Notes under the pieces: generated by a model
Database searches by the model: none
The model's input: the letters and a program-made list of their open reading frames with translations, nothing else
Told to the model about the DNA's origin: nothing
Assembly (NCBI GenBank): GCA_951828585.1
Contig: OX639991.1
Span: 1,706,576-1,770,575 of the forward strand
Direction: 5' to 3'
Source: Longimicrobiales bacterium
GTDB taxonomy: Bacteria > Gemmatimonadota > Gemmatimonadetes > Longimicrobiales > Gaopeijiaceae
DNA length: 64,000 nucleotides
Shown here: one piece after another, positions 1 to 64,000 of the stretch
How the letters are laid out: the number at the start of each line of letters is the position of its first letter
Numbering within the stretch: the stretch's first letter is position 1
Position numbers and translations under genes: made by a program

Positions 1-96
1 CCCTATGGACCTCCGCTCTCCTCCAAGGTGATCGGCATGCCCCGGAATCGGTGATCGGCATGGCGGAATCGGTGATCGGCATCGGCGGAATACGGA
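1..96. repeat. Terminal repeat of a second IS21-type element (body lies left of the window)
   Basis: These 96 bases are the exact reverse complement of 1557-1652, the istB-side end of the complete IS21-type element in this window. They contain three consecutive units of about 22 bp, each beginning GGTGATCGGCAT and ending near GGAAT (27-49, 50-70, 71-92). Multiple internal repeats at the termini are typical of IS21-family elements and serve as transposase-binding sites. The orientation implies that another, probably near-identical, copy lies just outside the left edge. Confidence 0.8.
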
Positions 97-782
97 GTAG
101 CTGACGGGGTCCGTTCTTGAGTAGCTGACTCCCGAAGAGCAACCTGGGCAATCGCCCTGCCCTTCGCGTCCTTCATCTCGACGATGGCCGAACCCGGATC
201 CGGCGACCTCCATCTCGGCGTCCAGGTCGAAGCTTCCCGAGTTCTCGAGGGAGAGCCTCCACGGGATCGACACGAGTTCGACCGCAGACGACGATCATTC
301 GCAGCTCGGTGAGGACCAGAGCATCCATCCTCACAGCTTCGTCCTCCATCACTTCATCCTCCATCAGCACAGGATGACCGCGCCGCGTACTCTCCGATCA
401 GACCCAGCCCTTCCCTACGAACTTCTGCTCGACCATCATCGGCGTCTCCATGGGTCTCCCTCCTGCGTCTCCATGGGTCTCCTCTCCTACCTCATGGGCA
501 AGGGGGGGGGTCGATTCCATCGTGAAGACGATCAACCAGGTCGCCGAATACACCCCTCTGAAAAGCTTGGCGGATTTTTTCGGTTTTGGGTACTAAGATA
601 TTCGTAGTTGAGTGAGAGGGTTCAGCCAGCGGCGGGTGTACGCACCGCGCTCCCGCCAAGGACACACGGTGGTGCGTGCCGCTGGCTGAACCGATTCGGT
701 CATCCGGAGTTCTTTCTGCCTATGAGGTTGCGGCGCTCGCGGCGCTCACGGCCCTGGTGGGGGCTCTCGGCGGTGACATTCT
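97..782. other. Gene-poor stretch between two IS21-type ends
   Basis: I see no convincing gene here. It contains an 18-bp sequence repeated at 442-459 and 465-482 (core CTCCATGGGTCTCC), an AT-richer patch near 555-600, and the hairpin described at 619-692. The minus strand at about 100-300 gives protein-like pieces only if frames are switched, so a decayed gene is possible but not demonstrable. Confidence 0.4.
619..692. repeat. Long hairpin with 15-bp perfect outer arms
   Basis: The outer arms 619-633 (GGTTCAGCCAGCGGC) and 678-692 are perfect reverse complements. Inner arms 640-646 (ACGCACC) and 671-677 (GGTGCGT) continue the stem after a 6-nt bulge on one side. It lies downstream of two small minus-strand ORFs and could end their transcript, although no T-run follows. 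It might instead be the trace of a mobile element end. Confidence 0.5.
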
Positions 783-1007
783 CTATCGCTCGATTACTCG
801 CAGCTCGGCAAGGTCTTTCCGAGCTGCCAACAGAGCCTTGTGCGCCTCCGACAGAGCCGAGTAGCTCTCCTTTGTCGCATGCTTCGAAGATACCTCGTGA
901 AGCGAAGAGAGAGCCATCTGTTGGCGTCGAGCGACACGCTCTAGCAGGAGAAGGTTGTGTTCCAAGTCGTCAATCCGTTGGTCGCGGATCTTGTCACGAG
1001 TGGGCAT
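783..1007 (-). CDS. Small helical hypothetical protein
   Basis: A 74-residue protein rich in Leu, Ala, Arg and Glu, beginning MPTRDKIRDQRIDDLEHN and predicted to be almost wholly alpha-helical, possibly coiled-coil. I chose the internal ATG at 1007 because the upstream 26 codons are low-complexity and overlap the preceding small ORF. With that ORF (1042-1227) it could form a two-gene unit between the two IS21-type ends. I do not recognise a family. It may be cargo of an older insertion that removed the 5' part of the neighbouring propeller gene. Confidence 0.4.
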   Translation of the reverse strand: MPTRDKIRDQRIDDLEHNLLLLERVARRQQMALSSLHEVSSKHATKESYSALSEAHKALLAARKDLAELRVIER

Positions 1008-1041
1008 CTGGCGTTCTCGGTTGGAAGTGAGAGATGGTGGG

Positions 1042-1227
1042 TCAGTTGAATTCTGGTGGGAGTTCAGTTTCCGGCGAGAGCTCAATGATCTGGTCGCGGG
1101 TGTAGACGCACGCCGGACCCATGGGGTGCTTTACCGTCACCCAACACCGAACATCCTCCTGCAGGCGTTGACGTTCCAAGGCCTCAATGAAGCGCGCGGT
1201 CGCCTGGATCTTTCCGGCAACATCCAC
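1042..1227 (-). CDS. Small hypothetical protein
   Basis: A 61-residue mixed alpha/beta protein starting MDVAGKIQATARFIEAL, with good residue balance and no low complexity. It begins at the point where recognisable propeller coding sequence on the opposite strand starts (1228), so that junction probably marks an old insertion or deletion endpoint. The next small ORF follows after 34 bases in the same direction. No function can be assigned. Confidence 0.4.
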   Translation of the reverse strand: MDVAGKIQATARFIEALERQRLQEDVRCWVTVKHPMGPACVYTRDQIIELSPETELPPEFN

Positions 1228-1556
1228 CCTGGTCCTGCGTTTTCTCCCGGCTGCGGGCGAGGTACGGAGGATTCTGTCCTACCCAACTGCCCCGAGGTAC
1301 CAGTCGGATGATGTGTGGAGTTCTTCGCCGATCCTCTCCTCTCATCCACGTCACGCGGTCGGGGGCGACGGCCGGATCTACGTGCATCCGGGCGCGAGTT
1401 ATTCCATTGGAGTGCGGAGTCACGACGGGACGTTGGAAAAGCGCATCCTGGGCGAGGCGGACCTGATCCCGGTGACGGACGAGGACTTTGAGGAGGGGAT
1501 CCTGCGGCTTGTCCGGGAGTCGCGGGATGCTTTCCAGGAAAGCAACAGCGAGAGCG
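1228..1556 (+). pseudogene. 6-bladed beta-propeller gene, interrupted internal fragment
   Basis: The plus frame encodes blade-like sequence (GDGRIYVHPGASYSIGVRSHDG, then a charged helical linker ending QESNSES) typical of the 6-bladed propeller proteins elsewhere in this window. The 5' part is missing and coding stops at the IS21-type element at 1557. The C-terminal part resumes on the other side at about 5942. The two pieces do not rejoin in frame after simple removal of the IS, so the gene had a frameshift or the junction base count is off by one. It is a remnant of a secreted propeller protein. Confidence 0.65.
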
Positions 1557-1652
1557 TCCGTATTCCGCCGATGCCGATCACCGATTCCGCCATGCCGATC
1601 ACCGATTCCGGGGCATGCCGATCACCTTGGAGGAGAGCGGAGGTCCATAGGG
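1557..1652. repeat. IS21 istB-side terminal repeats
   Basis: Three inverted-orientation units (1561-1582, 1583-1603, 1604-1626) share the core GGTGATCGGCAT on the minus strand. The whole block is identical to the reverse complement of 1-96. These are the expected IstA-binding sites. Confidence 0.8.
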
Positions 1653-2004
1653 GCGCTGGGGGTCGGGTTACGGGGTTGAAGTCTAGGGGTTCGAGGGGGT
1701 CTTCGTCGAGTGGTGGGCTCTTGTCATTGTGTGTTGGCTGGGACGGCCGGTGGGCCGGTTTTCCAGAGGGGTGGAGGTAGGGCGAAGGGCTTCGGACGGC
1801 CTCTACGGCGCTCTGGAGAGCGGTTTTGCGAGGGAACCGGGCCATTTGTCCCGGATTGGGGGGGTGCGGACGGATCCGGGCCGGCCGCAACGGACATCTG
1901 GACGGCCCCACGGCCCGCTCAGTGCTGTCTTTCCGTCTTCTCACCCCCTATCGCGGGGAGAGACGTGTTTCCAGAGGCATGCTTGAGCCCGGTCTCTCGG
2001 CGGA

Positions 2005-2769
2005 TCAGGCGTCGCCGGGGACGGCGTCGGCTTCCTTCGTCGAGTCGTAGAGCCTTCTCATCGATCCGCCCTTGAGGGCGATGCGGTGCGCGTTGTTGAG
2101 CAGTCTGTCGAGGATGGCGTCGCCGAAGGTGGGATCGCCGACGACCTCGTGCCAGTGCTCGACGGGGACCTGGCTGGCCAGCAGCGTGCCGCGGCGGGCG
2201 TAGCGGTCGTCGAGGACCTCGAGGAGGTCGTGTCGTCCCTGTCCCGAGAGCGAAGCGAGCCCCCAGTCGTCGAGGATGAGGAGCCACGTCCGGGCGAGCC
2301 TCTGGATGACCTTGGGATACGACCCGTCGCCGCGGGCGAGGGTGAGTTCGTCGAGCAGGCGGGAGACGCGGTAGTAGCGGGTCGAGATGCCGGCGCGGCA
2401 GGCCTGGTGGCCGAGCGCGCACGCCAAGTAGGATTTTCCCGAGCCCGTGGCACCGCTGACGAGCACGGTTTGGCCGTCCCGGATCCACTGCCCGGAGGCG
2501 AGGCGGAGCACGAGGGATTTGTCCAGTCCGCGAGGGGCCTTGAAGTTGATGTCTTCGATGGTGGCGTCGAAGTGGAGCTTGGCGTGGCCTTTCAGGCGCT
2601 GGTAGCGGCGCTGCTCCCGTTCGGTCTTCTCGCGTTCGAGGAGCAGGGAGAGGCGGTCATCGAAGGACAGTTCGGCGATGTCGGGCATGGCGGCCTGCTC
2701 CTCGAAGGCCTGGGCCATGCCCGACAGCCGGAGTTCGTGAAGCAGGTCGAGGGTGGGTTGGCGAAGCAT
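2005..2769 (-). CDS. istB: IS21-family helper ATPase IstB
   Basis: A 254-residue AAA+ ATPase that assists the IS21 transposase in target selection. Visible motifs are Walker A (GATGSGKS, near residues 105-112) and Walker B (LLILDDWG), and the N-terminal helical segment starting MLRQPTLDLLHELRLSGMAQ is typical of the family. I chose the start at 2769 because it gives the usual IstB N-terminus and lies 5 bases after the istA stop, as expected for an istAB operon. The protein is full length and looks intact, but its partner istA is split by the IS110-type insertion. Confidence 0.93.
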   Translation of the reverse strand: MLRQPTLDLLHELRLSGMAQAFEEQAAMPDIAELSFDDRLSLLLEREKTEREQRRYQRLKGHAKLHFDATIEDINFKAPRGLDKSLVLRLASGQWIRDGQTVLVSGATGSGKSYLACALGHQACRAGISTRYYRVSRLLDELTLARGDGSYPKVIQRLARTWLLILDDWGLASLSGQGRHDLLEVLDDRYARRGTLLASQVPVEHWHEVVGDPTFGDAILDRLLNNAHRIALKGGSMRRLYDSTKEADAVPGDA

Positions 2770-2774
2770 GATGG

Positions 2775-2909
2775 TCAGGACTCCTTCCCGTTCTGGGGAG
2801 TGGTGTAGTACCCGGGCCCGCGGATGTTGGCGTGGTGGCCGGGCAGGGAGAGCGTGTACTGCTGGTCGTCGCCGGCCTGGTCGAGGCCGGTTGCGAGGAT
2901 GGACTTGAC
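2775..2909 (-). pseudogene. istA: 3' end of istA, cut off by the nested IS
   Basis: The frame reads VKSILATGLDQAG, then HHANIRGPGYY, and stops 5 bases before istB. This is the characteristic IstA C-terminus. The main istA ORF on the far side of the nested element ends its native sequence at GTLSYKS, so joining the pieces restores YKSVKSIL exactly. This fixes the IS110 insertion point to the base. Confidence 0.85.
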
Positions 2910-2913
2910 GTAT

Positions 2914-2924
2914 GTGGACGCCCC
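2914..2924. repeat. IS110/IS1111 sub-terminal inverted repeat, 3' side
   Basis: GTGGACGCCCC, the exact reverse complement of 4301-4311, set 3-4 bases inside the element end. Confidence 0.8.
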
Positions 2925-3110
2925 GTCGTGAGCAAGCTTGATTTCCGAACCGAGTCTGTGGCAGTGTGGTCAGGTACTGTCGTATGTTCGGCCTCTTGAT
3001 GCAGCGCTTGTTGGCCGCGGGCCCGTATGGTGTTCGTGAGATCGGATCCAAATCGGACTTGCGGGCTCGATGGCCCTCCGTCAAGTGCTGGTTTTTCCGA
3101 TCCCGTCTTG
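2925..3110 (-). ncRNA. Candidate bridge RNA of the IS110-type element
   Basis: This lies in the 3' non-coding region, where IS1111-group elements encode their guide RNA. Read on the minus strand, 3086-3079 is ACUUGACG, identical to the left flank across the junction (2903-2910). Seventeen bases later, 3061-3052 is CAAGUCCGAU, complementary to the right junction (4315-4324). The two segments meet at the CG core of the empty target (acttga-CG-gacttg). Between them is a small GGGC/GCCC hairpin. They are enclosed by a stem made of 3096-3100 (UCGGA) and 3042-3046 (UCCGA). This matches the arrangement of a bridge RNA target-binding loop. Further on, 2987-2981 (ACAUACG) is complementary to the element's own end (2909-2915), a possible donor guide. 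The RNA ends are estimates. Confidence 0.6.
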
Positions 3111-3204
3111 TCGACCGTTTGCCCTTACCCCGTTCCTTGCGTCCTGCCGCCCACTGTCTCCCGGCAGCTTCCTTGCCTTTCGCTTCTCTCCTTTCTTCGC
3201 CCGC

Positions 3205-4227
3205 TCAGGCCGCGGCGCGAACTTCGTAGGTCTCCTTCTTCGTGGCCAGCGCCCAGACTCTCCGCGCCGTCCTGTTGGCGAGCGCCACCGCCACCAGCTT
3301 CTTCGGCTTGCGCGCCAACATCCCGGCCAGCCACGGATCCGTCGTCTCTCCGCGGCGGACCGCGTGCCGGACGACCGCCATGGCTCCCGTGACCAGGAGC
3401 CGCCTCAGGTCTTGTTGGCCCATCTTCGATATCCTGCCGAGCCTCGGCTTGCCGCCGGTCGTGTGCTGCCGAGGCACGAGGCCCAGCCAGGCCGAGAAGT
3501 CGCGTCCCCGCCGGAAGCTCTCCATCGGCGGCGCGAAGGCCAGGATAGCCAGGGCGGTGACCGGCCCGATGCCCGGGATCGTCATCAGGCGCGCCGTCTC
3601 TTCACACTCCCGCGCGCTCGTCCGGATCTGCCGGTCGAGTCCGTCGATCTTCTCGTCGAGATCCTCGATGCGCCCGAGTAACAGCCCGCCCAGTTCGGCG
3701 ACAACCTTCGGCAGCCCACAGTCCCCGTCCTCGATCACCCCGGCCAGCTGCCCGATCCGGGCCCTGCCCTGTGGAGCCACAATGCCGTATTCGGCCAGGT
3801 GGCCCCGAAGCGCGTTGATCGTCTGCGTGCGCTGGCGCACCAGCAGGTCACGCGTGTGAAAGAGCATCGCCTGCGCCTGCTGGGCCTCGCTCTTGACCGC
3901 AACGAAGTGCATGGTCGGACGCTTCGCCGCTTCCGTGATCGCCTCCGCGTCCGCCGCGTCGTTCTTATGGCGCTTGACGAACGGCTTCACGTAGATCGGT
4001 GGCACCAGCCTCACCTCGTGGCCGAGCGCACCGATCTCCCGGCCCCAGTAGTGCGCGCTGGCGCATGCCTCCATCGCCACCGTGCTTCGCGGTTGCGACG
4101 CGAGAAAGCTCAGCAGCTTCCCCCGGCTCAGCTTCCTGCGGTACGCCACCGACCCGTCCGCCTTCGCCCCGTGCACCTGAAAGCTCCGCTTTGCCAGATC
4201 GATCCCGATGATGCTAACCTCTTCCAT
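3205..4227 (-). CDS. IS110-family DEDD recombinase (transposase)
   Basis: A 340-residue transposase with an N-terminal RuvC-like DEDD domain: GIDLAK (D10), MEAC (E53) and HKNDAADAEA (D90, D93). The C-terminal Tnp_20 domain contains IPGIGPVTA and HTTGGKPRLGRISKMG. Length is normal for the family. A strong ribosome site (GGGAGGAG) lies 8 bases before the ATG at 4227. IS1111-type relatives usually carry a serine in the motif before GGK (as in SSGGK or STGGK), and the C-terminal catalytic serine is near there. Here the motif reads TTGGK, so whether the enzyme is active is uncertain. It probably acts with the RNA encoded downstream. Confidence 0.93.
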   Translation of the reverse strand: MEEVSIIGIDLAKRSFQVHGAKADGSVAYRRKLSRGKLLSFLASQPRSTVAMEACASAHYWGREIGALGHEVRLVPPIYVKPFVKRHKNDAADAEAITEAAKRPTMHFVAVKSEAQQAQAMLFHTRDLLVRQRTQTINALRGHLAEYGIVAPQGRARIGQLAGVIEDGDCGLPKVVAELGGLLLGRIEDLDEKIDGLDRQIRTSARECEETARLMTIPGIGPVTALAILAFAPPMESFRRGRDFSAWLGLVPRQHTTGGKPRLGRISKMGQQDLRRLLVTGAMAVVRHAVRRGETTDPWLAGMLARKPKKLVAVALANRTARRVWALATKKETYEVRAAA

Positions 4228-4263
4228 GTGGATGTCTCCTCCCTCAGATGGTCGACTAATCGC

Positions 4264-5748
4264 TCAGTACCATCTTGGCACATCGCGATGCTGCCGGGAG
4301 GGGGCGTCCACCCCATCGGACTTGTAGCTCAGCGTGCCGATGTCCAGCGCGTGGCGGCAGGCGGCCTCCAGGCGCTCGGCGCCGTAGGCCCGCAGCAGTG
4401 CCTTGAGCCCGAGGCAGCTGCGGTAGCCCTGTTCGGGGTGGGGCCGGCTGTCGAGGAGTTGTTCGACGAACGCGGCCGTGTGCGATCCGGTCCTCTGTCC
4501 CCAGGCGATCAGCCGGGACGGCGTCCAACCCGCATGGGCGCGGTGCGAGGCGGGCATATGCGACCGTTCGGTCGCGTATCCGCCCTTCCTGTGGACCCGT
4601 AGGTGCGCGGCGACCCGGCGGAACTTGTGGAAGATCTCCACGGTCTGGGCCGTGAGCCGAACGTCGACCTCGCAGCGGCCCAGCGGGTGGGGGACGCTGT
4701 AGAGCGCGTGCTCGACCTGGATGTGGTAGTCGATGTTGACCCGCGCCTTGCGCCACTCCGCGTATTCGTAGCGCTCGTCCGAAAGCGGCTTGAGCGCCGG
4801 CCGGTCGAGATCCTCGAACCAGCTGCGGCGGTTGCCTTCAGTCTTGTCGAACGGCCGCTCGTTCAGCGCGGCCAGCAGCGGCGCGATGGCCTCGCGGAGT
4901 TCGCGGAGCGAGAAGAACGTATGGTTGCGCAGCGGCGCCATGACCCAGCGCTCAACGTGTTGGACCGCGGTTTCCGCCTTGGCCTTGTCCCTCGGTGCCC
5001 GGGGCCGCGCCGGCAGCACCGTGGTTCCGTAGTGGGTGGCCAGTTCCTGGTACGTCGGGTTCAGGTCCGGCTCGTAGTGGCTGGCCCTGTGGACCGCGGC
5101 CTTCTCGTTGTCCGGGATCACGAGTTCCGGCACGCCTCTCCAGAACTCGAACATCCGGACGTGCGACATCGTCCAGTCCGGCAGCGACCGGCTCCGGGTC
5201 ACGTCCACGAAGGTGTAGTTCGACGCGCCGAGGACACCGACGAAGACCATGACGTCCCGCGCCTCGCCGGTCTTCCGGTCCACGACTTCGAACTTCGGGC
5301 CCGCGTAGTCCACGAACGCCTTCTCGCCCGCCCGGTACACCTGCCGCATGACCACGTCGATCCGTCCCCGCCACGCCCTGTAGCGCTCGCAGAACCAGCT
5401 GTACCCGTAGCCGTTCGGATGCGCCGCCCGGTACTCCAGCCACAACAGCTGCAGCGTTACGCCCTTGTGGCGTTGAAGCTCCCGGTGGATGTGTTCCCAG
5501 TTCGGCTCCGGCCGGGGAACACACGACGGTGGTGGGGCCGGGAACAGCACCGCCTCCAGCGCGGCGTCGTCCAGCCCCTCCGGCAACGGCCAGGAGAAGC
5601 CCCCGGCGCTTGCCCGCCGCACGTAATCGCTCACCGTGCTGTTGGCGATGCCGAGCGACCTGGCGATCTCCCGGTGGCTGCGCCGAAGCTCGTACTTCAG
5701 ACGCAGCACTTCTCGAATCTTCCGCATGGACAACCTCTTCTGTGACAC
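4264..5748 (-). CDS. istA: IS21-family transposase IstA, C-terminus replaced by IS110 sequence
   Basis: A DDE transposase. An N-terminal helix-turn-helix (KYELRRSHREIARSLGIANS) is followed by an rve integrase core with FVDYAGP, LVIPDNEKAAV and RDKAKAETAVQ supplying the acidic triad. The start is GTG at 5748, preceded by a purine-rich ribosome site (GAGGAGAAAGAGG). Native sequence ends at GTLSYKS (about 4318). The last 18 codons (DGVDAPSRQ onward) come from the nested IS110 element, and the true C-terminal 45 residues are stranded at 2775-2909. The catalytic core is intact but the C-terminal tail is lost, so function is doubtful. Confidence 0.9.
   Translation of the reverse strand: MSQKRLSMRKIREVLRLKYELRRSHREIARSLGIANSTVSDYVRRASAGGFSWPLPEGLDDAALEAVLFPAPPPSCVPRPEPNWEHIHRELQRHKGVTLQLLWLEYRAAHPNGYGYSWFCERYRAWRGRIDVVMRQVYRAGEKAFVDYAGPKFEVVDRKTGEARDVMVFVGVLGASNYTFVDVTRSRSLPDWTMSHVRMFEFWRGVPELVIPDNEKAAVHRASHYEPDLNPTYQELATHYGTTVLPARPRAPRDKAKAETAVQHVERWVMAPLRNHTFFSLRELREAIAPLLAALNERPFDKTEGNRRSWFEDLDRPALKPLSDERYEYAEWRKARVNIDYHIQVEHALYSVPHPLGRCEVDVRLTAQTVEIFHKFRRVAAHLRVHRKGGYATERSHMPASHRAHAGWTPSRLIAWGQRTGSHTAAFVEQLLDSRPHPEQGYRSCLGLKALLRAYGAERLEAACRHALDIGTLSYKSDGVDAPSRQHRDVPRWY
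4301..4311. repeat. IS110/IS1111 sub-terminal inverted repeat, 5' side
   Basis: GGGGCGTCCAC, the partner of 2914-2924. It lies 5-6 bases inside the istA junction and about 75 bases before the transposase start. Confidence 0.8.
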
Positions 5749-5840
5749 CCTCTTTCTCCTCGTCTCAAGGAACCTCTGGCGAGGATGGAAGAGGGTGTCG
5801 CTACAGCAGGTTCTCCAGCGCTCCTACTCGCTCACTCCAA

Positions 5841-5932
5841 GGTGATCGGCATGCTCTGGAATCACTGATCGGCATACTCTGGAATCGGTGATCGGCATGA
5901 AATGGAATCACTGATCGGCATGGGCCGGAATC
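5841..5932. repeat. IS21 istA-side terminal repeats, four 23-bp units
   Basis: Four units in perfect 23-bp register (5841-5863, 5864-5886, 5887-5909, 5910-5932) carry the cores GGTGATCGGCAT or ACTGATCGGCAT and all end GGAATC. Units alternate between GG and AC at their first two bases. They face the istB-side repeats in inverted orientation, as expected for IstA-binding sites. Confidence 0.85.
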
Positions 5933-5941
5933 AGCAGAGCG

Positions 5942-6257
5942 AGCTGGATTTATGTTGGCCGCCATCGAGAGGAGTGCGCGCTGGGCGGGAAAGGCGGACC
6001 ATCGGCCCGTTCTCGGCAGGATTTGGGCCTCGAGGGATGGGAGCATCCTGGTGGAGCGGCTGGACCTGGCCCCGGACCCCTTCGCCGACACGGGGCGGAA
6101 GCGATGGGACATCCTTGGGCCGGATGGGCGGATCGCCGGAACACTCGAGACCCCTGCCGGTCTAACAGTGCGAGCCTTCGAATGGCCCCACATCCATGCA
6201 ACCCGCCTCGTCGACGACCAGTTGCAAGCCGTCCGCTTCCGGATCACCCGCGGGTAG
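5942..6257 (+). pseudogene. 6-bladed beta-propeller gene, C-terminal fragment
   Basis: The plus frame reads GFMLAAIERSARW, then ASRDGSILVERLD and ILGPDGRIAGTLETPAG, and ends RFRITRG. This is the usual last blade and tail of the propeller proteins of this genome. It is the distal half of the gene whose proximal fragment is at 1228-1556, separated by the IS21-type element. No independent start codon with a ribosome site is evident, so it is probably not expressed. Confidence 0.65.
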
Positions 6258-6321
6258 AAGATCAGGATGTCGACCCATCCCGCTTCGCCACAGGGTCAAA
6301 TTGCCAGGAGTTGAGAAGACC

Positions 6322-7548
6322 ATGACAAGTAACCGCACCCGGGGGATAGCCGCTCTCTTCGTTGTCTCTCTCTGCGTCGTGGCGGCACCGGCGAGTTCCG
6401 ACCAGCCCCCGCAGGCGCCCTGCTCCAGACCCTCCCCCCGCGCATTCGACCCCGGCGAAGTCGTGGAGATTCGGGACACCGAGGCACCGTGCAGGTTGGA
6501 GGTTCGGGAAGCAGGCGTCCAGCTTCTGGCGGTGGAGGACGGCTCGCGACCCGACCCGGGCATCCAGGTCCGGCGCGATGGGCGCGGCCGCTTCTATTCG
6601 GCGGGCGCGTTCGGATTCGGAGTCACCATCACGCTCTGGGACCAACAAGGGAGGTTCCTGAAGGCTTTCGGACGCGCAGGGGAGGGCCCGGGCGAGCTCA
6701 GTGACCGCGGGATGATTACGATCTTCGTGGACGGGGAGGACCGGCTGCATGTTCGCGACGGAGGCTTCCGCTGGTCGGTCTTTTCCCCGGAGCAGGAATT
6801 CCTGCGGAGCGCTTCCGCTTCCCTGGCCAGTTTCCAGAGCGGCACGGTCGTCCTGGACATGGGCATGGCCGTGACAGGGAGCCGGGATGGGGAGAACTAC
6901 TTCCGGATCGTGGATTCGGCCGGAGCTGCCCAGCGGGCTTTCGGGGTGATCCCACGCAGGCTGCGCGGGGCCCGTGTGGATTTGGAGCGGGACATCACCC
7001 ATGCCGGCGGCGACAGCTTCTGGGCGGGTCCGATCGCGGGCTCGCCGGACGGATACCAGCTCGAGGAGTGGGGGATCGACGGGGAACTCCGCCGCGTTTT
7101 CCGCCGGGCTGTCGACTGGTTCCCGTCGGGTGATCCGACAAGTCTCTCGGACGGTGAACCACCTCCCACCCAGGTGACGCTTGTCCACCTCGACGACTCA
7201 GGCCTGTTGTACGTCTACGGTCTCGGACCAACCAGGCATTGGAGATCTCCGGGTTCTCTCGGAAGAGCGCCCACTGCGGAGGAGATGGACAGGATGGCCC
7301 AAAGCTACGTCAAGGTGATCGACACGAAGTCGGGAAGGCTGCTCGCGTCGGAGCGGAACCTGACGAGAACGCAGTTTCTGGCCCGCTTCCCCCACGGCTT
7401 TTTTCGGGGCTCGAAGGAGGGCTACAGGTACAGGCAGGGTGACACCTACGGATTCTCCTGGTCCCCCCGAGACCCCGAGGAGGAAGATGATCCCGAGGAC
7501 CTTCTTCCGGCGGTGGAAATCGTATCTGCCGAGTTGGTCGCCAAGTAG
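6322..7548 (+). CDS. Secreted 6-bladed beta-propeller protein
   Basis: A 408-residue protein with a Sec signal peptide (MTSNRTRGIAALFVVSLCVVAAPASS) and NHL-like blades, for example LWDQQGRFLKAFGRAGEGPGEL. The GEGPGE turn is the hallmark of this propeller group. The start at 6322 is chosen because it yields the signal peptide and follows CAGGAG; the longer in-frame extension is not protein-like. The acidic C-terminal stretch (RDPEEEDDPEDLL) is typical of periplasmic members. It sits directly after the IS-disrupted paralogue, so the two were probably tandem. The ligand is unknown. Confidence 0.85.
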   Translation: MTSNRTRGIAALFVVSLCVVAAPASSDQPPQAPCSRPSPRAFDPGEVVEIRDTEAPCRLEVREAGVQLLAVEDGSRPDPGIQVRRDGRGRFYSAGAFGFGVTITLWDQQGRFLKAFGRAGEGPGELSDRGMITIFVDGEDRLHVRDGGFRWSVFSPEQEFLRSASASLASFQSGTVVLDMGMAVTGSRDGENYFRIVDSAGAAQRAFGVIPRRLRGARVDLERDITHAGGDSFWAGPIAGSPDGYQLEEWGIDGELRRVFRRAVDWFPSGDPTSLSDGEPPPTQVTLVHLDDSGLLYVYGLGPTRHWRSPGSLGRAPTAEEMDRMAQSYVKVIDTKSGRLLASERNLTRTQFLARFPHGFFRGSKEGYRYRQGDTYGFSWSPRDPEEEDDPEDLLPAVEIVSAELVAK

Positions 7549-7673
7549 TCCGCAGGTCCGGGCATCCCCGGTTCGGGCTCATCGGCCGTTGGACAGGACC
7601 TCCCGACAGCATCCGTGTCCGTCGGTTGACTCTCGCACCCGTCGGGGCGATTTTTCCTCGCTGTTCCTACCAA

Positions 7674-7746
7674 TCCCGCGTAGCTCAGCTGGTAGAGCAG
7701 ACGGCTGTTAACCGTCGGGTCGCAGGTTCGAGTCCTGCCGCGGGAG
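7674..7746 (+). tRNA. tRNA-Asn (anticodon GTT)
   Basis: A 73-base cloverleaf with acceptor TCCCGCG/CGCGGGA, a D-arm GCTCAGCTGGTAGAGC, an anticodon stem-loop reading CTGTTAA (anticodon GTT), and a T-arm with GGTTCGAGTCC. CCA is not encoded. It lies 18 bases from the end of a convergent toxin gene, and tRNA genes are common integration points for such modules. Confidence 0.95.
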
Positions 7747-7764
7747 TTGCTTCTGGAGCCCTGG

Positions 7765-8169
7765 TCAGACGCTTGGCCGGGGCTCGATTCGTGATCGCAA
7801 CCAATCGGCGATCGCATCCTCGTCCAGCCTTCCGGACGCCAGAGCCACCATCCTCTCGACGACTTCGTCTTCGGGCGCGACGAGTGCGAACCCGTTGAGG
7901 CCGAGAAAGACGACCGCGGCCAGGAACGACATTCTCTTGTTTCCGTCCCGAAACGGGTGGCCGGTCCAGATGCCGAAGGCGTAGGCGGCGGCGAGGCTTG
8001 CCAGGTCCGACTCGGGCTCGCACATGCATCTGTACGGTGCTCGCGCCAGGGCGATCTCGAGTGCATCCTCGTCCCGGATGCCGATGAGGCCGCCGTGTTC
8101 GCGAAGCTGATCAAGATGCACCGCCACGATGACCAGCCGGGGGACCCACCTTGGTTCGGGGCCGGTCAC
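7765..8169 (-). CDS. doc: Doc-like toxin (Fic/Doc family)
   Basis: A 134-residue death-on-curing protein of the Fic fold. The catalytic motif HPFRDGNKR is complete (family consensus HxFx[D/N]GNKR). Doc enzymes phosphorylate elongation factor Tu and stop translation. Other family features are LDQLREHGG...IRDEDALEIALARAP near the N-terminus and AAYAFGIWTGHPF before the motif. The start codon overlaps the antitoxin stop (ATGA at 8166-8169), indicating translational coupling. The antitoxin is of AbrB type rather than the classical Phd. Confidence 0.9.
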   Translation of the reverse strand: MTGPEPRWVPRLVIVAVHLDQLREHGGLIGIRDEDALEIALARAPYRCMCEPESDLASLAAAYAFGIWTGHPFRDGNKRMSFLAAVVFLGLNGFALVAPEDEVVERMVALASGRLDEDAIADWLRSRIEPRPSV

Positions 8170-8393
8170 TGGCCAAGGCTCCTGAGAGCTCGCCGGTATC
8201 GCTTCTGAGCCTCGACGGCGATGGCCAACCCTTCCTCCACATCCGGATCATAGGGGCTCAGCAGGATCCCGTTTGCCGTTTCGACGGCCAGCACTTCGTC
8301 CCCCGCTTCAAGGTGGAGGCGTTCCGCCATGTCCTTGGGCAAGGTGGCGCCGACGGATCCCCCCATTCGCCGCAGTTTCACGCTTCGGACCAT
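8166..8393 (-). CDS. AbrB/MazE-type antitoxin
   Basis: A 75-residue swapped-hairpin DNA-binding protein: VKLRRMGGSVGATLPKDMAERLHLEAGDEVLAVET is the complete AbrB/SpoVT fold. The C-terminal 30 residues (DVEEGLAIAVEAQKRYRRALRSLG) are helical and should wrap the toxin. The ribosome site GGGAGAG is 5-6 bases upstream. It is the first gene of the operon with the Doc toxin and probably represses it through the palindrome just upstream. Confidence 0.88.
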   Translation of the reverse strand: MVRSVKLRRMGGSVGATLPKDMAERLHLEAGDEVLAVETANGILLSPYDPDVEEGLAIAVEAQKRYRRALRSLGQ

Positions 8394-8408
8394 GAAATCT
8401 CTCCCAGA

Positions 8409-8428
8409 AGTAGCACTGTAATGCTACT
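8409..8428 (-). promoter_or_regulatory. Operator palindrome of the AbrB-Doc operon
   Basis: AGTAGCA-CTGTAA-TGCTACT is a perfect 7-bp inverted repeat with a 6-base spacer, 15 bases upstream of the antitoxin start. Its position over the promoter region fits autorepression by the antitoxin or the TA complex. Confidence 0.6.
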
Positions 8429-8604
8429 CGGCCTTCCTCTCCTGGCAAGGGATCGTCGGTGACCCGCGGATACCGCTTGTGGGCGATCCTGAACGAATGC
8501 ACCGGAGCCGCCCTGGCGTTTCTCAGCGGGGGACGGCTAGCAGCCTCCCCCCCCGCACCCTATTCTGACGGTCCCGCAAGCGTTCCCCACACGCTGGAGT
8601 CACC

Positions 8605-11600
8605 ATGCCACGCCCCCTCCCCACCCCCCTCCTCCTGGCCACCACCCTCCTCCCCCTCCCCGCCCTCGCCCAGGACACCGACGCCACCGATCCCCCCGAA
8701 TGGGACGTCACCCTGGCACGGGGCGAGAACCGCGAAATCGACTTCGAGACCGACGAGGGCACCTGGATGTCCGTCGACATTTCGCCCGACGGCCAGTGGA
8801 TCGTCTTCGACCTCCTCGCGCACGTCTACCGCGTCCCCGCGGGCGGCGGGCAGGCCGAGTGTCTCACCCAGGAGAGCGGCGTCGCGGTCAACTATCACCC
8901 CAGGTACTCGCCGGACGGCCGCCACATCGCCTTCGTCTCCGACCGGAAGGGCCAGAACAACCTGTGGGTGATGGACGCGGACGGGTCGAACCCGCGCCAG
9001 GTGCAGTCCAGCCAGGACACGCGGGTCACCATGCCCGAGTGGACGGCGGACGGCGAGTACATCCTGGTCGCGCAGGGCGGTGCCATCTGGATGTACCACA
9101 TGGATGGGGGGACCGGGATTGAGGTCGTGTCCTCCGAAGAGGGGTCGGCTGCGTGGCCTTCCACATCCGCCGATGGGCGCTACGTCTACTACCACATCCG
9201 CACCCCGGGTTCGACCGTGCCGTGGGCGGTGGACCAGGTGGACGGCGAAGTGGTGCGCGACGCGCTGCAGGGGACGATGAACCTGCGCCGCATGGACCTG
9301 GAGACGGGGGACGTGATCCGGGTGACCAGCGGCGTCCCATCGCGCCAGTACCGGCTCTCGGATGGTGGGGGATTTGCCGGGGAGATTTCCCCCGATGGTC
9401 GTCAAGTCGCCTTCGCGCGCCGCCTTCCCGACGCGACGATCGAATGGAAGGGGCACGAGTTCGGGCCCAGCACGGCGCTCTGGATCCGTGACCTGGAGAC
9501 GGGTGCGGAGCGGATCGCCATGGATCCCATCACGCAGGACATGTCCGAGGGGATGAAGACGATCCGCGTGCTGCCCGGGTACGCATGGGCACCCGACGGG
9601 GCGTCGATCGTGATTGCGCAGGGGGGCAAGCTGCGGCGTCTGGATGTGGCCAGTGGCGAGGTGGCGACCATCCCCTTCACGGCGCGCGTCCACCGCGTCA
9701 TCTCGGAGCAGGCATACCAGGCGTTCCGGATCGACGACGGGCCGGTGCCGGTGACGTTCACGCGCTGGCAGACGGGTTCCCCCGACGGCTCCAGCCTCGC
9801 CTTCACCGCCGGCGGGCGCGTGTGGGTCATGGACCTGCCGGACGGGACCCCGCGCCGCCTCACTTCCGACGCGGAAAAGCAGTTCGAATACGCCCCCTCC
9901 TGGTCCCCGGACAGCCGTTCGCTGGCCTACACCACGGTGGACGAGAACGGAACCGGCCACGTCATGCGCATCGGTGCCGACGGGAGCGATCCCCGCCAGG
10001 TGAGCAGCGAGTCCGGCGAGTACGCCCACACCCAGTGGAGCCCCGACGGCACGGAGATCCTGGCCACGCGCGGTTCCGGCGCGACCGTCCGCTACCGTTC
10101 CCTGGCGCACAACCCCTGGTACGACCTGGTCCTCTTCCCCGCCCACGGACCCGGCGGTGGCGCCGAAACCCCCGGCCAACTCGTCGTTCGCGTCGCCGGC
10201 AATTCCCTCCCCACCCGAACCCAGTTCGTCCGCGGCTCATTCGGTCCGGAGGGCCGCATCTACTACCGCACCATGGGCGACTCCACGCGCCTGGTGTCGG
10301 TCGCACGCGACGGCACCGACCGCCGCACCCATCTCGTCCTCCCCTGGGCCGACGAGATCATGATATCCCCCGACGGCCGCCACGCCGCCTTCAACGAGGG
10401 CGACAACGCGTACCTGGTGCCGGTGCCCGGCCCTATCGGTGGCGAGTCCGTCCCGGTCGCCAGGAAGAACGGCAAGCTCCCCGTGCGACAGCTCAGCACC
10501 CAGGGCGGCATCTTCCCCGGCTGGCGCGATGCGAACACGGTCGAGTTCGGGAGCGCGGCCAGCTACTACGCGCACAACGTCGAGGCCGAGACCACCGACA
10601 CCTTCACGATCGATCTCGACCTCCCGCGCGGTTCGCTCGCCCGCGGCACCGTGGCCATCACCGGTGCGCGCATCATTACGCTGGAAAACCGGCAGGTCAT
10701 CGACAACGGCGCGCTGGTCGCCACCGACGGCCGCATCACCTGCGTCGGCGCAATGGCGGAATGCGACACCTCGGCGGCCGATCACACCATTGACGCGACC
10801 GGCAAGACCGTAATCCCCGGCTTCGTCGACATGCACTCCCACTTTTTCCGCGAATACCGGGGAATAATCCCGCCCAACGCCTTCGAGATGGCGGTCGCGC
10901 TGGCGTACGGCGTCACCACCAACCTCGACAACTCGCAGTGGTCGCAGGACATCTTCCCCGCGGTGCAGATGATCGAGACGGGCGTGCTCGTCGGGCCGCG
11001 CACCTACACCACCGGCGACCCGCTCTACCGCGGCGACGGCGCCCGCCGCAACGAGCTGACCAGCTACGAGGCCGCCGAGGACGATGTCGCGCGGCTGCAG
11101 TCCTGGGGCGCGGTGTCGCTCAAGCAGTACCTGCAGCCCCGCCGCGACCAGCGCCAGTGGGTGTCGGACATCGCGCGCAAACGGGGCCTCATGGTGACCT
11201 CGGAGGGGAGCGACCTGGCGTTCAACCTTGGCATGATCATGGACGGCCAGACGGCGTGGGAGCACCCGATCAGCTACGTGCCGATGTACTCCGACGCGGC
11301 CCGCTTCTTCGGGCGCGCCGAGACCGTCTATTCGCCCACCTTCGTGGTCGGGGGACCGGGTCCGTGGAACGACGAATGGTTCTTCCAGGAGACCGAAGTG
11401 TGGAGGGACGAGAAACTCCGGCTGTGGATGCCGTGGAAGCAGCTGGTGCCGCACTCGCGCCGCGTCTACAAGCGTCCCCGCACCGACTACAGCTTCCCCA
11501 TGCTGGCCCAGGTCCTTGCCGACTGGATGGCCGAAGGTGCCCATGGAGCCATTGGCGCGCACGGGCAACAGCATGGTCTTGCGTCCCACTGGGAAGTGTG

Positions 11601-11910
11601 GATGGCCGCCGAGGCAATGGGACCGATGGGCGCGCTGGAGCTGGCGAGCGTCGAGGGCGCGTACTTCCTGGGTGCCACGGAGGACGTGGGTTCGCTGGCG
11701 CCCGGCAAGCTCGCCGACCTGATGATCCTCAACTCCAATCCACTCGACGACATCCGGAACACCACCGACATCATGCTGGTAGTGAAGGGCGGGATCCTCT
11801 ACGACGGCATGACGCTCGACGAGCTGTGGCCGAATGCGCGGCCGTACGGCGCGCGACCCTGGTTGCACGAAGAGGTGTGGAGGGCGGGGCCGCGGCCGGT
11901 GAACCGGTAG
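8605..11910 (+). CDS. Secreted amidohydrolase with N-terminal TolB-like beta-propeller
   Basis: An 1101-residue exported enzyme. The signal peptide ends at ALAQD. PD40/TolB-like repeats follow over roughly residues 40-660 (WMSVDISPDGQWIVFD, PRYSPDGRHIAFVSD). An amidohydrolase domain occupies about 680-1080. Metal-site residues are visible: VDMHSH (about 742-746), the probable carbamylated lysine in VSLKQYL, His in AWEHP, and GAHGQQHGLASHWE. Such fusions occur widely in Gemmatimonadota and related phyla as putative peptidases or imidazolonepropionase-like hydrolases. The substrate is unknown. A paralogue lies at 52566-55967. Confidence 0.9.
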   Translation: MPRPLPTPLLLATTLLPLPALAQDTDATDPPEWDVTLARGENREIDFETDEGTWMSVDISPDGQWIVFDLLAHVYRVPAGGGQAECLTQESGVAVNYHPRYSPDGRHIAFVSDRKGQNNLWVMDADGSNPRQVQSSQDTRVTMPEWTADGEYILVAQGGAIWMYHMDGGTGIEVVSSEEGSAAWPSTSADGRYVYYHIRTPGSTVPWAVDQVDGEVVRDALQGTMNLRRMDLETGDVIRVTSGVPSRQYRLSDGGGFAGEISPDGRQVAFARRLPDATIEWKGHEFGPSTALWIRDLETGAERIAMDPITQDMSEGMKTIRVLPGYAWAPDGASIVIAQGGKLRRLDVASGEVATIPFTARVHRVISEQAYQAFRIDDGPVPVTFTRWQTGSPDGSSLAFTAGGRVWVMDLPDGTPRRLTSDAEKQFEYAPSWSPDSRSLAYTTVDENGTGHVMRIGADGSDPRQVSSESGEYAHTQWSPDGTEILATRGSGATVRYRSLAHNPWYDLVLFPAHGPGGGAETPGQLVVRVAGNSLPTRTQFVRGSFGPEGRIYYRTMGDSTRLVSVARDGTDRRTHLVLPWADEIMISPDGRHAAFNEGDNAYLVPVPGPIGGESVPVARKNGKLPVRQLSTQGGIFPGWRDANTVEFGSAASYYAHNVEAETTDTFTIDLDLPRGSLARGTVAITGARIITLENRQVIDNGALVATDGRITCVGAMAECDTSAADHTIDATGKTVIPGFVDMHSHFFREYRGIIPPNAFEMAVALAYGVTTNLDNSQWSQDIFPAVQMIETGVLVGPRTYTTGDPLYRGDGARRNELTSYEAAEDDVARLQSWGAVSLKQYLQPRRDQRQWVSDIARKRGLMVTSEGSDLAFNLGMIMDGQTAWEHPISYVPMYSDAARFFGRAETVYSPTFVVGGPGPWNDEWFFQETEVWRDEKLRLWMPWKQLVPHSRRVYKRPRTDYSFPMLAQVLADWMAEGAHGAIGAHGQQHGLASHWEVWMAAEAMGPMGALELASVEGAYFLGATEDVGSLAPGKLADLMILNSNPLDDIRNTTDIMLVVKGGILYDGMTLDELWPNARPYGARPWLHEEVWRAGPRPVNR

Positions 11911-11932
11911 TACGGACGGAGGGGGCAGGCTC

Positions 11933-13039
11933 GTGAAGAAGGCGACGAAGGAACGCCGTGGGAAGATTGTGACCCTCTTTCGCGGACCGATCTGGTTGCC
12001 GCTGGCGGTCGTCGGGCTCGCAATGTGTACGGCGCCCGACGACCCCGCGCCCGAGTTCTTCCCGGACATCGTCATCGTGCGGCCGGGCGACACCCTGGCC
12101 GTCTTCCCCCCGCCCGGCGACACGTCCGTGTTCCTTGCCCGCGTGAACGGCCTGGCTTTGGCAGACGACGAGCAGAGCGTCTACATCCTGGATGACGGGA
12201 ACTACCAGGTTCACCATATCGATCTGGATGGAAAACTGTTGGCGTCAATGGGCGGTCAGGGGGAGGGGCCTGGTGAGCTGGAAGGACCCGTCGCAATCCA
12301 TTCCGCCGAGGGAGGGGGGGTCTGGGTCCTGGACAACGGAAACGGAAGAGTGACCCGCTTCAGCCCGGACGGCGCGCTCGTTGAGACGGTGAATGTGCAG
12401 AAAACCCCGAGGATGACGTTTGCGCCCTTTGGCAACGGAATCCTGGTCCCCACGGTGGGGGCACATCCCCTTGAGGACCCGGACGGAAAAGCCGAGACCC
12501 TGCTGTCCTTCTTCCGCGCCGCAGAGAACAGGGAATTGGTCAATCCCGTGGTGGTCCCTTCAGCACTGGCCAGTGCCGAGTTCCTTGAGCGTGTGGCAGG
12601 GTGGAAGCTGGCTCCGATCGCGCCGGGAGAAGTGGCGATTGTACTGAATTCGAGTGATCCTCGCGGATGGCGGGCGTTTGTCGATGCTGCTGCCACACGG
12701 GTAGACAGCCTGGTGGAACTGCCGATCCCGGGCGATGTACGCCAGCGTCTGGCGGAGATCGCGGAGGTCGTGGCGGAACCCGGTGCCCAGCTCCGGCCGT
12801 TTCACCGGGCGGAAATGGTAGGGGACAGGCTCTGGATCGCTTCGGTCGGCATGGTGGACCCCGTCGCCTTCACCATCCCACTCGCCGAGGGGGAGCCCTC
12901 GATGAGGGTGCTGGCGGAGGGACTCAACAGGTGGAGGGAAGGGTTCCGTGTCGAGGACATCATCGTACTCGATGACCGCATGATCGTCGCGAGGGATATC
13001 GAGGTGCTGATTCTGGAGTGGTCGCCGGAATCGGGGTGA
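11933..13039 (+). CDS. 6-bladed beta-propeller protein, probably membrane-anchored
   Basis: A 368-residue protein with a basic N-terminus (MKKATKERRGK), one hydrophobic segment (IWLPLAVVGLAMC) and NHL-type blades including LLASMGGQGEGPGELEGPV. Cys in GLAMC could be a lipidation site, but Met at -1 is atypical for a lipobox. The start is GTG at 11933, preceded by a GGAGGGGG ribosome site and 22 bases after the amidohydrolase stop, so the two genes are probably cotranscribed. Confidence 0.82.
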   Translation: MKKATKERRGKIVTLFRGPIWLPLAVVGLAMCTAPDDPAPEFFPDIVIVRPGDTLAVFPPPGDTSVFLARVNGLALADDEQSVYILDDGNYQVHHIDLDGKLLASMGGQGEGPGELEGPVAIHSAEGGGVWVLDNGNGRVTRFSPDGALVETVNVQKTPRMTFAPFGNGILVPTVGAHPLEDPDGKAETLLSFFRAAENRELVNPVVVPSALASAEFLERVAGWKLAPIAPGEVAIVLNSSDPRGWRAFVDAAATRVDSLVELPIPGDVRQRLAEIAEVVAEPGAQLRPFHRAEMVGDRLWIASVGMVDPVAFTIPLAEGEPSMRVLAEGLNRWREGFRVEDIIVLDDRMIVARDIEVLILEWSPESG

Positions 13040-13177
13040 CCTGGCACGGGGGTCCGGTGCCACTTACCGCGCTGTTACCGGGCGCCGAACCCGCCGACTG
13101 CCGCAAGCCATTGCGCCGCCCCGATCCCGTTGGCTACCATGCCGATCCCGACGATCCAGCCCCACCAGGAGTGACCC

Positions 13178-15670
13178 ATGTTCCCCGGCACCATCACCCG
13201 TCCCGGCACTCGCATCGCGGCCATCGCCCCAACGTGCGCCTTCGCGTTCCTCGCGCTCGTCTCCGCCCCCGCCCCCCTCACCGCCCAGTCCGGCGCCTTC
13301 GGCCACCAGGTCATCATCGACGGTACCGATGTCCTCATCGCCGAACCGACCACCAGTTTCCGCCCTGGCGCGGTCTATATCTACAGCCAGTCGGGCGGCG
13401 CCTGGCGCGAGTCCACCGTCCTGCACGCCCCCGATTCGGAAGATGCGGACGGCTTCGGTACGCTGCTGGCAAAGACCGGCAACACGCTCTTTGTCGGCCA
13501 GCGGGGCGGCCCGATTCACGTCTTCGAGCGCGAGGACGGCGGCGCATGGCAGGCCACGGGAACGATCGAGGGCGACGAGATCGCCGGAGAGTCCCCGACG
13601 TGCCGCTTCGACGGGTACTGCGGAACCGACTTCGGCCTGAGCTTGGCGGCCGGCGGCGATTGGCTGATGGTGGGTGTGCCGGGGGTGCCTGTCAGTCGGT
13701 TCCCGAGACCACCGGATTCAGACGAGGAAGAGCCGACCGATCCCCGGGGCGTGGTGCATGCGTATCAGCGGGACGGCGACGGCAACTGGATCCAGCGCGC
13801 CCAGCTGCAGCCCGGCGACGGCACGGACGGCGATTTCTTCGGCGCGGCCATCCTCTTCACCTCGCATGGGGTGCTGATCGCGGCTCCGCAGTGGAGCACG
13901 GGGGACCCGGCAGGCGAACAAACCGGCCGCGTCTATCGGTTCAGCCTGGGTAGCGATGGTTGGGAAGAGGCCGGAGCCCTCGAAACGGACGCGGGGGGCA
14001 ACGCCAACTTCGGGTCTGCCCTCGCGGCCTCGGGTGACAGGGTTCTCGTCGGCGCCCCGGGCGCAAACGACAGCCGGGGCGCGATGTACACGTACACATG
14101 GAACTCCGACCGGTGGGTGCCCGGCGACGAGCGGCTGACTTTCGCTGGTGGAGAGAACGGCGACCGCTTCGGCACGGCCCTGGCCTTTGCCGGGGACGAC
14201 GTGTGGGTCGGCGCGCCCACTACGCGGGGCTACGAACTCGGATCGGCCTTCGTGTACGAGGCGCAGGCGGACGGTTCGCTGCCCGCCCAGCCACGCCGCA
14301 TCCAGCTCCCCATGGAAGAGACGGTCGAAAGCGACAACTTCGGCGGCCTGGTCGTCGCGGACGCCGGCAACGTTGCCGTCGGGGCGCCCGGCATGCACCA
14401 CCAGGCCGGCTCGGTCCACCTCTTCCAGCGCAACGGCGGCGACTGGGGCGATGGCGAGATGCTCGTCAGCGCGCCCGATATGCTCGCGGCGGTCGTCGGC
14501 GAAGAGCACCGCTGCCCTGAAGAGGGCCGCGTCGGCCTCTTCGACTGCGACGAGATCGAGCTGCTCGCGTACATCCCGCCCTCGCTTCTCCGGGCCGGGG
14601 ACCGCGCCCGCGGCGTGCGCGCCAACGACAACTGGGGCTGGACCGACCCCGAAACCGGGCGCGAGTATGCGCTCGTGGGACGCAACGACGGTACATCGTT
14701 CGTCGACCTCACCGATCCCACCAACCCGGTCCTCGTGGGCGACCTTCCCAAGCCTTGGGGCACCCCGCCATCGCAGCTCTGGCGCGACATCAAGACGTAC
14801 AAGAGTCACGCGTTCGTGGTAGCCGACGGCGCGGGCGAGCACGGCATGCAAGTTCTGGATCTCACACGCCTGCGCGATATTACCCCGGACGAGATGCCCG
14901 TAGTCTTCGAACCCGACGTGCACTACCGCCGCATCGGAAGCTCGCACAACATCGCGATCAACGAGGAGACCGGCATCGCATATACGATCGGCGGCGGCGG
15001 CGCGGGCGACACCTGCGGCGGCGGCCTCCACATGATCGACATCAACGATCCCAAGAACCCCGAGTTCGTCGGTTGTGCTCCCACAGGCGGCACTCACGAC
15101 ACCCAGTGCGTCACCTACAGTGGCCCCGACGAGGACTACCAGGGACGGGAGGTGTGTTTCAACTCGAACGGCCGCACATTCCAGATCCAGGACGTCACCG
15201 ACAAGCAAAACCCGGCTACCCTGGGGAGCGGCTCCTCACCGAATCCCGCCTACATCCACCAGGGCTGGCTCACCGACGACCACCGCTACTTCTACCAGAA
15301 CGACGAGGCCGACGTGATCGCCGGCAACGCGGAGACCACGCGCACCCTCGTCTGGGACGTCACCGATCTCGAGGACCCCGTGCTGGTCAATGAATTCATG
15401 GGCTCCATGCCCGCCAGCGCGCACAACCTGTACATCAAGGGCGACCTGATGTACCAGGCCAACTATCTCTACGGCCTGCACATCCTCGACATCTCGGATC
15501 CGGAGAACCCGCGCGAGGTCGGCTACTTCGACACGGCGCCGCACGCGGAGGGGCCGGGGTTCGGCGGTGCGTGGAGCAACTACCCGTACTTCGAGAGCGG
15601 CACGATCATCGTGACCAGCATGCAGGAGGGGCTGTTCGTGTTGAGGAAGAGGGTGCGGCCGGTGAGTTGA
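13178..15670 (+). CDS. Choice-of-anchor B-type secreted protein (FG-GAP plus LVIVD repeats)
   Basis: An 830-residue exported protein. The ribosome site AGGAG is 6 bases before the ATG and a signal peptide ends near APLTAQS. Residues about 40-440 form FG-GAP-like blades (FGSALAASGDRVLVGAPGAND, FGTALAFAGDDVWVGAP). Residues about 470-830 carry LVIVD-type repeats (FVDLTDPTNPVLVGDLP, MIDINDPKNPEFVG, ILDISDPENPREVGYFD). Both form propellers. Members of this family are cell-surface or secreted and often metal-binding, but no enzymatic role is established. The ending VLRKRVRPVS is short, with no sorting signal visible. Confidence 0.87.
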   Translation: MFPGTITRPGTRIAAIAPTCAFAFLALVSAPAPLTAQSGAFGHQVIIDGTDVLIAEPTTSFRPGAVYIYSQSGGAWRESTVLHAPDSEDADGFGTLLAKTGNTLFVGQRGGPIHVFEREDGGAWQATGTIEGDEIAGESPTCRFDGYCGTDFGLSLAAGGDWLMVGVPGVPVSRFPRPPDSDEEEPTDPRGVVHAYQRDGDGNWIQRAQLQPGDGTDGDFFGAAILFTSHGVLIAAPQWSTGDPAGEQTGRVYRFSLGSDGWEEAGALETDAGGNANFGSALAASGDRVLVGAPGANDSRGAMYTYTWNSDRWVPGDERLTFAGGENGDRFGTALAFAGDDVWVGAPTTRGYELGSAFVYEAQADGSLPAQPRRIQLPMEETVESDNFGGLVVADAGNVAVGAPGMHHQAGSVHLFQRNGGDWGDGEMLVSAPDMLAAVVGEEHRCPEEGRVGLFDCDEIELLAYIPPSLLRAGDRARGVRANDNWGWTDPETGREYALVGRNDGTSFVDLTDPTNPVLVGDLPKPWGTPPSQLWRDIKTYKSHAFVVADGAGEHGMQVLDLTRLRDITPDEMPVVFEPDVHYRRIGSSHNIAINEETGIAYTIGGGGAGDTCGGGLHMIDINDPKNPEFVGCAPTGGTHDTQCVTYSGPDEDYQGREVCFNSNGRTFQIQDVTDKQNPATLGSGSSPNPAYIHQGWLTDDHRYFYQNDEADVIAGNAETTRTLVWDVTDLEDPVLVNEFMGSMPASAHNLYIKGDLMYQANYLYGLHILDISDPENPREVGYFDTAPHAEGPGFGGAWSNYPYFESGTIIVTSMQEGLFVLRKRVRPVS

Positions 15671-15709
15671 GGGGACCGCAACGGGCCGGAAGGACGGCTG
15701 TCCCACGCA

Positions 15710-16108
15710 TCAAACCCGAGCGTTCAATCGGACCAACGGCCCCTGCCAATCGAGGATTCGCCGGTCTGAAGTCAGAAGGCGATGCCCCTCCAGGGAGGCA
15801 GCTACAATGATGCGGTCGGCCGGATCGCCGTGGAAATCGGCAAGACATGCGGCCCGTATCCCACACCTGCCGTCAACCGGGATTTCCAGCAGTCCCTCGT
15901 CAAGCAGGGTGTCGCGCCAGGAGTCGAGGTCGTGTCGCAGTGTCAACCGTCCCGACTCCTGGAGCATTGCGATCTCCCAGAAGGAGATTGCGGACACCGC
16001 GGCGTCGCCGGCTCTCCATGCCTCTTCGGCTACTTGACGCGCGCGCGGCCCCAGCCGCTCGCTACCGAGGCGCAACCAGACGAGAACATGGGTATCAAGG
16101 ACGATCAA
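15710..16108 (-). CDS. vapC: VapC-type PIN-domain toxin
   Basis: A 132-residue PIN-domain ribonuclease. Acidic residues are visible in IVLDTHVLVWL, AVSAISFWEIAML, HGDPADRIIVAAS and LLTSDRRILDW. I place the start at TTG 16108, whose last two bases overlap the antitoxin stop (TTGA) and which gives the usual (M)IVLDTH N-terminus. An ATG at 16147 would add 13 Arg-rich residues. It belongs to the type II pair with the Phd-like antitoxin upstream and would cleave RNA when released. Confidence 0.88.
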   Translation of the reverse strand: MIVLDTHVLVWLRLGSERLGPRARQVAEEAWRAGDAAVSAISFWEIAMLQESGRLTLRHDLDSWRDTLLDEGLLEIPVDGRCGIRAACLADFHGDPADRIIVAASLEGHRLLTSDRRILDWQGPLVRLNARV

Positions 16109-16365
16109 CCGCCGGACTCTTCGCGGACTCCTTCCGCAGCCTCCCAAACCACCGGCACGCGAGCGACGATGTCACCATGGATTTCGATGACGTCGCTGTC
16201 GATCCCGAAGACCCGGTCCGGTTTCTCCCGGTAGGGTACCAGTCGCGAAACCGGGCGACCGCGCTTGGTGATGACGATGCTGCTTCCGGTTGCTGCCACT
16301 TCGTCCATGAGTTGCAGGCACTTGGCCTTGAATTCGGACGCCTTGTAGGTTCTTGCCTTGACCAT
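16105..16365 (-). CDS. Phd/YefM-family antitoxin
   Basis: An 86-residue antitoxin. KARTYKASEFKAKCLQLMDEVAATGSSIVITKRGRPVSRLVPY is the complete Phd/YefM DNA-binding fold, followed by a C-terminal toxin-neutralising tail (DSDVIEIHGDIVARVPVVWE). Three closely spaced ATGs (16401, 16371, 16365) are possible; I prefer 16365, giving MVKARTYKASEF. It is cotranscribed with the PIN toxin, and their ends overlap. Confidence 0.87.
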   Translation of the reverse strand: MVKARTYKASEFKAKCLQLMDEVAATGSSIVITKRGRPVSRLVPYREKPDRVFGIDSDVIEIHGDIVARVPVVWEAAEGVREESGG

Positions 16366-16377
16366 GGTCATGACCAT
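16364..16377. promoter_or_regulatory. Palindrome over the Phd/YefM start
   Basis: ATGGTCATGACCAT is a perfect 14-base palindrome overlapping the antitoxin start codon, followed by AT-rich CATATGG. It is a plausible autoregulatory operator. Confidence 0.45.
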
Positions 16378-16413
16378 AGTCACATATGGTTGGCATGTCA
16401 AGTGCCGTCCCCC

Positions 16414-17538
16414 TCACACCGTCCCCCGCAACCCCTCCACAAACCCATCCACCTCCTCGACCGTGTTGTAGAAGTGCGGACTGACCCGCACCACGCCCGG
16501 CCGACTGTCCACGATGATCCCCCGTTCGCCCAAGGCGACCACTGCCGCCCCAGGATCCGGATGCCGCACCAACACGATCGCCGACCGCGTCTCCCGGCAC
16601 CCGCTCACCCGCAACGAGAACCCCGCCCCCCCACACCCCTCCACCAGCCGTTCCGTCAAGTCGACGTTGCGCGCCCTTACCGCCTCCATCCCCACCCCGT
16701 CCACAATCTCCTGCCCCCCCAGCGCGGTATGCACCGTAGCCAGCGCCGGCGTACCCAGCTCGAACCGCCGCGCGTCATCGTGATACCGAAAATCCCCCGA
16801 GTTGAAGTCGAACTGGTCCCGCGTCGCGAACCAGCTGGTGATCCTCGGCTCCAGATCCCCGATCAACTCCTCTCGAATGTACAGATACGCCAGCCCCGGC
16901 CCCCCGCACAGCCACTTCAGCGGCCCCGCCGTGTAGAAGTCCACCCCGCTCTCGGGCAAATCCACGGGAACCTGCCCCGCCCCCTGGTACCCATCGATCA
17001 GGCTGTACGCGCCTGCTCGCCGCGCGATGTCCGCAATCGCCCCCGGATCCTGAATCGCCCCGGTCGTGAAGAAGACGTGACTGGTCGCGATCGCGAGGGT
17101 CCGCTCGTCGACCGCGTCCTCGTACTGCTGCGGGTCGATGTGGACGCCGTCATGGCTCTCCAGCACGACCATCTCGGCATCCGGGCGCACCTTCCAATGG
17201 TAGAGCAGGGTGGGAAAGTCCAGCTCGGTCGTGACGATGCGGTTGCGCTTTGTCCAGTCGAGGCTCGACGAGACGGCGGCCAGGCACGCCGAGGTGGAGG
17301 GCATGAGCGCGACCGTGCCGGCTGGGGCGCCGAACATCGTCTCGACGCGGCCGCGCAGCTCGGCCAACAGTCCCCACCAGTGCTCGTACCAGGCCGAGGC
17401 GCCGAGGTCGTGCCACGTGGCGACGAAGTCGGACAGCCGGTCCTCGGCCCGGGTGGAAAGGGCGCCCAGTGAGCACGAGTTGAGGTAGTTGCGGCGCTGA
17501 AGGATGGGGAATTGGGCGCGGATCTGGTCGAGGTTCAT
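16414..17538 (-). CDS. Class V aminotransferase (PLP enzyme)
   Basis: A 374-residue PLP-dependent enzyme of the cysteine desulfurase/isopenicillin epimerase-like class V group. The N-terminus YLNSCSLGALS matches the usual YLN-x-G start. SLIDGYQGAGQVPVDL supplies the PLP-binding Asp, and GPLKWLCGGPGLAYLYI contains the Schiff-base lysine. It has no signal peptide, so it is cytoplasmic. The product is uncertain: cysteine desulfurase, kynureninase-like and epimerase-like members share this architecture. It is convergent with nothing and ends 49 bases from the TA antitoxin start. Confidence 0.85.
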   Translation of the reverse strand: MNLDQIRAQFPILQRRNYLNSCSLGALSTRAEDRLSDFVATWHDLGASAWYEHWWGLLAELRGRVETMFGAPAGTVALMPSTSACLAAVSSSLDWTKRNRIVTTELDFPTLLYHWKVRPDAEMVVLESHDGVHIDPQQYEDAVDERTLAIATSHVFFTTGAIQDPGAIADIARRAGAYSLIDGYQGAGQVPVDLPESGVDFYTAGPLKWLCGGPGLAYLYIREELIGDLEPRITSWFATRDQFDFNSGDFRYHDDARRFELGTPALATVHTALGGQEIVDGVGMEAVRARNVDLTERLVEGCGGAGFSLRVSGCRETRSAIVLVRHPDPGAAVVALGERGIIVDSRPGVVRVSPHFYNTVEEVDGFVEGLRGTV

Positions 17539-17590
17539 GATGGGCGTCGCCGGGGCGGCGAGATTTGCAAGTGTGGTGTCCAGGGGCGGA

Positions 17591-17663
17591 TCAGGTCCAG
17601 TTGAAGCCGCCGGTGTGCTTCAAGTAGACCCGTAGCTGGGGCCACGGGACAAGGAAACGCCAC
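17591..17663 (-). pseudogene. Detached second copy of the neighbour's C-terminal coding segment
   Basis: On the minus strand this encodes PWPQLRVYLKHTGGFNWT followed by a stop. The upstream gene (17667-18215) ends TWPQLQIYLKHTGGFHWT and stops. The DNA of 17592-17644 and 17671-17722 is clearly related. It is the 3' end of a tandem paralogue whose body has been lost, or a local duplication of the tail. Confidence 0.7.
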
Positions 17664-17666
17664 TCG

Positions 17667-18215
17667 TCACGTCCAGTGAAAGCCCCCCGTGTGCTTCAGG
17701 TAGATCTGTAGCTGGGGCCAGGTAACAAAGGACTCCCACCATCTGAAGAAGCCGCTGTAGCCTGACGGCACCACGCGTTTGCCAAGACCAACGAAGACGA
17801 ACAATCTGGCCGGCAACGGGTAGGGCTCAAATCCCACCGGAACGTGGATGACCGCGCGGTAGCCGCCCGTCGCGCCGGGCGGCGGCGGGGCCAACCGGAA
17901 CCCGAGGCCCGCCGAGACTCCGGACGTCGCAGTCTCCCGCAGGTTCAATCCGAAGCTCGGTCTGGCTCTCTTGCTGCCGCCCTCGCGCACGAATCTGGAC
18001 AGCCCGATCACCAGTTCCACTTCGGTCGTGCCCCCGGTGAGGCCGGACTCGCGGCGGTCGTCCGTGTTTCCGAGGTGCATGCCCATGTGAGCGGCCACCG
18101 TGGTCCCGCCTCCCAATGAAATGCCAAACGACCAGTATTGGGCCGTCGCGCCGGCGGGAAGCAGTGCGGCTACGCACGCAAGCAACGTTGTCGCGATGGC
18201 GGATCGACGTTTCAT
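17667..18215 (-). CDS. Secreted beta-barrel-like hypothetical protein
   Basis: A 182-residue protein with a clear signal peptide (MKRRSAIATTLLACVAALLPAGATAQ) followed by alternating amphipathic strands (WSFGISLGGGTTVAAHMG, TEVELVIGLSRFV, VSAGLGFRLAPP, LFVFVGLGKRVV), like a small outer-membrane barrel. It ends in a distinctive WPQLxxYLKHTGGFxWT motif that is repeated just downstream as a remnant. The family is not recognised. It is divergent from the queG gene, with 122 bases between the starts. Confidence 0.65.
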   Translation of the reverse strand: MKRRSAIATTLLACVAALLPAGATAQYWSFGISLGGGTTVAAHMGMHLGNTDDRRESGLTGGTTEVELVIGLSRFVREGGSKRARPSFGLNLRETATSGVSAGLGFRLAPPPPGATGGYRAVIHVPVGFEPYPLPARLFVFVGLGKRVVPSGYSGFFRWWESFVTWPQLQIYLKHTGGFHWT

Positions 18216-18337
18216 GGGACGACACTCCTTTCGACCTTCCCCTGGGTCGGTTGCGATCCCATGACCGCAACGTCATGATCGCATTGCACTACGCCTGACC
18301 GGCTTTCCCGGTTTCCCGAAAGAGAAAGGATCGCGCT

Positions 18338-19507
18338 GTGAAGCGAAGGGATCGGCCGCGCGCCACCGACAGCGGCGGGAGGCCGAACGAATCGGTGGTC
18401 CACACCGACCGCGCCCTCGCCGAAGCCCGCACCCTCGGCTTCGAGATGGCCGGCGTCGTCACCCGGGGCGACAGCGAGCACATGGCGCACTTCCGGCGCT
18501 GGCTCGAGTCCGGCCTCCACGGCCGCATGGACTACCTGTCCCGCCCGGACGCGGTCACACGCCGCGCCGACCTCGACCGCACCCTTCCCGGCTTCCAGTC
18601 CGCGCTCGTCGTCGCCCACTCCTACGCCGACGACCAACCCACCACCCCACCCATCCACCCCTCCCGCGCCATCATCGCGCGCTACGCCCGCGGCCGCGAT
18701 TACCACCACGTCATCACTGAAAAGCTGGACACCCTCGCCCACCGCCTCGAAGTCCTCGCGGGACGCCCCCTCCGGCGCCGCGCCTATGTCGACACGGGAC
18801 CGCTCCTGGAACGGGAACTCGCCGTCCGTGCCGGCCTCGGCTGGTTCGGCAGGAACACCATGCTCATCCATCCGCGCCGGGGGTCTTACCTCTTTCTGGC
18901 CGTCCTGCTTACCGACCTCTCGCTGGAACCGTCCACGCCCTTCACCGAGGACCACTGCGGCACCTGCCGGCGCTGTCTCGACGCCTGCCCCACCGGCGCC
19001 CTCCTCGGCTACGACGAACACGGCGCCCCCGTCATGGACGCCACGCGCTGCATCTCCTACCTCACCATCGAGCTCAAGGGCCCCATCCCGGTCGAGCTGC
19101 GTCCCGCCATCGGCAACCGGGTGTACGGCTGCGACATCTGCCAGGAGGTGTGCCCCTGGAACGAAAGGTTTGCCTCGGCGACCGCCGAGCCCGCTTATTC
19201 GCCGCGGATCGAACTGGACAACCCGTCCCTGATCGACTTGGCCACTCGCCTGCTGGAGATGTCCGGCAAGGCCTTCCTGCGCGAGTACCGCGATTCGCCG
19301 GTGTCGCGGGCACGGCGGAACGGGTTGTTGCGGAATGTGTGCGTGGCGCTGGGCAATTGGGGGGCCGCAGAAGGGGTTCCGGTGCTGGAACGAGCTGCTG
19401 CGGATCACTCGGCCCTGGTGCGGGAGCACGCTCGATGGGCCCTGGAGAGGATTGCGGGCGAAGACGAGGGCACCCCAGCCGGCTCTCCCGTCCTCTGGCA
19501 GCCATGA
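18338..19507 (+). CDS. queG: Epoxyqueuosine reductase QueG
   Basis: A 389-residue cobalamin- and Fe-S-dependent reductase that converts epoxyqueuosine to queuosine in tRNA. The N-terminal DUF1730 domain contains RRRAYVDTGPLLERELAVRAGLGW, with the conserved acid residue. Two 4Fe-4S motifs follow: CGTCRRCLDACP and CDICQEVCPW. The C-terminal HEAT-like tail has the typical RNVCVALGNWG and LVREHARWALERI. The start is GTG at 18338. A later GTG is possible, but the chosen one gives the normal length. The gene stands alone on the plus strand. The tRNA-Asn (GTT) in this window is a QueG-pathway target because its first anticodon base is G. Confidence 0.95.
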   Translation: MKRRDRPRATDSGGRPNESVVHTDRALAEARTLGFEMAGVVTRGDSEHMAHFRRWLESGLHGRMDYLSRPDAVTRRADLDRTLPGFQSALVVAHSYADDQPTTPPIHPSRAIIARYARGRDYHHVITEKLDTLAHRLEVLAGRPLRRRAYVDTGPLLERELAVRAGLGWFGRNTMLIHPRRGSYLFLAVLLTDLSLEPSTPFTEDHCGTCRRCLDACPTGALLGYDEHGAPVMDATRCISYLTIELKGPIPVELRPAIGNRVYGCDICQEVCPWNERFASATAEPAYSPRIELDNPSLIDLATRLLEMSGKAFLREYRDSPVSRARRNGLLRNVCVALGNWGAAEGVPVLERAAADHSALVREHARWALERIAGEDEGTPAGSPVLWQP

Positions 19508-19683
19508 CACGCACCGCGCCCGCCACCATCATGGAACCCGACCGTTACCCGACGGGTATCCATTTGCGTGCTGGTCAACGGTTGATTCACGGTTGACGAC
19601 GGCAAGCCCACCGGCGCCCTGCCCGGTGCGGTCCTCGATCGACGAGGTAAGAACAAGACTGCAAGCAACGGAGCGAGCGAGTA

Positions 19684-20418
19684 ATGTCAACAATCACAAA
19701 GGCTTTCACGAGCAGGATCATCCTGGCGGGGGCCCTGGCCCTTATCGGGCTCGCGTCGCCCGAGCGCGCGACCGCGCAGTGGGACGACGCCAAGGGCGAG
19801 GTCTTCGGCTACCTCGATCTCGCCATCCCCATCGGGGACTTCTCGACCTACGTCGACAACCTGGGGGGCGGAGCCGGCTTCGGCGGCGTGCTCTTCCTGG
19901 GCGAGAGCAGGCTGGCGGGGCTCCGCGCCGAGGGGAACTTCATCATCTACGGGGCCGAGCGCCGGGCGGTCCCCTTCAGCAACACCGTTTCATTCGTCGA
20001 TGTCGAACAGGAGACCACCAACGGGATCGTATCGGCGGGCCTGGGTCCGCAGATCTACATGGGCAGCGGGGCGATCAGGCCGTATTTCTACGGCACGGTC
20101 GGCTTCTCGTACTTCGTGACTTCCACGAGCGTGAGCGGGATGTATGAGAATGAGCCGATTGCGTCCACGACCAACCACAGCGATTTCCGGCTGGCGTTCA
20201 CCGGAGGCGGGGGACTGTCGGTCCGGCTCCGTGGGGGACAGAACCCGCTCTCGCTGGACCTGTCGGCCTCCTACAAGCACAACGGGCTGACCGAGTACCT
20301 GGCGAACGGGGATGACAACCTGATCAACTTGCGGGGTGGCGAATGGAAGGCCGATCCGATCGTGAGCGACGCCAACTTGATGACCATCCGGGTGGGGATT
20401 TCGGCCGGGGTGGGATAG
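19684..20418 (+). CDS. Outer-membrane beta-barrel protein
   Basis: A 244-residue protein with a signal peptide ending ERATAQ and then repeated amphipathic strands ending in aromatics (EVFGYLDLAIPIG, GLRAEGNFIIYG, IRPYFYGTVGFSYFVTS, DFRLAFTGGGGLSVRL). This is the pattern of an OmpA-like or OmpW-like 8-stranded barrel. It ends IRVGISAGVG without a terminal aromatic residue. GGAGCGAG precedes the ATG. A strong terminator follows at 20437. Confidence 0.75.
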   Translation: MSTITKAFTSRIILAGALALIGLASPERATAQWDDAKGEVFGYLDLAIPIGDFSTYVDNLGGGAGFGGVLFLGESRLAGLRAEGNFIIYGAERRAVPFSNTVSFVDVEQETTNGIVSAGLGPQIYMGSGAIRPYFYGTVGFSYFVTSTSVSGMYENEPIASTTNHSDFRLAFTGGGGLSVRLRGGQNPLSLDLSASYKHNGLTEYLANGDDNLINLRGGEWKADPIVSDANLMTIRVGISAGVG

Positions 20419-20436
20419 GACTGGAAACGGGAGTAC

Positions 20437-20476
20437 GAAAGCCCCGCGCCGCGGTGATGAGCGGCGCGGGGCTTTC
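20437..20476. terminator. Bidirectional intrinsic terminator
   Basis: A 16-bp perfect stem (GAAAGCCCCGCGCCGC with its complement) and an 8-base loop, with A-rich and T-containing flanks on both sides. It sits between the convergent genes ending at 20418 (+) and 20504 (-). Confidence 0.85.
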
Positions 20477-20503
20477 GTTTGGGCCGTTGGGGTGGCGTCC
20501 GGC

Positions 20504-22585
20504 TCAGCCTGCCTCTGCGGCCAGGCGACGGACCGCGACCAACAGCTCGCGGACTTTCTCGGAGTCGGCCGCGTCAGCAGCTGCTTCCCGAAGCCTCCTG
20601 GCCAGGGCCACGAGGGTATCCTGCCGATCCTCTCCCGATGCCGCTTCGGCCGCATCCAGTACCTGGCGCGCCGAGGCGACCACCGAGGCCGACACCCCGT
20701 GCCAGCGCTCCAGCTGGTCGACGTAGGCGCGAGCCAGCGCGAAGGTCGCGGGCCACTCGTAGATGGGCTGGCCCTGTGAGTTCAGATGCGTCAGCACCAC
20801 CGAGTTGGCCGCGTCGATCTCGTTCTGGGTGAGGATGTCGCTGGGCGTCAGTTCGAAGATGTCGAGGCCGCGCTGCATCTCGGAGTTGACGATCACGCCG
20901 TTGTACCAGTAGACGGACCATGAACCGGCGCTCATCATGCGCTCGGCGTTGAAGGGGCCGCGGTCGTGGAAGGCGATCTCGACGGGGTTCTTCGGATCGG
21001 TCCAGTCGATGAGCGAGATGCCGCCCTGGTACCATCCCTGGATCATGATGTCGCGACCCGGAATCGGAATGAGCGAGCCGTTGTGGGCGACGCAGTTCTC
21101 CAGCGTGGTCTGCGGCGCGGGCAGTTTGTAGTAGCTCTGGAAGACCATCTCGCCGTCCTCGATGGTGAACACGGCGTTGGCGCCCCATTCCTTCGGGTCG
21201 TCCTCGCGGCACTTGGGCGCGCCGCCGCCGCCCCACTCGTCGGTGAACATGACCTTGCTGCCGTCGTTGCTGAAGGTGGCTGAGTGCCAGTACGAAAAGT
21301 TGGAGTCGGCCACCGCGGCCAGGCGGAAGGGGTTCGCGGGATCGGTGATGTCGAGGAGGAGGCCGTAGCCGCCACAGGCGCCGCCCGCCAGACCGATGTC
21401 GGGGTAGACGGTGATGTCGTGGCACTGGGTCGGGCCGGGGCGGGGCCCCTGGGGCATCTGGGCGCGTTCGGCTGCACGGGCCGCGCCCTCGGCGTCCATC
21501 TGGAGGAGCATTTCTCGCAACGCCGCGCTGTCGGCGGCGGTGACGCCGTCGCCACCCCGCGCGTCCACGATGCTGTCCAGCAGCGGCTGGACGAACCGGT
21601 CGGGCATGACCGACAGGCGGCCACCGCCGAATTCACGTACGAACGCACCCCGCTCGCGTGCGGCCTCGGCTTCGGCCCGCGCCTCCTCCTGGGCCCGGAT
21701 GTCGCCCGGCGCCAGACCGTGCCTCGGCGGCGCGACCAGGTCCTGGAAGATGCGCGGCGAGGTGACGATCGCGGCGGCCGTGGGGTCGGCCAGCGGGACG
21801 CGGATCACTTCGATGCGGAAGAGTGCCGAGTTGGGATCCTCGTCCGGCGACAGGGCCGAGCAGCCGGGCAGCTCCTCGGGGGGCCGCACCTGGGACGAGC
21901 CAGAAACGTAGATGTACACGTTCTCGTCGTCACCCGGGTGCTTCAGCACGGTGTGGGTGTGCGAGCCGCGGCAGGTCTGCACGTTGGCGACGTACTGCGG
22001 ATTCCGGATGTCCGAAATGTCGAAGATGCGGATGCCGCGGAGCCGTTCGTGACTGATACGGTCGCGGGCGCCCCGCTCGCAGTCGAGCCGTCCGCCCAGG
22101 CCCTCGCCCGACACGAAGAGAAGGTTCGCGTACACCGAGACATCGCTCTGTGACGCGGGACACACGTAGGTGATCACCGAGACCGGATTGGCGGGATCGG
22201 AGATGTCCCACACCTGGACGCCGTCGTAGTTACCCTGGATGGCGTAGTTCCCGGTGAAGGCGAGGTCGGAGTTGGTCTGGCCGACGAAGGGCTCCTCCGG
22301 TGGCGTGGTCGACAGCATGCGCAGGTTCCAGATGGCCTCGCCGGCGTCGAACATTCCGGGCTCGAGGCCGACGCGGGGGTCGGGGGTGGGTGGGTTGACG
22401 TGCAGGCCGGGGGGATTGGCGAAGGTGGCCGGCGCGACGGGAGTCATGGCGGTTGTCGCGCCGGGATCGGCCGCGGGCTGCGACGCGCAGGCGTGCAGCG
22501 TGGCCATGAGGGCCGTGAGGGAGAGGAACGCCGCGAGGCGTACGAGGGGGCGGCGATGGCCGCTGGTGGTGCTGATCGGGGTCAT
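20504..22585 (-). CDS. LVIVD-repeat lipoprotein (paralogue 1)
   Basis: A 693-residue exported protein. The signal has a plausible lipobox (MATLHAC). A conserved head (NPPGLHVNPPTPDPRVGLEPGMFDAGEAIWNL) precedes LVIVD-type propeller repeats (VQVWDISDPANPVSVITYV, IRIFDISDIRNPQYVANVQ, GISLIDWTDPKNPVEIAF). A C-terminal helical module follows (FALARAYVDQLERWHG, then two Ala/Arg-rich helices ending VRRLAAEAG). It is the last gene of a four-gene minus-strand unit and is closely related to 23376-25457 and 25537-27651. The role is unknown; surface-exposed binding is likely. Confidence 0.88.
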   Translation of the reverse strand: MTPISTTSGHRRPLVRLAAFLSLTALMATLHACASQPAADPGATTAMTPVAPATFANPPGLHVNPPTPDPRVGLEPGMFDAGEAIWNLRMLSTTPPEEPFVGQTNSDLAFTGNYAIQGNYDGVQVWDISDPANPVSVITYVCPASQSDVSVYANLLFVSGEGLGGRLDCERGARDRISHERLRGIRIFDISDIRNPQYVANVQTCRGSHTHTVLKHPGDDENVYIYVSGSSQVRPPEELPGCSALSPDEDPNSALFRIEVIRVPLADPTAAAIVTSPRIFQDLVAPPRHGLAPGDIRAQEEARAEAEAARERGAFVREFGGGRLSVMPDRFVQPLLDSIVDARGGDGVTAADSAALREMLLQMDAEGAARAAERAQMPQGPRPGPTQCHDITVYPDIGLAGGACGGYGLLLDITDPANPFRLAAVADSNFSYWHSATFSNDGSKVMFTDEWGGGGAPKCREDDPKEWGANAVFTIEDGEMVFQSYYKLPAPQTTLENCVAHNGSLIPIPGRDIMIQGWYQGGISLIDWTDPKNPVEIAFHDRGPFNAERMMSAGSWSVYWYNGVIVNSEMQRGLDIFELTPSDILTQNEIDAANSVVLTHLNSQGQPIYEWPATFALARAYVDQLERWHGVSASVVASARQVLDAAEAASGEDRQDTLVALARRLREAAADAADSEKVRELLVAVRRLAAEAG

Positions 22586-22640
22586 GGGGCTGTCCTGACG
22601 TTTGATGGGGTGACCCGGGGGTGGGAAAAGCGTGGCCGGT

Positions 22641-23360
22641 TCAGCGTGCTCCTTCGAGCGCGTCGAGCATGAGCTGCATGCGCTCGATCTCGGAGCTCTG
22701 ATCGGCCTGGATGTCGGAGGCGAGCTTGAAGACGAAATCGTCCTGGGCGGCGCCGTCGGTGTCGAAGAGTTCGAGCACCATCGTGACGGCGCCCTTGTGG
22801 TGCATGATCATGTACTTCAGAAAAAGGCGGTCGAAGTCCGTGCCCTGGGCCCGGCCGAGTTCCTCGAGCTGCTCCTCGGAGAGCATGCCCGGCATGTGCA
22901 TGGCGTGCTCGGGGCCGTGGATCATGAGATGGCCGTCGGCGATGTGGATCTCGGGTACCTCGAGCCCCCGGTCGCGCAGCCACGCCTGCATGACGTCGAT
23001 CTCGTCCTTCTGCGCGTTGATGATGCGCGCGCAGAGCGTCTGGATGGTGGGGCTCGCACCATTTTCCGGTGCGAAACCGGACATGACCAGGGCCTGCGCG
23101 TGGTGCCCGATCATGCCGGTCATGAAGTGCACATCGGCGGCGTGGTAGCCTGTGAGGGCGCTGTCCGCGCGGGCCTGGTAGAGGGCTTCCAGTCTGGAGA
23201 TGGTGGCCGCGTCGGGGCGGGTGACGGGAGGGGCGGGGTCGGTGGTGAATGGATTGGCGGAGGGCTGGATGCTGGGCCGGGGCTCGGGGGCCGGTGCACC
23301 CGCGCAACCGTGGAGCGTGCCGCACAGCAGAGTGGCGAATAGTATGTGACGGTTTTTCAT
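22641..23360 (-). CDS. DUF305-family lipoprotein
   Basis: A 239-residue lipoprotein (lipobox TLHGC) with a DUF305 four-helix domain. The paired His/Met motifs DVHFMTGMIGHHAQALVMSGFAP and FLKYMIMHHKGAVTMVLELF suggest metal (copper-type) binding. Between them lies a segment with HLMIHGPEHAMHMPGML, also His/Met-rich. The ribosome site GGGAGG is 5-6 bases before the ATG. It sits between two LVIVD paralogues in the same operon (gaps of 15 and 55 bases), so a shared envelope function, possibly metal handling, is inferred. Confidence 0.88.
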   Translation of the reverse strand: MKNRHILFATLLCGTLHGCAGAPAPEPRPSIQPSANPFTTDPAPPVTRPDAATISRLEALYQARADSALTGYHAADVHFMTGMIGHHAQALVMSGFAPENGASPTIQTLCARIINAQKDEIDVMQAWLRDRGLEVPEIHIADGHLMIHGPEHAMHMPGMLSEEQLEELGRAQGTDFDRLFLKYMIMHHKGAVTMVLELFDTDGAAQDDFVFKLASDIQADQSSEIERMQLMLDALEGAR

Positions 23361-23375
23361 GGCAACCTCCCTGAC

Positions 23376-25457
23376 TCAGCCGGCGTCCGCCAGGCGCTGA
23401 ACCGCGTCGGCCAGCTTGGCGACCTTGTCGGAATCCGCTGCGTCCGCAGCGTGTGCGGCGAGCGCGTTGGCGAGCGAGCGGAGCGTATCGCGGCGGGCCG
23501 TCCCCGAGCCGCTCTCGGCCGAGTCCAGCGCGCTCCGTGCGGCGGCCACCCGCGGCGCATCCATCCCGTGCCAGCGTTCGAGCTGGTCCACGTAGGCGCG
23601 GGCCAGCGCGAAGGTGGCCGGCCATTCGTAAACGGGCTGCCCCTGCGAGTTCAGGTGCGTGAGCTGTACCGAGTTGGCCGCGTCGATCTCGTTCTGGGTG
23701 AGGGATTCGCTGGGGACCAGCTCGAAGATGTCGAGTCCGCGCATGATCTCGGAATTCACGATGACGCCGTTGTACCAGTACACGGACCAGCTGCCGGCCA
23801 TCGCCATCTGGTTGGCGTTGAAGGGGCCGCGGTCGTGGAATGCGATCTCGACGGGATTCTTCGGGTCGGTCCAGTCGATCAGCGAGATGCCGCCCTGGTA
23901 CCAGCCCTGGATCATGATGTCGCGCCCCGGAATCGGAATGAGCGAGCCGTTGTGGGCGACACAGTTCTCCAGCGTGGTCTGCGGGGCGGGGAGCTTGAAG
24001 TAGCTCTGGAAGACCATCTCCCCGTCCTCGACCGTGAAGATGGCGTTGGCGCCCCACTCCACCGGGTCGTCCTCGCGGCATTTCGGCCCGCCGCCGCCGC
24101 CCCACTCGTCGGTGAACATGACGGCCGTGCCGTCGTTGTTGAACGTCGCCGAGTGCCAGTACGAGAAGTTGGAGTCGGCGACGGCCGCGAGGCGGGTCGG
24201 GTTCTCGGGGTCGGTGATGTCGAGGAGGAGGCCGTAGCCTTCGCATGCGCCGCCCGCAAGGCCGATGTCGGGGTAGACGGTGATGTCGTGGCACTGGGTG
24301 GGGCCGGGGGGCGGGCCGTCTTCGGGTGGGCCTCCTCCCGCGGCCATCATCTGGGCGACCATTTCGTTGAAGTACTCGCGCAAGGCGGTGCTGTCGGCGG
24401 CGGTCGGGGCACCTTCCCCTCCCCGCTCTTCGACGATGCTGTCGAGCATCGGGGTGACGAACTGAGCGGGCAGAACCTGTACCTGCCCCATGATCTCAAG
24501 GGCGAATTCCCCCCGTGCGCGGGCCTCGTCGGCAATTCTCGCGTCAGCCGGGGAGGCGCCGTGCTGGGGCGGTGCCACCAGGTCCTGGAAGATGCGGGGC
24601 GAACTAACGATCGCGGCAGATGCGGGATCGGCGAGTGGAACGCGGATCACCTCGATCCTGAAGAGTGAAGAGTTGGGGTCCTCTTCGGGAGAAAGAGCCG
24701 AGCAACCCGGCAGCTCCTCGGCCGGCCGCACCATCGAAGAACCGGACACGTATATGTAAACATTCTCGTCATCACCCGGATGCTCCAGTACCGTGTGGGT
24801 ATGAGAGCCCCGGCAGGTCTGCACGTTTCCGACGTACTCGGGGTTGGCGATATCGGAAATGTCGAAGATGCGGATGCCGCGGAGCCGTTCGTGGCTGACC
24901 TGTTCCTGGATCCCCTGGTCGCCGCAATCCAGGCGCGCGCTGAAGTCCTCGCCCGAGACGAAGAGGAGGTTCTCGTACACCGACACGTCGCTCTGAGAAG
25001 CGGGGCAGACATGGGAAACAACGGACACCGGATTGGCCGGATCGGAGATGTCCCAGATCTGGATCCCGTTGAAGTTGCCCTGGATGGCGTAGTTGCCGGT
25101 GAAGGCGAGGTCGGAGTTGATCCCGCCGACGAAGGCGTCGGGCGGGGGCGTGGTCGACCGCATGCGGAGGTTCCAGATGGCTTCGCCCGCGTCGAACATC
25201 CCGGGGGCAAGCCCTACGCGGGGGTCCGGCGTGGGCGCGTTGACCTGGAGGCCGGGCGGATTGGCGAACTCGGCGTCCTCGTTGCCGGCGAGCCCGCTGA
25301 GCACCTGAGCCGGAAAAAAGGTCTGCGTCTCTGCCGGCACCGGCGTCCCCTGCGTGGCACATCCCGTCAGGATGGCCAGCGCGGCCGGGAGGGAAAGGAG
25401 CGCCCCGAGGCGCGCGAGCTTCCGGGAACGGTCGTTCACGGTGGTGATCCGAGTCAT
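23376..25457 (-). CDS. LVIVD-repeat lipoprotein (paralogue 2)
   Basis: 693 residues, starting MTRITTVNDRSRKLARLGALLSLPAALAILTGC with a lipobox LTGC. The start at 25457 is chosen because AGGAAG lies just upstream and the N-terminus then parallels the other two paralogues; the longer frame runs into the preceding gene's 3' end. It shares the PTPDPRVGLAPGMFDAGEAIWNL head, DISDPANPVSVVSHV-type repeats and the C-terminal helical tail (VAKLADAVQRLADAG). It is the second gene of the operon. Confidence 0.88.
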   Translation of the reverse strand: MTRITTVNDRSRKLARLGALLSLPAALAILTGCATQGTPVPAETQTFFPAQVLSGLAGNEDAEFANPPGLQVNAPTPDPRVGLAPGMFDAGEAIWNLRMRSTTPPPDAFVGGINSDLAFTGNYAIQGNFNGIQIWDISDPANPVSVVSHVCPASQSDVSVYENLLFVSGEDFSARLDCGDQGIQEQVSHERLRGIRIFDISDIANPEYVGNVQTCRGSHTHTVLEHPGDDENVYIYVSGSSMVRPAEELPGCSALSPEEDPNSSLFRIEVIRVPLADPASAAIVSSPRIFQDLVAPPQHGASPADARIADEARARGEFALEIMGQVQVLPAQFVTPMLDSIVEERGGEGAPTAADSTALREYFNEMVAQMMAAGGGPPEDGPPPGPTQCHDITVYPDIGLAGGACEGYGLLLDITDPENPTRLAAVADSNFSYWHSATFNNDGTAVMFTDEWGGGGGPKCREDDPVEWGANAIFTVEDGEMVFQSYFKLPAPQTTLENCVAHNGSLIPIPGRDIMIQGWYQGGISLIDWTDPKNPVEIAFHDRGPFNANQMAMAGSWSVYWYNGVIVNSEIMRGLDIFELVPSESLTQNEIDAANSVQLTHLNSQGQPVYEWPATFALARAYVDQLERWHGMDAPRVAAARSALDSAESGSGTARRDTLRSLANALAAHAADAADSDKVAKLADAVQRLADAG

Positions 25458-25536
25458 CTTGTCTTCCTGTTCTGGGCTGATCTGTGTGATTTGTCGTAGA
25501 TGCATGTTGGTGGGTGTCGAAGCCGATGGCGAGGGG

Positions 25537-27651
25537 TCAGTCACCCCCGTCCGCCAAACGCTGAACCGCGTCGGCGAGTTTCCGGATCCTGTCGGACTGC
25601 GCCGCATTCTCGGCGTGCGTGTTCAGTGACCGTGCCAAGGAACGGAGCGCATCCCCCCGAGCCGTCCCCGAAGCCCTCTCCCCCGCCGCCAGCTGCGCGC
25701 GCGCCGAGGCGATCTCTTCCCCCGGCAAACCCACCCAGCGCTCCAACTGATCCAGATACGCACGCGCCAGCGCGAAGGTGGCCGGCCACTCGTAGACGGG
25801 CTGGCCCTGGGAATTCAGGTGCTTCAGCCGCACGGAATTGGCGGCGTCGATTTCGTTCTGCGTAAGCGCCTCGCTGGTGACGAGCTGGAAGATGTCCAGC
25901 CCCCGCGCGATCTCGGAGTTCACGATCACGCCGTTGTACCAGTACACGGACCAGCTGCCGGCGGCCTGCATGCGTTCGCCGTTGAAGGGGCCGCGGTCGT
26001 GGTAGGCGATCTCGACGGGGTTCCGCGGGTCGGTCCAGTCGATGAGCGAGATCCCGCCCTGGTACCACCCCTGGATCATGATGTCGCGCCCCGGTACCGG
26101 AATGAGCGAGCCGTTGTGGGCGACGCAGTTCTCCAGCGTGGTCTGCGCGGCGGGCAGCTTGAAGTAGCTCTGGAAGACCATCGTGCCGTCTTCGATCGTG
26201 AAGATGGCGTTGGCGCCCCACTCCATCGGGTCGTCCACGCGGCACTTGGGCGCCAGTCCGCCGCCCCACTCGTCGGTGAAGAGGATCTTGCTGCCGTCGT
26301 TGCTGAAGGTGGCCGAGTGCCAGTACGCGAAGTTGGAGTCGGCCACCGCATCGAGCCGGAACGGGTTGGCGGGGTCGCTGATGTCGAGAAGGAGGCCGTA
26401 GCCGCCGCACGCACCGCCCGCCAGGCCGATCGCCGGATACACGGTGATGTCGTGACACTGGGTGGGACCGGGGCGTGGACCATCGGCCGGCTGGGCCCGG
26501 CGCGTGCCCATCGGGGTGATGGCCGCAGGCATCGAGGCTCGGCGCGTCGCTTCCAGTTGGTCGCGCAAGGCCACACTGTCGGCGGCGGCAGGCGGGCCCT
26601 CTCCCCCACGCGCCGCAACAATGCTGTCCAGTCGATCCCCGGCCTCGGCGGCCGACAACGTCACCACCAGATCGGCCGCTTCCACCACGAAATCACCCCG
26701 CTCACGCGCCTCCCGGGCACGAGTCTTCCTCTCCTCTTCGCGCGCCCTCCTTCTCTCCTCCATGCGCGCCATCGCCTGCTCCATGGCCGCGATGTCGCCC
26801 GGCGCCGGACCGTGCGTCTCCGGCGCAACCAGGTCCTGGAAGATCCGGGGCGAAGTCACGATCGCGGCCGCCCCGGGGTTGTCGACCGGCACGCGGATCA
26901 CCTCGATCCTGAACAGCGACGAGTTGGGGTCCTCCTCCGGCGACAGCGCCGAACAGCCGGACAGCTCCTCGGACGGACGCACCGACGACGAGCCCGACAC
27001 GTAGATGTAGACGTTCTCCTCGTCGCCCGGGTGCTCGAGCACCGTATGGGTGTGCGACCCGCGGCACGTCTGCACGTTCGCGACGTACTCCGGACTGGCG
27101 ATGGCCGAGATGTCGAAGATGCGGATGCCGCGAAGGCGCGCATGGCTCACTTGCTCGCGCACGCCCTCGTCACCGCAATCCAGCCGCGCGCTCAGGTCCT
27201 CGCCGGAGACGAACAGCAGGTTCCCGTACACCGACACGTCGCTCTGCGAGGCCGGACAGACATGGGTCACCACCGACACGGGGTTTGCCGGGTCGGAGAT
27301 GTCCCACACCTGGATGCCGTTGAAATTGCCCTGGATGGCGTACTTGCCGGTGAACGCCAGGTCGGAGTTCATCGCGCCCACAAACTCCTCGGGCGGCGGC
27401 GTGGTCGAGAGGAGTTCGAGGTTCCAGATCGCCTCGCCCGCGTCGAACATGCCGGAGGCGAGGCCTACGCGGGGGTCGGGGGTGGGTGGCGTGACCTGGA
27501 GGCCGGGGGGAGTGACTGCCGGGGGTGCGAGGGGCTCCGCGCCCGAGGTGGTTGCCGCGTATGAGGAGCAACCGTATGAGACGGCCACCCCCAGGAATAG
27601 GAGCGCCAAAAGCGCCCGTTGGCGAGCACTCGCGGTGGCGATGGGAGTCAT
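25537..27651 (-). CDS. LVIVD-repeat lipoprotein (paralogue 3)
   Basis: 704 residues from the ATG at 27651 (MTPIATASARQRALLALLFLGVAVSYGC, lipobox VSYGC). It has the same head, LVIVD repeats and tail (IRKLADAVQRLADGGD) as its two downstream paralogues. It is distinguished by a highly charged helical insertion (MARMEERRRAREEERKTRAREARERGD) around residues 310-340. It is the promoter-proximal gene of the four-gene unit, and the intergenic gap to the divergent MFS gene is about 250 bases. Confidence 0.88.
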   Translation of the reverse strand: MTPIATASARQRALLALLFLGVAVSYGCSSYAATTSGAEPLAPPAVTPPGLQVTPPTPDPRVGLASGMFDAGEAIWNLELLSTTPPPEEFVGAMNSDLAFTGKYAIQGNFNGIQVWDISDPANPVSVVTHVCPASQSDVSVYGNLLFVSGEDLSARLDCGDEGVREQVSHARLRGIRIFDISAIASPEYVANVQTCRGSHTHTVLEHPGDEENVYIYVSGSSSVRPSEELSGCSALSPEEDPNSSLFRIEVIRVPVDNPGAAAIVTSPRIFQDLVAPETHGPAPGDIAAMEQAMARMEERRRAREEERKTRAREARERGDFVVEAADLVVTLSAAEAGDRLDSIVAARGGEGPPAAADSVALRDQLEATRRASMPAAITPMGTRRAQPADGPRPGPTQCHDITVYPAIGLAGGACGGYGLLLDISDPANPFRLDAVADSNFAYWHSATFSNDGSKILFTDEWGGGLAPKCRVDDPMEWGANAIFTIEDGTMVFQSYFKLPAAQTTLENCVAHNGSLIPVPGRDIMIQGWYQGGISLIDWTDPRNPVEIAYHDRGPFNGERMQAAGSWSVYWYNGVIVNSEIARGLDIFQLVTSEALTQNEIDAANSVRLKHLNSQGQPVYEWPATFALARAYLDQLERWVGLPGEEIASARAQLAAGERASGTARGDALRSLARSLNTHAENAAQSDRIRKLADAVQRLADGGD

Positions 27652-27901
27652 GTGATGCGTCGGGTGTGTCAGGCTGGCCACCGGACTCCTCTTCCGGCTG
27701 ACTTGGGAAAGGGGCGGAAAAAACCGCCAAGCCTTGAATCATATGGATCGGCGGCGTTGCTTTCCAGTCGTACCAAGGACACCGAAACGACCAACTCCGT
27801 TGGTGGCCGGCGGGCGGACTTGACCCCAACCGGCCGTTTGCGGAAGGTGACTCGGCTCAGAGACCTCACCTCCCACCTGGCGAACCCGGAGAACCGACCG
27901 G

Positions 27902-29074
27902 ATGTCCCCCTCCGCCGTGCGCATCGCGGTCATCATCGCGCTGGCGCACGGCATCAACGACGCCTACGCCTCGATCGTGCCGCCGCTGCTGCCGCGGATC
28001 ATGGACGATCTGGGGATTTCCATTGCGATGGCGGCGGTCCTGGGCGCCGCGTTCTCCATCGCGACGGCGCTTCCCCAGCCCCTCTTCGGCTACCTGGGAG
28101 ACCGCTTCGGACGCAGGACTCTGGCGGTGGGCGGAATGCTCGTGAGCGCGATGTTCGTGTCGCTTATCGGGTTCGCGTCGTCGTACTGGGTTCTGCTCGT
28201 GCTGCTGGTGGTCGGGGGACTTGGAGGCGCGGCGTTTCACCCGCCCGGGGCGTCATATGCCGTCCGCTTGTCCGAGGGGCAAGGGGGCGGCGCCCGCTAC
28301 TCGATCTTCTCGTTCGGGGGCGCGGCCGGATACTCCGTGGGGCCGCTGGTGGCGGTCGGGTTGGTCGCTTGGGGGGGGATGGAGAGGCTTTGGGTCGCGA
28401 TGCTGCCCGCGCTCCTGCTTGCCCCTTTCTTCTTCCGGGGACTGCCCAGCGGGCGAATGGAGGCCCGGAGCGCCGCGCCCGCGCCTCCGCCGTCGGACGT
28501 CCTCCGCCAGCTTGCCGGCCCCCTCGGCATCGTCTTCGGGATCAGCTCGGCGATGACCTTCGTGCAGCGGGCCTTCCTGACCATGGAGCCGATCATCGTG
28601 GCCGAGATGGGGGGCTCCGAGGCGCTGGGCGCGGTGGCGCTCTCGGTGTACCTCGGCGCGCAGGCCTTCGGCACGGTGGCCGGAGGGGTTCTGACGGACC
28701 GGATGGACCGTCGCAAGCTGCTCTTCCGGCTGTGCGCGCTGGCACTTCCGGCGCACCTGCTGGCTGTTTGGCTGGGACCCTGGAACGGGCTCGGCCTCGC
28801 GGCCATCGCGATGGCGGGCTTTCTCGGCATGTCCACGCTGCCCCCCATCGTCGTCATGGCCCAGGAGATGATTCCGCGGGCACCCGGCGCCAGTTCGGGG
28901 ATCGTGATGGGGCTTGCGTGGACGGTGGGTTCGGTTGGGGTGATGGGGACGGGCGTGGTAGCCGACGTGGCGGGGCCGCAAACCGCCGCGCTGCTGTCGA
29001 TGCCGGTGGCGGGTCTGGCCGCGCTGCTGGCGCTTCACCCCGGGTTGAAGTGGATGGGGACGAAGGGTGGGTGA
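27902..29074 (+). CDS. MFS transporter, fosmidomycin-resistance-like
   Basis: A 390-residue integral membrane protein with about 12 hydrophobic segments. The N-terminal HGINDAYAS motif and the loop LFGYLGDRFGRRTLAVGG are typical of the Fsr-like branch of the major facilitator superfamily. FHPPGASYAV in helix 4 also fits that branch. It probably exports a small drug-like or metabolite substrate. It is monocistronic, with a CGGAG ribosome site 12 bases before the ATG. Confidence 0.88.
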   Translation: MSPSAVRIAVIIALAHGINDAYASIVPPLLPRIMDDLGISIAMAAVLGAAFSIATALPQPLFGYLGDRFGRRTLAVGGMLVSAMFVSLIGFASSYWVLLVLLVVGGLGGAAFHPPGASYAVRLSEGQGGGARYSIFSFGGAAGYSVGPLVAVGLVAWGGMERLWVAMLPALLLAPFFFRGLPSGRMEARSAAPAPPPSDVLRQLAGPLGIVFGISSAMTFVQRAFLTMEPIIVAEMGGSEALGAVALSVYLGAQAFGTVAGGVLTDRMDRRKLLFRLCALALPAHLLAVWLGPWNGLGLAAIAMAGFLGMSTLPPIVVMAQEMIPRAPGASSGIVMGLAWTVGSVGVMGTGVVADVAGPQTAALLSMPVAGLAALLALHPGLKWMGTKGG

Positions 29075-29235
29075 CAGGTAGCGGGTGAATGGTCCTTGCC
29101 CGCTCGCCGGACCCTGCCCAGGATTCGGGCTTCCAGAAACCACGCGCGGTCGCCCGCAGAACACCGGGGAAAGCTCACCTTGCTTCCGCTGACCCCAGTC
29201 GAGGCACGACGCCCGCGCACATCCGGGGAAACACC

Positions 29236-30648
29236 ATGGGGAAGGAAGAGCGAACGATGAGAGGCGGCCCGAGCGAACTCGACCGAAGGGATTTCCTCAA
29301 GACCGGAGCACTGGGACTGGCCGCGGGGGCGGTCTCGGGTTGTGGTGCAGCGGATGACGGGCAAGACTCCCTGGCCAACGCAGCTTCCGTCCCGGGCGGC
29401 CTGGCCTCCCCTCCGGCCCAGCCCTTCGCCGCCCCGCCCATCGAGAACGTTCGGATCGGGTTCGTGGGTGTCGGGTTGCAGGGCACGGGGCATGTCGGCA
29501 ACCTGGTGCGCATCGACGGGTGCGTGATCACCGCCGTCTGTGACATCCGCGAAGCCCATGCCGAGAACGCCGCCAACATCATCGAAGCGGCGGGACACCC
29601 CAGACCCACGCTCTACACCAACGGCGAGACCGACTTCGAACGCCTCTGCGCCGAAGAGGATCTCGACCTCGTCTTCAACGCCACCCCTTGGCGCTGGCAT
29701 GTCCCCGTCTGCGTCGCGGCCATGGAGAACGGCAAGCACGCGGCCACCGAAGTCCCCGCTGCGTACACCCTTGAAGGCTGCTGGGAGCTGGTCGAGACGG
29801 CCGAGCGGACGAACCGTCACTGCTCCATGATGGAAAACGTCAACTACGGACGCGCCGAACTCCTCTGCCTGAACCTCGTCCGGCAGGGCCTGCTTGGCGA
29901 GATCCTACACGCCGAGTGCGGTTACCTGCACGACCTGCGCGGCATCAAGTTCGGCGACGAAGCCGAGGGACTCTGGCGCCGCGACCACTCCTGGACCCGC
30001 AACGGCAACCTCTATCCCACACACGGCCTCGGCCCCGTCGCCAACTGCATGGACATCAACCGCGGCGACCGGTTCGCCCACCTGGTCTCCATGAGCAGTC
30101 CTTCACGCGGCCTCCAGGAATATGCCATCGCCAACTATCCCGAGGGACATCCCAAGCGCGCCGAGACCTTCGCGCTCGGCGACGTGAACGGCAGCCTCAT
30201 CCAGACCGCGATGGGCAAGACCATCTACGTCGCTCACGACACCAATCTCCCCCGCCCGTATGACCGCATCAACAAGGTCCAGGGGACGCGCGGGATCTTC
30301 CAGGGGTATCCGGACCGGGTCTACATCGAGGGCCGGAGCCCGGGACACCGCTGGGAAGAGGCCGAAGCCTACTACGAGGAGTTCATGCATCCGTTGTGGA
30401 AGGCGCTGGGCCCTTCGTCCACGGGCGCGGGGCATGGAGGGATGGATTTCATGGAGGACTACCGGCTCATCAAGTGTCTGCGCGAGGGGCTGCCGCTGGA
30501 CATGAACGTCTATGACGCGGCGGCGCTGAGTGCTGTGTGCGAGTTGTCGGAGATCAGCGTGGCGAACGGGAGTGCACCGGTGGAATTTCCGGACTTTACG
30601 CGGGGGAAGTGGCGGGAGTGGGCGCCGTGGGGGATTGTGGGGGCTTAG
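29236..30648 (+). CDS. Tat-exported Gfo/Idh/MocA oxidoreductase, GH109-like
   Basis: 470 residues. A twin-arginine signal (RRDFLKTGALGLAAGAVSGCG) carries a Cys that could be lipidated. An N-terminal Rossmann fold follows (RIGFVGVGLQGTGHVGNL, then CVITAVCDI), and the catalytic domain has HAATEVPAAYTLEGCWELVE and MMENVNYGRAE. The MMEN-x-x-YGR motif and the overall pattern match GH109, NAD-dependent alpha-N-acetylgalactosaminidase-type enzymes. The start at 29236 follows GGGGAAA and is the first ATG giving the Tat signal. The substrate is inferred only from family; other Gfo/Idh/MocA functions remain possible. Confidence 0.85.
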   Translation: MGKEERTMRGGPSELDRRDFLKTGALGLAAGAVSGCGAADDGQDSLANAASVPGGLASPPAQPFAAPPIENVRIGFVGVGLQGTGHVGNLVRIDGCVITAVCDIREAHAENAANIIEAAGHPRPTLYTNGETDFERLCAEEDLDLVFNATPWRWHVPVCVAAMENGKHAATEVPAAYTLEGCWELVETAERTNRHCSMMENVNYGRAELLCLNLVRQGLLGEILHAECGYLHDLRGIKFGDEAEGLWRRDHSWTRNGNLYPTHGLGPVANCMDINRGDRFAHLVSMSSPSRGLQEYAIANYPEGHPKRAETFALGDVNGSLIQTAMGKTIYVAHDTNLPRPYDRINKVQGTRGIFQGYPDRVYIEGRSPGHRWEEAEAYYEEFMHPLWKALGPSSTGAGHGGMDFMEDYRLIKCLREGLPLDMNVYDAAALSAVCELSEISVANGSAPVEFPDFTRGKWREWAPWGIVGA

Positions 30649-30654
30649 CGGGGA

Positions 30655-31068
30655 CTACAGATCCCGCGGCCAGATCTCGGGCCGCCCCTTCAGGGTCACC
30701 GCCCCGAAGTCGCGTAGGTCCAGAGTCACGATCGCCCGTGCATCGAGACGCTCCGCGATAGCCATGACGACGCCGTCGACCAGGCCCAGCGAGAGATCAC
30801 GATGGGTGCGACCGAGTTCCAGCGCCCTTTCCAGATCGCCTGCCTCGTCCCACTCGATCAGATACCGACCGTCCGCCAGATCGGCACACACGGCCTGGGC
30901 GGCGGCTGGGCCTCCGTTCTTCGACACCATGTAGTCGAGCTCCGGCAGAATGGCCCACGGCAGCACCCATTCGCTGCGGTGGGCACGAAAAGCCGCTCGC
31001 ACCGACACATGGTGGGGACTGTCCAGGTCCAGAAGAGCGAGCACCGCGCTCGTGTCGGCGACGATCAC
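30655..31068 (-). CDS. vapC: VapC-type PIN-domain toxin
   Basis: A 137-residue PIN-domain protein: MIVADTSAVLALLDLDSPHH (first acidic residue), LPWAILPELDYMVSKNGG, LSLGLVDGVVMAIAERLDARAIVTLDLRDFG. It is translationally coupled to the RHH antitoxin (ATGA overlap, 31065-31068). It ends 6 bases from the stop of the convergent GH109-like gene. It is probably a tRNA or rRNA endoribonuclease, as for VapC proteins generally. Confidence 0.88.
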   Translation of the reverse strand: MIVADTSAVLALLDLDSPHHVSVRAAFRAHRSEWVLPWAILPELDYMVSKNGGPAAAQAVCADLADGRYLIEWDEAGDLERALELGRTHRDLSLGLVDGVVMAIAERLDARAIVTLDLRDFGAVTLKGRPEIWPRDL

Positions 31069-31382
31069 GGTGACGTGTCCGATTCGGATCCGGCGTCACT
31101 GCTCCAGCGAGGAAGCCCTGGTCCGGGGTCGTCCTGGCAATCCTCAGGGCCTTCCTCGCCGAATCCGTCCATCATCTCCTCGTACCTCTCCGCCAGATCG
31201 GGTATGCCGCTGTTCATGATCCCAATGGACCGCGGCCATTCGCGCTCCGTCGCCCGCGCCGCGTACTCGGCCACCGCCTCCCGTACCAGCTCGGCCGCCG
31301 AGCGCCCCTTGTCGGCCGCCAGCGACTTCAGCCTGCGGTAGTCCGCGGCGTTCAGGTACACCGTCGTCTTGATCGTTTCCAT
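31065..31382 (-). CDS. Ribbon-helix-helix antitoxin
   Basis: 105 residues from the ATG at 31382 (METIKTTVYLNAADYRRLKSLAADKGRSAAELVREAVAEYA). This is a textbook ribbon-helix-helix fold. The C-terminal region (GIPDLAERYEEMMDGFGEEGPEDCQDDPG) is acidic and likely binds the toxin. I rejected the longer frame to 31574 because it crosses the AT-rich operator region and is not protein-like. Confidence 0.87.
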   Translation of the reverse strand: METIKTTVYLNAADYRRLKSLAADKGRSAAELVREAVAEYAARATEREWPRSIGIMNSGIPDLAERYEEMMDGFGEEGPEDCQDDPGPGLPRWSSDAGSESDTSP

Positions 31383-31383
31383 G

Positions 31384-31410
31384 CCATATATGGTATATGG
31401 TTGCCATATA
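31384..31410 (-). promoter_or_regulatory. Operator repeats of the RHH-VapC operon
   Basis: Two adjacent palindromes directly upstream of the antitoxin start: CCATATATGG (31384-31393) and TATATGG-TTG-CCATATA (31394-31410). They share the half-site CCATATA. This AT-rich island in GC-rich DNA is well suited to ribbon-helix-helix autorepression and probably overlaps the promoter. Confidence 0.7.
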
Positions 31411-31585
31411 TCGATCAAGACGGGGCCGTGCGGTGCCCGGTGGTGGCGGCAGGGTCCGTCCCCAGCCCCCGGGCCAGGCGCCAAAACCCGTTGCGCCCCA
31501 CTGATCGCATCCGGTATCGTCCAACTTCCCCGGTCCCGGTCCAAGGACGCTGGCCCACAGCCGGCGTGCGCCAAGAGCAGCCCAC

Positions 31586-33688
31586 ATGAGAATCCGCACA
31601 GTTTCCGCAGCCACCGCCCTCACGGCCGCCATCGCCCTCGCGGCGTCCCCCACCCCCCTCCACCCCCAGGTCCCCACCCCCGAGTCCGTCCTCGGCCAGC
31701 GCGTGGGCGCCGATTTCTTTCTGGCCACTTTCGAAGAATCCATCGACTACTTCCAGCAGCTCGACGCGGCCAGCGACCGCCTCGAGCTCCGCGAAGTCGG
31801 CCGCACCTCATTCGGCCGCCCCGTTTACATCGCGCTCATCTCGGCCGCCGAGAACCTGCGCAACCTCGACCGACACCGCGAAATCGCCCTCCGCCTCGCA
31901 CATCCCCGCGGCCTCACCGACGCCGCGGCCGGCGCCCTCGCCGACGAAGGCCGCGCCCTGGTCCACATTGACGGCGGCCTGCACGCGACTGAAGTTGCTA
32001 CCGGGCAGCACACCATCCAGCTCGCCTACGACCTCGTCACCGGCGACGACGACCCCGAGATCGCCGCCATCCTCGACAACGTCATCCTCATGCTGTGGCC
32101 GTCGATCAATCCCGACGGGCAGACGATGGTCGCCGAGTGGTACCGGTCCAACCTGGGCACCCCGTACGAGGTCTCGTCCGCCCCCTTCCTCTACCAGAAG
32201 TACATCGGCCACGACAACAACCGCGACGGCTACATGATCAACCAGATCGAGTCGCGGATGGCCACGCGGGTGGCGCGCGAGTGGGAGCCGCAGATCCTCT
32301 ACAACCACCACCAGAGTTCGCCTTTCCCGACGCGCATCTGGATTCCGCCCTTCGCGGAGCCGATTTCGCCGCACGTGCATCCGCTCATGTGGCGCACCGT
32401 CAACCTGATCGGGATGTCGATGGCGCAGGCGCTGGAGGAGCGCGGCCAGAAGGGCGCCATGCACATGGGGACCGGCTTCGACAACTGGTACCCGGGCTTC
32501 ATGGACCACGCCAACAACTTCCACAACGTGGCGTCGTTCCTGACCGAGACGGGGCTGTACCGCTACGCGACGCCGGGCTTCTACACGATTCAGGACTTTC
32601 CCCCGCGCACACGCGAGTTGCGCCCCGAGTCGCTCTACAGCAGTCCCTGGGAGGGCGGCTGGTGGCGGCTCCGCGACGCGGTGGACTACATGCTGACCGC
32701 GTCGATTTCGGTGCTGGATTTCGCGGCAAAGTACCGGCGGGATGTGCTGTACAACCGCTACCAGGCGGGGCGGGACATCATTGCGCAGTATACGGAGGGG
32801 CCGCCCTACGCGTATTTCATCCCGCGGGAGCAGCGCGATCCGGTGGCGGCGGTCGAGATGCTTCGGCGCCTGGCCTACAACGGGATCGAGGTGCATCAGC
32901 TGAGCGAGGGGGTCACCCACGATGGGATCTCGCACGCGGCCGGGACGTGGGTGATCGCCATGGACCAGCCGTTCGCCAACTTCGTGAGGCAGCTCTTCGC
33001 GGTGCAGGACTATCCGGATCTGCGCCAGTATCCGGAGGGGCCGCCGGACCAGCCGTACGACGTGTCGGGGTGGACGCTGCCTTATTTGATGGACGTGCGC
33101 GTGATCGAGGCTGCGTCGCCGCTGGGTGACGGGGTGCGGGGCGCAATGACGGGGCTGGGTGATGATGGCGGGGCGGGCGGTGCAATGGTCGCGTGGGACG
33201 CCGAGGTGGACGATGCCTCCCCGTTCGATTCGCCACCCGGGGTGGGGTTCGACAGCCACCCGGTGGCGGCTGCAATCGTGCCGCCGCCGGGGAGTGATGC
33301 GGGGGGTGGGACGCTCTTCATCGATCCGGCGCAGAACAACGCCTTCAAGGCGCTCAACCGGGCGTGGGCGGCGGGGGGGCAGGTGCGTTTCGTGCCGGGC
33401 ACGGCGGGCGAAGAGGGGGCGGCGGGCAGCTCGGGACACTATCTGGTCAGCGGCCTGTCCAGCAGCGCTCGCACCGCCCTCGTGTCCAGCCTGCACCTGC
33501 GCGCCGCGTCCCCGGCGGCAGCGACGGCGTTCGCCTGCCCCAGCCCCGCATCGGCCTCTACCGCCCCTGGAACGCGTCCATGGACGAGGGGTGGACGCGC
33601 TGGCTGCTCGAGATGTACGACTTCGACTTCACCAGCCTCTACAACCCGGACATCCTCGCCGGCGGCCTGCGCGACCGGTACGACGTGA
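31586..33688 (+). CDS. M14-family zinc carboxypeptidase, N-terminal part of a frameshifted gene
   Basis: A signal peptide (ending near PTPLHPQ) is followed by an M14 peptidase domain. Zinc-ligand motif HIDGGLHATEVATGQ supplies the H and E ligands; LMLWPSINPDGQ and YNHHQSSPFPTRIW continue the catalytic fold. Genuine coding in this frame runs to about 33515 (near LHLRAASP). After that the frame becomes Pro/Ala/Ser low-complexity and stops at 33688, while sense continues one base back in the other frame. A single-base deletion in the CCCCGG run near 33515 explains it. The restored protein would have about 920 residues. It is either a decaying gene or a sequencing error. Confidence 0.85.
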   Translation: MRIRTVSAATALTAAIALAASPTPLHPQVPTPESVLGQRVGADFFLATFEESIDYFQQLDAASDRLELREVGRTSFGRPVYIALISAAENLRNLDRHREIALRLAHPRGLTDAAAGALADEGRALVHIDGGLHATEVATGQHTIQLAYDLVTGDDDPEIAAILDNVILMLWPSINPDGQTMVAEWYRSNLGTPYEVSSAPFLYQKYIGHDNNRDGYMINQIESRMATRVAREWEPQILYNHHQSSPFPTRIWIPPFAEPISPHVHPLMWRTVNLIGMSMAQALEERGQKGAMHMGTGFDNWYPGFMDHANNFHNVASFLTETGLYRYATPGFYTIQDFPPRTRELRPESLYSSPWEGGWWRLRDAVDYMLTASISVLDFAAKYRRDVLYNRYQAGRDIIAQYTEGPPYAYFIPREQRDPVAAVEMLRRLAYNGIEVHQLSEGVTHDGISHAAGTWVIAMDQPFANFVRQLFAVQDYPDLRQYPEGPPDQPYDVSGWTLPYLMDVRVIEAASPLGDGVRGAMTGLGDDGGAGGAMVAWDAEVDDASPFDSPPGVGFDSHPVAAAIVPPPGSDAGGGTLFIDPAQNNAFKALNRAWAAGGQVRFVPGTAGEEGAAGSSGHYLVSGLSSSARTALVSSLHLRAASPAAATAFACPSPASASTAPGTRPWTRGGRAGCSRCTTSTSPASTTRTSSPAACATGTT

Positions 33689-34353
33689 TCGTCATCGCCG
33701 ACATGGGCGGGGGGCAGATCCTGAACGGCTTCGCCAAGGGGTCGGTGCCGCCCCGTTACGAGGGGGGGATCGGGGGGAGGGGGGTGCGGGAGCTGGATGC
33801 GTTCGTACGCGCCGGGGGCACGCTGGTCACCCTGAACAACGCGAGCATGTTCGCCATCCAGCAGTTCCATCTGCCGGTCCGAAACGTCACTACCGACCTC
33901 GAATCCGCCGACTACTTCATGAGCGGGTCGATCGTCGAGATGGAGGTTGACCCCTCCCACCCGGTCATGTCGGGGATGCCCGAGCGCGCCAAGGTGGTGG
34001 TGGAGCGCAGCCCGGTCTTCACCACGGAGGAGGGCTTCGAGGGCGCGGTCCTGGCGAAGTATTCCGGGGAGGGGTCACCCCTGCTTTCCGGCTATCTCCT
34101 CGGCGAAGAGCACCTGCAGGGCTACGCGGCCGCCCTGGACGTGGCCCACGGCGACGGCCGGGTGGTGCTGCTCGGCATGAGGCCGCAGTGGCGCGGCCAG
34201 CCCTTCGGCAATTTCCGGATCCTTTTCAACGCGGCGATGTACAGTAGGGGTATGGCGACAGTTGCGCCCACGAACCCGGACTTCTGGGAGGCCCCTGAAG
34301 AAGATGAGGAGGAAGATGGTAGGGATGGGAACGACGGAAGGAACGGGAACTGA
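33514..34353 (+). CDS. M14-family zinc carboxypeptidase, C-terminal part of the frameshifted gene
   Basis: This frame continues the preceding gene: LPQPRIGLYRPWNASMDEGWTRWLLEMYDF, a class I glutamine amidotransferase-like beta/alpha domain (YDVIVIADMGGGQILNG, FVRAGGTLVTLNNAS), and an acidic tail EEDEEEDGRDGNDG. In related exported M14 proteins this domain follows the peptidase on one polypeptide. The first in-frame ATG after the shift is in NASMDEGW. There is no ribosome site, so separate expression is unlikely. Confidence 0.75.
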   Translation, partial: GGSDGVRLPQPRIGLYRPWNASMDEGWTRWLLEMYDFDFTSLYNPDILAGGLRDRYDVIVIADMGGGQILNGFAKGSVPPRYEGGIGGRGVRELDAFVRAGGTLVTLNNASMFAIQQFHLPVRNVTTDLESADYFMSGSIVEMEVDPSHPVMSGMPERAKVVVERSPVFTTEEGFEGAVLAKYSGEGSPLLSGYLLGEEHLQGYAAALDVAHGDGRVVLLGMRPQWRGQPFGNFRILFNAAMYSRGMATVAPTNPDFWEAPEEDEEEDGRDGNDGRNGN

Positions 34354-34548
34354 CGGGCAAGGTGGGCGCGACACAAATCAATTGCGACTCGCGTCCCTAC
34401 CAGTGGCCGGGACCGACCGCTGCCGTGGTGGCGAGGTCGTCGCATCCGGTCCCGAGGCGCCGGAAATGCAACGCTATCACCGGTGGCCGCTGTCCTACAT
34501 GAAGAGAAACCGGGACACAGGTTCCCGGGACCAAACAGGAGGAGAACC

Positions 34549-35388
34549 GTGGCAATGACCACGCAACTCGGCAGGACCCTCTTTCAGTGCGCCCTGCCAG
34601 GGCTTCTGCTCATGTCGCCGCTGGCTCTGGGCGCCCAGCAGGGCACCATCACCTACACCCACTCGATCAACTTCGAAATCGAACTGCCCCCGGAACTCGC
34701 GATGATGGCGGGCGAGATGCCCGAGATGCCCTCGGCGGTGACCCAGGACGTGCTCCTGCACTTCGACCCGTTGGCGTCGCTGATGGTCCCGGCGCCGAAG
34801 GGGGCAGACAAGAAGGGGCGCAGGGAGGACATCGTGATGGAGATGGCCATGCTCTCCGAGGTGGCCATGTTCATGGGTCCCGTCGGCGTGAAGCTCGGCG
34901 GCAAGGCGGCCACCGGTCGGAGCCCCGCCGCGGAGTCCTTTGTCGACCTCGACGAGGGACGAATCGTCGAGACCCACGAGTTCATGGGCCGCACGTTCCG
35001 CGTGGTGGACCAGCGGCCGGAATACGAGTGGCGGCTGACCAGCGAGCAGGCGGAGCACCTGGGGTACATGGTGATCAAGGCGACCGCCGAGCACGACAGC
35101 ACGTCGATCGAGGCATGGTTTACGCCCGAGATACCGGTGCAGGGGGGACCGGGGCCCTATGGGGGCCTGCCCGGGATGATCCTGGTCGTCTCGATTGACG
35201 ACGGCGAGACGAAGTACTTCGCGACGGAGATCGCGTTGGGGGACGTTGAGGAGGGGCTCATTCAAGCGCCGGACGAGGGTAGAGAAATGTCCAGGGAAGA
35301 GTACGACAGGGTTGTCGAAGAGAAGATGGAGGAAATGCGGAAGCTGATGCCCGTCCGAATTCGTCGTGACGGGGGAGGTGGCCGATGA
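34549..35388 (+). CDS. GLPGLI-family exported protein (copy 1)
   Basis: 279 residues. The start is GTG at 34549, set 5-6 bases after AGGAGG; an ATG two codons later is possible. A signal peptide ends at LALGAQQ. The middle contains FMGRTFRVVDQRPEYEWRL and the signature motif YGGLPGMI (family consensus GLPGLI) near residue 215. Members occur mainly in Bacteroidota and relatives next to TonB-type receptors. The stop overlaps the start of the outer-membrane gene (ATGA), so the two are translationally coupled. Confidence 0.87.
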   Translation: MAMTTQLGRTLFQCALPGLLLMSPLALGAQQGTITYTHSINFEIELPPELAMMAGEMPEMPSAVTQDVLLHFDPLASLMVPAPKGADKKGRREDIVMEMAMLSEVAMFMGPVGVKLGGKAATGRSPAAESFVDLDEGRIVETHEFMGRTFRVVDQRPEYEWRLTSEQAEHLGYMVIKATAEHDSTSIEAWFTPEIPVQGGPGPYGGLPGMILVVSIDDGETKYFATEIALGDVEEGLIQAPDEGREMSREEYDRVVEEKMEEMRKLMPVRIRRDGGGGR

Positions 35389-38246
35389 CCGCCTGGCAAA
35401 TGGGTCGATGGGGCCGACGCGTTCTGGCCTGGAGCGCGGTTCTGGCTCTCGGTGCGGTGGCCGCGCCACTGCAGGCCCAGGAGGAATACGAGGTGAGCGG
35501 GCAGGTGACGGACTCGGCGGGGATGCCGCTGAGAAACGCGATGGTCGTGGCGCTCACCCAGGCGGATTCGGTGCTGACCGAATACGCTCTGACGAATGGA
35601 GAGGGCCGTTTCGTCATAGGCGGCCTCCCCGCGAACCAGTACATCCTGCAGGTCACGCTGATCGGCTTCGCGACCTTCCGGCGTGACTTCGAGATCACCG
35701 ACGCCGACATCGACGCGGGTACGGTCAACATGTCGGTCATGGCGGTGGAGCTGGATTCGCTCGTGGTGAGCGTGGAGCACGTCCCGTTCATCAACCGTGG
35801 CGACACGCTCAGCTACAACGTGCTCGCCTTCCCGACGCAGCCGAACGCCATGGTGGAAGATCTGCTGAAGCGGCTGCCCGGAATCGAAGTGGACACGGAA
35901 GGCAACATCAAGGCGCAGGGCGAAGAGGTCGAGAACGTCCTTGTGGACGGCAAGGAATTCTTCGGCAAGGACCCCAAGGTCGCCACGCGCAATCTGCCCG
36001 CCGACGCCGTGAAGCAGGTCGACGTCTATGACAAGCAGTCGGACATGGCCGAGTTTACCGGAATCCCCGACGGGGATGACGAGCGCACGATCGACCTGAA
36101 GCTCCGGGAAGAGGCCAAGCGCGGGTATTTCGGCCGGGCGAGCGGTGGCTTCGGTGGGGACATGAACACCCAGGCGCGTCTCGGCGCTCTCGCCAGCAAC
36201 GAACTCCGCTACGACGGCAGGTTCACGCTGAACCGCTTTTCGCCGACCATGCAGCTTTCCGTGAATGCGAACACCAACAATACGAACCGGTCCGGATTCT
36301 CGATGGACGGCCTCGGCGAGCTCATGGCCATGGGTGGAGGCGGTTTTATCGTCGAAGAGATGCTGGCGCGCGAGGGGTTTGGGGGAGGTGGCGGCGGGTT
36401 CGGCAATTCGAGGGGAGTGGGAATGAACCTGAGCCGGGACTTCGGCGACAAGGGATGGATTCGGGGCAGCTATTCGCTCAGCGACTCGGACAATCGTCAG
36501 GACCGCATCCTGCAGCAACAGGCGCTCTTCGGTGCCAACGTCGCGTCACAGATCGCCGACAGCAGCCAGCAGGAGTCGGGTAACACGGGCCACCGCCTCA
36601 ACGTGAACGGTCAGTACACCTTCTCGCCGGGGCACCAGGTGAGGGTCAGGGTGAACGCCAACACGGGGTCCTCCACGCTGGATTCCTTCCAGGAACGCGT
36701 GACCCGGACCGAGGACGGGCAGCCGCTGAACACGGCGGTGACCGACTACGACGTCAACAGCGGCAACTGGAACGGGGACGCCCGGTTCACCTGGCGCAAG
36801 CGTCTGGGAGAAGGCGGTCGCAGCATCGTGGCCGAGTTCAATAGCGACCTTCGGAACTCGGATCAGGTCGCGGACCTGGGATCGACGATCACCGGCGAGT
36901 CCCGTGGAGGGTCCGGCGGCGGTGCCGGCGCGACGGAGGATATCCGGCAGGAGCAGTCCAACACGGGAGGGAGCTGGAACACCTCGGCGCGGATCTCGTT
37001 CACGCAGCCGCTGGGAGAGCGCTACGTGATGGAGGTCCACGGCCGGGGCCGCACGAGGGCCCAGGATCAGGACCGCGAGGTCTTCGACATCGTCGGCGAC
37101 GGGCTGGTCCGCAACGACGAGCTCACTTCGGGGTTCGAGCGCACGTACAACTACTACAACGCGGGGGCCCGTTTCAGCCGGAACAGCGAGAAGGCGTGGG
37201 TCACGCTGGGGTTGACCGCGCAGAGATCCGACCTGAGCGGGACGATCATGGACCGCGACGAGACGATCAGCAACGGCTATACCCATGCGCTCGGCAACCT
37301 GGACCTCAAGTGGGAGGTGAAGGACGGCCAGTTCTTCGGCTTCGGCTACAGCACATCGACCCGCGAGCCCTCCCTGAACCAGCTGCAGCCCTTCATCGAC
37401 AACCGGGACCCGATCAACGTGTACGTCGGCAACCCGGATCTGGACCCTTCATACTCGCACCGGCTGAGCACCAACTACCGCTTCTTCGATCAGTTCAGCT
37501 TCGTCAACTTCTCCACGCGGGCCGGATTCAACTACACGAGCAATCCGATCGCCAACTCGCGCGTGTTCGACGACCAGGGGTTCCAGACGATCTCTCCGAT
37601 CAACACCGACGCCTCCTGGTCGGTCAACGGCAACACGAACTTCGGGACGCCCATCCGGAAGCTGGGCATCGACATCGACCTGCAGTACGGCATCAGCTAC
37701 TCCGAGGGCACGGAGATGATCAACCGGTCCCTGAACGACAGCCGGGTCATCCGGAACACCGTCGGGGCCAACTTGTCCAACAGGAACAAGGAGAGGTTCG
37801 AGATCCGCGCGGGCGCGAACTTCACCTTCAACGACGTGGAGTACTCGCTGAACCAGGCGCTCAATCGCGACTACGTGAACAGCCGGTACTCCGCGAACGG
37901 CAGGCTCTACCTGGGTGCGTGGACCTTCGGCTCGACCTTCAGCTGGAGGGTCTACGACCAGAACCTGTACAACGTGGGCGCCGGACGTCGTGGAGAGTCG
38001 TACTCGCCGTCTCCGGGCCGCAACGTCGCCCGCTGGGATGCGCGCGCTTCGCGCCGGCTTCTGAATGACCGGGCCGAACTCGAACTGCAGGCCTTCGACC
38101 TGCTGAACCAGAGCCAGTCGGTCAACATCTCCAATTCGGGCAGCTTCATTCAGGAGTCGCGGACCCAATCGATGGGCCAGTATTTCATGGTTAGGGTCAT
38201 GTACCGGCTGGGGATGATGGGGTTCGGGCGGCCTGGGCGGGGTTGA
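35385..38246 (+). CDS. Outer-membrane beta-barrel protein with carboxypeptidase regulatory-like domain (copy 1)
   Basis: 953 residues. The signal peptide ends at APLQAQE. A CarboxypepD_reg-like sandwich (about 30-120; VSGQVTDSAGMPLRNAMVVALTQ) and a plug-like segment (LKRLPGIEVDTEGNIKAQGE, VDVYDKQSDMAEFTGIPDGDDERTIDL) precede a large barrel of aromatic-terminated strands ending MVRVMYRLGMMGFG. This is the architecture of TonB-dependent-like outer-membrane proteins of the OMP_b-brl_3 group, which take up or process peptide- or glycan-like ligands. It is paired with the GLPGLI gene and duplicated at 39503-42364 with identical length. Confidence 0.9.
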   Translation: MTAWQMGRWGRRVLAWSAVLALGAVAAPLQAQEEYEVSGQVTDSAGMPLRNAMVVALTQADSVLTEYALTNGEGRFVIGGLPANQYILQVTLIGFATFRRDFEITDADIDAGTVNMSVMAVELDSLVVSVEHVPFINRGDTLSYNVLAFPTQPNAMVEDLLKRLPGIEVDTEGNIKAQGEEVENVLVDGKEFFGKDPKVATRNLPADAVKQVDVYDKQSDMAEFTGIPDGDDERTIDLKLREEAKRGYFGRASGGFGGDMNTQARLGALASNELRYDGRFTLNRFSPTMQLSVNANTNNTNRSGFSMDGLGELMAMGGGGFIVEEMLAREGFGGGGGGFGNSRGVGMNLSRDFGDKGWIRGSYSLSDSDNRQDRILQQQALFGANVASQIADSSQQESGNTGHRLNVNGQYTFSPGHQVRVRVNANTGSSTLDSFQERVTRTEDGQPLNTAVTDYDVNSGNWNGDARFTWRKRLGEGGRSIVAEFNSDLRNSDQVADLGSTITGESRGGSGGGAGATEDIRQEQSNTGGSWNTSARISFTQPLGERYVMEVHGRGRTRAQDQDREVFDIVGDGLVRNDELTSGFERTYNYYNAGARFSRNSEKAWVTLGLTAQRSDLSGTIMDRDETISNGYTHALGNLDLKWEVKDGQFFGFGYSTSTREPSLNQLQPFIDNRDPINVYVGNPDLDPSYSHRLSTNYRFFDQFSFVNFSTRAGFNYTSNPIANSRVFDDQGFQTISPINTDASWSVNGNTNFGTPIRKLGIDIDLQYGISYSEGTEMINRSLNDSRVIRNTVGANLSNRNKERFEIRAGANFTFNDVEYSLNQALNRDYVNSRYSANGRLYLGAWTFGSTFSWRVYDQNLYNVGAGRRGESYSPSPGRNVARWDARASRRLLNDRAELELQAFDLLNQSQSVNISNSGSFIQESRTQSMGQYFMVRVMYRLGMMGFGRPGRG

Positions 38247-38250
38247 GGGG

Positions 38251-38430
38251 ATGGGGAGCAGGCAGGGATCGCGAGGGCGGAGAGGAGTGACTCTTTCCGC
38301 CCTCGCGGTCGTTTGCGTTGTGTGGGGCGGGTGGGTTGTGGAGTCGCCCGCTGCCGACCCGCTCTGGATTGCGCTGGTTCACGTCGACGGCTCGCTGGTG
38401 GAGGTCGGTGGGGAGGTGGGGGGGTGGTGA
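38251..38430 (+). CDS. Possible 59-residue membrane peptide or N-terminal gene remnant
   Basis: An ATG frame 4 bases after the outer-membrane gene encodes a basic N-terminus (MGSRQGSRGRRG), a hydrophobic segment (VTLSALAVVCVVWGGWVV) and a short tail DPLWIALVHVDGSLVEV. It resembles the first 50 residues of a secreted protein whose body is missing, ending in a Gly/Trp-rich stop. A 12-bp stem (38270-38307) overlaps its 5' part. It may be a real small membrane protein, a truncated gene or chance. Confidence 0.3.
   Translation: MGSRQGSRGRRGVTLSALAVVCVVWGGWVVESPAADPLWIALVHVDGSLVEVGGEVGGW
38270..38307. terminator. Hairpin after outer-membrane gene copy 1
   Basis: A 12-bp perfect stem CGCGAGGGCGGA/TCCGCCCTCGCG with a 14-base loop, followed by GTCGTTTGCG. 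It is a likely transcription terminator between the two tandem modules, though the following T-run is weak. Confidence 0.5.
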
Positions 38431-38597
38431 TGCGGGCTAGCGGCGGCAGCTGCTGACCTGGATTGGGTTTGATCTCACATTCCTAACGGAAGTGGACCCG
38501 AGCGTGTCACAGTAAGTGGGCGGATTGGTGACGCTGCACAACGCTCCGGCTCACCGGTTGGCCCAGGAGAGTCCCCCCCATCAGGAGACCCGCGAAT

Positions 38598-39506
38598 ATG
38601 CGCCTGCTTCGTCCTGCCGTTCGAGCCCGCCCGCGAGCCCGCTCCGGAATCACCGGCCCGCCCGATCGTGGCGGGATCGCTTCAGCATTGACGATGACAG
38701 GCCTGGCGCTCCTTGCGGCGTCGGCCCCGCTGATGGCCCAACAGGGGACCGTCACCTACGACCATGTGGTCAAGCGGGAGCTCCCGCCGGGCGTCGCGGA
38801 GAGGATGCGGGAGCCTCCGCCCCCGCAGACGAGCACCATGCTCGTCCACTTCAGCCCGACGAACTCGCTGATGGTCCGGGGCGCGAATCCGCGTCGTCAA
38901 GGTGAGGGCGGACGACGCTTTGGCGGTGGGGGCGACCGTGCGGTGGGCGGAGCCGGTTTTCGTGATCGGCGCGGAGGGGGGCGTTTCGGGTTCGGGTTCA
39001 GGTTCGGCGGGGGCACCGATCCCGACGCCGCAAGCGTACTGCAGGCAGCCTACCTGGACTACGAGGAAGCGACGATGGTCGAAGCCCGCGGTTTCCTGGG
39101 CCGCACCTTCCGCGTCACGCGCGAGCGGCCCTCCTACGGGTGGCGCATCGGGACCGAGCAGGCGGAGCACCTCGGCTACACGGTGATGAAGGCCACCGCG
39201 GAGCACGACAGCACGACCATCGAGGCGTGGTTCACGCCGCAGATCCCGATTCCGGGCGGCCCGGCATCGTACGGGGGACTGCCCGGCATGATTCTCGTGC
39301 TCTCTCTGAATGACGGACAGACGCAGTACCAGGCCACGGAGGTGGCGCTTCAGGAACTGGAAGCGGGACTGATCGCTCCGCCGGAAGACGGCGACGAGGT
39401 CTCGTACGAGGAATTCGAGAAGCTCGTCAAGGAGCGGATCGAGGAAATGACACGATCAAGAAGGCCCCCCGGTTCGGACGGCGGGCCATTGGAGAATGAA
39501 CAATGA
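38598..39506 (+). CDS. GLPGLI-family exported protein (copy 2)
   Basis: 302 residues with an extended basic N-terminus before the signal segment (LTMTGLALLAASAPLMAQQ). It has the same core as copy 1: FLGRTFRVTRERPSYGWRI, GTEQAEHLGYTVMKATAEHD, YGGLPGMI. It is distinguished by a Gly/Arg/Phe-rich insertion (RRFGGGGDR...GGGRFGFGFRFGGG) at about residues 105-140 that copy 1 lacks. Its stop overlaps the start of the next gene by 4 bases, as in copy 1. Confidence 0.85.
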   Translation: MRLLRPAVRARPRARSGITGPPDRGGIASALTMTGLALLAASAPLMAQQGTVTYDHVVKRELPPGVAERMREPPPPQTSTMLVHFSPTNSLMVRGANPRRQGEGGRRFGGGGDRAVGGAGFRDRRGGGRFGFGFRFGGGTDPDAASVLQAAYLDYEEATMVEARGFLGRTFRVTRERPSYGWRIGTEQAEHLGYTVMKATAEHDSTTIEAWFTPQIPIPGGPASYGGLPGMILVLSLNDGQTQYQATEVALQELEAGLIAPPEDGDEVSYEEFEKLVKERIEEMTRSRRPPGSDGGPLENEQ

Positions 39507-42364
39507 TGACCTGGAAGGAATACGCGATGATGTGCCGGAATGCAGCCCTTCGGGGCGCGCATGCCCGGTTTCTGCCGGTCCTGGCGTGCGTGGCCGCGTT
39601 CCTCACCACGGCAACGCCCGTCCGGGCACAGCAGGAATACGATGTGCGCGGCACGGTGGCGGATTCCGCCGGTCTGGCCATGCAGAACGCCATGGTGGTG
39701 GCCCTGAGCCGGGAAGACTCGGTGCTCGTGAAGTATGCCCTCTCGAACTCCGACGGGAACTTCGTCATCGAGAATCTGCAACCCGGCGCGTACATCCTGC
39801 AGGTCACGCTGATCGGGTACGCCGCCATTCGCAACGACTTCGACGTGACCAGCGCCGACGTCGACCTGGGTTCCGTGACCATGAACATGCAGGCGATCGA
39901 AGTCGATTCCCTGGTGGTGAGCGTCGAACACGTCCCCTTCATCAACCGGCGCGACACGCTCAGCTACAACGTAAACGCCTTCCCGACACCGCCGAATGCG
40001 ATGGTCGAGGAGTTGCTGCGCCGCCTTCCCGGGATTGATGTCGACACCGACGGCACGATCACTGCGCAGGGCGAGGAGGTGCAGAACGTCCTGGTCGAGG
40101 GCAAGGAGTTCTTCGGCCGGGATGCGAGGATCGCCACGCGCAACCTTCCGGCCGACGCGGTCGAGCGGGTCGATGTGTATGACAAGCAGTCGGACATGGC
40201 CGAGTTCACGGGAATCCCCGACGGCGAGGACGAGCGCACGATCGACCTGAGGCTTCGCGAGGAGGCCAGGGTCGGGTACTTCGGCCGCGCGACCGGCGGC
40301 TTCGGGGGCGACGTGAACAATGTCGGCCGTCTGGGTCCCACCGTCGGCAGCGACCCCGTCGGAAACGACCTTCGCTACGACGGCAGGTTCAACCTGAACC
40401 GCTTTTCGCCGACCCAGCAGCTGGCCCTGACCGCGAACACGAACAACGTCAACCAGGAAGGGTTCTCGTGGGAGGATGGGGGGGGACGCGGCGGTGGCGG
40501 CGACGATGGATTCACCGAATCGGTGGGGCTCGGGCTCAACGCCAGCCGTGACTTCGGCAGCGACAACACCTGGATCAGGAGCAGCTATTTCCTGAGCGCG
40601 GTGGACAACGAGCAGAACCGGACCCTGCAGCAACAGGCGCTCTTCGGCGCGAACATCGCTTCGCTCGTCGACGAGACGCGTGACGAGGAGTCGGGCAACA
40701 ACAATCATCGCCTGAACCTGAACGGACAATACACGTTCTCGCCCGGTCACCAGCTGCGCGTCCGCGCAAACGTGAACGCCGGGTCTTCGTCGTCCGAGTC
40801 GTTCCAGGATCGCGTGACCCAGACGGCTGAAGGCCAGCCGCTGAACACCGCGTCAACCACCAATCTCGTGGAAAGCAGCCAGCGGCGCGGGGATCTCCAG
40901 CTCACTTGGCGCAAGCGCCTGGGCGACGGCGGCCGCAGCGTGGTGGTGGAATACCGCGGCGGGCTTCAGGACTCCGATCGCGTGACCGATCTGGAGTCGA
41001 CAATCGAGGGCGAGTCGCGCGGCGGGCGCGACCAGGTGCAACACATTCTGCAAGAGCAGAACAACACCGGGGAGACCTGGAACAACTCCGGCCGGTTCTC
41101 GCTCACGCAGCGGCTGGGGGACTCCTTTTCCATGGAGGTCTTCGGCCGCGCCAACACTGTGGACCAGGACCAGGACCAGTCGGTGTACGACCTGACCAGC
41201 GATCAGCGGATTCGCGTCGCCGATCTGAGCTCGGGGTTCGAACGCGCCTACAGTTACGTCAACGCCGGGGCCCGCCTGAGCCGCAACTCGGAGAACTCCT
41301 GGATCACACTCGGGCTGCGGGGACAGCGGTCGTCGCTGGAAGGGACGATCGTGGACCGCGACCAGACGATCACCAGCGGCTACACGCACCTACTCGCCAA
41401 TCTGGACTTCAGGTGGCAGTTCAAGGAAGACCAGACCATCAGCTTCGAGTACGACGGTTCGACCGACGAGCCGTCCCTCACGGAGCTCCAGCCGTTCGTC
41501 GACAACCGCGACCCCATCAACGTGTACGTCGGCAATCCCGATCTGCAGCCCGAGTACACCCACGAGTTCGAGGCCGACTACCGCTTCTTCGACCAGTTCA
41601 GCTTTCTCAACCTGTTCGTGCGGACGGGCTTCGAGTACACCGACAACCCGATCGCGCGCGCACGCGTCTTCGACGAACAGGGGTTCCAGACGATCACTCC
41701 GATCAACACCGACCCGCAGTGGTCGGCCAACACCCGCTTCAACTTTGGGACGCCTATCAGGAAACTGGGCGTCGATGTCGATCTGGAGTACCGGGTCACA
41801 TACTCCAAGGGATGGGAGCAGGTGAACCGGGAGACGAACCAGAGCCGCGTGGTGAGGAACACCGTCGAGGCCAGCCTGGAGAACCGCACCAAGGACCTCT
41901 TCGACCTTCGCGTGGGTGCGAACTACACCTTTAACGACGTGGAATACTCGCTGAACCACTCGCTGAACCGCGACTACGTGAACAGCCGCTACTTCGCGAA
42001 CGGGACGCTCTACCTGGGCTCCTGGACCTTCGGGTCGACCTTCAACTGGCGGGTGTACGACGAGGACATCTACAGCCAGGGTGGCCAGACCGGCGGCGAG
42101 GTCAACACGCCGGGCAGGAATGTCGCGCGCTGGGACGCCAGTGCATCGCGGCGGCTGCTCAACGACCGGGCCGAACTGGAGCTGCGCGCCTACGACCTGC
42201 TCAACCAGAACCAGGCCGTGAGCATCTCCAATTCCGCCAGCTTCATCGAGGAGTCGCGGACCGAGTCGCTCGGCCAGTACTTCATGGTGCGGGTCATGTA
42301 CCGGCTGGGGATGGGAGGCAACTTCGGGCGGCCAGGTCGTGGTGGGGGGGGACGGGGGCGGTAG
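39503..42364 (+). CDS. Outer-membrane beta-barrel protein with carboxypeptidase regulatory-like domain (copy 2)
   Basis: 953 residues, the same length as copy 1 and colinear with it: signal peptide ending TPVRAQQ, regulatory sandwich (VRGTVADSAGLAMQNAMVVAL), LRRLPGIDVDTDGTITAQGE, YDKQSDMAEFTGIPDGEDERTIDL, and a barrel ending MVRVMYRLGMGGNFG. The divergence is spread through the barrel while the plug-like region is nearly constant. This suggests tandem duplication followed by specialisation of the extracellular loops. Confidence 0.9.
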   Translation: MMTWKEYAMMCRNAALRGAHARFLPVLACVAAFLTTATPVRAQQEYDVRGTVADSAGLAMQNAMVVALSREDSVLVKYALSNSDGNFVIENLQPGAYILQVTLIGYAAIRNDFDVTSADVDLGSVTMNMQAIEVDSLVVSVEHVPFINRRDTLSYNVNAFPTPPNAMVEELLRRLPGIDVDTDGTITAQGEEVQNVLVEGKEFFGRDARIATRNLPADAVERVDVYDKQSDMAEFTGIPDGEDERTIDLRLREEARVGYFGRATGGFGGDVNNVGRLGPTVGSDPVGNDLRYDGRFNLNRFSPTQQLALTANTNNVNQEGFSWEDGGGRGGGGDDGFTESVGLGLNASRDFGSDNTWIRSSYFLSAVDNEQNRTLQQQALFGANIASLVDETRDEESGNNNHRLNLNGQYTFSPGHQLRVRANVNAGSSSSESFQDRVTQTAEGQPLNTASTTNLVESSQRRGDLQLTWRKRLGDGGRSVVVEYRGGLQDSDRVTDLESTIEGESRGGRDQVQHILQEQNNTGETWNNSGRFSLTQRLGDSFSMEVFGRANTVDQDQDQSVYDLTSDQRIRVADLSSGFERAYSYVNAGARLSRNSENSWITLGLRGQRSSLEGTIVDRDQTITSGYTHLLANLDFRWQFKEDQTISFEYDGSTDEPSLTELQPFVDNRDPINVYVGNPDLQPEYTHEFEADYRFFDQFSFLNLFVRTGFEYTDNPIARARVFDEQGFQTITPINTDPQWSANTRFNFGTPIRKLGVDVDLEYRVTYSKGWEQVNRETNQSRVVRNTVEASLENRTKDLFDLRVGANYTFNDVEYSLNHSLNRDYVNSRYFANGTLYLGSWTFGSTFNWRVYDEDIYSQGGQTGGEVNTPGRNVARWDASASRRLLNDRAELELRAYDLLNQNQAVSISNSASFIEESRTESLGQYFMVRVMYRLGMGGNFGRPGRGGGGRGR

Positions 42365-42445
42365 GGGGTTGCGGATGCCCGGTTCGGTGCGTGACCGTAG
42401 AGGGGTTGTTGACGAGCACGCTGCGGTCACCGGGAGGCGAACCGA

Positions 42446-44194
42446 ATGTCGGTCGATGTCGACAGATTCTGGGCGAGGGTCCAGCTTGGCGAGGACACCG
42501 ACCTTGAGCTGAAGGAGGTACGGTTTCGCGGCAGGGACGTGATCGCTCCGAGGCGGCGTGACCTTGCCGACGGATTGGCGGCATTCGCCAACGCGTCTGG
42601 CGGATGGCTGGTGCTTGGCGTCTCCGATGATCGAACTCCTCAGCCTCTCGACGCGACACAGCTGGACGCGTTGGTCCACCTCGTCACCGAAATCTGCTCG
42701 GACAGTATCGAGCCGGCGCTCCATCCCGGCCTGCACCGCATGCCGCTGAGGGAGACCGCGGGTACGGGTGTACTCCTGGTCAGGATCCCGCCAGGTGCTT
42801 CGGTCCACCGTTCTCCGGGCGGCTATCTGCGACGGCGGGGCGCCAGCAAGCGGCAAATGGAGTCGGCCGAGATACGTCGGCTTCTGCAGGCGCGGGGCCA
42901 GTCCGATGTCACGGGCACCGACCTCCAGGTTGTCGCAAACACCAGTGTCAATAGCCTGCGGCCGGAGCTCTGGCGCCGGTACGCCAGCAGTCGCGCCAGC
43001 GACCCCCCGGAAACAGCTCTCTCAAAACTCAAGTTCCTGAAGGACGATCGATACGGCACACGGCGAGCAACGGTTGGGGGAGTGCTTCTTGCGTCGGAGG
43101 ATCCACGGCAATGGCTGCCCAATGCGTACATTCAGGCCGTCTGTTACGACAGCGGCAAGATGGACGGCAACCGGCAACTCGACGCCCAGGATATCTCGGG
43201 GGCCCTGGACCGGCAGATTCACGATGCCATGCGGTTCGTGGTCCGCAACCGCAAGGTGGCCGCGCGCAAGCAGCCTGCCCGGACGGACTTTCCACAGTAC
43301 AGCGACCGCGCTGTGTTCGAAGCGGTCGTGAACGCGGTGGTGCACAGGGACTACGCGATCAGCGGATCCAGGATCCGGCTGTTCATGTTCGACGATCGCC
43401 TGGAACTCTATTCACCCGGCGGGCTTTCCAATTCGCAGAAGATCGAAGACCTGCGGACGAGTCAGTTTACCCGGAACGAACTCCTGGCGTCGCGGCTCGG
43501 GCAGTGTCCGGTGGGAGACGTCCCGGGATCGGGTGGGCGACAGTACTTCATTGAGCGCCGGGGCGAGGGCATCGGCGTCATCGAGGACGAGACGTTCGCG
43601 GTTGCCGGACGCAAGCCCGTGTTCGAACTGATCGGGGAGCGGGAACTGAAGCTGACGCTCCCGGCGGCGAAGCCACCCCTGCCCGAGGGACTCGCCGCAC
43701 GGGTGGCGGTTCGCCGGGAGGATTCGGGTGAACCCTTGCGGGACGTGCATGTCCTGCTCGTCTACCCGAACAAGACCTATCTGGAAACCCGCACCGATCC
43801 GTTCGGATTCGCGGATTTCGAACTCCATTCCCGGCTGCCGATGACGGTGCTTTGCGCCGCGCCGGGGTTCCTGGCCAGCGTTGAGCGTGGGTATCAGGGG
43901 GACTGGCCGCTTGACGTGCGGATGAGGCCGACCGAAGACGGGGGCTCGCTGATCATCGCGAACCGCACGGGTCGCCTGCCGGGAATTCGGGGGAGGCTGA
44001 ACCCGATTCTGGACAATCTGGACCGCTCCTACCTGTACGCCGAAAACGTGGCGATCAACGACGGAATGCAGCCGCCGGTGCGGTTCAGCCTCGACGAGCC
44101 GGTTCGGCTGACGGATTCGGTCGGGGCTGTGGCCACCTTGTGGTTTCGGGAGATGGTGGGGGCTTCCAGCGTGCTTGACTATCGGTATGGGTGA
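42446..44194 (+). CDS. AlbA_2/Schlafen-type ATP-binding protein with a C-terminal regulatory-like sandwich
   Basis: 582 residues, cytoplasmic (no signal). The AlbA_2 domain at the N-terminus (DTDLELKEVRFRG, LADGLAAFANASGGWLVLGVSDD) is followed by a HATPase_c_4 region (YSDRAVFEAVVNAVVHRDYAISGSRIRLFMFDDRLELYSPGGL). The last 150 residues differ from the usual winged-helix tail. VAVRREDSGEPLRDVHVLLVYPN, then TDPFGFADFELHSRLPMTVLCAAPGF, resembles a carboxypeptidase-regulatory-like sandwich, a fold normally seen in exported proteins. GGAGG is 6 bases before the ATG. The next gene overlaps by 20 bases. Confidence 0.8.
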   Translation: MSVDVDRFWARVQLGEDTDLELKEVRFRGRDVIAPRRRDLADGLAAFANASGGWLVLGVSDDRTPQPLDATQLDALVHLVTEICSDSIEPALHPGLHRMPLRETAGTGVLLVRIPPGASVHRSPGGYLRRRGASKRQMESAEIRRLLQARGQSDVTGTDLQVVANTSVNSLRPELWRRYASSRASDPPETALSKLKFLKDDRYGTRRATVGGVLLASEDPRQWLPNAYIQAVCYDSGKMDGNRQLDAQDISGALDRQIHDAMRFVVRNRKVAARKQPARTDFPQYSDRAVFEAVVNAVVHRDYAISGSRIRLFMFDDRLELYSPGGLSNSQKIEDLRTSQFTRNELLASRLGQCPVGDVPGSGGRQYFIERRGEGIGVIEDETFAVAGRKPVFELIGERELKLTLPAAKPPLPEGLAARVAVRREDSGEPLRDVHVLLVYPNKTYLETRTDPFGFADFELHSRLPMTVLCAAPGFLASVERGYQGDWPLDVRMRPTEDGGSLIIANRTGRLPGIRGRLNPILDNLDRSYLYAENVAINDGMQPPVRFSLDEPVRLTDSVGAVATLWFREMVGASSVLDYRYG

Positions 44195-45872
44195 GGTGGG
44201 GTGTGACGGACCGTCACGTCTCGGACCCCCTCTGGTCTGCTCCGCCGCCCTCATCGCCCTTTCAGCATGTAGTCCGGGCGGCGACTCACGTCCGCCCGTC
44301 CCCGTCGTGTGGACCGATGGCGTGTTCGAGGAATGGATGGGCGTCGCTCCCGCCGTGGTCGATTCCGCGGGCGATGTACCGCAGGGCTCGCCGGTGGACC
44401 TGCGGGCGGTCTTCGTGCACGACGATCCCCGCTTCGTCCACCTCCTGATCGACCTGGGTGACACGGTTACGGTGCAGGGGATGCCCGGGACCGTTGAGAT
44501 CGTGCTCGACGCTGACGGGGATGGGGGGACGGGGGAGCCTCATGGCGGGGTGGCGGGTGCCGATCTGGCCATTGTCCTGTCCCGGCAGGGGGATCCGGTG
44601 GCGGATGTTTATGGCGCTGGAGTGGGGGTTTGCTGGATCGACGAAAGCGGTGTCGGCGACATCGAGAGCGCGTCAACCGTCGGTCTTCTCGTGTCCCCGA
44701 CCTACTCGTCCGACCGGTTCGAGGTGCGGCTGGACCGGCTCAGGCTGCGGGATCGGCTTGCCGAGCGATCGGATGGAGCCGGTGCGGTGGAGGAGCGAAC
44801 TGCGCGCCCCGCGGTTGTCGCCGGGAGGGTCCTGAGGGTGCGGTTGCGCTATCTGCGAGCCGGTGCCGTGGTCGACGAAACCCCTGTCTTCACGCACACG
44901 CTGGCCACTGCGCCGGGTGAGGCCCCGCCGTTGCTGGACGCGGACGCGGTGGCGAGAACCCCCAACACCCTGCGCGTCGTCGCATGGAACGTCTCGGACG
45001 GGAACTTCCGCGACCGCCCGGAACCCTTCCGGCGCGTACTGGCCGCTCTCGAGCCGGACGTGGTTCTCCTCGACGAGGTGTACGCCGATGTCGCCCTGGC
45101 GGATCTTTCCCGCTTCAGCCAGGGTCTGGGCCCGGTGAACGAATCGTCGTGGAACTGGTGGCTGGCAGCGGGCGGCGGCCGACAGCGCACCGCCGTCGGC
45201 GCGAGGGGCCTGGAGTTGCGTGGAGAGACCGCATTGGCCCGAGTGGACCACCCACCGGGCGCGCTTGACCAGTGGCTGCGCGAGGTCGGCGACGAACCGG
45301 AGTCGCCCCGCATGCCGCCGCCTTCCAGGCTGGCCCGCGCGGAAGCGGCCGGCGGCCTTTCGACGACCGGAGCCTGGGTCACCGTGGAAGGCCACCCGGT
45401 GCTCTTCGTCCCCGTCGACCTCCAGAGCGCGGGATACGACGGTTCTCCGCGCGACCGGCTCCGTGAACTTCAGGCGCAAACGCTCAACCAGGCGATCGCG
45501 GCCGTGCTCGCCGACCGGCCCGACGCCGGGCTCGTCATCGGTGGCGACCTGAATGTGGTCGGATCCGCGCGCCCGCTCGAGGTGCTGCGGTCCGGCCTCG
45601 GGGTCACCGGTGGCGACCTGAGCATCGCTCGGCTGGAACGACTCCGCGATCGCTCCCTGGCGACTTGGCGCAGCACCCGTGCGGGGGACCCGTTTTCGCC
45701 CGGCAGGCTGGACTACGTCCTCTACCGGGGGACGGTGCTGTGCATCGAACGCGCTTTCATCTTCGACGCAGCCGACCTGTCACGCGCGGCTCTGGCGCAG
45801 CTCGGCGTCCGCGAATCCGACACGCTGCAGTCCGACCATCTGCCGCTGGTGGTGGATTTCACGCTTCGTTGA
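44175..45872 (+). CDS. Endonuclease/exonuclease/phosphatase-family lipoprotein
   Basis: 565 residues. The signal has a lipobox (ALIALSAC). The N-terminal half (about 40-250) is a beta-rich domain (VVWTDGVFEEWMGVAP, VEIVLDADGDGGTGEP) like the domains used for binding. The C-terminal half is an EEP fold: LRVVAWNVSDGN, ALEPDVVLLDEVYAD, LVIGGDLNVVGSARP, RLDYVLYRG, QSDHLPLVVDF, giving the expected N, E, D/N, D and H residues. It is a likely extracellular nuclease or phosphodiesterase. The start overlaps the previous gene's end; ATG 44187 is an alternative. Confidence 0.85.
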   Translation: MTIGMGEVGCDGPSRLGPPLVCSAALIALSACSPGGDSRPPVPVVWTDGVFEEWMGVAPAVVDSAGDVPQGSPVDLRAVFVHDDPRFVHLLIDLGDTVTVQGMPGTVEIVLDADGDGGTGEPHGGVAGADLAIVLSRQGDPVADVYGAGVGVCWIDESGVGDIESASTVGLLVSPTYSSDRFEVRLDRLRLRDRLAERSDGAGAVEERTARPAVVAGRVLRVRLRYLRAGAVVDETPVFTHTLATAPGEAPPLLDADAVARTPNTLRVVAWNVSDGNFRDRPEPFRRVLAALEPDVVLLDEVYADVALADLSRFSQGLGPVNESSWNWWLAAGGGRQRTAVGARGLELRGETALARVDHPPGALDQWLREVGDEPESPRMPPPSRLARAEAAGGLSTTGAWVTVEGHPVLFVPVDLQSAGYDGSPRDRLRELQAQTLNQAIAAVLADRPDAGLVIGGDLNVVGSARPLEVLRSGLGVTGGDLSIARLERLRDRSLATWRSTRAGDPFSPGRLDYVLYRGTVLCIERAFIFDAADLSRAALAQLGVRESDTLQSDHLPLVVDFTLR

Positions 45873-45994
45873 GCGGTCGGAGTCGGGCCTGTCCGCCTAT
45901 CCGCCGGTGCAACCTGGGGCTGACGATTTGCGTCCATTGAGGTTGAGATCGTCGACCTCCGCTCGATACGGGACACCCGCCACCCCCGCACCCC

Positions 45995-48259
45995 ATGAAA
46001 CCTCCCCTCCGTACACATTCCGCAATCGCCGCCGCAGTCGCCCTCGCCGCCGCCATCGCCCCACCCACCCTCGCCCAGTCCCGATTCGTACCCGGCGCCT
46101 TCGAAGACCCGGTCGCGCGTCAACTCTACAGCGACGCCTACGACCGCTGGCACGCCCTCGACACGACGGTCGCCAGCTACACGGCCCTGATCCGGCAACG
46201 TGTCGCCGGCGCGGTGCGCACGCCGCTCCGGGACCGGGTCGTGTACAGCAACGAACACGCCGTGCGCACCTGGTGGAGGCGGGGAGCGGACCCCGTCACG
46301 ATGGTCCTCGGCAACCGCACCCGCCACCCCGGCCGCGACTTCATGCTGCGGCGGGGCGAGGCGGACCGGCTCGACGCGATGCCATACGCCGAACCGTTCT
46401 CGCCCGGCGACGACCACCTCCTCTTCGGCTGGAACCGCGAAGACGAAGTGGGTCCCCCCGGCGCCGATGGCCGCGCGCTCGTCCATCCCCTCTCCCATGG
46501 AGCCGACCAGGCCTACCGCTACAGCAGCGGCGACACGATTACCGTGTCCTTCCCGGACGGTCGCCAGGTCCGTGCCGTCGCGCTGCAGTTCATCCCCTAT
46601 CGGGCGGACGCGTTCCTGCTGACAGGCACACTTTGGATCGATCCCGTGTCGGGCGTGCTGATACGCGCGGTTTACCGGCCCAGCGTGGAAATGGACTTCC
46701 TGCGGGACGTCGATGACCCCGGCACGCCGGGAGCGAACCTGGCGCTTCGTCTCATGCCGGGCGTCTTCAAACCGGTCAGCCTGCGGCTCAATTCGATCTT
46801 CGTCGACTACGCGCTGTGGGAATTCGAGCACTGGCTGCCACACAGGGCCCGCTGGGAGGTGGTGGCGACCGCCGGGGCCCTCAAGGGCCGGCTCACGGTC
46901 GACGTGTCGTACGAAATCGAGTCCTTCACCAGCGTGTCCGAGGATCCGGGCGCCGCCGCGGGGCACGACGAGGCCGCCGACAGCGCCTTCGTCGCCACGC
47001 TGCTCTCCCGGGCAGGCGCCGGATACGAGCTGACGAACCAATCCGTGGCTCAGGGCAAGGACACCAGGTTCATCGTCCCGAAGGACCGCAGGCTCCTGGA
47101 AATCAGCCCCGAACTGCCGCCGCCGATCTGGGAGGACGCGCCGCGGTTCGCGACGATCGGGGAGCTGGAGGACCTGGTGGGCACGCTCGCCCAGGTGCCG
47201 GTCGCCTCGTACAGTCGCACGCCGTGGGCGTTCCGTTACGGCTGGGGTAGCCCCGAAATGGTACGCTACAACCGCGTCGAGGGCCTGGCGGCCGGGTTGG
47301 AGTTCGACGCGGTGATTGGCGGCCCGCACAAGGTGCTTACCTCCGCCTCGTTCGGCCTGGCCGATGGCAAGGTGAAGGCGCGCATCGACCTTGAGCGCTC
47401 GACCGAATTGCGCAGGCTGACTTTGGGAGGATTCCACGAACTCCGCAGCACGGACGCCGAGGCGGGCCACTTCCGGTTCGGCAACTCGATCACGGCCCTG
47501 GTGACCGGGCGGGACGAAGGCGAGTACTATCGTGCGACGGGCTTCGATCTGAGGTGGCGGGCCCCGGAGGGTGAGCGGGAGTCGTTCGTTTTTCGGGCGT
47601 ACGGCGAGCGTCAGGAGGCGGTGGAGACGCGGGCGGGCTTCGCGTTTTTCCAGGCGTTCGACGACGAGTGGAGCTTCGCGCCCAACCTGGAGGCCGACGA
47701 GGTCGACGAGGCGGGGGCCGAGGTGACGGTGCGGTCGTGGTGGGGTGAGGAGCCGGATCGGGCGCAGGCGGGTGTGGAGTGGTACGGTCAGGTCGCGAGG
47801 AACCGGCCGGTGGGAGGGGAGGGGGAGGGGGCGAGCTTTTTCCGGAGCAGCGCTGTGGCGCGGGCGAGGATTCCGTTTGCGGGGGATGAGTGGACGGGCT
47901 GGCGCCTGGGTGTGGAAGCTGCGGGTGGCACGACCTGGGGAGATGCGCCGGTGCAGCGGGCCTGGTTTCTTGGCTCGGCGGCGACGCTGCGTGGATACGA
48001 GCCGTCGGTGATGGGGGGTTCGAGTTTCTTGCGTGGTCGCGTGGAGGTGGCCCGGGTCTTCGAGGGGGTGGGTGTGAGCGTGTTCTACGATGTGGGTTGG
48101 GCGGGGGAGCGGGGTGGCTTCGAGGGGGGTGACCTGCTGTCGGCAGCCGGGCTGGGGCTCACCGTGCTGGACGGGCTGGTGCGGGCCGACATCGCGAACG
48201 GGTTGAGGGGGCCGGAGAAGCGGTTCCGGTTCTATCTGTACGCGGACGCGATTTTGTAG
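45995..48259 (+). CDS. BamA/surface-antigen-like outer-membrane protein
   Basis: 754 residues with a signal peptide ending PTLAQS. The N-terminal half is periplasmic-like (YDRWHALDTTVASYTALIRQRVAG, VLIRAVYRPSVEMDFLRDVDD). The C-terminal half has barrel strands and the final segment GSAATLRGYEPSVMGGSSFLRGRVEVARVF, which resembles the conserved RG(Y/F) motif of Omp85-type barrels. It ends FRFYLYADAIL. It is possibly a surface-antigen or DUF5686-like member. No POTRA domain is obvious, so a role in barrel assembly should not be assumed. Confidence 0.7.
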   Translation: MKPPLRTHSAIAAAVALAAAIAPPTLAQSRFVPGAFEDPVARQLYSDAYDRWHALDTTVASYTALIRQRVAGAVRTPLRDRVVYSNEHAVRTWWRRGADPVTMVLGNRTRHPGRDFMLRRGEADRLDAMPYAEPFSPGDDHLLFGWNREDEVGPPGADGRALVHPLSHGADQAYRYSSGDTITVSFPDGRQVRAVALQFIPYRADAFLLTGTLWIDPVSGVLIRAVYRPSVEMDFLRDVDDPGTPGANLALRLMPGVFKPVSLRLNSIFVDYALWEFEHWLPHRARWEVVATAGALKGRLTVDVSYEIESFTSVSEDPGAAAGHDEAADSAFVATLLSRAGAGYELTNQSVAQGKDTRFIVPKDRRLLEISPELPPPIWEDAPRFATIGELEDLVGTLAQVPVASYSRTPWAFRYGWGSPEMVRYNRVEGLAAGLEFDAVIGGPHKVLTSASFGLADGKVKARIDLERSTELRRLTLGGFHELRSTDAEAGHFRFGNSITALVTGRDEGEYYRATGFDLRWRAPEGERESFVFRAYGERQEAVETRAGFAFFQAFDDEWSFAPNLEADEVDEAGAEVTVRSWWGEEPDRAQAGVEWYGQVARNRPVGGEGEGASFFRSSAVARARIPFAGDEWTGWRLGVEAAGGTTWGDAPVQRAWFLGSAATLRGYEPSVMGGSSFLRGRVEVARVFEGVGVSVFYDVGWAGERGGFEGGDLLSAAGLGLTVLDGLVRADIANGLRGPEKRFRFYLYADAIL

Positions 48260-48266
48260 AGGGCCG

Positions 48267-48309
48267 AATGTCAACTATTGATTACAAAATGTGAACTGCG
48301 GTTTACATT
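48267..48309. repeat. Three-box AT-rich repeat, copy 1
   Basis: Boxes AATGTCAA (48267-48274), ACAAAATGT (48284-48292) and TTTACATT (48302-48309). The second and third boxes also form an inverted repeat (AATGTGAAC/GTTTACATT). The same three boxes in the same order recur at 50077-50114, bracketing the higA and propeller genes. Confidence 0.6.
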
Positions 48310-48370
48310 CTGTGACTCCGGGGCGTTGAAAACGCGACCCCTCGCACCGATCTGACGGATTGCAGAGTGA

Positions 48371-48511
48371 ACGGTAACACCGTACGCTATTCATCGGCTC
48401 TCGGGAGTTCACCGCGGGCAGTGGAGCGTCGCGGTCTCGCGCAACTGGAGGATCACCTTTGAAGAAGAGGACGGGATTGTGAGCCGTCTTGACCTGGAGG
48501 ACTACCCCTGA
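48371..48511 (+). pseudogene. higB: 3' remnant of a HigB-type toxin gene
   Basis: The frame encodes HRLSGVHRGQWSVAVSRNWRITF, then EEEDGIVSRLDLEDYP and a stop. GQWS-x-x-V-x-x-NWRI-x-F and the final DxEDY are the HigB/RelE-fold C-terminal signature. The stop overlaps the higA start (TGATG), the normal higBA junction. An in-frame stop (48368-48370) and the absence of the N-terminal half in any frame show that the toxin is truncated. Confidence 0.75.
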
Positions 48512-48837
48512 TGGCGGCCCAGGACATTCAGGTTGGCATGACCCCCTCTCATCCGGGGGAGTTCATTCGAGCCGAGGTAGTCGAGGAGTTGGGACTCAAC
48601 GTCTCGAGGGCGGCCCGGATTCTCGGGGTTCGGCGGGCGACGCTGTCGGACCTTCTCAACGGCAGGGCGTCTCTCTCTCCGGAGATGGCGCTGCGCCTGG
48701 AGAAGGCTTTCGGGGTGAGCATGGACATGTTGTTGCGGATGCAGGCGTGGCACGACGCCAAAGGGATGCGTGCCCGGGCGGACGAGGTTGAGGCGCGAAG
48801 ATGCGAGCCGGAACGAGAGTCGACAGGGGACACATGA
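48511..48837 (+). CDS. higA: HigA-family antitoxin without an intact toxin
   Basis: A 108-residue XRE-type helix-turn-helix protein of the HigA addiction-module family. MTPSHPGEFIRAEVVEELGLNVSRAARILGVRRATLSDLLNGRASLSPEMALRLEKAFG is complete and canonical. The usual C-terminal tail is extended with Arg/Glu-rich residues. Its toxin gene upstream is only a 3' remnant, so it is now an orphan repressor. The stop overlaps the start of the following propeller gene (ATGA), which may place that gene under higA control. Confidence 0.9.
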   Translation: MAAQDIQVGMTPSHPGEFIRAEVVEELGLNVSRAARILGVRRATLSDLLNGRASLSPEMALRLEKAFGVSMDMLLRMQAWHDAKGMRARADEVEARRCEPERESTGDT

Positions 48838-50051
48838 CGATTCGCAGGACTTCAAGATCAATCCTTGCAACCGTCCTCCTTTCCGCCTGCGCGGGCGATG
48901 TGGCTCAAGAGGCCACGACGCTGCGGGTCGACACGCTCAGCGACGGTTCCATTGTCGTCAACAACCCCGACGAGGGTCTCTGGGAAACCGATCCGGATGC
49001 GCGCTGGAGGATCACCGAAGACCTGCGCATCGGGAGTGCCACCGCCGAGGGACCGGACGCGTTCGGGGACGTGGGCTACCTCATGATCGACGAACTGGGC
49101 CGCTTCTGGGTCGGCGACCGGCAGGCCGACGAGGTGAGGGTGTTCGACGCGACCGGCCGCTTTGTGCGCACCGTTGGCAGGAGGGGCGAGGGGCCCGGCG
49201 AATTCCTGGGAATCGGCCGGATCTTCCCGGGGCCGAACAGCGAGGTCTGGATCGACGATGAGACGATGGAACGCTTCGAGGTCTTCGACACCGCGGGAAC
49301 GAGGATCGGGGGCTATAACAGGGACTCCAGGTTCTGGGACGGGATGTGGACCGATGAGGGACTCCTGCTATCGCTGGGTCCGCACCCTGAGAGTTTGGAA
49401 CTGGAGGGTGTCTACACGGTCTACCGTCGGGGGTCGGGCAGTCTGCTCGAGCCCGAGGGACGAGTCCTGGAAATGCCGGTGCCCCCGCCGGATCCACCGA
49501 TGCTCGAGTTCAAGTCCCCGGGTGGAGAAGCAGTTCGGGTCATACCTCCCCCGTTCAGTCCCACACGCAGATGGGATCTCGGGTCCCAGCGGGATGCGTG
49601 GTACACGAATGGACGCGATCTGGGTGGCCGCTATGAGATCCACCGGATAGACCTGGAGAGCGGCGACACCCTGCGGACGATCGTGCGCTGGTACCAGCCG
49701 GTCCAGGTATCGGACTCCATGCGGGCCGCGGCCCTGATGTCACTCTGGGGGGGATTCTCGTGGAGCGAACGGCCTTCGGAGACAGAGTGGCGCAAGGTAC
49801 CCGGCGTGTATCCGCCCGTGCGAAGCGTGTACCGGTCCGGCGATGGCACAATCTGGGTACGCCGTTCCATCGGAGACGGTGTCGACGGATTCGATGTCTT
49901 CGATCACGACGGGCGCTATCTCGGCCAGCCTGAAGTGCCCGACGGCCTGTTCGGGATGTCGGTTCGGTGGATCTTCGAGGACTACGTCTACGCGGTGGAC
50001 ACCGACGAGTTGGGGCTGGGCTACGTGGTTCGGCTGGCGATTCGGCGCTGA
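48834..50051 (+). CDS. 6-bladed beta-propeller lipoprotein
   Basis: 405 residues from the ATG at 48834, overlapping the higA stop. The signal ends in a lipobox (ILATVLLSAC). Blades include VRVFDATGRFVRTVGRRGEGPGEFLGIG and FDVFDHDGRYLGQPEVPDGLFG. It is a typical propeller of this genome. Translational coupling to an antitoxin gene is unusual for this family and suggests that the propeller arrived with, or was placed behind, the TA module. Confidence 0.85.
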   Translation: MTIRRTSRSILATVLLSACAGDVAQEATTLRVDTLSDGSIVVNNPDEGLWETDPDARWRITEDLRIGSATAEGPDAFGDVGYLMIDELGRFWVGDRQADEVRVFDATGRFVRTVGRRGEGPGEFLGIGRIFPGPNSEVWIDDETMERFEVFDTAGTRIGGYNRDSRFWDGMWTDEGLLLSLGPHPESLELEGVYTVYRRGSGSLLEPEGRVLEMPVPPPDPPMLEFKSPGGEAVRVIPPPFSPTRRWDLGSQRDAWYTNGRDLGGRYEIHRIDLESGDTLRTIVRWYQPVQVSDSMRAAALMSLWGGFSWSERPSETEWRKVPGVYPPVRSVYRSGDGTIWVRRSIGDGVDGFDVFDHDGRYLGQPEVPDGLFGMSVRWIFEDYVYAVDTDELGLGYVVRLAIRR

Positions 50052-50076
50052 TTCCGCGGGGGCTGGCTACTCGAAA

Positions 50077-50114
50077 ATGTCAAGTCAAGATTGCAAAATG
50101 TCATCTTTACATTT
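50077..50114. repeat. Three-box AT-rich repeat, copy 2
   Basis: AATGTCAA (50077-50084), GCAAAATGT (50094-50102) and TTTACATT (50107-50114), in the same order and orientation as at 48267-48309. It lies between the convergent propeller genes ending at 50051 and 50125. Confidence 0.6.
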
Positions 50115-50124
50115 CGTGCGATGA

Positions 50125-51327
50125 CTACCCGCAGTCCCCCGGCGACCTGAGTTCGTAGAGCACCAGGTAGGGCACGTCCAGTTCGGTATTGCCCGTCGCC
50201 CAGACTCGGTCGCCGAGGGCGGCCTCGAAAGCGATGCCGGTCGGGGCCTGCACGCGGAACTCGGGTTCGCCGTCCGGACCGAGAACGACCCAGACGGCTT
50301 CGTGGCCCTCCGCCGGCGCCGCGTCGCGCAGCCACGCGCGTTCGCCGTGGGTCAGGAAGAAGGATGAAATCGGTTCGAAGTAATCGTAGAGGAGCAGGCC
50401 CTCGGTGACGGCGTCGCGCACGTCGCTTGGGACTTGCCCGCCGACTTGGCGGACCAATGCTGCGGCGCCCCCCGCCCTCTCCACACCCTCGTCGATGAAG
50501 GCTTTGCGCGCGTCGGCCGATAGCGCGCGCAAGCGCGACCCGATCGTGGTCTCGCGCACCACGCTGCCGTACACGTCGTAGTGTCGCAGCACAAGCTCTT
50601 CCGGACGGTCGGGTTCCCAGTCGGCCGTCACGACGCCGTTGCCCTTCGCGTGGATCCGGTAGAGTGGCGGCGTCGTCATGGGGCGGAACCGAATGGTGGC
50701 TCCCATGGCATTCATCCAAGTGTTGTCGAGACGGAAGCCAAGGGTATCGCGGGCGGGTGCGGATCGGCTTCCGATGGTCATGGGGACGAGGACACGCTGA
50801 TCGCTCCAGTTGCCGCTTGCTGGGACGTAGTACCCACGCCCACGGGTCAGCGGGATCGACCTCCTCCACGTTGGTGGCGCGCTGCTCGGCGGGCCACGAT
50901 CCATTTCGGTCCGGATGTGCGCACCCGCCGAGTCGAAGTAGGAAATGTGCAGCAGCGTCGAGTGCTGCAGCCACACCGTGTCGCCCACGAAGCCGAAGCC
51001 GCCGAGAAGGGTAAACTCACCGGGTCCCTCACCCTCGCCGCCGATGTATCGCACGAAGCCGCCATCCGGATCGAGCACGGCAACTCGCGGATCCCCACCC
51101 CTCAAGTAGAGCCTGCCCGCGGGATCAAGCTCGAGCGCGGGCGTCCTCGAGAACGCGAGCCACTCGGGGACGTCGAGCCCGCCGCCCAGGCGGAGAACCT
51201 CGCACGCCTCCTTGAACTCGGCATCGGCGACGAGTTGCGCGGCAGCGTGGGTGGTCGGGAAGGCGACGGTGGCTGCGGCTGCGGCCACTGCTGCCAGTGG
51301 GTGCGCCAGGGTTTTGATCGTCATCAT
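50125..51327 (-). CDS. Secreted 6-bladed beta-propeller protein
   Basis: 400 residues. The signal peptide ends AAAQL. The first blade has DPDGGFVRYIGGEGEGPGEFTLLGGFG with the family GEGPGEF turn. Strands such as VWLQHSTLLHISYFDSAG and WVVLGPDGEPEFRVQAPTG follow. Two starts (Met1, Met2) are adjacent. It is the last gene of a minus-strand run after the NamZ-like gene (57-base gap). The ligand is unknown. Confidence 0.85.
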   Translation of the reverse strand: MMTIKTLAHPLAAVAAAAATVAFPTTHAAAQLVADAEFKEACEVLRLGGGLDVPEWLAFSRTPALELDPAGRLYLRGGDPRVAVLDPDGGFVRYIGGEGEGPGEFTLLGGFGFVGDTVWLQHSTLLHISYFDSAGAHIRTEMDRGPPSSAPPTWRRSIPLTRGRGYYVPASGNWSDQRVLVPMTIGSRSAPARDTLGFRLDNTWMNAMGATIRFRPMTTPPLYRIHAKGNGVVTADWEPDRPEELVLRHYDVYGSVVRETTIGSRLRALSADARKAFIDEGVERAGGAAALVRQVGGQVPSDVRDAVTEGLLLYDYFEPISSFFLTHGERAWLRDAAPAEGHEAVWVVLGPDGEPEFRVQAPTGIAFEAALGDRVWATGNTELDVPYLVLYELRSPGDCG

Positions 51328-51384
51328 TCTCGTCCGGTCTCGGCTGGGGGTCGCCCTTCGTTATGTCAGAGTCAGCCAGCCAGG

Positions 51385-52569
51385 TCAGTATAGCAGGTAC
51401 CGCTCCACCGACGCGTCGAAGGCCTCCAAATCGGCCTTCTCACCCTCCAGAATCTCGTCGGTGGCCACACCGTCCTGTACACCCTCACGCAGCCCCGAGT
51501 GCCCCCACAGGATGTCGATCGGGGGCAGGCTCTCTTCGTATTCGTAGGGGGGTTGCCGCCAGCCGAAGTCGTGCGGAGCCAGCGCGCGGGCCGCGACGAG
51601 GATCTCGACGGCGGTGCGGACCGGTTCGAAGGCGTGGGGGTCGGGTACGTGCAGCTGGGCGCCGCCACACAGCGTGCCGGCATGCTTCTGGAAGGTGGGT
51701 TCGAAGTGGCAGGGGCGGAGATGGACGCCGGGGAGGTGGGCGTCGGTGAGTCGGGTGGTCAGGGCCGTGGGGTCCAGCCAGGGGGCGCCGAAGAGTTCGA
51801 AGGGGCGGGTCGTGCCGCGTCCTTCGGAGAGGTTGGTGCCTTCGAGCAGCACCATGCCGGGGTAGACAACGCAGGAATGAGGGGTGGGGAGGTTGGGGCT
51901 GGGCATGACCCAGGGGAGACCGGTGTCGGGCCAGAGCCTGGAGCGCTCCCAGCCGTCGCATGGGATGACGGTGAGATCGCAGCCGATGCCGCGCTCCTCG
52001 TTGAGCCAGCGAGCCATCTCGCCGCAGGTGAGGCCGTGGCGGAGGGGGACCGGGTGCAGGCCGACGAAGGACTTATAGCCGGGTCGCAGCACGGGGCCCT
52101 CGCGCCGGGCCCCGCCGATGGGGTTGGGGCGGTCCAGAACGACGAAGCGGACGTTCGCCTCGGCGCAGGCTTCCATGGCGAGGGCCATGGTCCAGATGAA
52201 GGTGTAGACGCGCACGCCCACGTCCTGGAGATCGAACAGGAGGGCGTCGAGTCCGTCAAGCATTGTGGGGGTGGGCTTGCGGGTCTCGCCGTAGAGGGAG
52301 TGGACCGGGATGCCGGTGGCGGGATCCGAGTAGTGGTCGGACTCGATCATGTTGTCCTGCTTCTCGCCGCGGGCGCCGTGCTGGGGGCCGAAGAGGGCGC
52401 GGAGGTCGTAGCCGGCGTTGCCGATGGCGTCGGCGGCGTGGGTCAGGTCCGAGGTGACGGACGCGGGGTGCGCGATGAGGCCGAGGCGCTTGGTGCGCAG
52501 ATCTTCCGACTCGGCGGCTTCCCCGCTGACGAGGCGATCCAGGCCGGCGTGACTCACGGTCAGGGTCAA
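51385..52569 (-). CDS. DUF1343 protein, NamZ-like exo-beta-N-acetylmuramidase
   Basis: About 394 residues. RLGLIAHPASVTSDLTHAADAI, LFGPQHGARGEKQDNM, SLYGETRKPT, LLFDLQDVGVRVYTFIWTM and VLDRPNPIGG are the hallmark blocks of DUF1343, whose characterised member NamZ releases terminal N-acetylmuramic acid from peptidoglycan fragments. The start is probably TTG 52569, overlapping the amidohydrolase stop (TTGA), or GTG 52557. No signal peptide is visible with these starts, whereas many homologues are exported. It is coupled to the upstream amidohydrolase gene. Confidence 0.88.
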   Translation of the reverse strand: MTLTVSHAGLDRLVSGEAAESEDLRTKRLGLIAHPASVTSDLTHAADAIGNAGYDLRALFGPQHGARGEKQDNMIESDHYSDPATGIPVHSLYGETRKPTPTMLDGLDALLFDLQDVGVRVYTFIWTMALAMEACAEANVRFVVLDRPNPIGGARREGPVLRPGYKSFVGLHPVPLRHGLTCGEMARWLNEERGIGCDLTVIPCDGWERSRLWPDTGLPWVMPSPNLPTPHSCVVYPGMVLLEGTNLSEGRGTTRPFELFGAPWLDPTALTTRLTDAHLPGVHLRPCHFEPTFQKHAGTLCGGAQLHVPDPHAFEPVRTAVEILVAARALAPHDFGWRQPPYEYEESLPPIDILWGHSGLREGVQDGVATDEILEGEKADLEAFDASVERYLLY

Positions 52570-55500
52570 TTCCCCTCCGGCGGCCCCTCGCGCTGCCAGT
52601 AGAACGGCCCGGCGGTCACCTGCTGCGGCCACACCTGGTCGAGCGTGTCCCCGTCGTACAGGCGCCCGTTCATCATGACCTGCACGATCGCGTTGGAGTT
52701 GCGGATGTCGTCCAGCGGGTTCGCGTTGAGGATGACCAGGTCCGCGAGTTTGCCCACCTCGATCGAGCCCAGATCGCGGTCCAGCCCCAGCGAGTGCGCG
52801 CCAATGATCGTCGCCACCTGGAGCGCCTCATGTTCGGTCATGCCCCCCGCCTGCGTGGCCCACAGCTCCCAGTGATAGCCGAGCCCCTGCAACTGGCCGT
52901 GACTCCCGACCCCCGCCCTTCCCCCCGCCCGGATCACATCGCGCACGAACGCCGACACCAGGTCGAAGGTGTGCACTTCGGGATGGAACCACCCGGGCAC
53001 CCGGCGCGTCGCCTTGCCATGGATCTCTTCGACCGGGGTGAAACGGGCCAGCTTCTCGTCCCCCAGAACGTCCTCGGTCGCGTAGAAGTAGTTTTCCGCC
53101 CACGGGCCGCCGTAGGTGACCAGAATCGTCGGCGTATACGCCATCTTCGACTGCGCCACCAGTTCGACCATGTCGGCGTACATGGGGAAGCCGGGCATGT
53201 TGTGCTCGACGCCCGAGTAGCCGTCGATGGCCATGGTCATGTTGACCTTGGTGTCGAGGCCGCCCTCGGTGGTGGGCATGAGCCCCAGCTCGCGCGCGGC
53301 CTCGATGATCCACTGGCGCTGCTCGCGGTTGCCGGCGGCGTACATCTTGATGGTCTTGGTGTCGTAGTAGTCGCTGTAGCGGCGCAGGATGTTCCGGGCG
53401 TGGTCGAGATCCTTCACGTTCTCGGACGAGAAGACGCCGGGGCCGGTCGAGTAGATGCGGGGGGAGACGATCCGGCCGGCGCGGACCAGGTCCTCGTAGC
53501 TGACCACGTCGGTGGTGCCGGTCTGGGGGTCGCGCGTGGTGGTGACGCCGTAGGCCAGGTTGGCGGCGTAGGACCAGGGCTGGCTGCGCAGGATGTTGAT
53601 CTGGGCGCGCAGGTGGGCGTGCGTGTCGATGAAGCCGGGGACGACGGTCTTGCCGGAGAGGTCGACGGTGTCTGCGCCTTCGGGGACGGTGATGGTGCCG
53701 GTGGGGCCGACGGCGGAGATTCGGTTGTTCTCGATGAGGATGTCGCCCTGGTCGAGGACTTCGTCGCCTGCCATGGTGATGACGCGGGCGCCGGTCAGGA
53801 GCGCGGTCCCCTGGGGGATGTCGCGGGGGAAGTCGACCTCGATGCGGACCTCGGTGGGCCGGTAGCGGGCGTCTTCCTCGTCTTCATCCTGTTCCGCCGC
53901 CTCGGCTGCTTCGGCCTCCGCGCCCGCGGGCTCGTCCTCCTCCCCTCCCTCCTCCTCTTCGTCTTCTTCAGCCTCCTCGTCGCGGGCCGCCGCCTCGACC
54001 GAGTCCTCGAGGGCCTGCGCGTCATCCAGGTTGTAGACCAGGTGCGCGTTGCCGATGGTCCAGTGCACGGTGCGGCCGTCGTGTCCCCACGCGGGGAACT
54101 CGCCGCCCACCTCGGTGAGCTGGCGCGCCGGGAAGGACGCGCTCTCGGGGTTGCCGACGTTGATCGTGGGGGGATCGCCGCCCACGACCGGGACGGTGAC
54201 CGTGTAGAGGTGGTTCAGGACGCGGGCCAGCGCCTGGTCGCCTTGTGGGGCCATCATCACGAGCGAGGCGGTGGCGGGCGCGCTCGAACCGGGCGCTCCG
54301 GCACCCACGACGCGCACGTGCCGTTTGATGTCGGTGCCGTCCCAGCGGAACGAGACGAGGCCGTCGCCGAAAGCGTAGGCGTAGATCCGGTCGGGGTCTT
54401 GGGTGAAGTGGTGCGCGGAGTAGCGGGCGGGAGAGATCACGGTGGCGTCGCCGCCGTCGGAGGGGATCCAGACCAGGTCGTCGCCGCCGCCGGGGACGCC
54501 GCGGGTGAGGGCTTCGTCGTAGGCGCGGGCCGGGCCGCGGATCGCGACGATGCGTTCGCGGTCGGGGGACCAGATGGGGTTGTTGTAGAGGGCGGGGGCG
54601 GTGGTGAGGCGCTCGGGGTCGCCGCCGTCCGCGTCAACGCCGTAGATGTGGCCGCCCACATCGTCGCTCCAGGTGGTGTAGGCGATTCGTTCGCCGTCGG
54701 GCGACCATGCGGGCATGTGCTCGTTGACTTCGGCGTCGGTGAGGCGGGTGGGCGTCCCATCGGGCCATTGCATGACGTAGACGCGCGCCATCAGCGAGAA
54801 CGCGATCCGGTCGCCGCTCGGCGAAGGCACCGCGTCGCGGACCTGCTTGGCCACGAATGTCGGCGTGTCCTCGATCGGGTAGTCGAAGTCGACCTCGGGC
54901 CCGATGGCCATCTCAACGTCCACGCGGAACGGAATCGGCGTGGGCTCGGACCCGTCGACCGGGACCCGCCAGATCCCGCCGCCCCAGTACGCGATCACCT
55001 CGCGCGAATCGGGAGTGAATGACATGCCCGGATAGGCGTCGCGGGACGCGCGCGACTCCTGGTCGTCGCGCTGCACGGGGAAGACGAGCCACCGTTCGTC
55101 GCCCGACTCCAGGTCGCGGATGCGGAGCCCCGTTTCGGCCACGTGCCGGGAGCCGTAGACCAGCCAGCGGCCGTCGGGGCTCAGGACGGGACGGAAGGCG
55201 CCGCCGTAGCGGAAGGAGCGGGTCGTGGACTCGCCGGTTTCGCGATCGTAGACGGCGAGCTGGTATTGCCGCATGCCCGAGTTGTACTCCCAGGTGCCGC
55301 TGCGTTGCGCATACCAGATGTAGCGGTCGTCGTCGCCGAAGGCTGCGCCGGTGGTCCTCAGGTTCGCGGGCTCGTCGATCAACGGGATCCCCGAGCCGCC
55401 GTCCACGTGGTACATCCACAGCTTGCCCTGTCCGGGGCCCTGCCGGGTGGCGAGCACGTAGTTCCCGTCCGGGGTCCACACGGGGGACTGATAAGCGCTC

Positions 55501-55967
55501 GACTTGCCCCTGGTGAGCTGCACGGTGTCGCTCATGTCCAGCGAGATGATGTGGATGCCCTCGCCGCCGGTTCGGTCCGAGGTGAAGACGACGCGGGTGC
55601 CGTCCGGACTGAAACGCGGCTGGCCGTCAAAGGCCATGCCCTGGGTGAGGGGGGTCGCGGTGCCGCCGGTGATCGGCATGGTGTAGATGTCGCCGAGGAA
55701 GTCGAAGACAAGAGTCTGGCCGTCGGGGCTGACATCGACCGACATCCACGAGCCTTCGGTGAAGCTGGTGGAGATGGTGCGGCCGGGGGCGAGGGGGAGG
55801 CCTTCCTGGCGGGGGTCGGGGGTGTCGGGGGGTTCTTGGGGGAGGGTGGGGGAGGGGGTGGCGAGGAGAGTGGCCGTGGCGAGGGCTGTCAGCGCCACGC
55901 GAAAGCGAAGGTGGGCCTGGTGGGAAGTTCGCCGGGATGACCCGGTGTCCGGTTCGGTTGCCATCAT
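52566..55967 (-). CDS. Secreted amidohydrolase with N-terminal TolB-like beta-propeller (paralogue 2)
   Basis: 1133 residues from the ATG at 55967. The signal segment lies around ALTALATATLLATPSPTLPQ. PD40 repeats span about 60-600 (WMSVDVSPDGQTLVFDFLGD, PRFSPDGTRVVFTSD). A highly acidic hinge (about 640-690, runs of Glu and Asp) precedes the amidohydrolase domain with VPGFIDTHAHLRAQ, KMYAAGNREQR, GVEHNMPG and GSHGQLQGLGYHWE. It shares its design with 8605-11910. Its 5' end and upstream region are duplicated at 59571 as a decayed copy. It is probably cotranscribed with the NamZ-like gene. Confidence 0.9.
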   Translation of the reverse strand: MMATEPDTGSSRRTSHQAHLRFRVALTALATATLLATPSPTLPQEPPDTPDPRQEGLPLAPGRTISTSFTEGSWMSVDVSPDGQTLVFDFLGDIYTMPITGGTATPLTQGMAFDGQPRFSPDGTRVVFTSDRTGGEGIHIISLDMSDTVQLTRGKSSAYQSPVWTPDGNYVLATRQGPGQGKLWMYHVDGGSGIPLIDEPANLRTTGAAFGDDDRYIWYAQRSGTWEYNSGMRQYQLAVYDRETGESTTRSFRYGGAFRPVLSPDGRWLVYGSRHVAETGLRIRDLESGDERWLVFPVQRDDQESRASRDAYPGMSFTPDSREVIAYWGGGIWRVPVDGSEPTPIPFRVDVEMAIGPEVDFDYPIEDTPTFVAKQVRDAVPSPSGDRIAFSLMARVYVMQWPDGTPTRLTDAEVNEHMPAWSPDGERIAYTTWSDDVGGHIYGVDADGGDPERLTTAPALYNNPIWSPDRERIVAIRGPARAYDEALTRGVPGGGDDLVWIPSDGGDATVISPARYSAHHFTQDPDRIYAYAFGDGLVSFRWDGTDIKRHVRVVGAGAPGSSAPATASLVMMAPQGDQALARVLNHLYTVTVPVVGGDPPTINVGNPESASFPARQLTEVGGEFPAWGHDGRTVHWTIGNAHLVYNLDDAQALEDSVEAAARDEEAEEDEEEEGGEEDEPAGAEAEAAEAAEQDEDEEDARYRPTEVRIEVDFPRDIPQGTALLTGARVITMAGDEVLDQGDILIENNRISAVGPTGTITVPEGADTVDLSGKTVVPGFIDTHAHLRAQINILRSQPWSYAANLAYGVTTTRDPQTGTTDVVSYEDLVRAGRIVSPRIYSTGPGVFSSENVKDLDHARNILRRYSDYYDTKTIKMYAAGNREQRQWIIEAARELGLMPTTEGGLDTKVNMTMAIDGYSGVEHNMPGFPMYADMVELVAQSKMAYTPTILVTYGGPWAENYFYATEDVLGDEKLARFTPVEEIHGKATRRVPGWFHPEVHTFDLVSAFVRDVIRAGGRAGVGSHGQLQGLGYHWELWATQAGGMTEHEALQVATIIGAHSLGLDRDLGSIEVGKLADLVILNANPLDDIRNSNAIVQVMMNGRLYDGDTLDQVWPQQVTAGPFYWQREGPPEGN

Positions 55968-56060
55968 GGTCTTCGGTCCTTCTCGGTGATTGATCGGTGG
56001 GGATGAGAATGGCATGGCATCATAGCCCGGAACCGTCAGCCGGAGAAAGGCGGTGGGGCA

Positions 56061-56243
56061 GTGGATCGAAGTAAGTCATATGTCTTACATACCCTGAAGC
56101 TTCGCAAGCGCGACGCCGTGGTACCCGGCCAGGAATTCGACGTTGAGCGCCTTGGTCCGGGCGTCAACCGCCTGGCCCGCCGAGGAAAGCCGGAGAACAG
56201 CGGCCTGGTGGACTTGCTGCAGTCCTGTCCCGAAAACGACTAG
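56061..56243 (+). pseudogene. Decayed AbrB-type antitoxin (copy A)
   Basis: The frame LRKRDAVVPGQEFDVERLGPGVNRLAR, then KPENSGLVDLLQSCPEND and a stop, matches the intact antitoxin at 59999-60250 from its mid-region onward. The N-terminal strand (STKGQLVLPAE in the intact copy) is lost, and a premature stop removes the last 20 residues. Confidence 0.8.
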
Positions 56244-56249
56244 TTCGTA

Positions 56250-56411
56250 GTGGAGTGGCTGCAAGCTCACGAGCAGGATATCGTAGTGGACCCCGTTCGT
56301 TCTCGGCGAAATACAGCGCTTGACCGTGGCCTGGTCGTGGACACGCGCAACCTGCGGGGACTTCGAATCGGCGGCGTGGATATCGTGGACTCGTCGAGTG
56401 GAGTGGGGGGG
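56250..56411 (+). pseudogene. Decayed VapC toxin with internal deletion (copy A)
   Basis: VEWLQAHEQDIVVDPV matches residues about 23-38 of the intact toxin at 60247-60663, and RGLVVDTRNLRGLRIGGVDIVDSSSGVGG matches its C-terminus. About 70-75 residues between them are deleted, taking most of the PIN active site. Confidence 0.75.
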
Positions 56412-56423
56412 CGAGGATTACGG

Positions 56424-56466
56424 TCAACGCACCGACGGCAGCAATCCCGGGCGCGACTCACCGTTC
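56424..56466 (-). pseudogene. C-terminal remnant of a propeller gene (copy A)
   Basis: The minus strand reads NGESRPGLLPSVR and a stop, corresponding to the end of the propeller gene at 60835-61910 (SGEPCPGMLPSVR). It marks the right limit of repeat copy A. Confidence 0.7.
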
Positions 56467-56858
56467 GGCTGTCATGGTGCTCGCGGGCTGACCCGGATGC
56501 GGGCCCATCGACCTGCCCCGCAGGAAAAGGGTGACACTGTGTCACCCTTATTCGATTGACGCGGCAGCTGTTCGGGCGGGCGTCGAGAAAAGCTCCAAAT
56601 TAGCCGAGCGGAGTTGGGGCAAAGAGTGTGTAAGCGTCGAATGGACGTGACCCGCTCGGTGTCGGTCAGGCAAACTGTTCAGTTCAGAACAAAATCGCTT
56701 CTTCTTCGTTGTGTGTGGCTCTAGTTGCGACGGTCGAACCGCGATGTACAGGCTTGCGAATTCCCATGACAATCGCTACTGTAAGGTTCCCGAGTTACGC
56801 AGCTCTGAACGTTAGAGCTTGTGACATGAGAGAATCTCAAAATGGGAAGGACAGTTCG
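56467..56858 (+). promoter_or_regulatory. Leader region of the fulvocin-like cassette with a candidate promoter
   Basis: No gene is seen here. The DNA is visibly lower in GC than its surroundings. TTGCGA (56753-56758) and TACTGT (56776-56781), 17 bases apart, form a plausible sigma-70-type promoter about 75 bases upstream of the first precursor gene. GGGTGACACTGTGTCACCC (about 56529-56547) is a near-perfect palindrome that could be a terminator or an operator. Confidence 0.35.
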
Positions 56859-57500
56859 ATGACCAAACTGCTCGCTATCGTCATCTTGGCAGGAACGGCG
56901 ACTTGGTCGGCACCCCAACTCCATATCGGTGCCTCCGCAGATGTTCCGCGCGATGTCCCCGCGTGCGAGTTAGCGGATCAATGGGTGGCCGCCAACCCCA
57001 ACAAGCTGCCGACCACGTTGGAGGCGTTCGTTGCACACTCCATCGCGGTTCGGCGGGCCATCTACGACGCACTTGATGCGGAAACCCGCGTCTCACTGTG
57101 GCGGGAGCATCTCGGTATCGTGATTCATGAGGCGACGTCGTTGACACAACGTCAATTCCTGAATGGCGTGACGCGTGACCTGCCCAACCTGCTAGACCCC
57201 GAGATCACGCCTCCCGGGGAACTTGAGGCACTTTGGGAATTCGCTACTGCAATTCTTGGAGTAGATTTCGCTCGTCGTGCGCTTTTGGATTTGGGGCGGA
57301 CCGAGGTCGCGCCGGAGAACGACAGGAGCGCTCCACAGGTATTGTGTTCGTGCTCGGTGGAACGGAAGGACTGCCCGCAAGGTGCCGGTGACGCCAGCTG
57401 TCTCGAGGGTGCCTGCGCCGAAAGGCGTAGAGGGTGTTGGATACTTGATCGGTACAAGTGCGATGGCTTGTGCTGGCTTGATGACCCCCCGGTAACCTAA
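56859..57500 (+). CDS. Fulvocin C-like cysteine-rich precursor (copy 1)
   Basis: 213 residues from the ATG at 56859 (ribosome site GGGAAGGA). A signal peptide (MTKLLAIVILAGTATWSAP) leads to a roughly 130-residue helical region (CELADQWVAANPNKLPTTLEAF, SLWREHLGIVIHEATS). It ends in a 50-residue domain with eight cysteines beginning LCSCSVERKDCPQG and ending YKCDGLCW. The C-x-C-x6-C opening matches, from memory, that of fulvocin C, an eight-cysteine myxobacterial bacteriocin. I infer a secreted bacteriocin-like precursor with a leader or chaperone-like N-terminal domain. No processing or immunity gene is recognised nearby. Confidence 0.7.
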   Translation: MTKLLAIVILAGTATWSAPQLHIGASADVPRDVPACELADQWVAANPNKLPTTLEAFVAHSIAVRRAIYDALDAETRVSLWREHLGIVIHEATSLTQRQFLNGVTRDLPNLLDPEITPPGELEALWEFATAILGVDFARRALLDLGRTEVAPENDRSAPQVLCSCSVERKDCPQGAGDASCLEGACAERRRGCWILDRYKCDGLCWLDDPPVT

Positions 57501-57523
57501 GATGGACTAGCTATGAAAGCGCA

Positions 57524-58558
57524 ATGGAAGGAAGCATCTTTGCTATGAGCGTGATTCTGCACTCTGCCACTGCGATGCAGTTATGTGTCGGTTGCACCTT
57601 GGAGTTTCAACCCCAGGACACCTTGGGTACCGCAGAGGATCCTGTGGGCGTCGGCGTGTTCGCAGATGTCGTGAGGATTGGAGATGAAGGATATCTTGTG
57701 AGTTCAGACGCGGCAGACGGGGTGGTTATCGTCTACGATACAGAGGGGAATTACCAGCGAGAGCTCAACCGCGTGGGTGACGGCCCGGGAGAGTTCAATA
57801 TGTCTCCGAGGTTTGCCAGGAACGGTAGCGGGATTCTTATGCATGAGTGGCGCAGTCCCAGATTGCATCTTTGGTCGGATGACCTCACGTTCGTCAAGGC
57901 ATTCCAGATGCCCATCGGGCAGGGAGGGGCGATCCACTCGGACCCGCTGACCGGGGGCTGGCTGGTCAGCTACCGCTCGGGAGCCGAAGACGCAGGCATC
58001 TTGCTGCTTGACGCGAACGGAGACGTAATTCGTACGATGAGTCCCGATGTCAAGTCCCGCAGCTTGAGCTATTTCACAGCGGGCGTGATCCGCGACGCGA
58101 GGGGCAGAATATGGATCTCATCGATGGCGGGGATGGTGGACGTGTTTGACAAGCATCTTAATCTCATAGGCTCATTGGAGTTGCCATTCCCCTGGATGGA
58201 CAAGTGGAAGCCGGAACTCCGCGCTGGGCTTCCGCCGGTCGTTGTCATGGATATGCGCCTCGCTCCAGATAGTTCAGGTGTGTGGGTCTACGCGTTTGTG
58301 CCTGTCGTTGACCCGGATGAGATTGACTTTATGCCGGATCCGATGCCTCCGCCGGACGAGCTGGCCGATACCTACATCTCTTGGGTTAGCTTGGAGGCGA
58401 ATGGCCTTGTCATCAAAGGTACGGATCGGCTTGACGAGCTGATTCGCCCTATGGACGGGGAATCCGCTTTCGATTTGGTTGAAACGCCCGATGGGAATCG
58501 GCGGGTTCGCGTTGGGCGGTTGCTCTTGCGGAAGACGAGTGGCGGAGAGTTGGAATGA
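57524..58558 (+). CDS. 6-bladed beta-propeller protein between the two fulvocin-like genes
   Basis: 344 residues. The N-terminus MEGSIFAMSVILHSATAMQLCVGC is a weak signal or lipoprotein segment (Cys in CVGC); a start at 57545 is possible. Blades include VVIVYDTEGNYQRELNRVGDGPGEFN with a GDGPGEF turn and ILLLDANGDVIRTMSPDV. It starts 23 bases after the first precursor and is embedded between two paralogous precursors in lower-GC DNA, unlike other propellers in the window. Roles as a receptor, carrier or immunity partner of the precursors are speculative. Confidence 0.8.
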   Translation: MEGSIFAMSVILHSATAMQLCVGCTLEFQPQDTLGTAEDPVGVGVFADVVRIGDEGYLVSSDAADGVVIVYDTEGNYQRELNRVGDGPGEFNMSPRFARNGSGILMHEWRSPRLHLWSDDLTFVKAFQMPIGQGGAIHSDPLTGGWLVSYRSGAEDAGILLLDANGDVIRTMSPDVKSRSLSYFTAGVIRDARGRIWISSMAGMVDVFDKHLNLIGSLELPFPWMDKWKPELRAGLPPVVVMDMRLAPDSSGVWVYAFVPVVDPDEIDFMPDPMPPPDELADTYISWVSLEANGLVIKGTDRLDELIRPMDGESAFDLVETPDGNRRVRVGRLLLRKTSGGELE

Positions 58559-58758
58559 AGAACACACGCACGTATGATTTCACCAATCGCCACTCAGCCC
58601 GCAAGCCAACAGGCCGTCTTAATGACCTTACTGAGAGTCATGTCGGACGGCTCCAATAGCCTCATCGCCTCAGCCGGAAGGGGCGCTCGATTCGCGGGCG
58701 CCTGTTCACGGGTGGGCGAATAGCCAACCTCAGCGCCCGTTCACGGGAGGGACAGCGC

Positions 58759-59385
58759 ATGAACAAGCTACTCAGCATTCTCGTTCTCACAGGCATAGTC
58801 ACGTTGACGGTGCCTCAACCCAACTCTTCGGACGCTCTGGGAGACGTGCCGGAGTGTGTGTTGGCGGAGCAATGGGTCGCAGCCAACCGCGACGCGCTTC
58901 CGACGACACTTGATGCTTTCCTGGAGCACTCCGTCGTCTTTCGGCATGTCATCTTCGACGCGCTTGATGGGGCCGCGCGCGCTTCGCTCTGGCGGGAACA
59001 CCTCGCTGTTGTGGTCGAAGAAGTGACGTCGCCAAGGCAACGAGCGTTCATCGAGATGGTATCGCGCCAACTCGATGGCGACCTTATGGACACGGGTCCC
59101 CAATCTAGAATCGAGGCACTGGAGGAGGAAGCGAGGGCTGTCCTCGGCGACGCATTGACTCGCCGTGCGATTTATGTCCTGGGTCCGGAAGCGGACCCAA
59201 CTATGGTCAACGCAGAGGAACAGCAAGGGCCGCTGTGCTATTGCAGGGTCAAGAAGGGTTTCGGGGACTGCGAAGGTGCCTATCGGTGCTCCAGATCCGC
59301 GGTGTTCCCGTGCGTGAAAGTCAGGGATTGTGGAGCGTTCGGGTGGTGGAGATGTGATGGGTTATGCAGGAACATTGTCAACTGA
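58759..59385 (+). CDS. Fulvocin C-like cysteine-rich precursor (copy 2)
   Basis: 208 residues with a signal peptide (MNKLLSILVLTGIVTLTVPQ). It is clearly paralogous to copy 1: CVLAEQWVAANRDALPTTLDAF and SLWREHLAVVVEEVTS. It has an eight-cysteine C-terminus from LCYCRVKKGFGDCEG to WWRCDGLCR. The CxC opening and the terminal C-D-G-L-C are kept, while spacing in the middle differs from copy 1. The ribosome site GGGAGGGAC resembles that of copy 1. An inverted repeat (59373-59408) overlaps its stop. The upstream 200 bases (58559-58758) hold no gene but contain two GTTCACGGG repeats. Confidence 0.7.
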   Translation: MNKLLSILVLTGIVTLTVPQPNSSDALGDVPECVLAEQWVAANRDALPTTLDAFLEHSVVFRHVIFDALDGAARASLWREHLAVVVEEVTSPRQRAFIEMVSRQLDGDLMDTGPQSRIEALEEEARAVLGDALTRRAIYVLGPEADPTMVNAEEQQGPLCYCRVKKGFGDCEGAYRCSRSAVFPCVKVRDCGAFGWWRCDGLCRNIVN

Positions 59386-59408
59386 ATTGTCCAGGGCCAT
59401 TGACAATG
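59373..59408. terminator. Inverted repeat at the end of fulvocin-like copy 2
   Basis: CATTGTCAA (59373-59381) and TTGACAATG (59400-59408), a 9-bp stem with an 18-base loop spanning the stop codon. No T-run follows, so termination is only a possibility. Confidence 0.4.
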
Positions 59409-59570
59409 CCAGGTTTTTGGCCATCCAGACGTCCGGGTCTGGAAGGTGGGGAAGCTGGCCTGCGGAGGGGAGTGGGCCCAATCGGTCTTGGTCCTGCGCT
59501 TGGTCATCGTGGTCTGGCCACGGCCGGCCAGAGGTACGGTGGCCATTAACACGTCACAGGGTACCGAGCC

Positions 59571-59873
59571 GCCGGTGATCGGCATGGTGTAGAGGTCGCC
59601 GAGGAGTCGAAGACAAGAGTCTGGCCGTCCGGGCTGACGTCGACCGACATCCATGAGCCTTCGGTGAAGCTGGTGGAGATGGTGCGGTCGGGGGCGAGTG
59701 GAAGGGCTTTCCTGGCGGGGATCTGGGGTGGTGTCGGGGGGTTCTTGGGGGAGGAGGGGGAGGGGGTGGCGAGGAGAGCGGCCGTGGCGAAGGGCTGTCA
59801 GCGCCACGCGAAAGCGAAGGTGGGCTTGGTGGGGTCGCCGGGATGACCCGGTGTCCGGTTCGGTTGCCATCAT
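59571..59873 (-). pseudogene. Truncated 5' copy of the amidohydrolase gene (copy B)
   Basis: The sequence follows 55667-55967 closely, from MMATEPDTGSSRR through signal-peptide coding to YTMPITGG, but has several single-base losses that break the frame. It ends abruptly at about 59571. The upstream 100 bases are also shared. Only the first tenth of the gene is present. Confidence 0.85.
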
Positions 59874-59998
59874 GGTTTTCGTCCTTCGCGGTGATCGATC
59901 GGTGGGGATGAGAATGGCATGGCATCATAGGCGGGAACCGTCAGCCGGAGAAAGGCGGTGGCTTTGCCAACATGGGGTAGGTTATCTATCTTACCTTT

Positions 59999-60250
59999 AT
60001 GAAAAGCGTCATCTCCACGAAAGGACAGCTGGTCCTGCCTGCCGAGCTTCGCCGCCGTGACGGCGTTTTGCCCGGCCAGGAATTCGACGTTGAGCGACTT
60101 GGTCCGGGCGTCTATCGCCTGGCCCGCGCGGGCGAGCCGGAGAACAGCGGCCTGGTGGACTGGCTGCTGGCCTGTCCCGAAAAGGACTGGTTCGTGCCGA
60201 TTGCCTCGGAGTCCACCGCATCGTTGAAGCCCCGGATTGGCGGTCAGTGA
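59999..60250 (+). CDS. vapB: AbrB/SpoVT-type antitoxin
   Basis: 83 residues. MKSVISTKGQLVLPAELRRRDGVLPGQEFDVERLGPGVYRLAR is the complete swapped-hairpin DNA-binding domain, and PENSGLVDWLLACPEKDWFVP is the toxin-binding tail. The stop overlaps the toxin GTG start (GTGA, 60247-60250). An AT-rich sequence (TATCTATCTTACCTTT) immediately upstream is a likely promoter. It is the intact counterpart of the remnant at 56061-56243. Confidence 0.88.
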   Translation: MKSVISTKGQLVLPAELRRRDGVLPGQEFDVERLGPGVYRLARAGEPENSGLVDWLLACPEKDWFVPIASESTASLKPRIGGQ

Positions 60251-60663
60251 GATACCTCGTCGACACCAACGTCCTTTCGGAGACAACGAAGGCGTGCCCC
60301 GATCCGGGGGTGATCGAGTGGCTGAGGGATCATGAGGAACACATCTGCGTGAACCCCGTGGTCCTCGGGGAAATCCGGTTCGGGATCCGGCTGCTGGGGC
60401 CGGGACGGAGCCGTGACGCCCTGGACGTCTGGTTCACCGAAGTCGTGCGCCGAATCCGATGCGTGCCGATCGACATGAAGACCGGCCTCCGCTGGGCGGA
60501 ACTGCTGGTGGCTCTCCGCTCGCGCGGAAGGTCCATGCCAGTCAAGGACAGTCTGATCGCGGCGAGCGGGCTGGCCCATGGCCTCGTCGTGGTGACCCGC
60601 AACCGGAGGGACTTTGAAGCGGCGGGGGTGGAGATCGTAGACCCGTTCTCGAGGGGTGGGTAG
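60247..60663 (+). CDS. vapC: VapC-type PIN-domain toxin
   Basis: 138 residues with a GTG start coupled to the antitoxin. MRYLVDTNVLSETTKACPDPGVIEWL, VNPVVLGEIRFGIRLL, MPVKDSLIAASGLAHGLVVVTRNRRDFEAAGVEIVDPF give the PIN-domain acidic residues D6, E and D, D. It resembles FitB-type VapC proteins paired with AbrB-type antitoxins. It is the intact counterpart of the deleted copy at 56250-56411. Confidence 0.9.
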   Translation: MRYLVDTNVLSETTKACPDPGVIEWLRDHEEHICVNPVVLGEIRFGIRLLGPGRSRDALDVWFTEVVRRIRCVPIDMKTGLRWAELLVALRSRGRSMPVKDSLIAASGLAHGLVVVTRNRRDFEAAGVEIVDPFSRGG

Positions 60664-60731
60664 GGGAGCGTCCCCCTGCCTTGCCGCCGCATCTGCCCGA
60701 TCAGTTCGGGACGGGGGGCACTTGAAGAAAC

Positions 60732-60761
60732 GCCCCGCCGGGTCTGGTCGCCCGACGGGGC
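60732..60761. terminator. Bidirectional terminator hairpin
   Basis: GCCCCG-C-CGGG pairs with CCCG-A-CGGGGC around an 8-base loop. It lies between the convergent vapC (stop 60663) and the propeller gene (stop 60835), with an A-run on the left side. Confidence 0.65.
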
Positions 60762-60834
60762 TGTGAAAGTTCATCCACCCGACGCAGACGGCCGCATATC
60801 GGGCGCGGATTGAGGCTCGCCGGGCCAGGGTCGC

Positions 60835-61910
60835 TCAGCGCACCGAGGGCAGCATCCCCGGGCACGGTTCACCGCTCACACGGCGCAACGGATGCATCGA
60901 CACCCGGTAGGCGGAGTTTCCGGTGACATTGTACACGGTCCGGCCATCCTTCTCGGTCACTTCGAAGGGGTTATGGAGCACCAGCACGCTGTCCGCGTGG
61001 ATGCGAATCGGCGTATGCTGACCCCGTGTCGTGTTGCGTATCAGTGCGTGGCAGCCGGTATCGGGGTTGATGATGACACCGTGGGTTGCCCAGTCGTGGC
61101 CCAGAAGCACGATGTTCTCCAGATCGTCGAAGGACATCCGCGCCCGCTCGCTCCAATGGGGGCAGGGTTCTCCGTTTCTCGTGCACCCGGTGCGGTCCGT
61201 GGCGCCCTTGACGGGAACCGCCACCGTTCCCTCCTCGCCGCTTCGGTGGTACACGAACACCGACGCTGGCCCCTCTTCGCTGGGCATCGCGACATAGGCC
61301 GCACCATCCAGACAGGCGATCCTGGTGTCAAACCGTCTCATGACGATTGCACGGACATCGTCGATCGTTCCGGCTACGACGCCACGGCTCTTTCCCTGGC
61401 TCGGCCCGAAGGCCTGGTCCATTCCGGCGTCGGGCCCACGCCTGATCACTCCCCCCTCGGACGGGACGGTGGGTGCCCCGCCGAAGTTGCACACTTCCCT
61501 GCCCAGGTTTGATTCCGGGCGCCAGGAGTGGATGGGCATGCCCTGGGGATCGTACTCCACGACCCTCATCATGCCGGAAACGTAGAGACCGCCACCGGGA
61601 GCGAGGTCGATGCCGGACCGGCCCTGCGGGAACTCGTACGGCCCCTCGCCCTCCGGGGTCCGAATCGTCCGGAGCCACTCCCCCGTCTCCAGAGAAAAGG
61701 CCATGATCCCTTCCGGCTCCTCCTTGTCGTCAACGTAGAGGATATTCCGTTCCCAGTCGACGGCCACCAGCCGGAATAGATGGCGCGCCACTCGTCATCG
61801 ACAATGGTCCGGCCGGTGTCGAAGTCGATCTCGAGTATCTGCTGTGCATTGGCCGCGGGGGGCGGCAGGATGGCGAGCGCGGCGATCCACAGGAGGGTGG
61901 GCTTTGGCAT
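60835..61910 (-). pseudogene. 6-bladed beta-propeller gene with a frameshift
   Basis: The minus-strand start at 61910 (ribosome site GGAAGAAA) gives a signal peptide MPKPTLLWIAALAILPPPAANAQ and then ILEIDFDTGRTIVDDEWR. Sense then moves to the other frame (HLFRLVAVDWERNILYVDD) and runs to 60835. The shift lies in GTGGCGCGCCATC near 61795 and is explained by one extra GC dinucleotide. Blades such as MRVVEYDPQGMPIHSWRPE follow. The main frame opens at a GTG (61791), so an unexported product could be made. It is either a real slippage mutation or an assembly error. Confidence 0.75.
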
Positions 61911-62035
61911 GAGGTTTCTTCCAGGCGTGTGGATGGTTGGCCGCGCACCGGGGCGTGGGTGCTTCCGCAATGGCAAGGTGCTACTGGTCCGTTGGATAGC
62001 CCGCGGAGAAAAAGCGGTTGTCCCGCCACCCCGCC

Positions 62036-62857
62036 CTACCCCTCCTCCGGAAACAGCCTCCCAATCGTCCCATCCAACGCCTCGGCCACCCGACCGCACC
62101 GCCCCTCCCCCACCCCGTACGCCGACAGCCACACGCCCATCTTCCACCGCTCCCCGCTCCCCTCCATCTCCACGTGCAGCACGCCGTCGTTCAGCGATTC
62201 CACCATGCCTGCGAACGACCACGGCCGATCCGCGAACACGACGGTCCCCGAGAGCACCGTCCCACCGTCGAGGACGAAGTGAAATGGGTTGCCCTCCGCG
62301 AGCGAACGCCCGTCCTCCCCATCCCCTCCGACCCCCTCCCCCCCGAAAAACCGCTCCCACACCTCCTCGCGGGTACCCGTCACCCACGGCCGCGCACTGA
62401 TCACGCGCCGCGGGACACCCGGATGCCGCTCCACCGCGTGCTTCAGGTTCCAGAGGAAGACGCGCCACCCGTTCGTCATCATGCGGAAGTGATTGTCGAA
62501 GTCCGGCGTGGCCGGCAGGCCGGTGTTGACGAGGTGGAACCGGGTCTTGCCGTTGGCGGTGCTCAGGTGGTAGTCCACGGTGAGCGCGGTTCCCGCATCG
62601 ACGGCATCTACATCGGAAAGGTCCACCAGCCGCAGGTGCTCACCGGGCTTCCAGACGGTGATCCTGCTCGGCCAGTCCGCACCCTCGGCCCACGCCACGC
62701 TGACCGTCCCTCCCTCCCCCTCCTCGACCGAGGCGAACGGCGCGAACCAGCGCGTGATCCCGCCGCCGGTGGCGATCGCGTCCCACACGGCGTCAACCGG
62801 GGCGGCGACCTCGATCGAGAGCTTGATGTTGCGCGTGTCCGGCGAACCGGACGTCAA
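62036..62857 (-). CDS. SRPBCC (AHSA1-like) domain protein
   Basis: 273 residues, cytoplasmic. IKLSIEVAAPVDAVWDAIATGGGITRWFAP is the classic first strand-helix of the START/Bet v1-like fold, and PWSFAGMVESLNDGVLHVEMEG belongs to the second half. The length suggests about one and a half domains. These proteins bind small hydrophobic ligands or act as Hsp90 co-chaperone-like proteins; no specific role can be given. The start overlaps the stop of the upstream coiled-coil gene (62854-62857, ATGA). Confidence 0.85.
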   Translation of the reverse strand: MTSGSPDTRNIKLSIEVAAPVDAVWDAIATGGGITRWFAPFASVEEGEGGTVSVAWAEGADWPSRITVWKPGEHLRLVDLSDVDAVDAGTALTVDYHLSTANGKTRFHLVNTGLPATPDFDNHFRMMTNGWRVFLWNLKHAVERHPGVPRRVISARPWVTGTREEVWERFFGGEGVGGDGEDGRSLAEGNPFHFVLDGGTVLSGTVVFADRPWSFAGMVESLNDGVLHVEMEGSGERWKMGVWLSAYGVGEGRCGRVAEALDGTIGRLFPEEG

Positions 62858-64000
62858 CGCCCCTCTCTCCCGCTTCCGCGACTCCTGGCCAGCGCCTTGT
62901 AGTACTCCTCGACCAGAGCCCGGTACTCCTCCGGCACGTCACCCGACTGGTAGAGCAGGAGCTGGTCCTCGTCCTCCGCGCCGAAGAGTCGGCGGAGCTG
63001 GAACTCGAGCTGCTTCATGCCCTCCACCAGCTCGGCCTGGAGCCGGAGTGCCTCTTCGGGGTCGTCGTAGGTGCTGGCGCGGTCGAGCGCGCGCATGGCG
63101 TTGATCATGGCCTGGAGCTCCTGGGGATCCGCGCCGGCCCGTTCGATCAGCCCTGCCAGCGCCTGCGCCTCGCCCAGCCGCACGCGGCCCTCTCTGCGCA
63201 TCTGCCGGACCATCTCGGGATCGAAGTTCCGGGGACCGCCTCCGCCCGTTCGCGTGGCGTCGCGGTCGTCGGAGTTCGCTGTCCTGTCCCCTCCACCTCC
63301 ACCGGTTTGCGCCCCCGTCTCCAGGCGGCGCTCCATCGATTCCAGGCCTCGCGCCAGATCGCGGGCGGCCTCGAGGGCCTCGGTTTCGGTGTCGGCGACC
63401 GCGCCCCCCTGTACGGCCTCGTCGGCCTCTTCCAGGCGGTTCCGGAGTGATTGAATGGCCTGCGCGGTCTGGTTCTCGAAGGCCTCGGCGTACTCTTCCT
63501 GTCCGGTGCGCCCCACCAGGTTGCGCGAGTAGAGCAGACGTTCGCGCAGCTGGGTCTCGCGGATCGTTTCGGTGGCTTCGTCGAGCTCCTCGGCACCCTC
63601 GGACCCGTCACGGCGGGCGGTGGCCGCGAGCTGGTCGAGTTGGGCCAGGAGGTCCCCGACCTCCTCCGCCATCTCGGTCTTGGTCTCGATGACGCGATCG
63701 GTCTGGCTCCTCGATGGACCATCCGCCTGCCTCATCGCCTCCATGCGGTTTTCGACGTCCTCCTGCTGGCGGGCGAGTTCTTCCACTCTTTCCCGCGCGT
63801 CGTTCAGATCGCGCTGCAGGCGGTCGTCCTGTACGCCCTCCAGCTCGTCGCGCGCCTCGCGCAGGCGGCGCAGTGCCGACTGGGCCTCGGCGACCCCGGT
63901 GTTGCCTCCCTGCGCGGCCGACCGGCGCATCGCGTCGGCGACCTGTTGCAGCTCGCGCGCCACCTCCTCAAGCTGCCGCTGTCCGGTCTCGCGGGAGAGA
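62854..64000 (-). CDS. Large coiled-coil protein, DUF4175-like, 5' end beyond the window
   Basis: The frame is open to the window edge (RETGQRQLEEVARELQQVADAMRRS), so the gene continues upstream and only the C-terminal 381 residues are visible. They are almost wholly charged coiled-coil (DARERVEELARQQEDVENRM, EEVGDLLAQLDQLAATARRD), with a Gly/Asp-rich linker (about TGGGGGDRTANSDDRDATRTGGG) and a terminal helical region (LQAELVEGMKQLEFQLRRLFG, EEYRALVEEYYKALARSR). The pattern resembles the C-terminal half of DUF4175 proteins, which are membrane-anchored at the N-terminus. Confidence 0.65.
   Translation of the reverse strand, partial: LSRETGQRQLEEVARELQQVADAMRRSAAQGGNTGVAEAQSALRRLREARDELEGVQDDRLQRDLNDARERVEELARQQEDVENRMEAMRQADGPSRSQTDRVIETKTEMAEEVGDLLAQLDQLAATARRDGSEGAEELDEATETIRETQLRERLLYSRNLVGRTGQEEYAEAFENQTAQAIQSLRNRLEEADEAVQGGAVADTETEALEAARDLARGLESMERRLETGAQTGGGGGDRTANSDDRDATRTGGGGPRNFDPEMVRQMRREGRVRLGEAQALAGLIERAGADPQELQAMINAMRALDRASTYDDPEEALRLQAELVEGMKQLEFQLRRLFGAEDEDQLLLYQSGDVPEEYRALVEEYYKALARSRGSGREGR

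Follow-up and report, generated by a model that had tools for sequence, protein, structure and literature searches.

In two large bacterial groups, most of the examined members inherit side by side a gene for a DUF305 lipoprotein and a gene for an LVIVD-repeat propeller protein. This pairing points to a two-part device for metal handling at the cell surface that has not been described before. The pair was studied in a window of 64,000 nucleotides from a Longimicrobiales bacterium (contig OX639991.1). As the initial annotation had described, three propeller genes and one DUF305 gene form a tightly spaced cluster on the minus strand: LVIVD-3 (25537-27651; 704 amino acids, with an N-terminal signal), LVIVD-2 (23376-25457; 693 amino acids, lipoprotein-type), the DUF305 lipoprotein (22641-23360; 239 amino acids) and LVIVD-1 (20504-22585; 693 amino acids). 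The gaps, counted on the sequence in gene order, are 79, 15 and 55 nt. We chose the starts of LVIVD-3 and LVIVD-2; the open reading frame list holds longer frames of 714 and 743 amino acids. The other two paralogues share 74 and 76% identity with LVIVD-2, and the host genome contains no other full LVIVD copy and no other DUF305 gene. The order DUF305 then LVIVD-1 was taken as the ancestral arrangement. A perfect 17-bp inverted repeat with an 8-nt loop (20436-20477, no strand assigned) follows LVIVD-1; it is terminator-like, falls short of a T run and was not among the terminator-scan results. The promoter scan upstream of the cluster returned one sigma-70-like site (27766-27738) with 0.6 expected by chance, and so gives no evidence for a promoter. 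No copper genes adjoining the pair were seen among the neighbours in the window's open reading frame list.

Joint conservation of DUF305 and LVIVD genes, on which the initial annotation had staked its reading, was clearly found in the relatives. DUF305 adjoins a propeller gene in 69 of 76 loci, and the remaining seven lie at contig ends. Among 249 Gemmatimonadota genomes, 205 hold both proteins, two the propeller alone, one DUF305 alone and 41 neither. In the class of Aliifodinibius (Rhodothermales/Balneolaceae), both families occur in the same 91 of 117 genomes, and all 99 DUF305 genes have a propeller match directly downstream, split matches being entered as one piece each and counted once. 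Of the sampled genomes of the two groups that hold either protein, 296 of 299 therefore hold both (205/208 and 91/91). The genes are also adjacent in Nonomuraea (Actinomycetota), but in divergent orientation. Demand for copper was considered as the cause of this distribution and rejected: COX1 is present in 244 of the 249 Gemmatimonadota genomes, so having the oxidase does not account for the absence of the pair from those particular 41.

Diverged propeller copies tend to have a DUF305 of their own. In 17 chosen genomes, 31 of 34 DUF305 proteins adjoin a propeller match, and full propeller genes without an adjoining DUF305 occur once each in three genomes (G018, G006 and G099). The distance matrices of the two proteins are correlated (r 0.86, n 38; the L096, L099 and L109 pairs were left out for their short DUF305 sequence). 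When copies are labelled as main-type or diverged, the DUF305 tree needs one label change (90% of bootstrap trees) and the propeller tree two; the latter count may be an effect of L094, a truncated main-type propeller copy that was labelled diverged from its bit score. Taken together, the shared occurrence of the two genes, their neighbouring positions, their joint duplication and the altered gene order in a further phylum strongly support one functional unit.

The initial annotation had assigned LVIVD repeats to all three propeller proteins. The Pfam cut-off for the repeat (PF08309, 20.2 bits) is passed by two of them (28.5 and 29.2 bits) but not by LVIVD-1 (15.7 bits), though the modelled structure is a complete seven-bladed propeller. 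This AlphaFold2 model, of LVIVD-2, comprises the propeller (residues 91-579; 23718-25184, minus strand), an insert of helices and a bundle of helices at the C-terminus; residues are numbered from 25454, one lower than from Met. In a Foldseek search with this model, the first-ranked match was the seven-bladed phosphotriesterase of Sphingobium sp. TCM1 (PDB 5hrm, also 5ioj; E 2.6e-14 over 636 columns), with the next fold at 1.4e-9. Conservation was read from 63 propeller rows, namely 60 of 106 kept rows and the three window proteins; frames below 800 bits were not taken, and L056 and L080 were left out because the start motif is absent. A cysteine occupies the lipobox column in 62 of the 63. The methanethiol oxidase/SBP56 profile (NF052453) matched none of the three window propellers at E 1. 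One Nonomuraea homologue has a 31-residue match to that profile (E 0.0086).

The best clue to function, missed by the initial annotation, is an axial core of histidine and aspartate. Alignment and model place D115, D156, H218/H220, H389, H434, H501 and W556 of LVIVD-2 in this set, together with the acidic residues E169, D449-E450 and E569 of the propeller (all within 23718-25184, minus strand). All eight axial positions, H218 and H220 included, are invariant in 63 of 63 rows. The set also occurs in 22 further propeller rows, down to 46% identity, one of which ends before H501, and the three Nonomuraea copies keep every axial residue except for one H220. These residues (two Asp, four His, one Trp) mark the starts of the inner strands, and strand order suggests that they form a ring. 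H298, present in 63 of 63 near relatives, was dropped from the proposed site because 13 of the 22 additional rows lack it. The conserved residues could instead give the shape of an active site without metal.

The DUF305 protein of the window matches PF03713 over model positions 1-151 (E 6.3e-41; 140.4 bits against a cut-off of 27). Its two MxxHH motifs (M83, H86, H87 and M184, H187, H188) are present in 43 of 43 DUF305 rows and align in register with those of Synechocystis pCopM. The lipobox column likewise holds a cysteine in 43 of 43 rows, that of L076 without a lipobox around it. This alignment comprises 42 of 57 frames and the window protein; a motif filter had left out 13 of 70 frames (L026, L030, L032, L033, L039, L041, L055, L058, L060, L069, L073, L086 and L088), which likewise show two HH motifs. 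The CopM metallochaperone model (NF049983) matches all 43 rows at E ≤0.001 (best 1e-29). As the window protein scores 88.1 bits, under the equivalog cut-off of 90, we call it CopM-type and not CopM. CopM is described in PMC4335983 as binding Cu(I), its mutants as copper-sensitive, and an MxxHH copper motif is described in PMC11836926. Twelve plasmid DUF305 regions were also examined, of which nine annotated ones were counted, H1 and H41 being unannotated and H31 being pCopM itself, with arsenate reductase and two-component genes as neighbours. Copper or heavy-metal genes lie within 3 kb of DUF305 in six of the nine, and three have no metal gene.

Outside the propeller, LVIVD-2 carries a variable, mainly helical insert between blades 3 and 4 (residues 302-372; 24339-24551, minus strand) and a four-helix C-terminal tail (residues 615-691; 23382-23612, minus strand). 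The C-terminal helical module proposed earlier is real and confidently modelled (pLDDT 90.9 for the tail alone). The emphasis then placed on it was not borne out, since two Nonomuraea homologues, L132 and L133a (468 and 474 amino acids, stop to stop), have no tail, which makes it dispensable for the pairing; the third Nonomuraea copy runs off the examined stretch. The tail could not be assigned to a known domain: Foldseek with the tail model gave nothing at E <1.4, and Pfam found no convincing match in 55 tails (commonest family in 14 of 55; best single-tail E 0.0013). A second structure comparison gave similarity of the four-helix-bundle type only, the best match being a designed protein (Z 12.0, 2.3 Å over 81 residues); matches to several copper storage proteins (Z about 8) may reflect only the common helix arrangement. 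A FIMAH-like domain was also considered, but nothing supports it. The extra charged helix of LVIVD-3 (26701-26766, minus strand; coordinates hand-counted on the sequence), first put at about 30 residues, has about 22, the difference being 22 residues relative to LVIVD-2 and 15 relative to LVIVD-1.

What the analysis shows is the genes, their pairing, their conservation and the predicted fold; that the propeller binds metal, that this metal is copper, that DUF305 passes it on and that any reaction is catalysed are inferences. On the best reading, the propeller would be a lipid-anchored and probably copper-linked metalloprotein that has DUF305 as its dedicated partner. With its MxxHH motifs, the DUF305 lipoprotein would bind a metal, for which Cu(I) is the likeliest candidate, and would serve the propeller as metallochaperone or subunit. 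The propeller would hold its metal at the axis, in a site made up of the inner-strand starts and the acidic residues at the ends of the b strands, an arrangement like that of the Sphingobium phosphotriesterase fold. Originally, the unit would have been a single DUF305 gene with one propeller gene downstream, and here the propeller would have been triplicated around a single DUF305. As a whole, we give this two-protein envelope module, a Cu-binding partner and an axial-metal LVIVD propeller, about an even chance of being correct. Of the metal-binding or redox apparatus suggested initially, the unit is strongly backed, the metal link is supported indirectly, by the MxxHH motifs, the copper genes next to DUF305 genes elsewhere and the axial core, and a redox role is conjectural. 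A wider claim is tentative, and we would sooner doubt it than hold it: that these propellers form a new family of copper- (or other metal-) dependent seven-bladed enzymes with a dedicated CopM-type metallochaperone, passed on as one unit in Gemmatimonadota, in the Rhodothermales/Balneolaceae class and in one or more genera of Actinomycetota, a single genome being able to hold paralogous pairs of enzyme and chaperone.

The nearest solved fold suggests a different chemistry. The propeller may be a hydrolase akin to the phosphotriesterase, dependent on a binuclear Zn/Mn-type metal centre and acting on an ester or lactone; DUF305 would supply or buffer its metal, or be a subunit, and copper would be incidental. 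The sister family, choice-of-anchor B, matches the phosphotriesterase at E 4.8e-6, and the propeller core mixes Asp, Glu and His as binuclear hydrolases typically do. The close association with a CopM-type protein nevertheless favours copper, and we regard this hydrolase as unlikely. Copper could also be bound without catalysis, if propeller and DUF305 formed an envelope complex that jointly sequesters or detoxifies an excess. The copper sensitivity of CopM mutants (PMC4335983) and the metal genes in six of nine plasmid regions fit such a sink. Set against it, the invariant axial Trp, Asn and Asp-Glu pair look to us like an active site, and a propeller in 207 of 249 Gemmatimonadota genomes seems too frequent for a resistance trait of sporadic use; we hold the sink to be quite improbable. 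Nor does a fold held in common prove a function: the propeller might be a surface interaction scaffold, with insert and tail as accessory docking modules, and DUF305 might be a subunit that has given up metal handling. A scaffold would need neither the invariant Met/His residues of DUF305 nor the axial set, and this reading seems very unlikely.

The near-constant pairing gives each family a partner, and both can be tested in one experiment. In the papers found, little is established for DUF305 beyond copper binding by CopM, and no assigned function was found for LVIVD propellers. The literature searched yielded no paper naming both LVIVD and DUF305 and none on choice-of-anchor B; PMC4520260, a candidate for DUF305 with a propeller, matched by way of DUF3050. 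Should the core of axial Asp and His residues prove to bind metal, the LVIVD propellers and the choice-of-anchor B family would join the propeller metalloproteins, and a metal-delivery partner would be tied to one propeller line.

Among known systems, the Sphingobium phosphotriesterase has a binuclear metal centre within its propeller, according to a title cited in PMC11656708. It is likened to the window proteins by fold, at 12% identity, and sequence comparisons match it weakly (E 0.042 for a single protein, 0.23 for a three-row and 0.022 for a 63-row profile). Choice-of-anchor B (TIGR04312) is homologous by hhalign (probability 97.5, E 5e-12, 322 columns), which makes it the sister family of the window propellers. 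D156, H434, D449-E450, H501-N502 and W556-S557 of LVIVD-2 are in register with it, four of the axial residues (D156, H434, H501 and W556) among them. The window propellers reach only 64.2, 66.9 and 61.2 bits against its cut-off of 100, and their insert and tail have no counterpart in the profile alignment. In the host genome, choice-of-anchor B lacks a DUF305 partner, since the only DUF305 gene sits in the LVIVD cluster.

DUF305 genes also stand beside other propellers. In Starkeya novella, a DUF305 gene lies 12 bp from a beta-propeller gene (Snov_0990/0991); the pair is probably transcribed from one promoter activated by an ECF sigma factor, and growth on tetrathionate goes with high expression of the propeller gene (PMC6527743). 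That propeller is of the YVTN and not the LVIVD type, and the relevant passages of the paper mention the pair in passing and give no function. On actinobacterial plasmids, DUF305 is directly followed by a BNR-repeat F510_1955 gene in four of nine annotated regions. BNR is above its cut-off in three of the four F510_1955 proteins, which we infer to be of propeller type; they belong to another family (NF045728, the model having been run on a single one of them). Synechocystis CopM (PF03713, NF049983) resembles the window protein in its DUF305 domain, its two MxxHH motifs in register and its export. The CopM gene accompanies those of a two-component system, whereas the DUF305 protein of the window is a lipoprotein, and its gene is constantly paired with that of an LVIVD propeller.

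The four genes of the operon lie on the minus strand, in transcription order LVIVD-3 (25537-27651), LVIVD-2 (23376-25457), the CopM-type lipoprotein DUF305 (22641-23360) and LVIVD-1 (20504-22585), and the initial annotation was right to describe a propeller/DUF305 operon. Their spacings of only 79, 15 and 55 nt suggest a single transcript. A perfect 17-bp inverted repeat, read on the sequence, follows the last gene, LVIVD-1, at 20436-20477. The other two propellers are 74 and 76% identical to LVIVD-2; the host genome (4.47 Mb, single contig) holds no full copy besides these three and has one DUF305 gene. Nine further partial propeller matches coincide with matches to the choice-of-anchor B family, represented in this genome by 12 near-complete proteins and one partial protein over the cut-off; one of them lies in the window (13178-15670, plus strand, 830 aa, scoring 411 bits with the cut-off at 100). 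These proteins have invariant Asp/His positions of their own. At 27651-27902 the operon stands divergent from a putative MFS-type transporter gene, its family read from the sequence; by a crude cluster count, an MFS-type gene also lies near the operon in close relatives (19 of 76 loci).

The initial annotation had made its reading depend on co-conservation of DUF305 with the LVIVD genes in relatives, and this was borne out by a wide margin. A genome-collection scan confirmed 429 relatives, the closest labelled Gemmatimonadota, and the best 80, a set biased to near relatives, yielded 76 loci. DUF305 was present in 69 of these; at the other seven (L016, L031, L040, L046, L047, L049 and L064), the propeller gene lies, judging by its coordinates, where the contig stops. 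Among 249 whole genomes of the phylum (thresholds: propeller E 1e-60, DUF305 E 1e-10), the propeller occurred in 207 and DUF305 in 206; comparing match lists by eye, 205 had both and 41 neither, with COX1 found in 244 as a yardstick. Only G239 and G115 had a propeller without DUF305, and only G179 the reverse. The G115 propeller is a C-terminal fragment, and the lack of DUF305 in G239 may be an assembly gap, because the loci of both its propeller copies end just past the gene. We also sampled 117 genomes of a second class, which contains Aliifodinibius salipaludis (L084) and a Rhodothermales genome (L076). Propeller and DUF305 were found in the identical 91 genomes, and each of the 99 DUF305 places counted was followed within 1 kb by a same-strand propeller match; the contig stretches of two C-terminal propeller fragments (G305:C2, G320:C1) contained no match to DUF305. 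With this pairing, what looked like a local curiosity becomes a two-gene module of wide distribution, and our searches of the literature on LVIVD, choice-of-anchor B, DUF305 and DUF305 with propellers gave no earlier description of it.

The two genes also multiply together. In 17 genomes picked for diverged, many or missing copies, with split matches counted once by hand, 31 of 34 DUF305 proteins adjoin a propeller match (one a fragment, G188:C2); the exceptions are G179:C732, G188:C6 and G046:C5. Six DUF305 genes are present in genome G150, for example, and four in G092, and every one of them is accompanied by a separate propeller gene. The dependence of propeller on DUF305 is less strict than the reverse, since full propeller genes without an adjacent DUF305 match occur at G018:C1:1153358, G006:C5:62991 and G099:C138:45773; paired copies coexist in these genomes, and the unpaired propellers may share a partner. 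Several propeller fragments likewise lack an adjacent DUF305 match. DUF305 and propeller distance matrices correlate (r 0.86, 0/2000 permutations, n = 38), to which common species history contributes. When 113 propellers were placed in a quick tree, the labels for position upstream or downstream of DUF305 clustered (4 changes, at least 3 forced, vs 24 when shuffled); LVIVD-1 groups with downstream copies, and LVIVD-2 and LVIVD-3 with upstream ones. Because simple genomes show DUF305 followed by one propeller gene, we take this as the original order. The propellers of four contigs titled Gammaproteobacteria (L032, L033, L037, L041) branch within the Gemmatimonadota portion of this tree, and the bin names of these contigs may be wrong. 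A plasmid-collection search returned one record with the propeller, from Nonomuraea gerenzanensis (Actinomycetota), with 46% identity across the 60% of the query that the match covers. At both Nonomuraea places examined (L132, L133), DUF305 directly adjoins the propeller gene in divergent transcription, and this different gene order favours selection acting on the pair over simple descent of a single operon.

The AlphaFold2 model of LVIVD-2 (63 aligned proteins; pLDDT 85.1, pTM 0.84) shows a seven-bladed propeller (residues 91-579; blades assigned from the strand list) that is interrupted after blade 3 by a mainly helical insert (302-372), before blade 4, and followed by four helices at the C terminus (615-691). 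Two Nonomuraea homologues, 468 and 474 aa stop to stop, have neither insert nor tail. In G283, G310, G347 and others (the class of G249), propeller matches stop near model position 632-652, and part of the tail seems missing or diverged. In the strand order of the model, the first strands of the blades start with N-S-D115, Q-S-D156, S-H218-T-H220, C-H389-D390, W-H434-S, A-H501-N502 and S-W556-S; from propeller topology, each blade would contribute one polar or aromatic residue at an axis-lining place. The same face also carries E169, D449-E450 and E569, at the ends of second strands. Every one of these residues is invariant in 63/63 near relatives, and all are kept in 22 further rows (three close relatives, the others ranging in identity from 61% to 46%, one truncated without its last part), except for E169, which is Gln in two. 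Eight Cys are equally conserved in both sets. In three Nonomuraea copies E169 and E569 are Asp, with H220 lost in one; C214, one of the eight Cys, is lost in Nonomuraea.

Beyond the pairing, predicted fold and conservation established here, we judge the chances about even that the pair is, in general terms, a metal module. DUF305 would capture copper in the cell envelope and either pass it to the propeller's axial site or keep it there; the propeller would then act as a metalloprotein, probably an enzyme. More tentatively, the propeller may be an enzyme that depends on a metal, most likely copper, and is served by a chaperone of its own. The main rival reading is a phosphotriesterase-like hydrolase using a metal other than copper: Foldseek ranks the Sphingobium phosphotriesterase 5hrm first (E 2.6e-14, 636 columns, 12% identity; next fold E 1.4e-9), and the 5hrm paper, by its title, concerns a binuclear metal centre embedded in a seven-bladed propeller. 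The fold alone is not specific, because WD40 and other propellers head the Z-score list (Z 29-30). The choice-of-anchor B family, homologous to the propellers with D156, H434, D449-E450, H501-N502 and W556 in register, also matches 5hrm (E 4.8e-6).

The DUF305 partner has two MxxHH motifs, invariant in 43/43, and those of Synechocystis pCopM are in register with both. CopM binds Cu(I) with a KD of about 3.7e-16 and its loss renders cells copper-sensitive (PMC4335983), and its MxxHH peptides bind Cu(II) (PMC11836926). Nine annotated plasmid DUF305 regions were hand-chosen from the 40 records listed, out of 196 found. In six (H2, H3, H5, H6, H13, H38), copper or heavy-metal genes lie no more than 3 kb away, and in three (H9, H22, H25) there are none in that range; in four of the nine, a BNR-repeat gene (F510_1955) lies directly downstream of DUF305. 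A gene neighbourhood that recurs on actinobacterial plasmids (L134-L137) combines members of a set comprising DUF6153, DUF305, F510_1955, a four-helix copper-binding protein and a metal ATPase. In Starkeya novella, one study places a YVTN propeller gene, highly expressed on tetrathionate, 12 bp from a DUF305 gene, the two probably transcribed from a single promoter that is activated by an ECF sigma factor (PMC6527743). DUF305 is thus found repeatedly next to propeller-type genes, whose repeats are of three kinds (LVIVD, YVTN and BNR).

Follow-up and report, generated by a model that had tools for sequence, protein, structure and literature searches.

Fulvocin C is a bacteriocin of Myxococcus fulvus, 45 residues long with four disulfides, and Bacteroidales encode NVEALA peptides in pairs with six-bladed propellers. 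The primary structure of fulvocin C was described by Tsai and Hirsch (1981, as cited in PMC8708641), and a partial beta-propeller fold is known for the immunity protein Tsi1 (PMC3391265). In the literature searched, we found no paper on fulvocin genes or on their pairing with a propeller, no description of genes for fulvocin C immunity or export, no report of a propeller or an ABC pair linked to the fulvocin C family, and no publication on NVEALA-propeller pairs.

Here we analyzed a stretch of 64,000 nucleotides (the window) from a Longimicrobiales bacterium whose genome is one contig of 4.47 Mb. The window carries a cassette that is undescribed as a module among the literature searched. Judging from its genes and their relatives, the cassette most likely encodes an antibacterial peptide with a self-protection partner.

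Precursor architecture and core variation

Three co-directional open reading frames make up the cassette, in the order precursor 1, propeller, precursor 2 (Table 1). The initial annotation, made from the sequence alone, had described the precursors as exported paralogues of 213 and 208 residues with eight-cysteine cores, and the reading frames, profile scores and cysteine spacing agree with it. Both proteins exceed the curated cut-off (35 bits) of the NCBIfam model NF033852, 'bacteriocin fulvocin C-related', with 56.7 bits for precursor 1 and 62.3 bits for precursor 2, and their matches span nearly the whole model (positions 1-150 and 2-150, respectively). Alignments, cysteine spacing and a helical model give the same architecture for both, in which a hydrophobic, Sec-like N-terminus is followed first by a helical domain and then by the core at the C-terminus. 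Exactly eight cysteines lie within the last 49-51 residues, with a CxC opening and a CDGLC end; core length in the family is about 46-57 residues. The AlphaFold2 model of precursor 2 places helices with confidence at residues 32-139 (block-mean pLDDT 78-98 over residues 31-140), and the fold of its core is ill-defined in the model (block-mean pLDDT about 30-55). A fold search with this model returned no PDB match below E 1.

Table 1. Features of the cassette and its flanks (window coordinates).
Feature	Position	Strand	Basis
Precursor 1, 213 aa, with helical domain between signal-like N-terminus and eight-cysteine core	56859..57500	+	NF033852 match, family alignment
Precursor 1 eight-cysteine core, CSC...CDGLC	57345..57497	+	Cysteine spacing
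Beta-propeller protein (337 aa from family start), N-terminal QLCVGC	57545..58558	+	Sub-threshold PF17170, clade profile
Precursor 2, 208 aa, with helical domain between signal-like N-terminus and eight-cysteine core	58759..59385	+	NF033852 match
Precursor 2 helical domain, residues 32-140	58852..59178	+	AlphaFold2 model
Precursor 2 eight-cysteine core, CYC...CDGLC	59236..59382	+	Cysteine spacing
Left copy of flanking direct duplication: amidohydrolase 5' end and degraded vapB	55662..56248		Repeat search, blastn
vapC remnant of left copy, with internal deletion	56253..56394	+	Two short blastn matches
Right copy of flanking duplication: amidohydrolase 5' fragment into vapB	59568..60195		Repeat search, blastn
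Intact vapB (59999-60250) and vapC (60247-60663) at right copy	59999..60663	+	Family models
Propeller-amidohydrolase	52566..56015	-	Pfam PD40 and Amidohydro_1

Genus-wide, the cores are less conserved than the helical domains in most precursor pairs. In the precursor pair of another genome of the genus (G020), the first 429 nt are identical, as are 96 of the 100 positions just upstream, and the cores share 46% identity; their contig is only 5.5 kb long and contains a run of Ns, which limits the reading of an identical leader joined to different cores. This pattern resembles a conserved carrier whose core has been exchanged.

The propeller protein

The propeller gene placed between the precursors by the initial annotation is real. 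Its reading frame opens at 57524, and the start used here was set by alignment of 19 members of its clade. The window protein reaches 18.1 bits against Pfam PF17170 (DUF5128), under the gathering cut-off of 22.9, and the profile of its clade matches six-bladed NHL propellers of known structure in the PDB (E 1.1e-8). Purifying selection acts on the clade propellers (dN/dS 0.18-0.35). An N-terminal QLCxGC is invariant in the 19 aligned members, and its two cysteines are the only ones in most of them. We rejected CxxC as a feature of this clade only: a few other propellers of the host genome also carry one near the N-terminus, and for this reason it may be a structural disulfide. The location of the protein is unsure, as its N-terminus is shorter than a textbook signal peptide would require. 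About 145 PF17170-like propeller stretches occur in the 4.47 Mb of the host genome, a striking expansion.

A second propeller-like gene, which appears frameshifted, adjoins the cassette (60835-61980, minus strand). The start with its signal peptide (MPKPTLLW...) is in a different frame, inside the ORF 61569-62468, and an intact-looking homologue is found in G020 (L151, 2259-3305). The latter belongs to an array (L151, contig C243, 400-3305) in which small exported cysteine-containing proteins of 85 and 110 aa alternate with propellers, beside the ABC permease family described below. With this array, the genus has a second style of combining peptides with propellers.

Relatives without the full core

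A genome scan with precursor 2 as a single-protein query gave no match. Scanning with the precursor alignment recovered relatives in three Gemmatimonadota MAGs and in actinobacteria. One further homologue (L025, in G099) lies at a contig end, beside an export operon of OEP/HlyD/MacB type.

Some relatives differ in their domains. Gemmatirosa and a relative encode the helical domain alone, with no cysteine core (L032, 7372-7773; L033, 7854-8309). The actinobacterial proteins have an extra N-terminal domain with an invariant CxxC at a helix start and an invariant PT; its profile and its predicted fold both match thioredoxins weakly (E about 0.01-0.02). In Nocardiopsis (L085-L088) this thioredoxin-like domain is combined with a shared, degenerate four-cysteine core, and the copies have similar gene neighborhoods. 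None of the actinobacterial relatives examined has a neighboring propeller of this clade. The initial annotation of a fulvocin C-like bacteriocin cassette is borne out in part, by family membership, by the precursor-like leader and core architecture and by lateral mobility, but some family members look non-bacteriocin. Because coreless and degenerate-core members exist, the family name alone is no proof of a bacteriocin, and the annotation 'bacteriocin fulvocin C-related' also covers proteins without a bacteriocin core. We saw no cysteine domain forming part of a larger enzyme, which the initial annotation had listed as evidence against a bacteriocin; the actinobacterial thioredoxin-like fusion sits at the far N-terminus.

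These relatives bear on the main alternative, which we regard as rather unlikely: that the propeller, instead of conferring immunity, is a maturation partner whose CxxC holds or exchanges disulfides with the core, a task that the fused thioredoxin-like domain would perform in the actinobacterial relatives. The invariant QLCxGC would suit such a role, as would a CPPC in the propeller of a phage contig and the thioredoxin-like domain of the actinobacterial homologues with its conserved PT. However, both thioredoxin matches are weak, CxxC recurs in a few other propellers of the genome, and for most clade propellers there is no precursor in the vicinity. The same relatives also weigh against the antibacterial reading, since the helical domain has uses outside bacteriocins (L032, L033, L085-L088) and the actinobacterial proteins lack the clade propeller as a neighbor.

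Linkage and distribution in the genus and phylum

We surveyed 23 genomes of the genus and 395 genomes of the phylum. The NF033852 family occurs in 4 and 13 of them, respectively, so we rejected a housekeeping family, the outcome that the initial annotation had named as telling against a bacteriocin system. Within the genus, 12 of the 23 genomes have the propeller clade; across the 395 phylum genomes it occurs in just one more family, in one genome. All five genus precursor loci adjoin a propeller of this single clade. As each precursor-bearing genus genome has only 1-4 such propellers, the chance of finding one within 1 kb is about 0.0006-0.003 per locus, and from the complete linkage and this low chance we rejected coincidental neighbors.

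The layout recurs as well. In the window, in the genus genome G021 and in a phage contig, propeller and precursor share a strand and are separated by 10-44 nt. The initial annotation had suggested searching other genomes for the precursor-propeller-precursor order, and we found it again in G020 (L023/L078), where the set also encloses an ABC ATPase gene with a frameshift. A third precursor of the host genome, at 4.36 Mb, is followed by a propeller of 53% identity, an ABC ATPase and a permease. The propeller, which the initial annotation had offered as a candidate accessory protein, thus emerges as a real partner, paired with the precursor in four genomes and a phage contig. As related bacteria and a bacterial virus have the same pairing, we regard the cassette as a real functional unit.

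Propellers also occur by themselves. At 16 of 21 genus propeller places there is no intact precursor, a count that is biased because the loci were collected with the propeller. On the propeller tree, precursor presence changes at least five times.

A second alternative can be weighed against these patterns. The helical-plus-cysteine protein and the propeller could form a laterally spread, non-toxic envelope pair, acting as ligand and receptor or in adhesion. The coreless and degenerate-core relatives would be expected of such a pair, and both the abundance of PF17170 stretches in the host genome and the G020 array of small exported cysteine-containing proteins with propellers are in line with it. 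We nevertheless consider it unlikely, as the patchy distribution, the diversification of cores on an identical leader and the carriage by a phage suit an antagonistic peptide better.

A Mu-like phage carries the pair

Searching viral sequences with the propeller profile identified one contig, IMGVR_UViG_3300022223_000010. Viral scans with precursor queries gave only this contig, already reached via the propeller; precursor 2 had no match in the phage records searched. The phage precursor scores 93.9 bits against NF033852, its propeller starts 10 nt later, and the motif of this propeller reads CPPC instead of CAGC. On one side of the pair are genes for a MuA-like transposase and a MuB-like protein, and on the other side are endolysin, terminase, portal, head-morphogenesis and head-protease genes. 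Because Mu-type and head genes surround it, the precursor-propeller pair travels on a Mu-like transposable phage. As in the window, the pair is lower in GC (0.58-0.60) than its surroundings (0.66).

It is possible, and we suggest it tentatively, that the cassette belongs to a phage-mobilized antibacterial system. Its secreted, disulfide-rich peptide, with a core open to swapping, would be matched by a propeller that confers cognate immunity or sequesters the peptide, in some cases with the support of an ABC-2-type transporter.

Genomic setting of the window copy

The initial annotation had described the segment as lower in GC, and it is: 0.56-0.60 in the cassette (0.58-0.60 for its three genes) and 0.65-0.71 outside. 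Beyond what the initial annotation describes, the cassette lies between two directly oriented copies of a local duplication that are 83% identical over 636 bp (blastn). The vapBC pair is intact in the right copy and degraded in the left. The right vapC has a PIN domain (E 1.6e-11), and the right vapB has a sub-threshold match to AbrB/MazE-like antitoxins. On the left, the vapB remnant covers 56058-56249 (64%, tblastn with vapB), and the vapC remnant has two short matches (72% and 78%, blastn) to the intact vapC, at about 60316-60374 and 60570-60646. Orthologues of the amidohydrolase (52-54%, tblastn) stand beside propellers at three other genus loci (L064, L069, L073), so the window site is a genomic address used repeatedly. 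We looked for an empty site that would date the insertion and found none.

The initial annotation had found no modification enzyme, dedicated exporter or known immunity gene. This holds for the window segment. No modification enzyme that would class the precursors as RiPPs was recognized beside them among the ORFs at 52-62 kb, and there is no exporter among the cassette ORFs, nor a peptidase-containing ABC exporter of the double-glycine class II type. The claim does not extend beyond the window, because sister loci carry an ABC ATPase with a multi-TM permease; having neither exporter nor immunity gene is thus particular to the window copy.

ABC transporter genes and broken precursors

The ABC ATPase and permease stand beside the propeller at six genus loci (L022, L026, L063, L064, L065 and L066) and at the locus of the other family (L146). 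The permease is of ABC-2 type, with four to six predicted TM segments. For the ATPase, the best NCBIfam scores are with CydC, DrrA and lantibiotic-protection models, all far under cut-off (E 1e-30 for the lantibiotic-protection model). G020 retains a frameshifted ATPase and no permease, and the window has neither gene, nor any remnant of the related transporter pair (tblastn). We rejected the idea that the ABC pair belongs to the module exclusively, as it has homes of its own: the permease occurs at 24 places in the genus, and only six adjoin a clade propeller, which also counts against the antibacterial reading. At L150, L154, L157 and L158 the pair lies beside an arginase-like gene, a fixed home in several genus genomes.

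Two precursors are broken. At L146 the gene breaks off some 35 codons from its start, and past this point there appears to be a transposase-like ORF. At L063, near a contig end, homology stops after about 20 codons. Beside these, the permease is open at both loci and the ATPase is open at L063. L146 is not clean evidence for retention of the propeller because its propeller has one frameshift. Loss of the precursor with the partner kept would be predicted by immunity, and equally by a partner with independent work; the orphan propellers likewise fit a function independent of the precursor equally well.

A third alternative is that the window copy is itself a decaying remnant, acquired with a transporter that was then lost, its flanks duplicated and its genes non-functional here. 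The absent ABC genes, the 83% flank duplication and the long branch of the window propeller (0.69, median 0.18) fit such decay. We judge it very unlikely, however, as all three reading frames are open with GC3 above GC2 in each, both cores keep their eight cysteines, and the propeller keeps its motif.

Proposed function

We favor, at close to even chances, a mobile two-component module in which one or more exported precursors with a variable core are combined with a dedicated beta-propeller, supplying an antibacterial peptide plus protection from it. The bacteriocin-plus-protection part we would put at about one half. In the proposed mechanism, the precursor would exit the cytoplasm via its Sec-type signal, and cleavage before the CxC motif would free the core. 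The core would fold with four disulfides and, like fulvocin C in published reports, act as a released antibacterial peptide. The propeller would probably protect the producer, either binding the peptide or removing it, and in the sister loci the ABC-2-type transporter may assist. The window copy would be a variant with two precursors and no transporter, beside vapBC between local duplications.

The wider fulvocin C family thereby gains a genetic partner that is both recurrent and specific, in a mobile setting that includes a Mu-like phage. We propose that immunity to a disulfide-rich peptide, or its maturation, may depend on a beta-propeller.

Comparison with known systems

The size and the eight cysteines of the window cores agree with fulvocin C, and both precursors belong to the NF033852 family by its cut-off. 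By profile, the window propeller shares its fold class with six-bladed NHL propellers of the PF17170 type; its clade differs from them in its invariant N-terminal QLCxGC and in being linked to the precursor at every genus locus where the latter is intact. ABC transporters for bacteriocin self-protection, of LanFEG and DrrA type, resemble the sister loci, with a separate ATPase and a multi-TM permease beside the propeller. However, the sister-locus ATPase falls far below the cut-offs of their models, and the pair, which the window lacks, has further sites in the genomes away from the propeller. Tse1/Tsi1 offers a precedent for a beta-propeller immunity protein, being a bicistronic toxin and immunity protein, the latter with a partial propeller fold; it differs in that Tse1 hydrolyzes peptidoglycan and is injected through type VI secretion. 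The NVEALA pairs of Bacteroidales are, by description, similar to the window in placing a small exported cysteine-containing protein beside a propeller.
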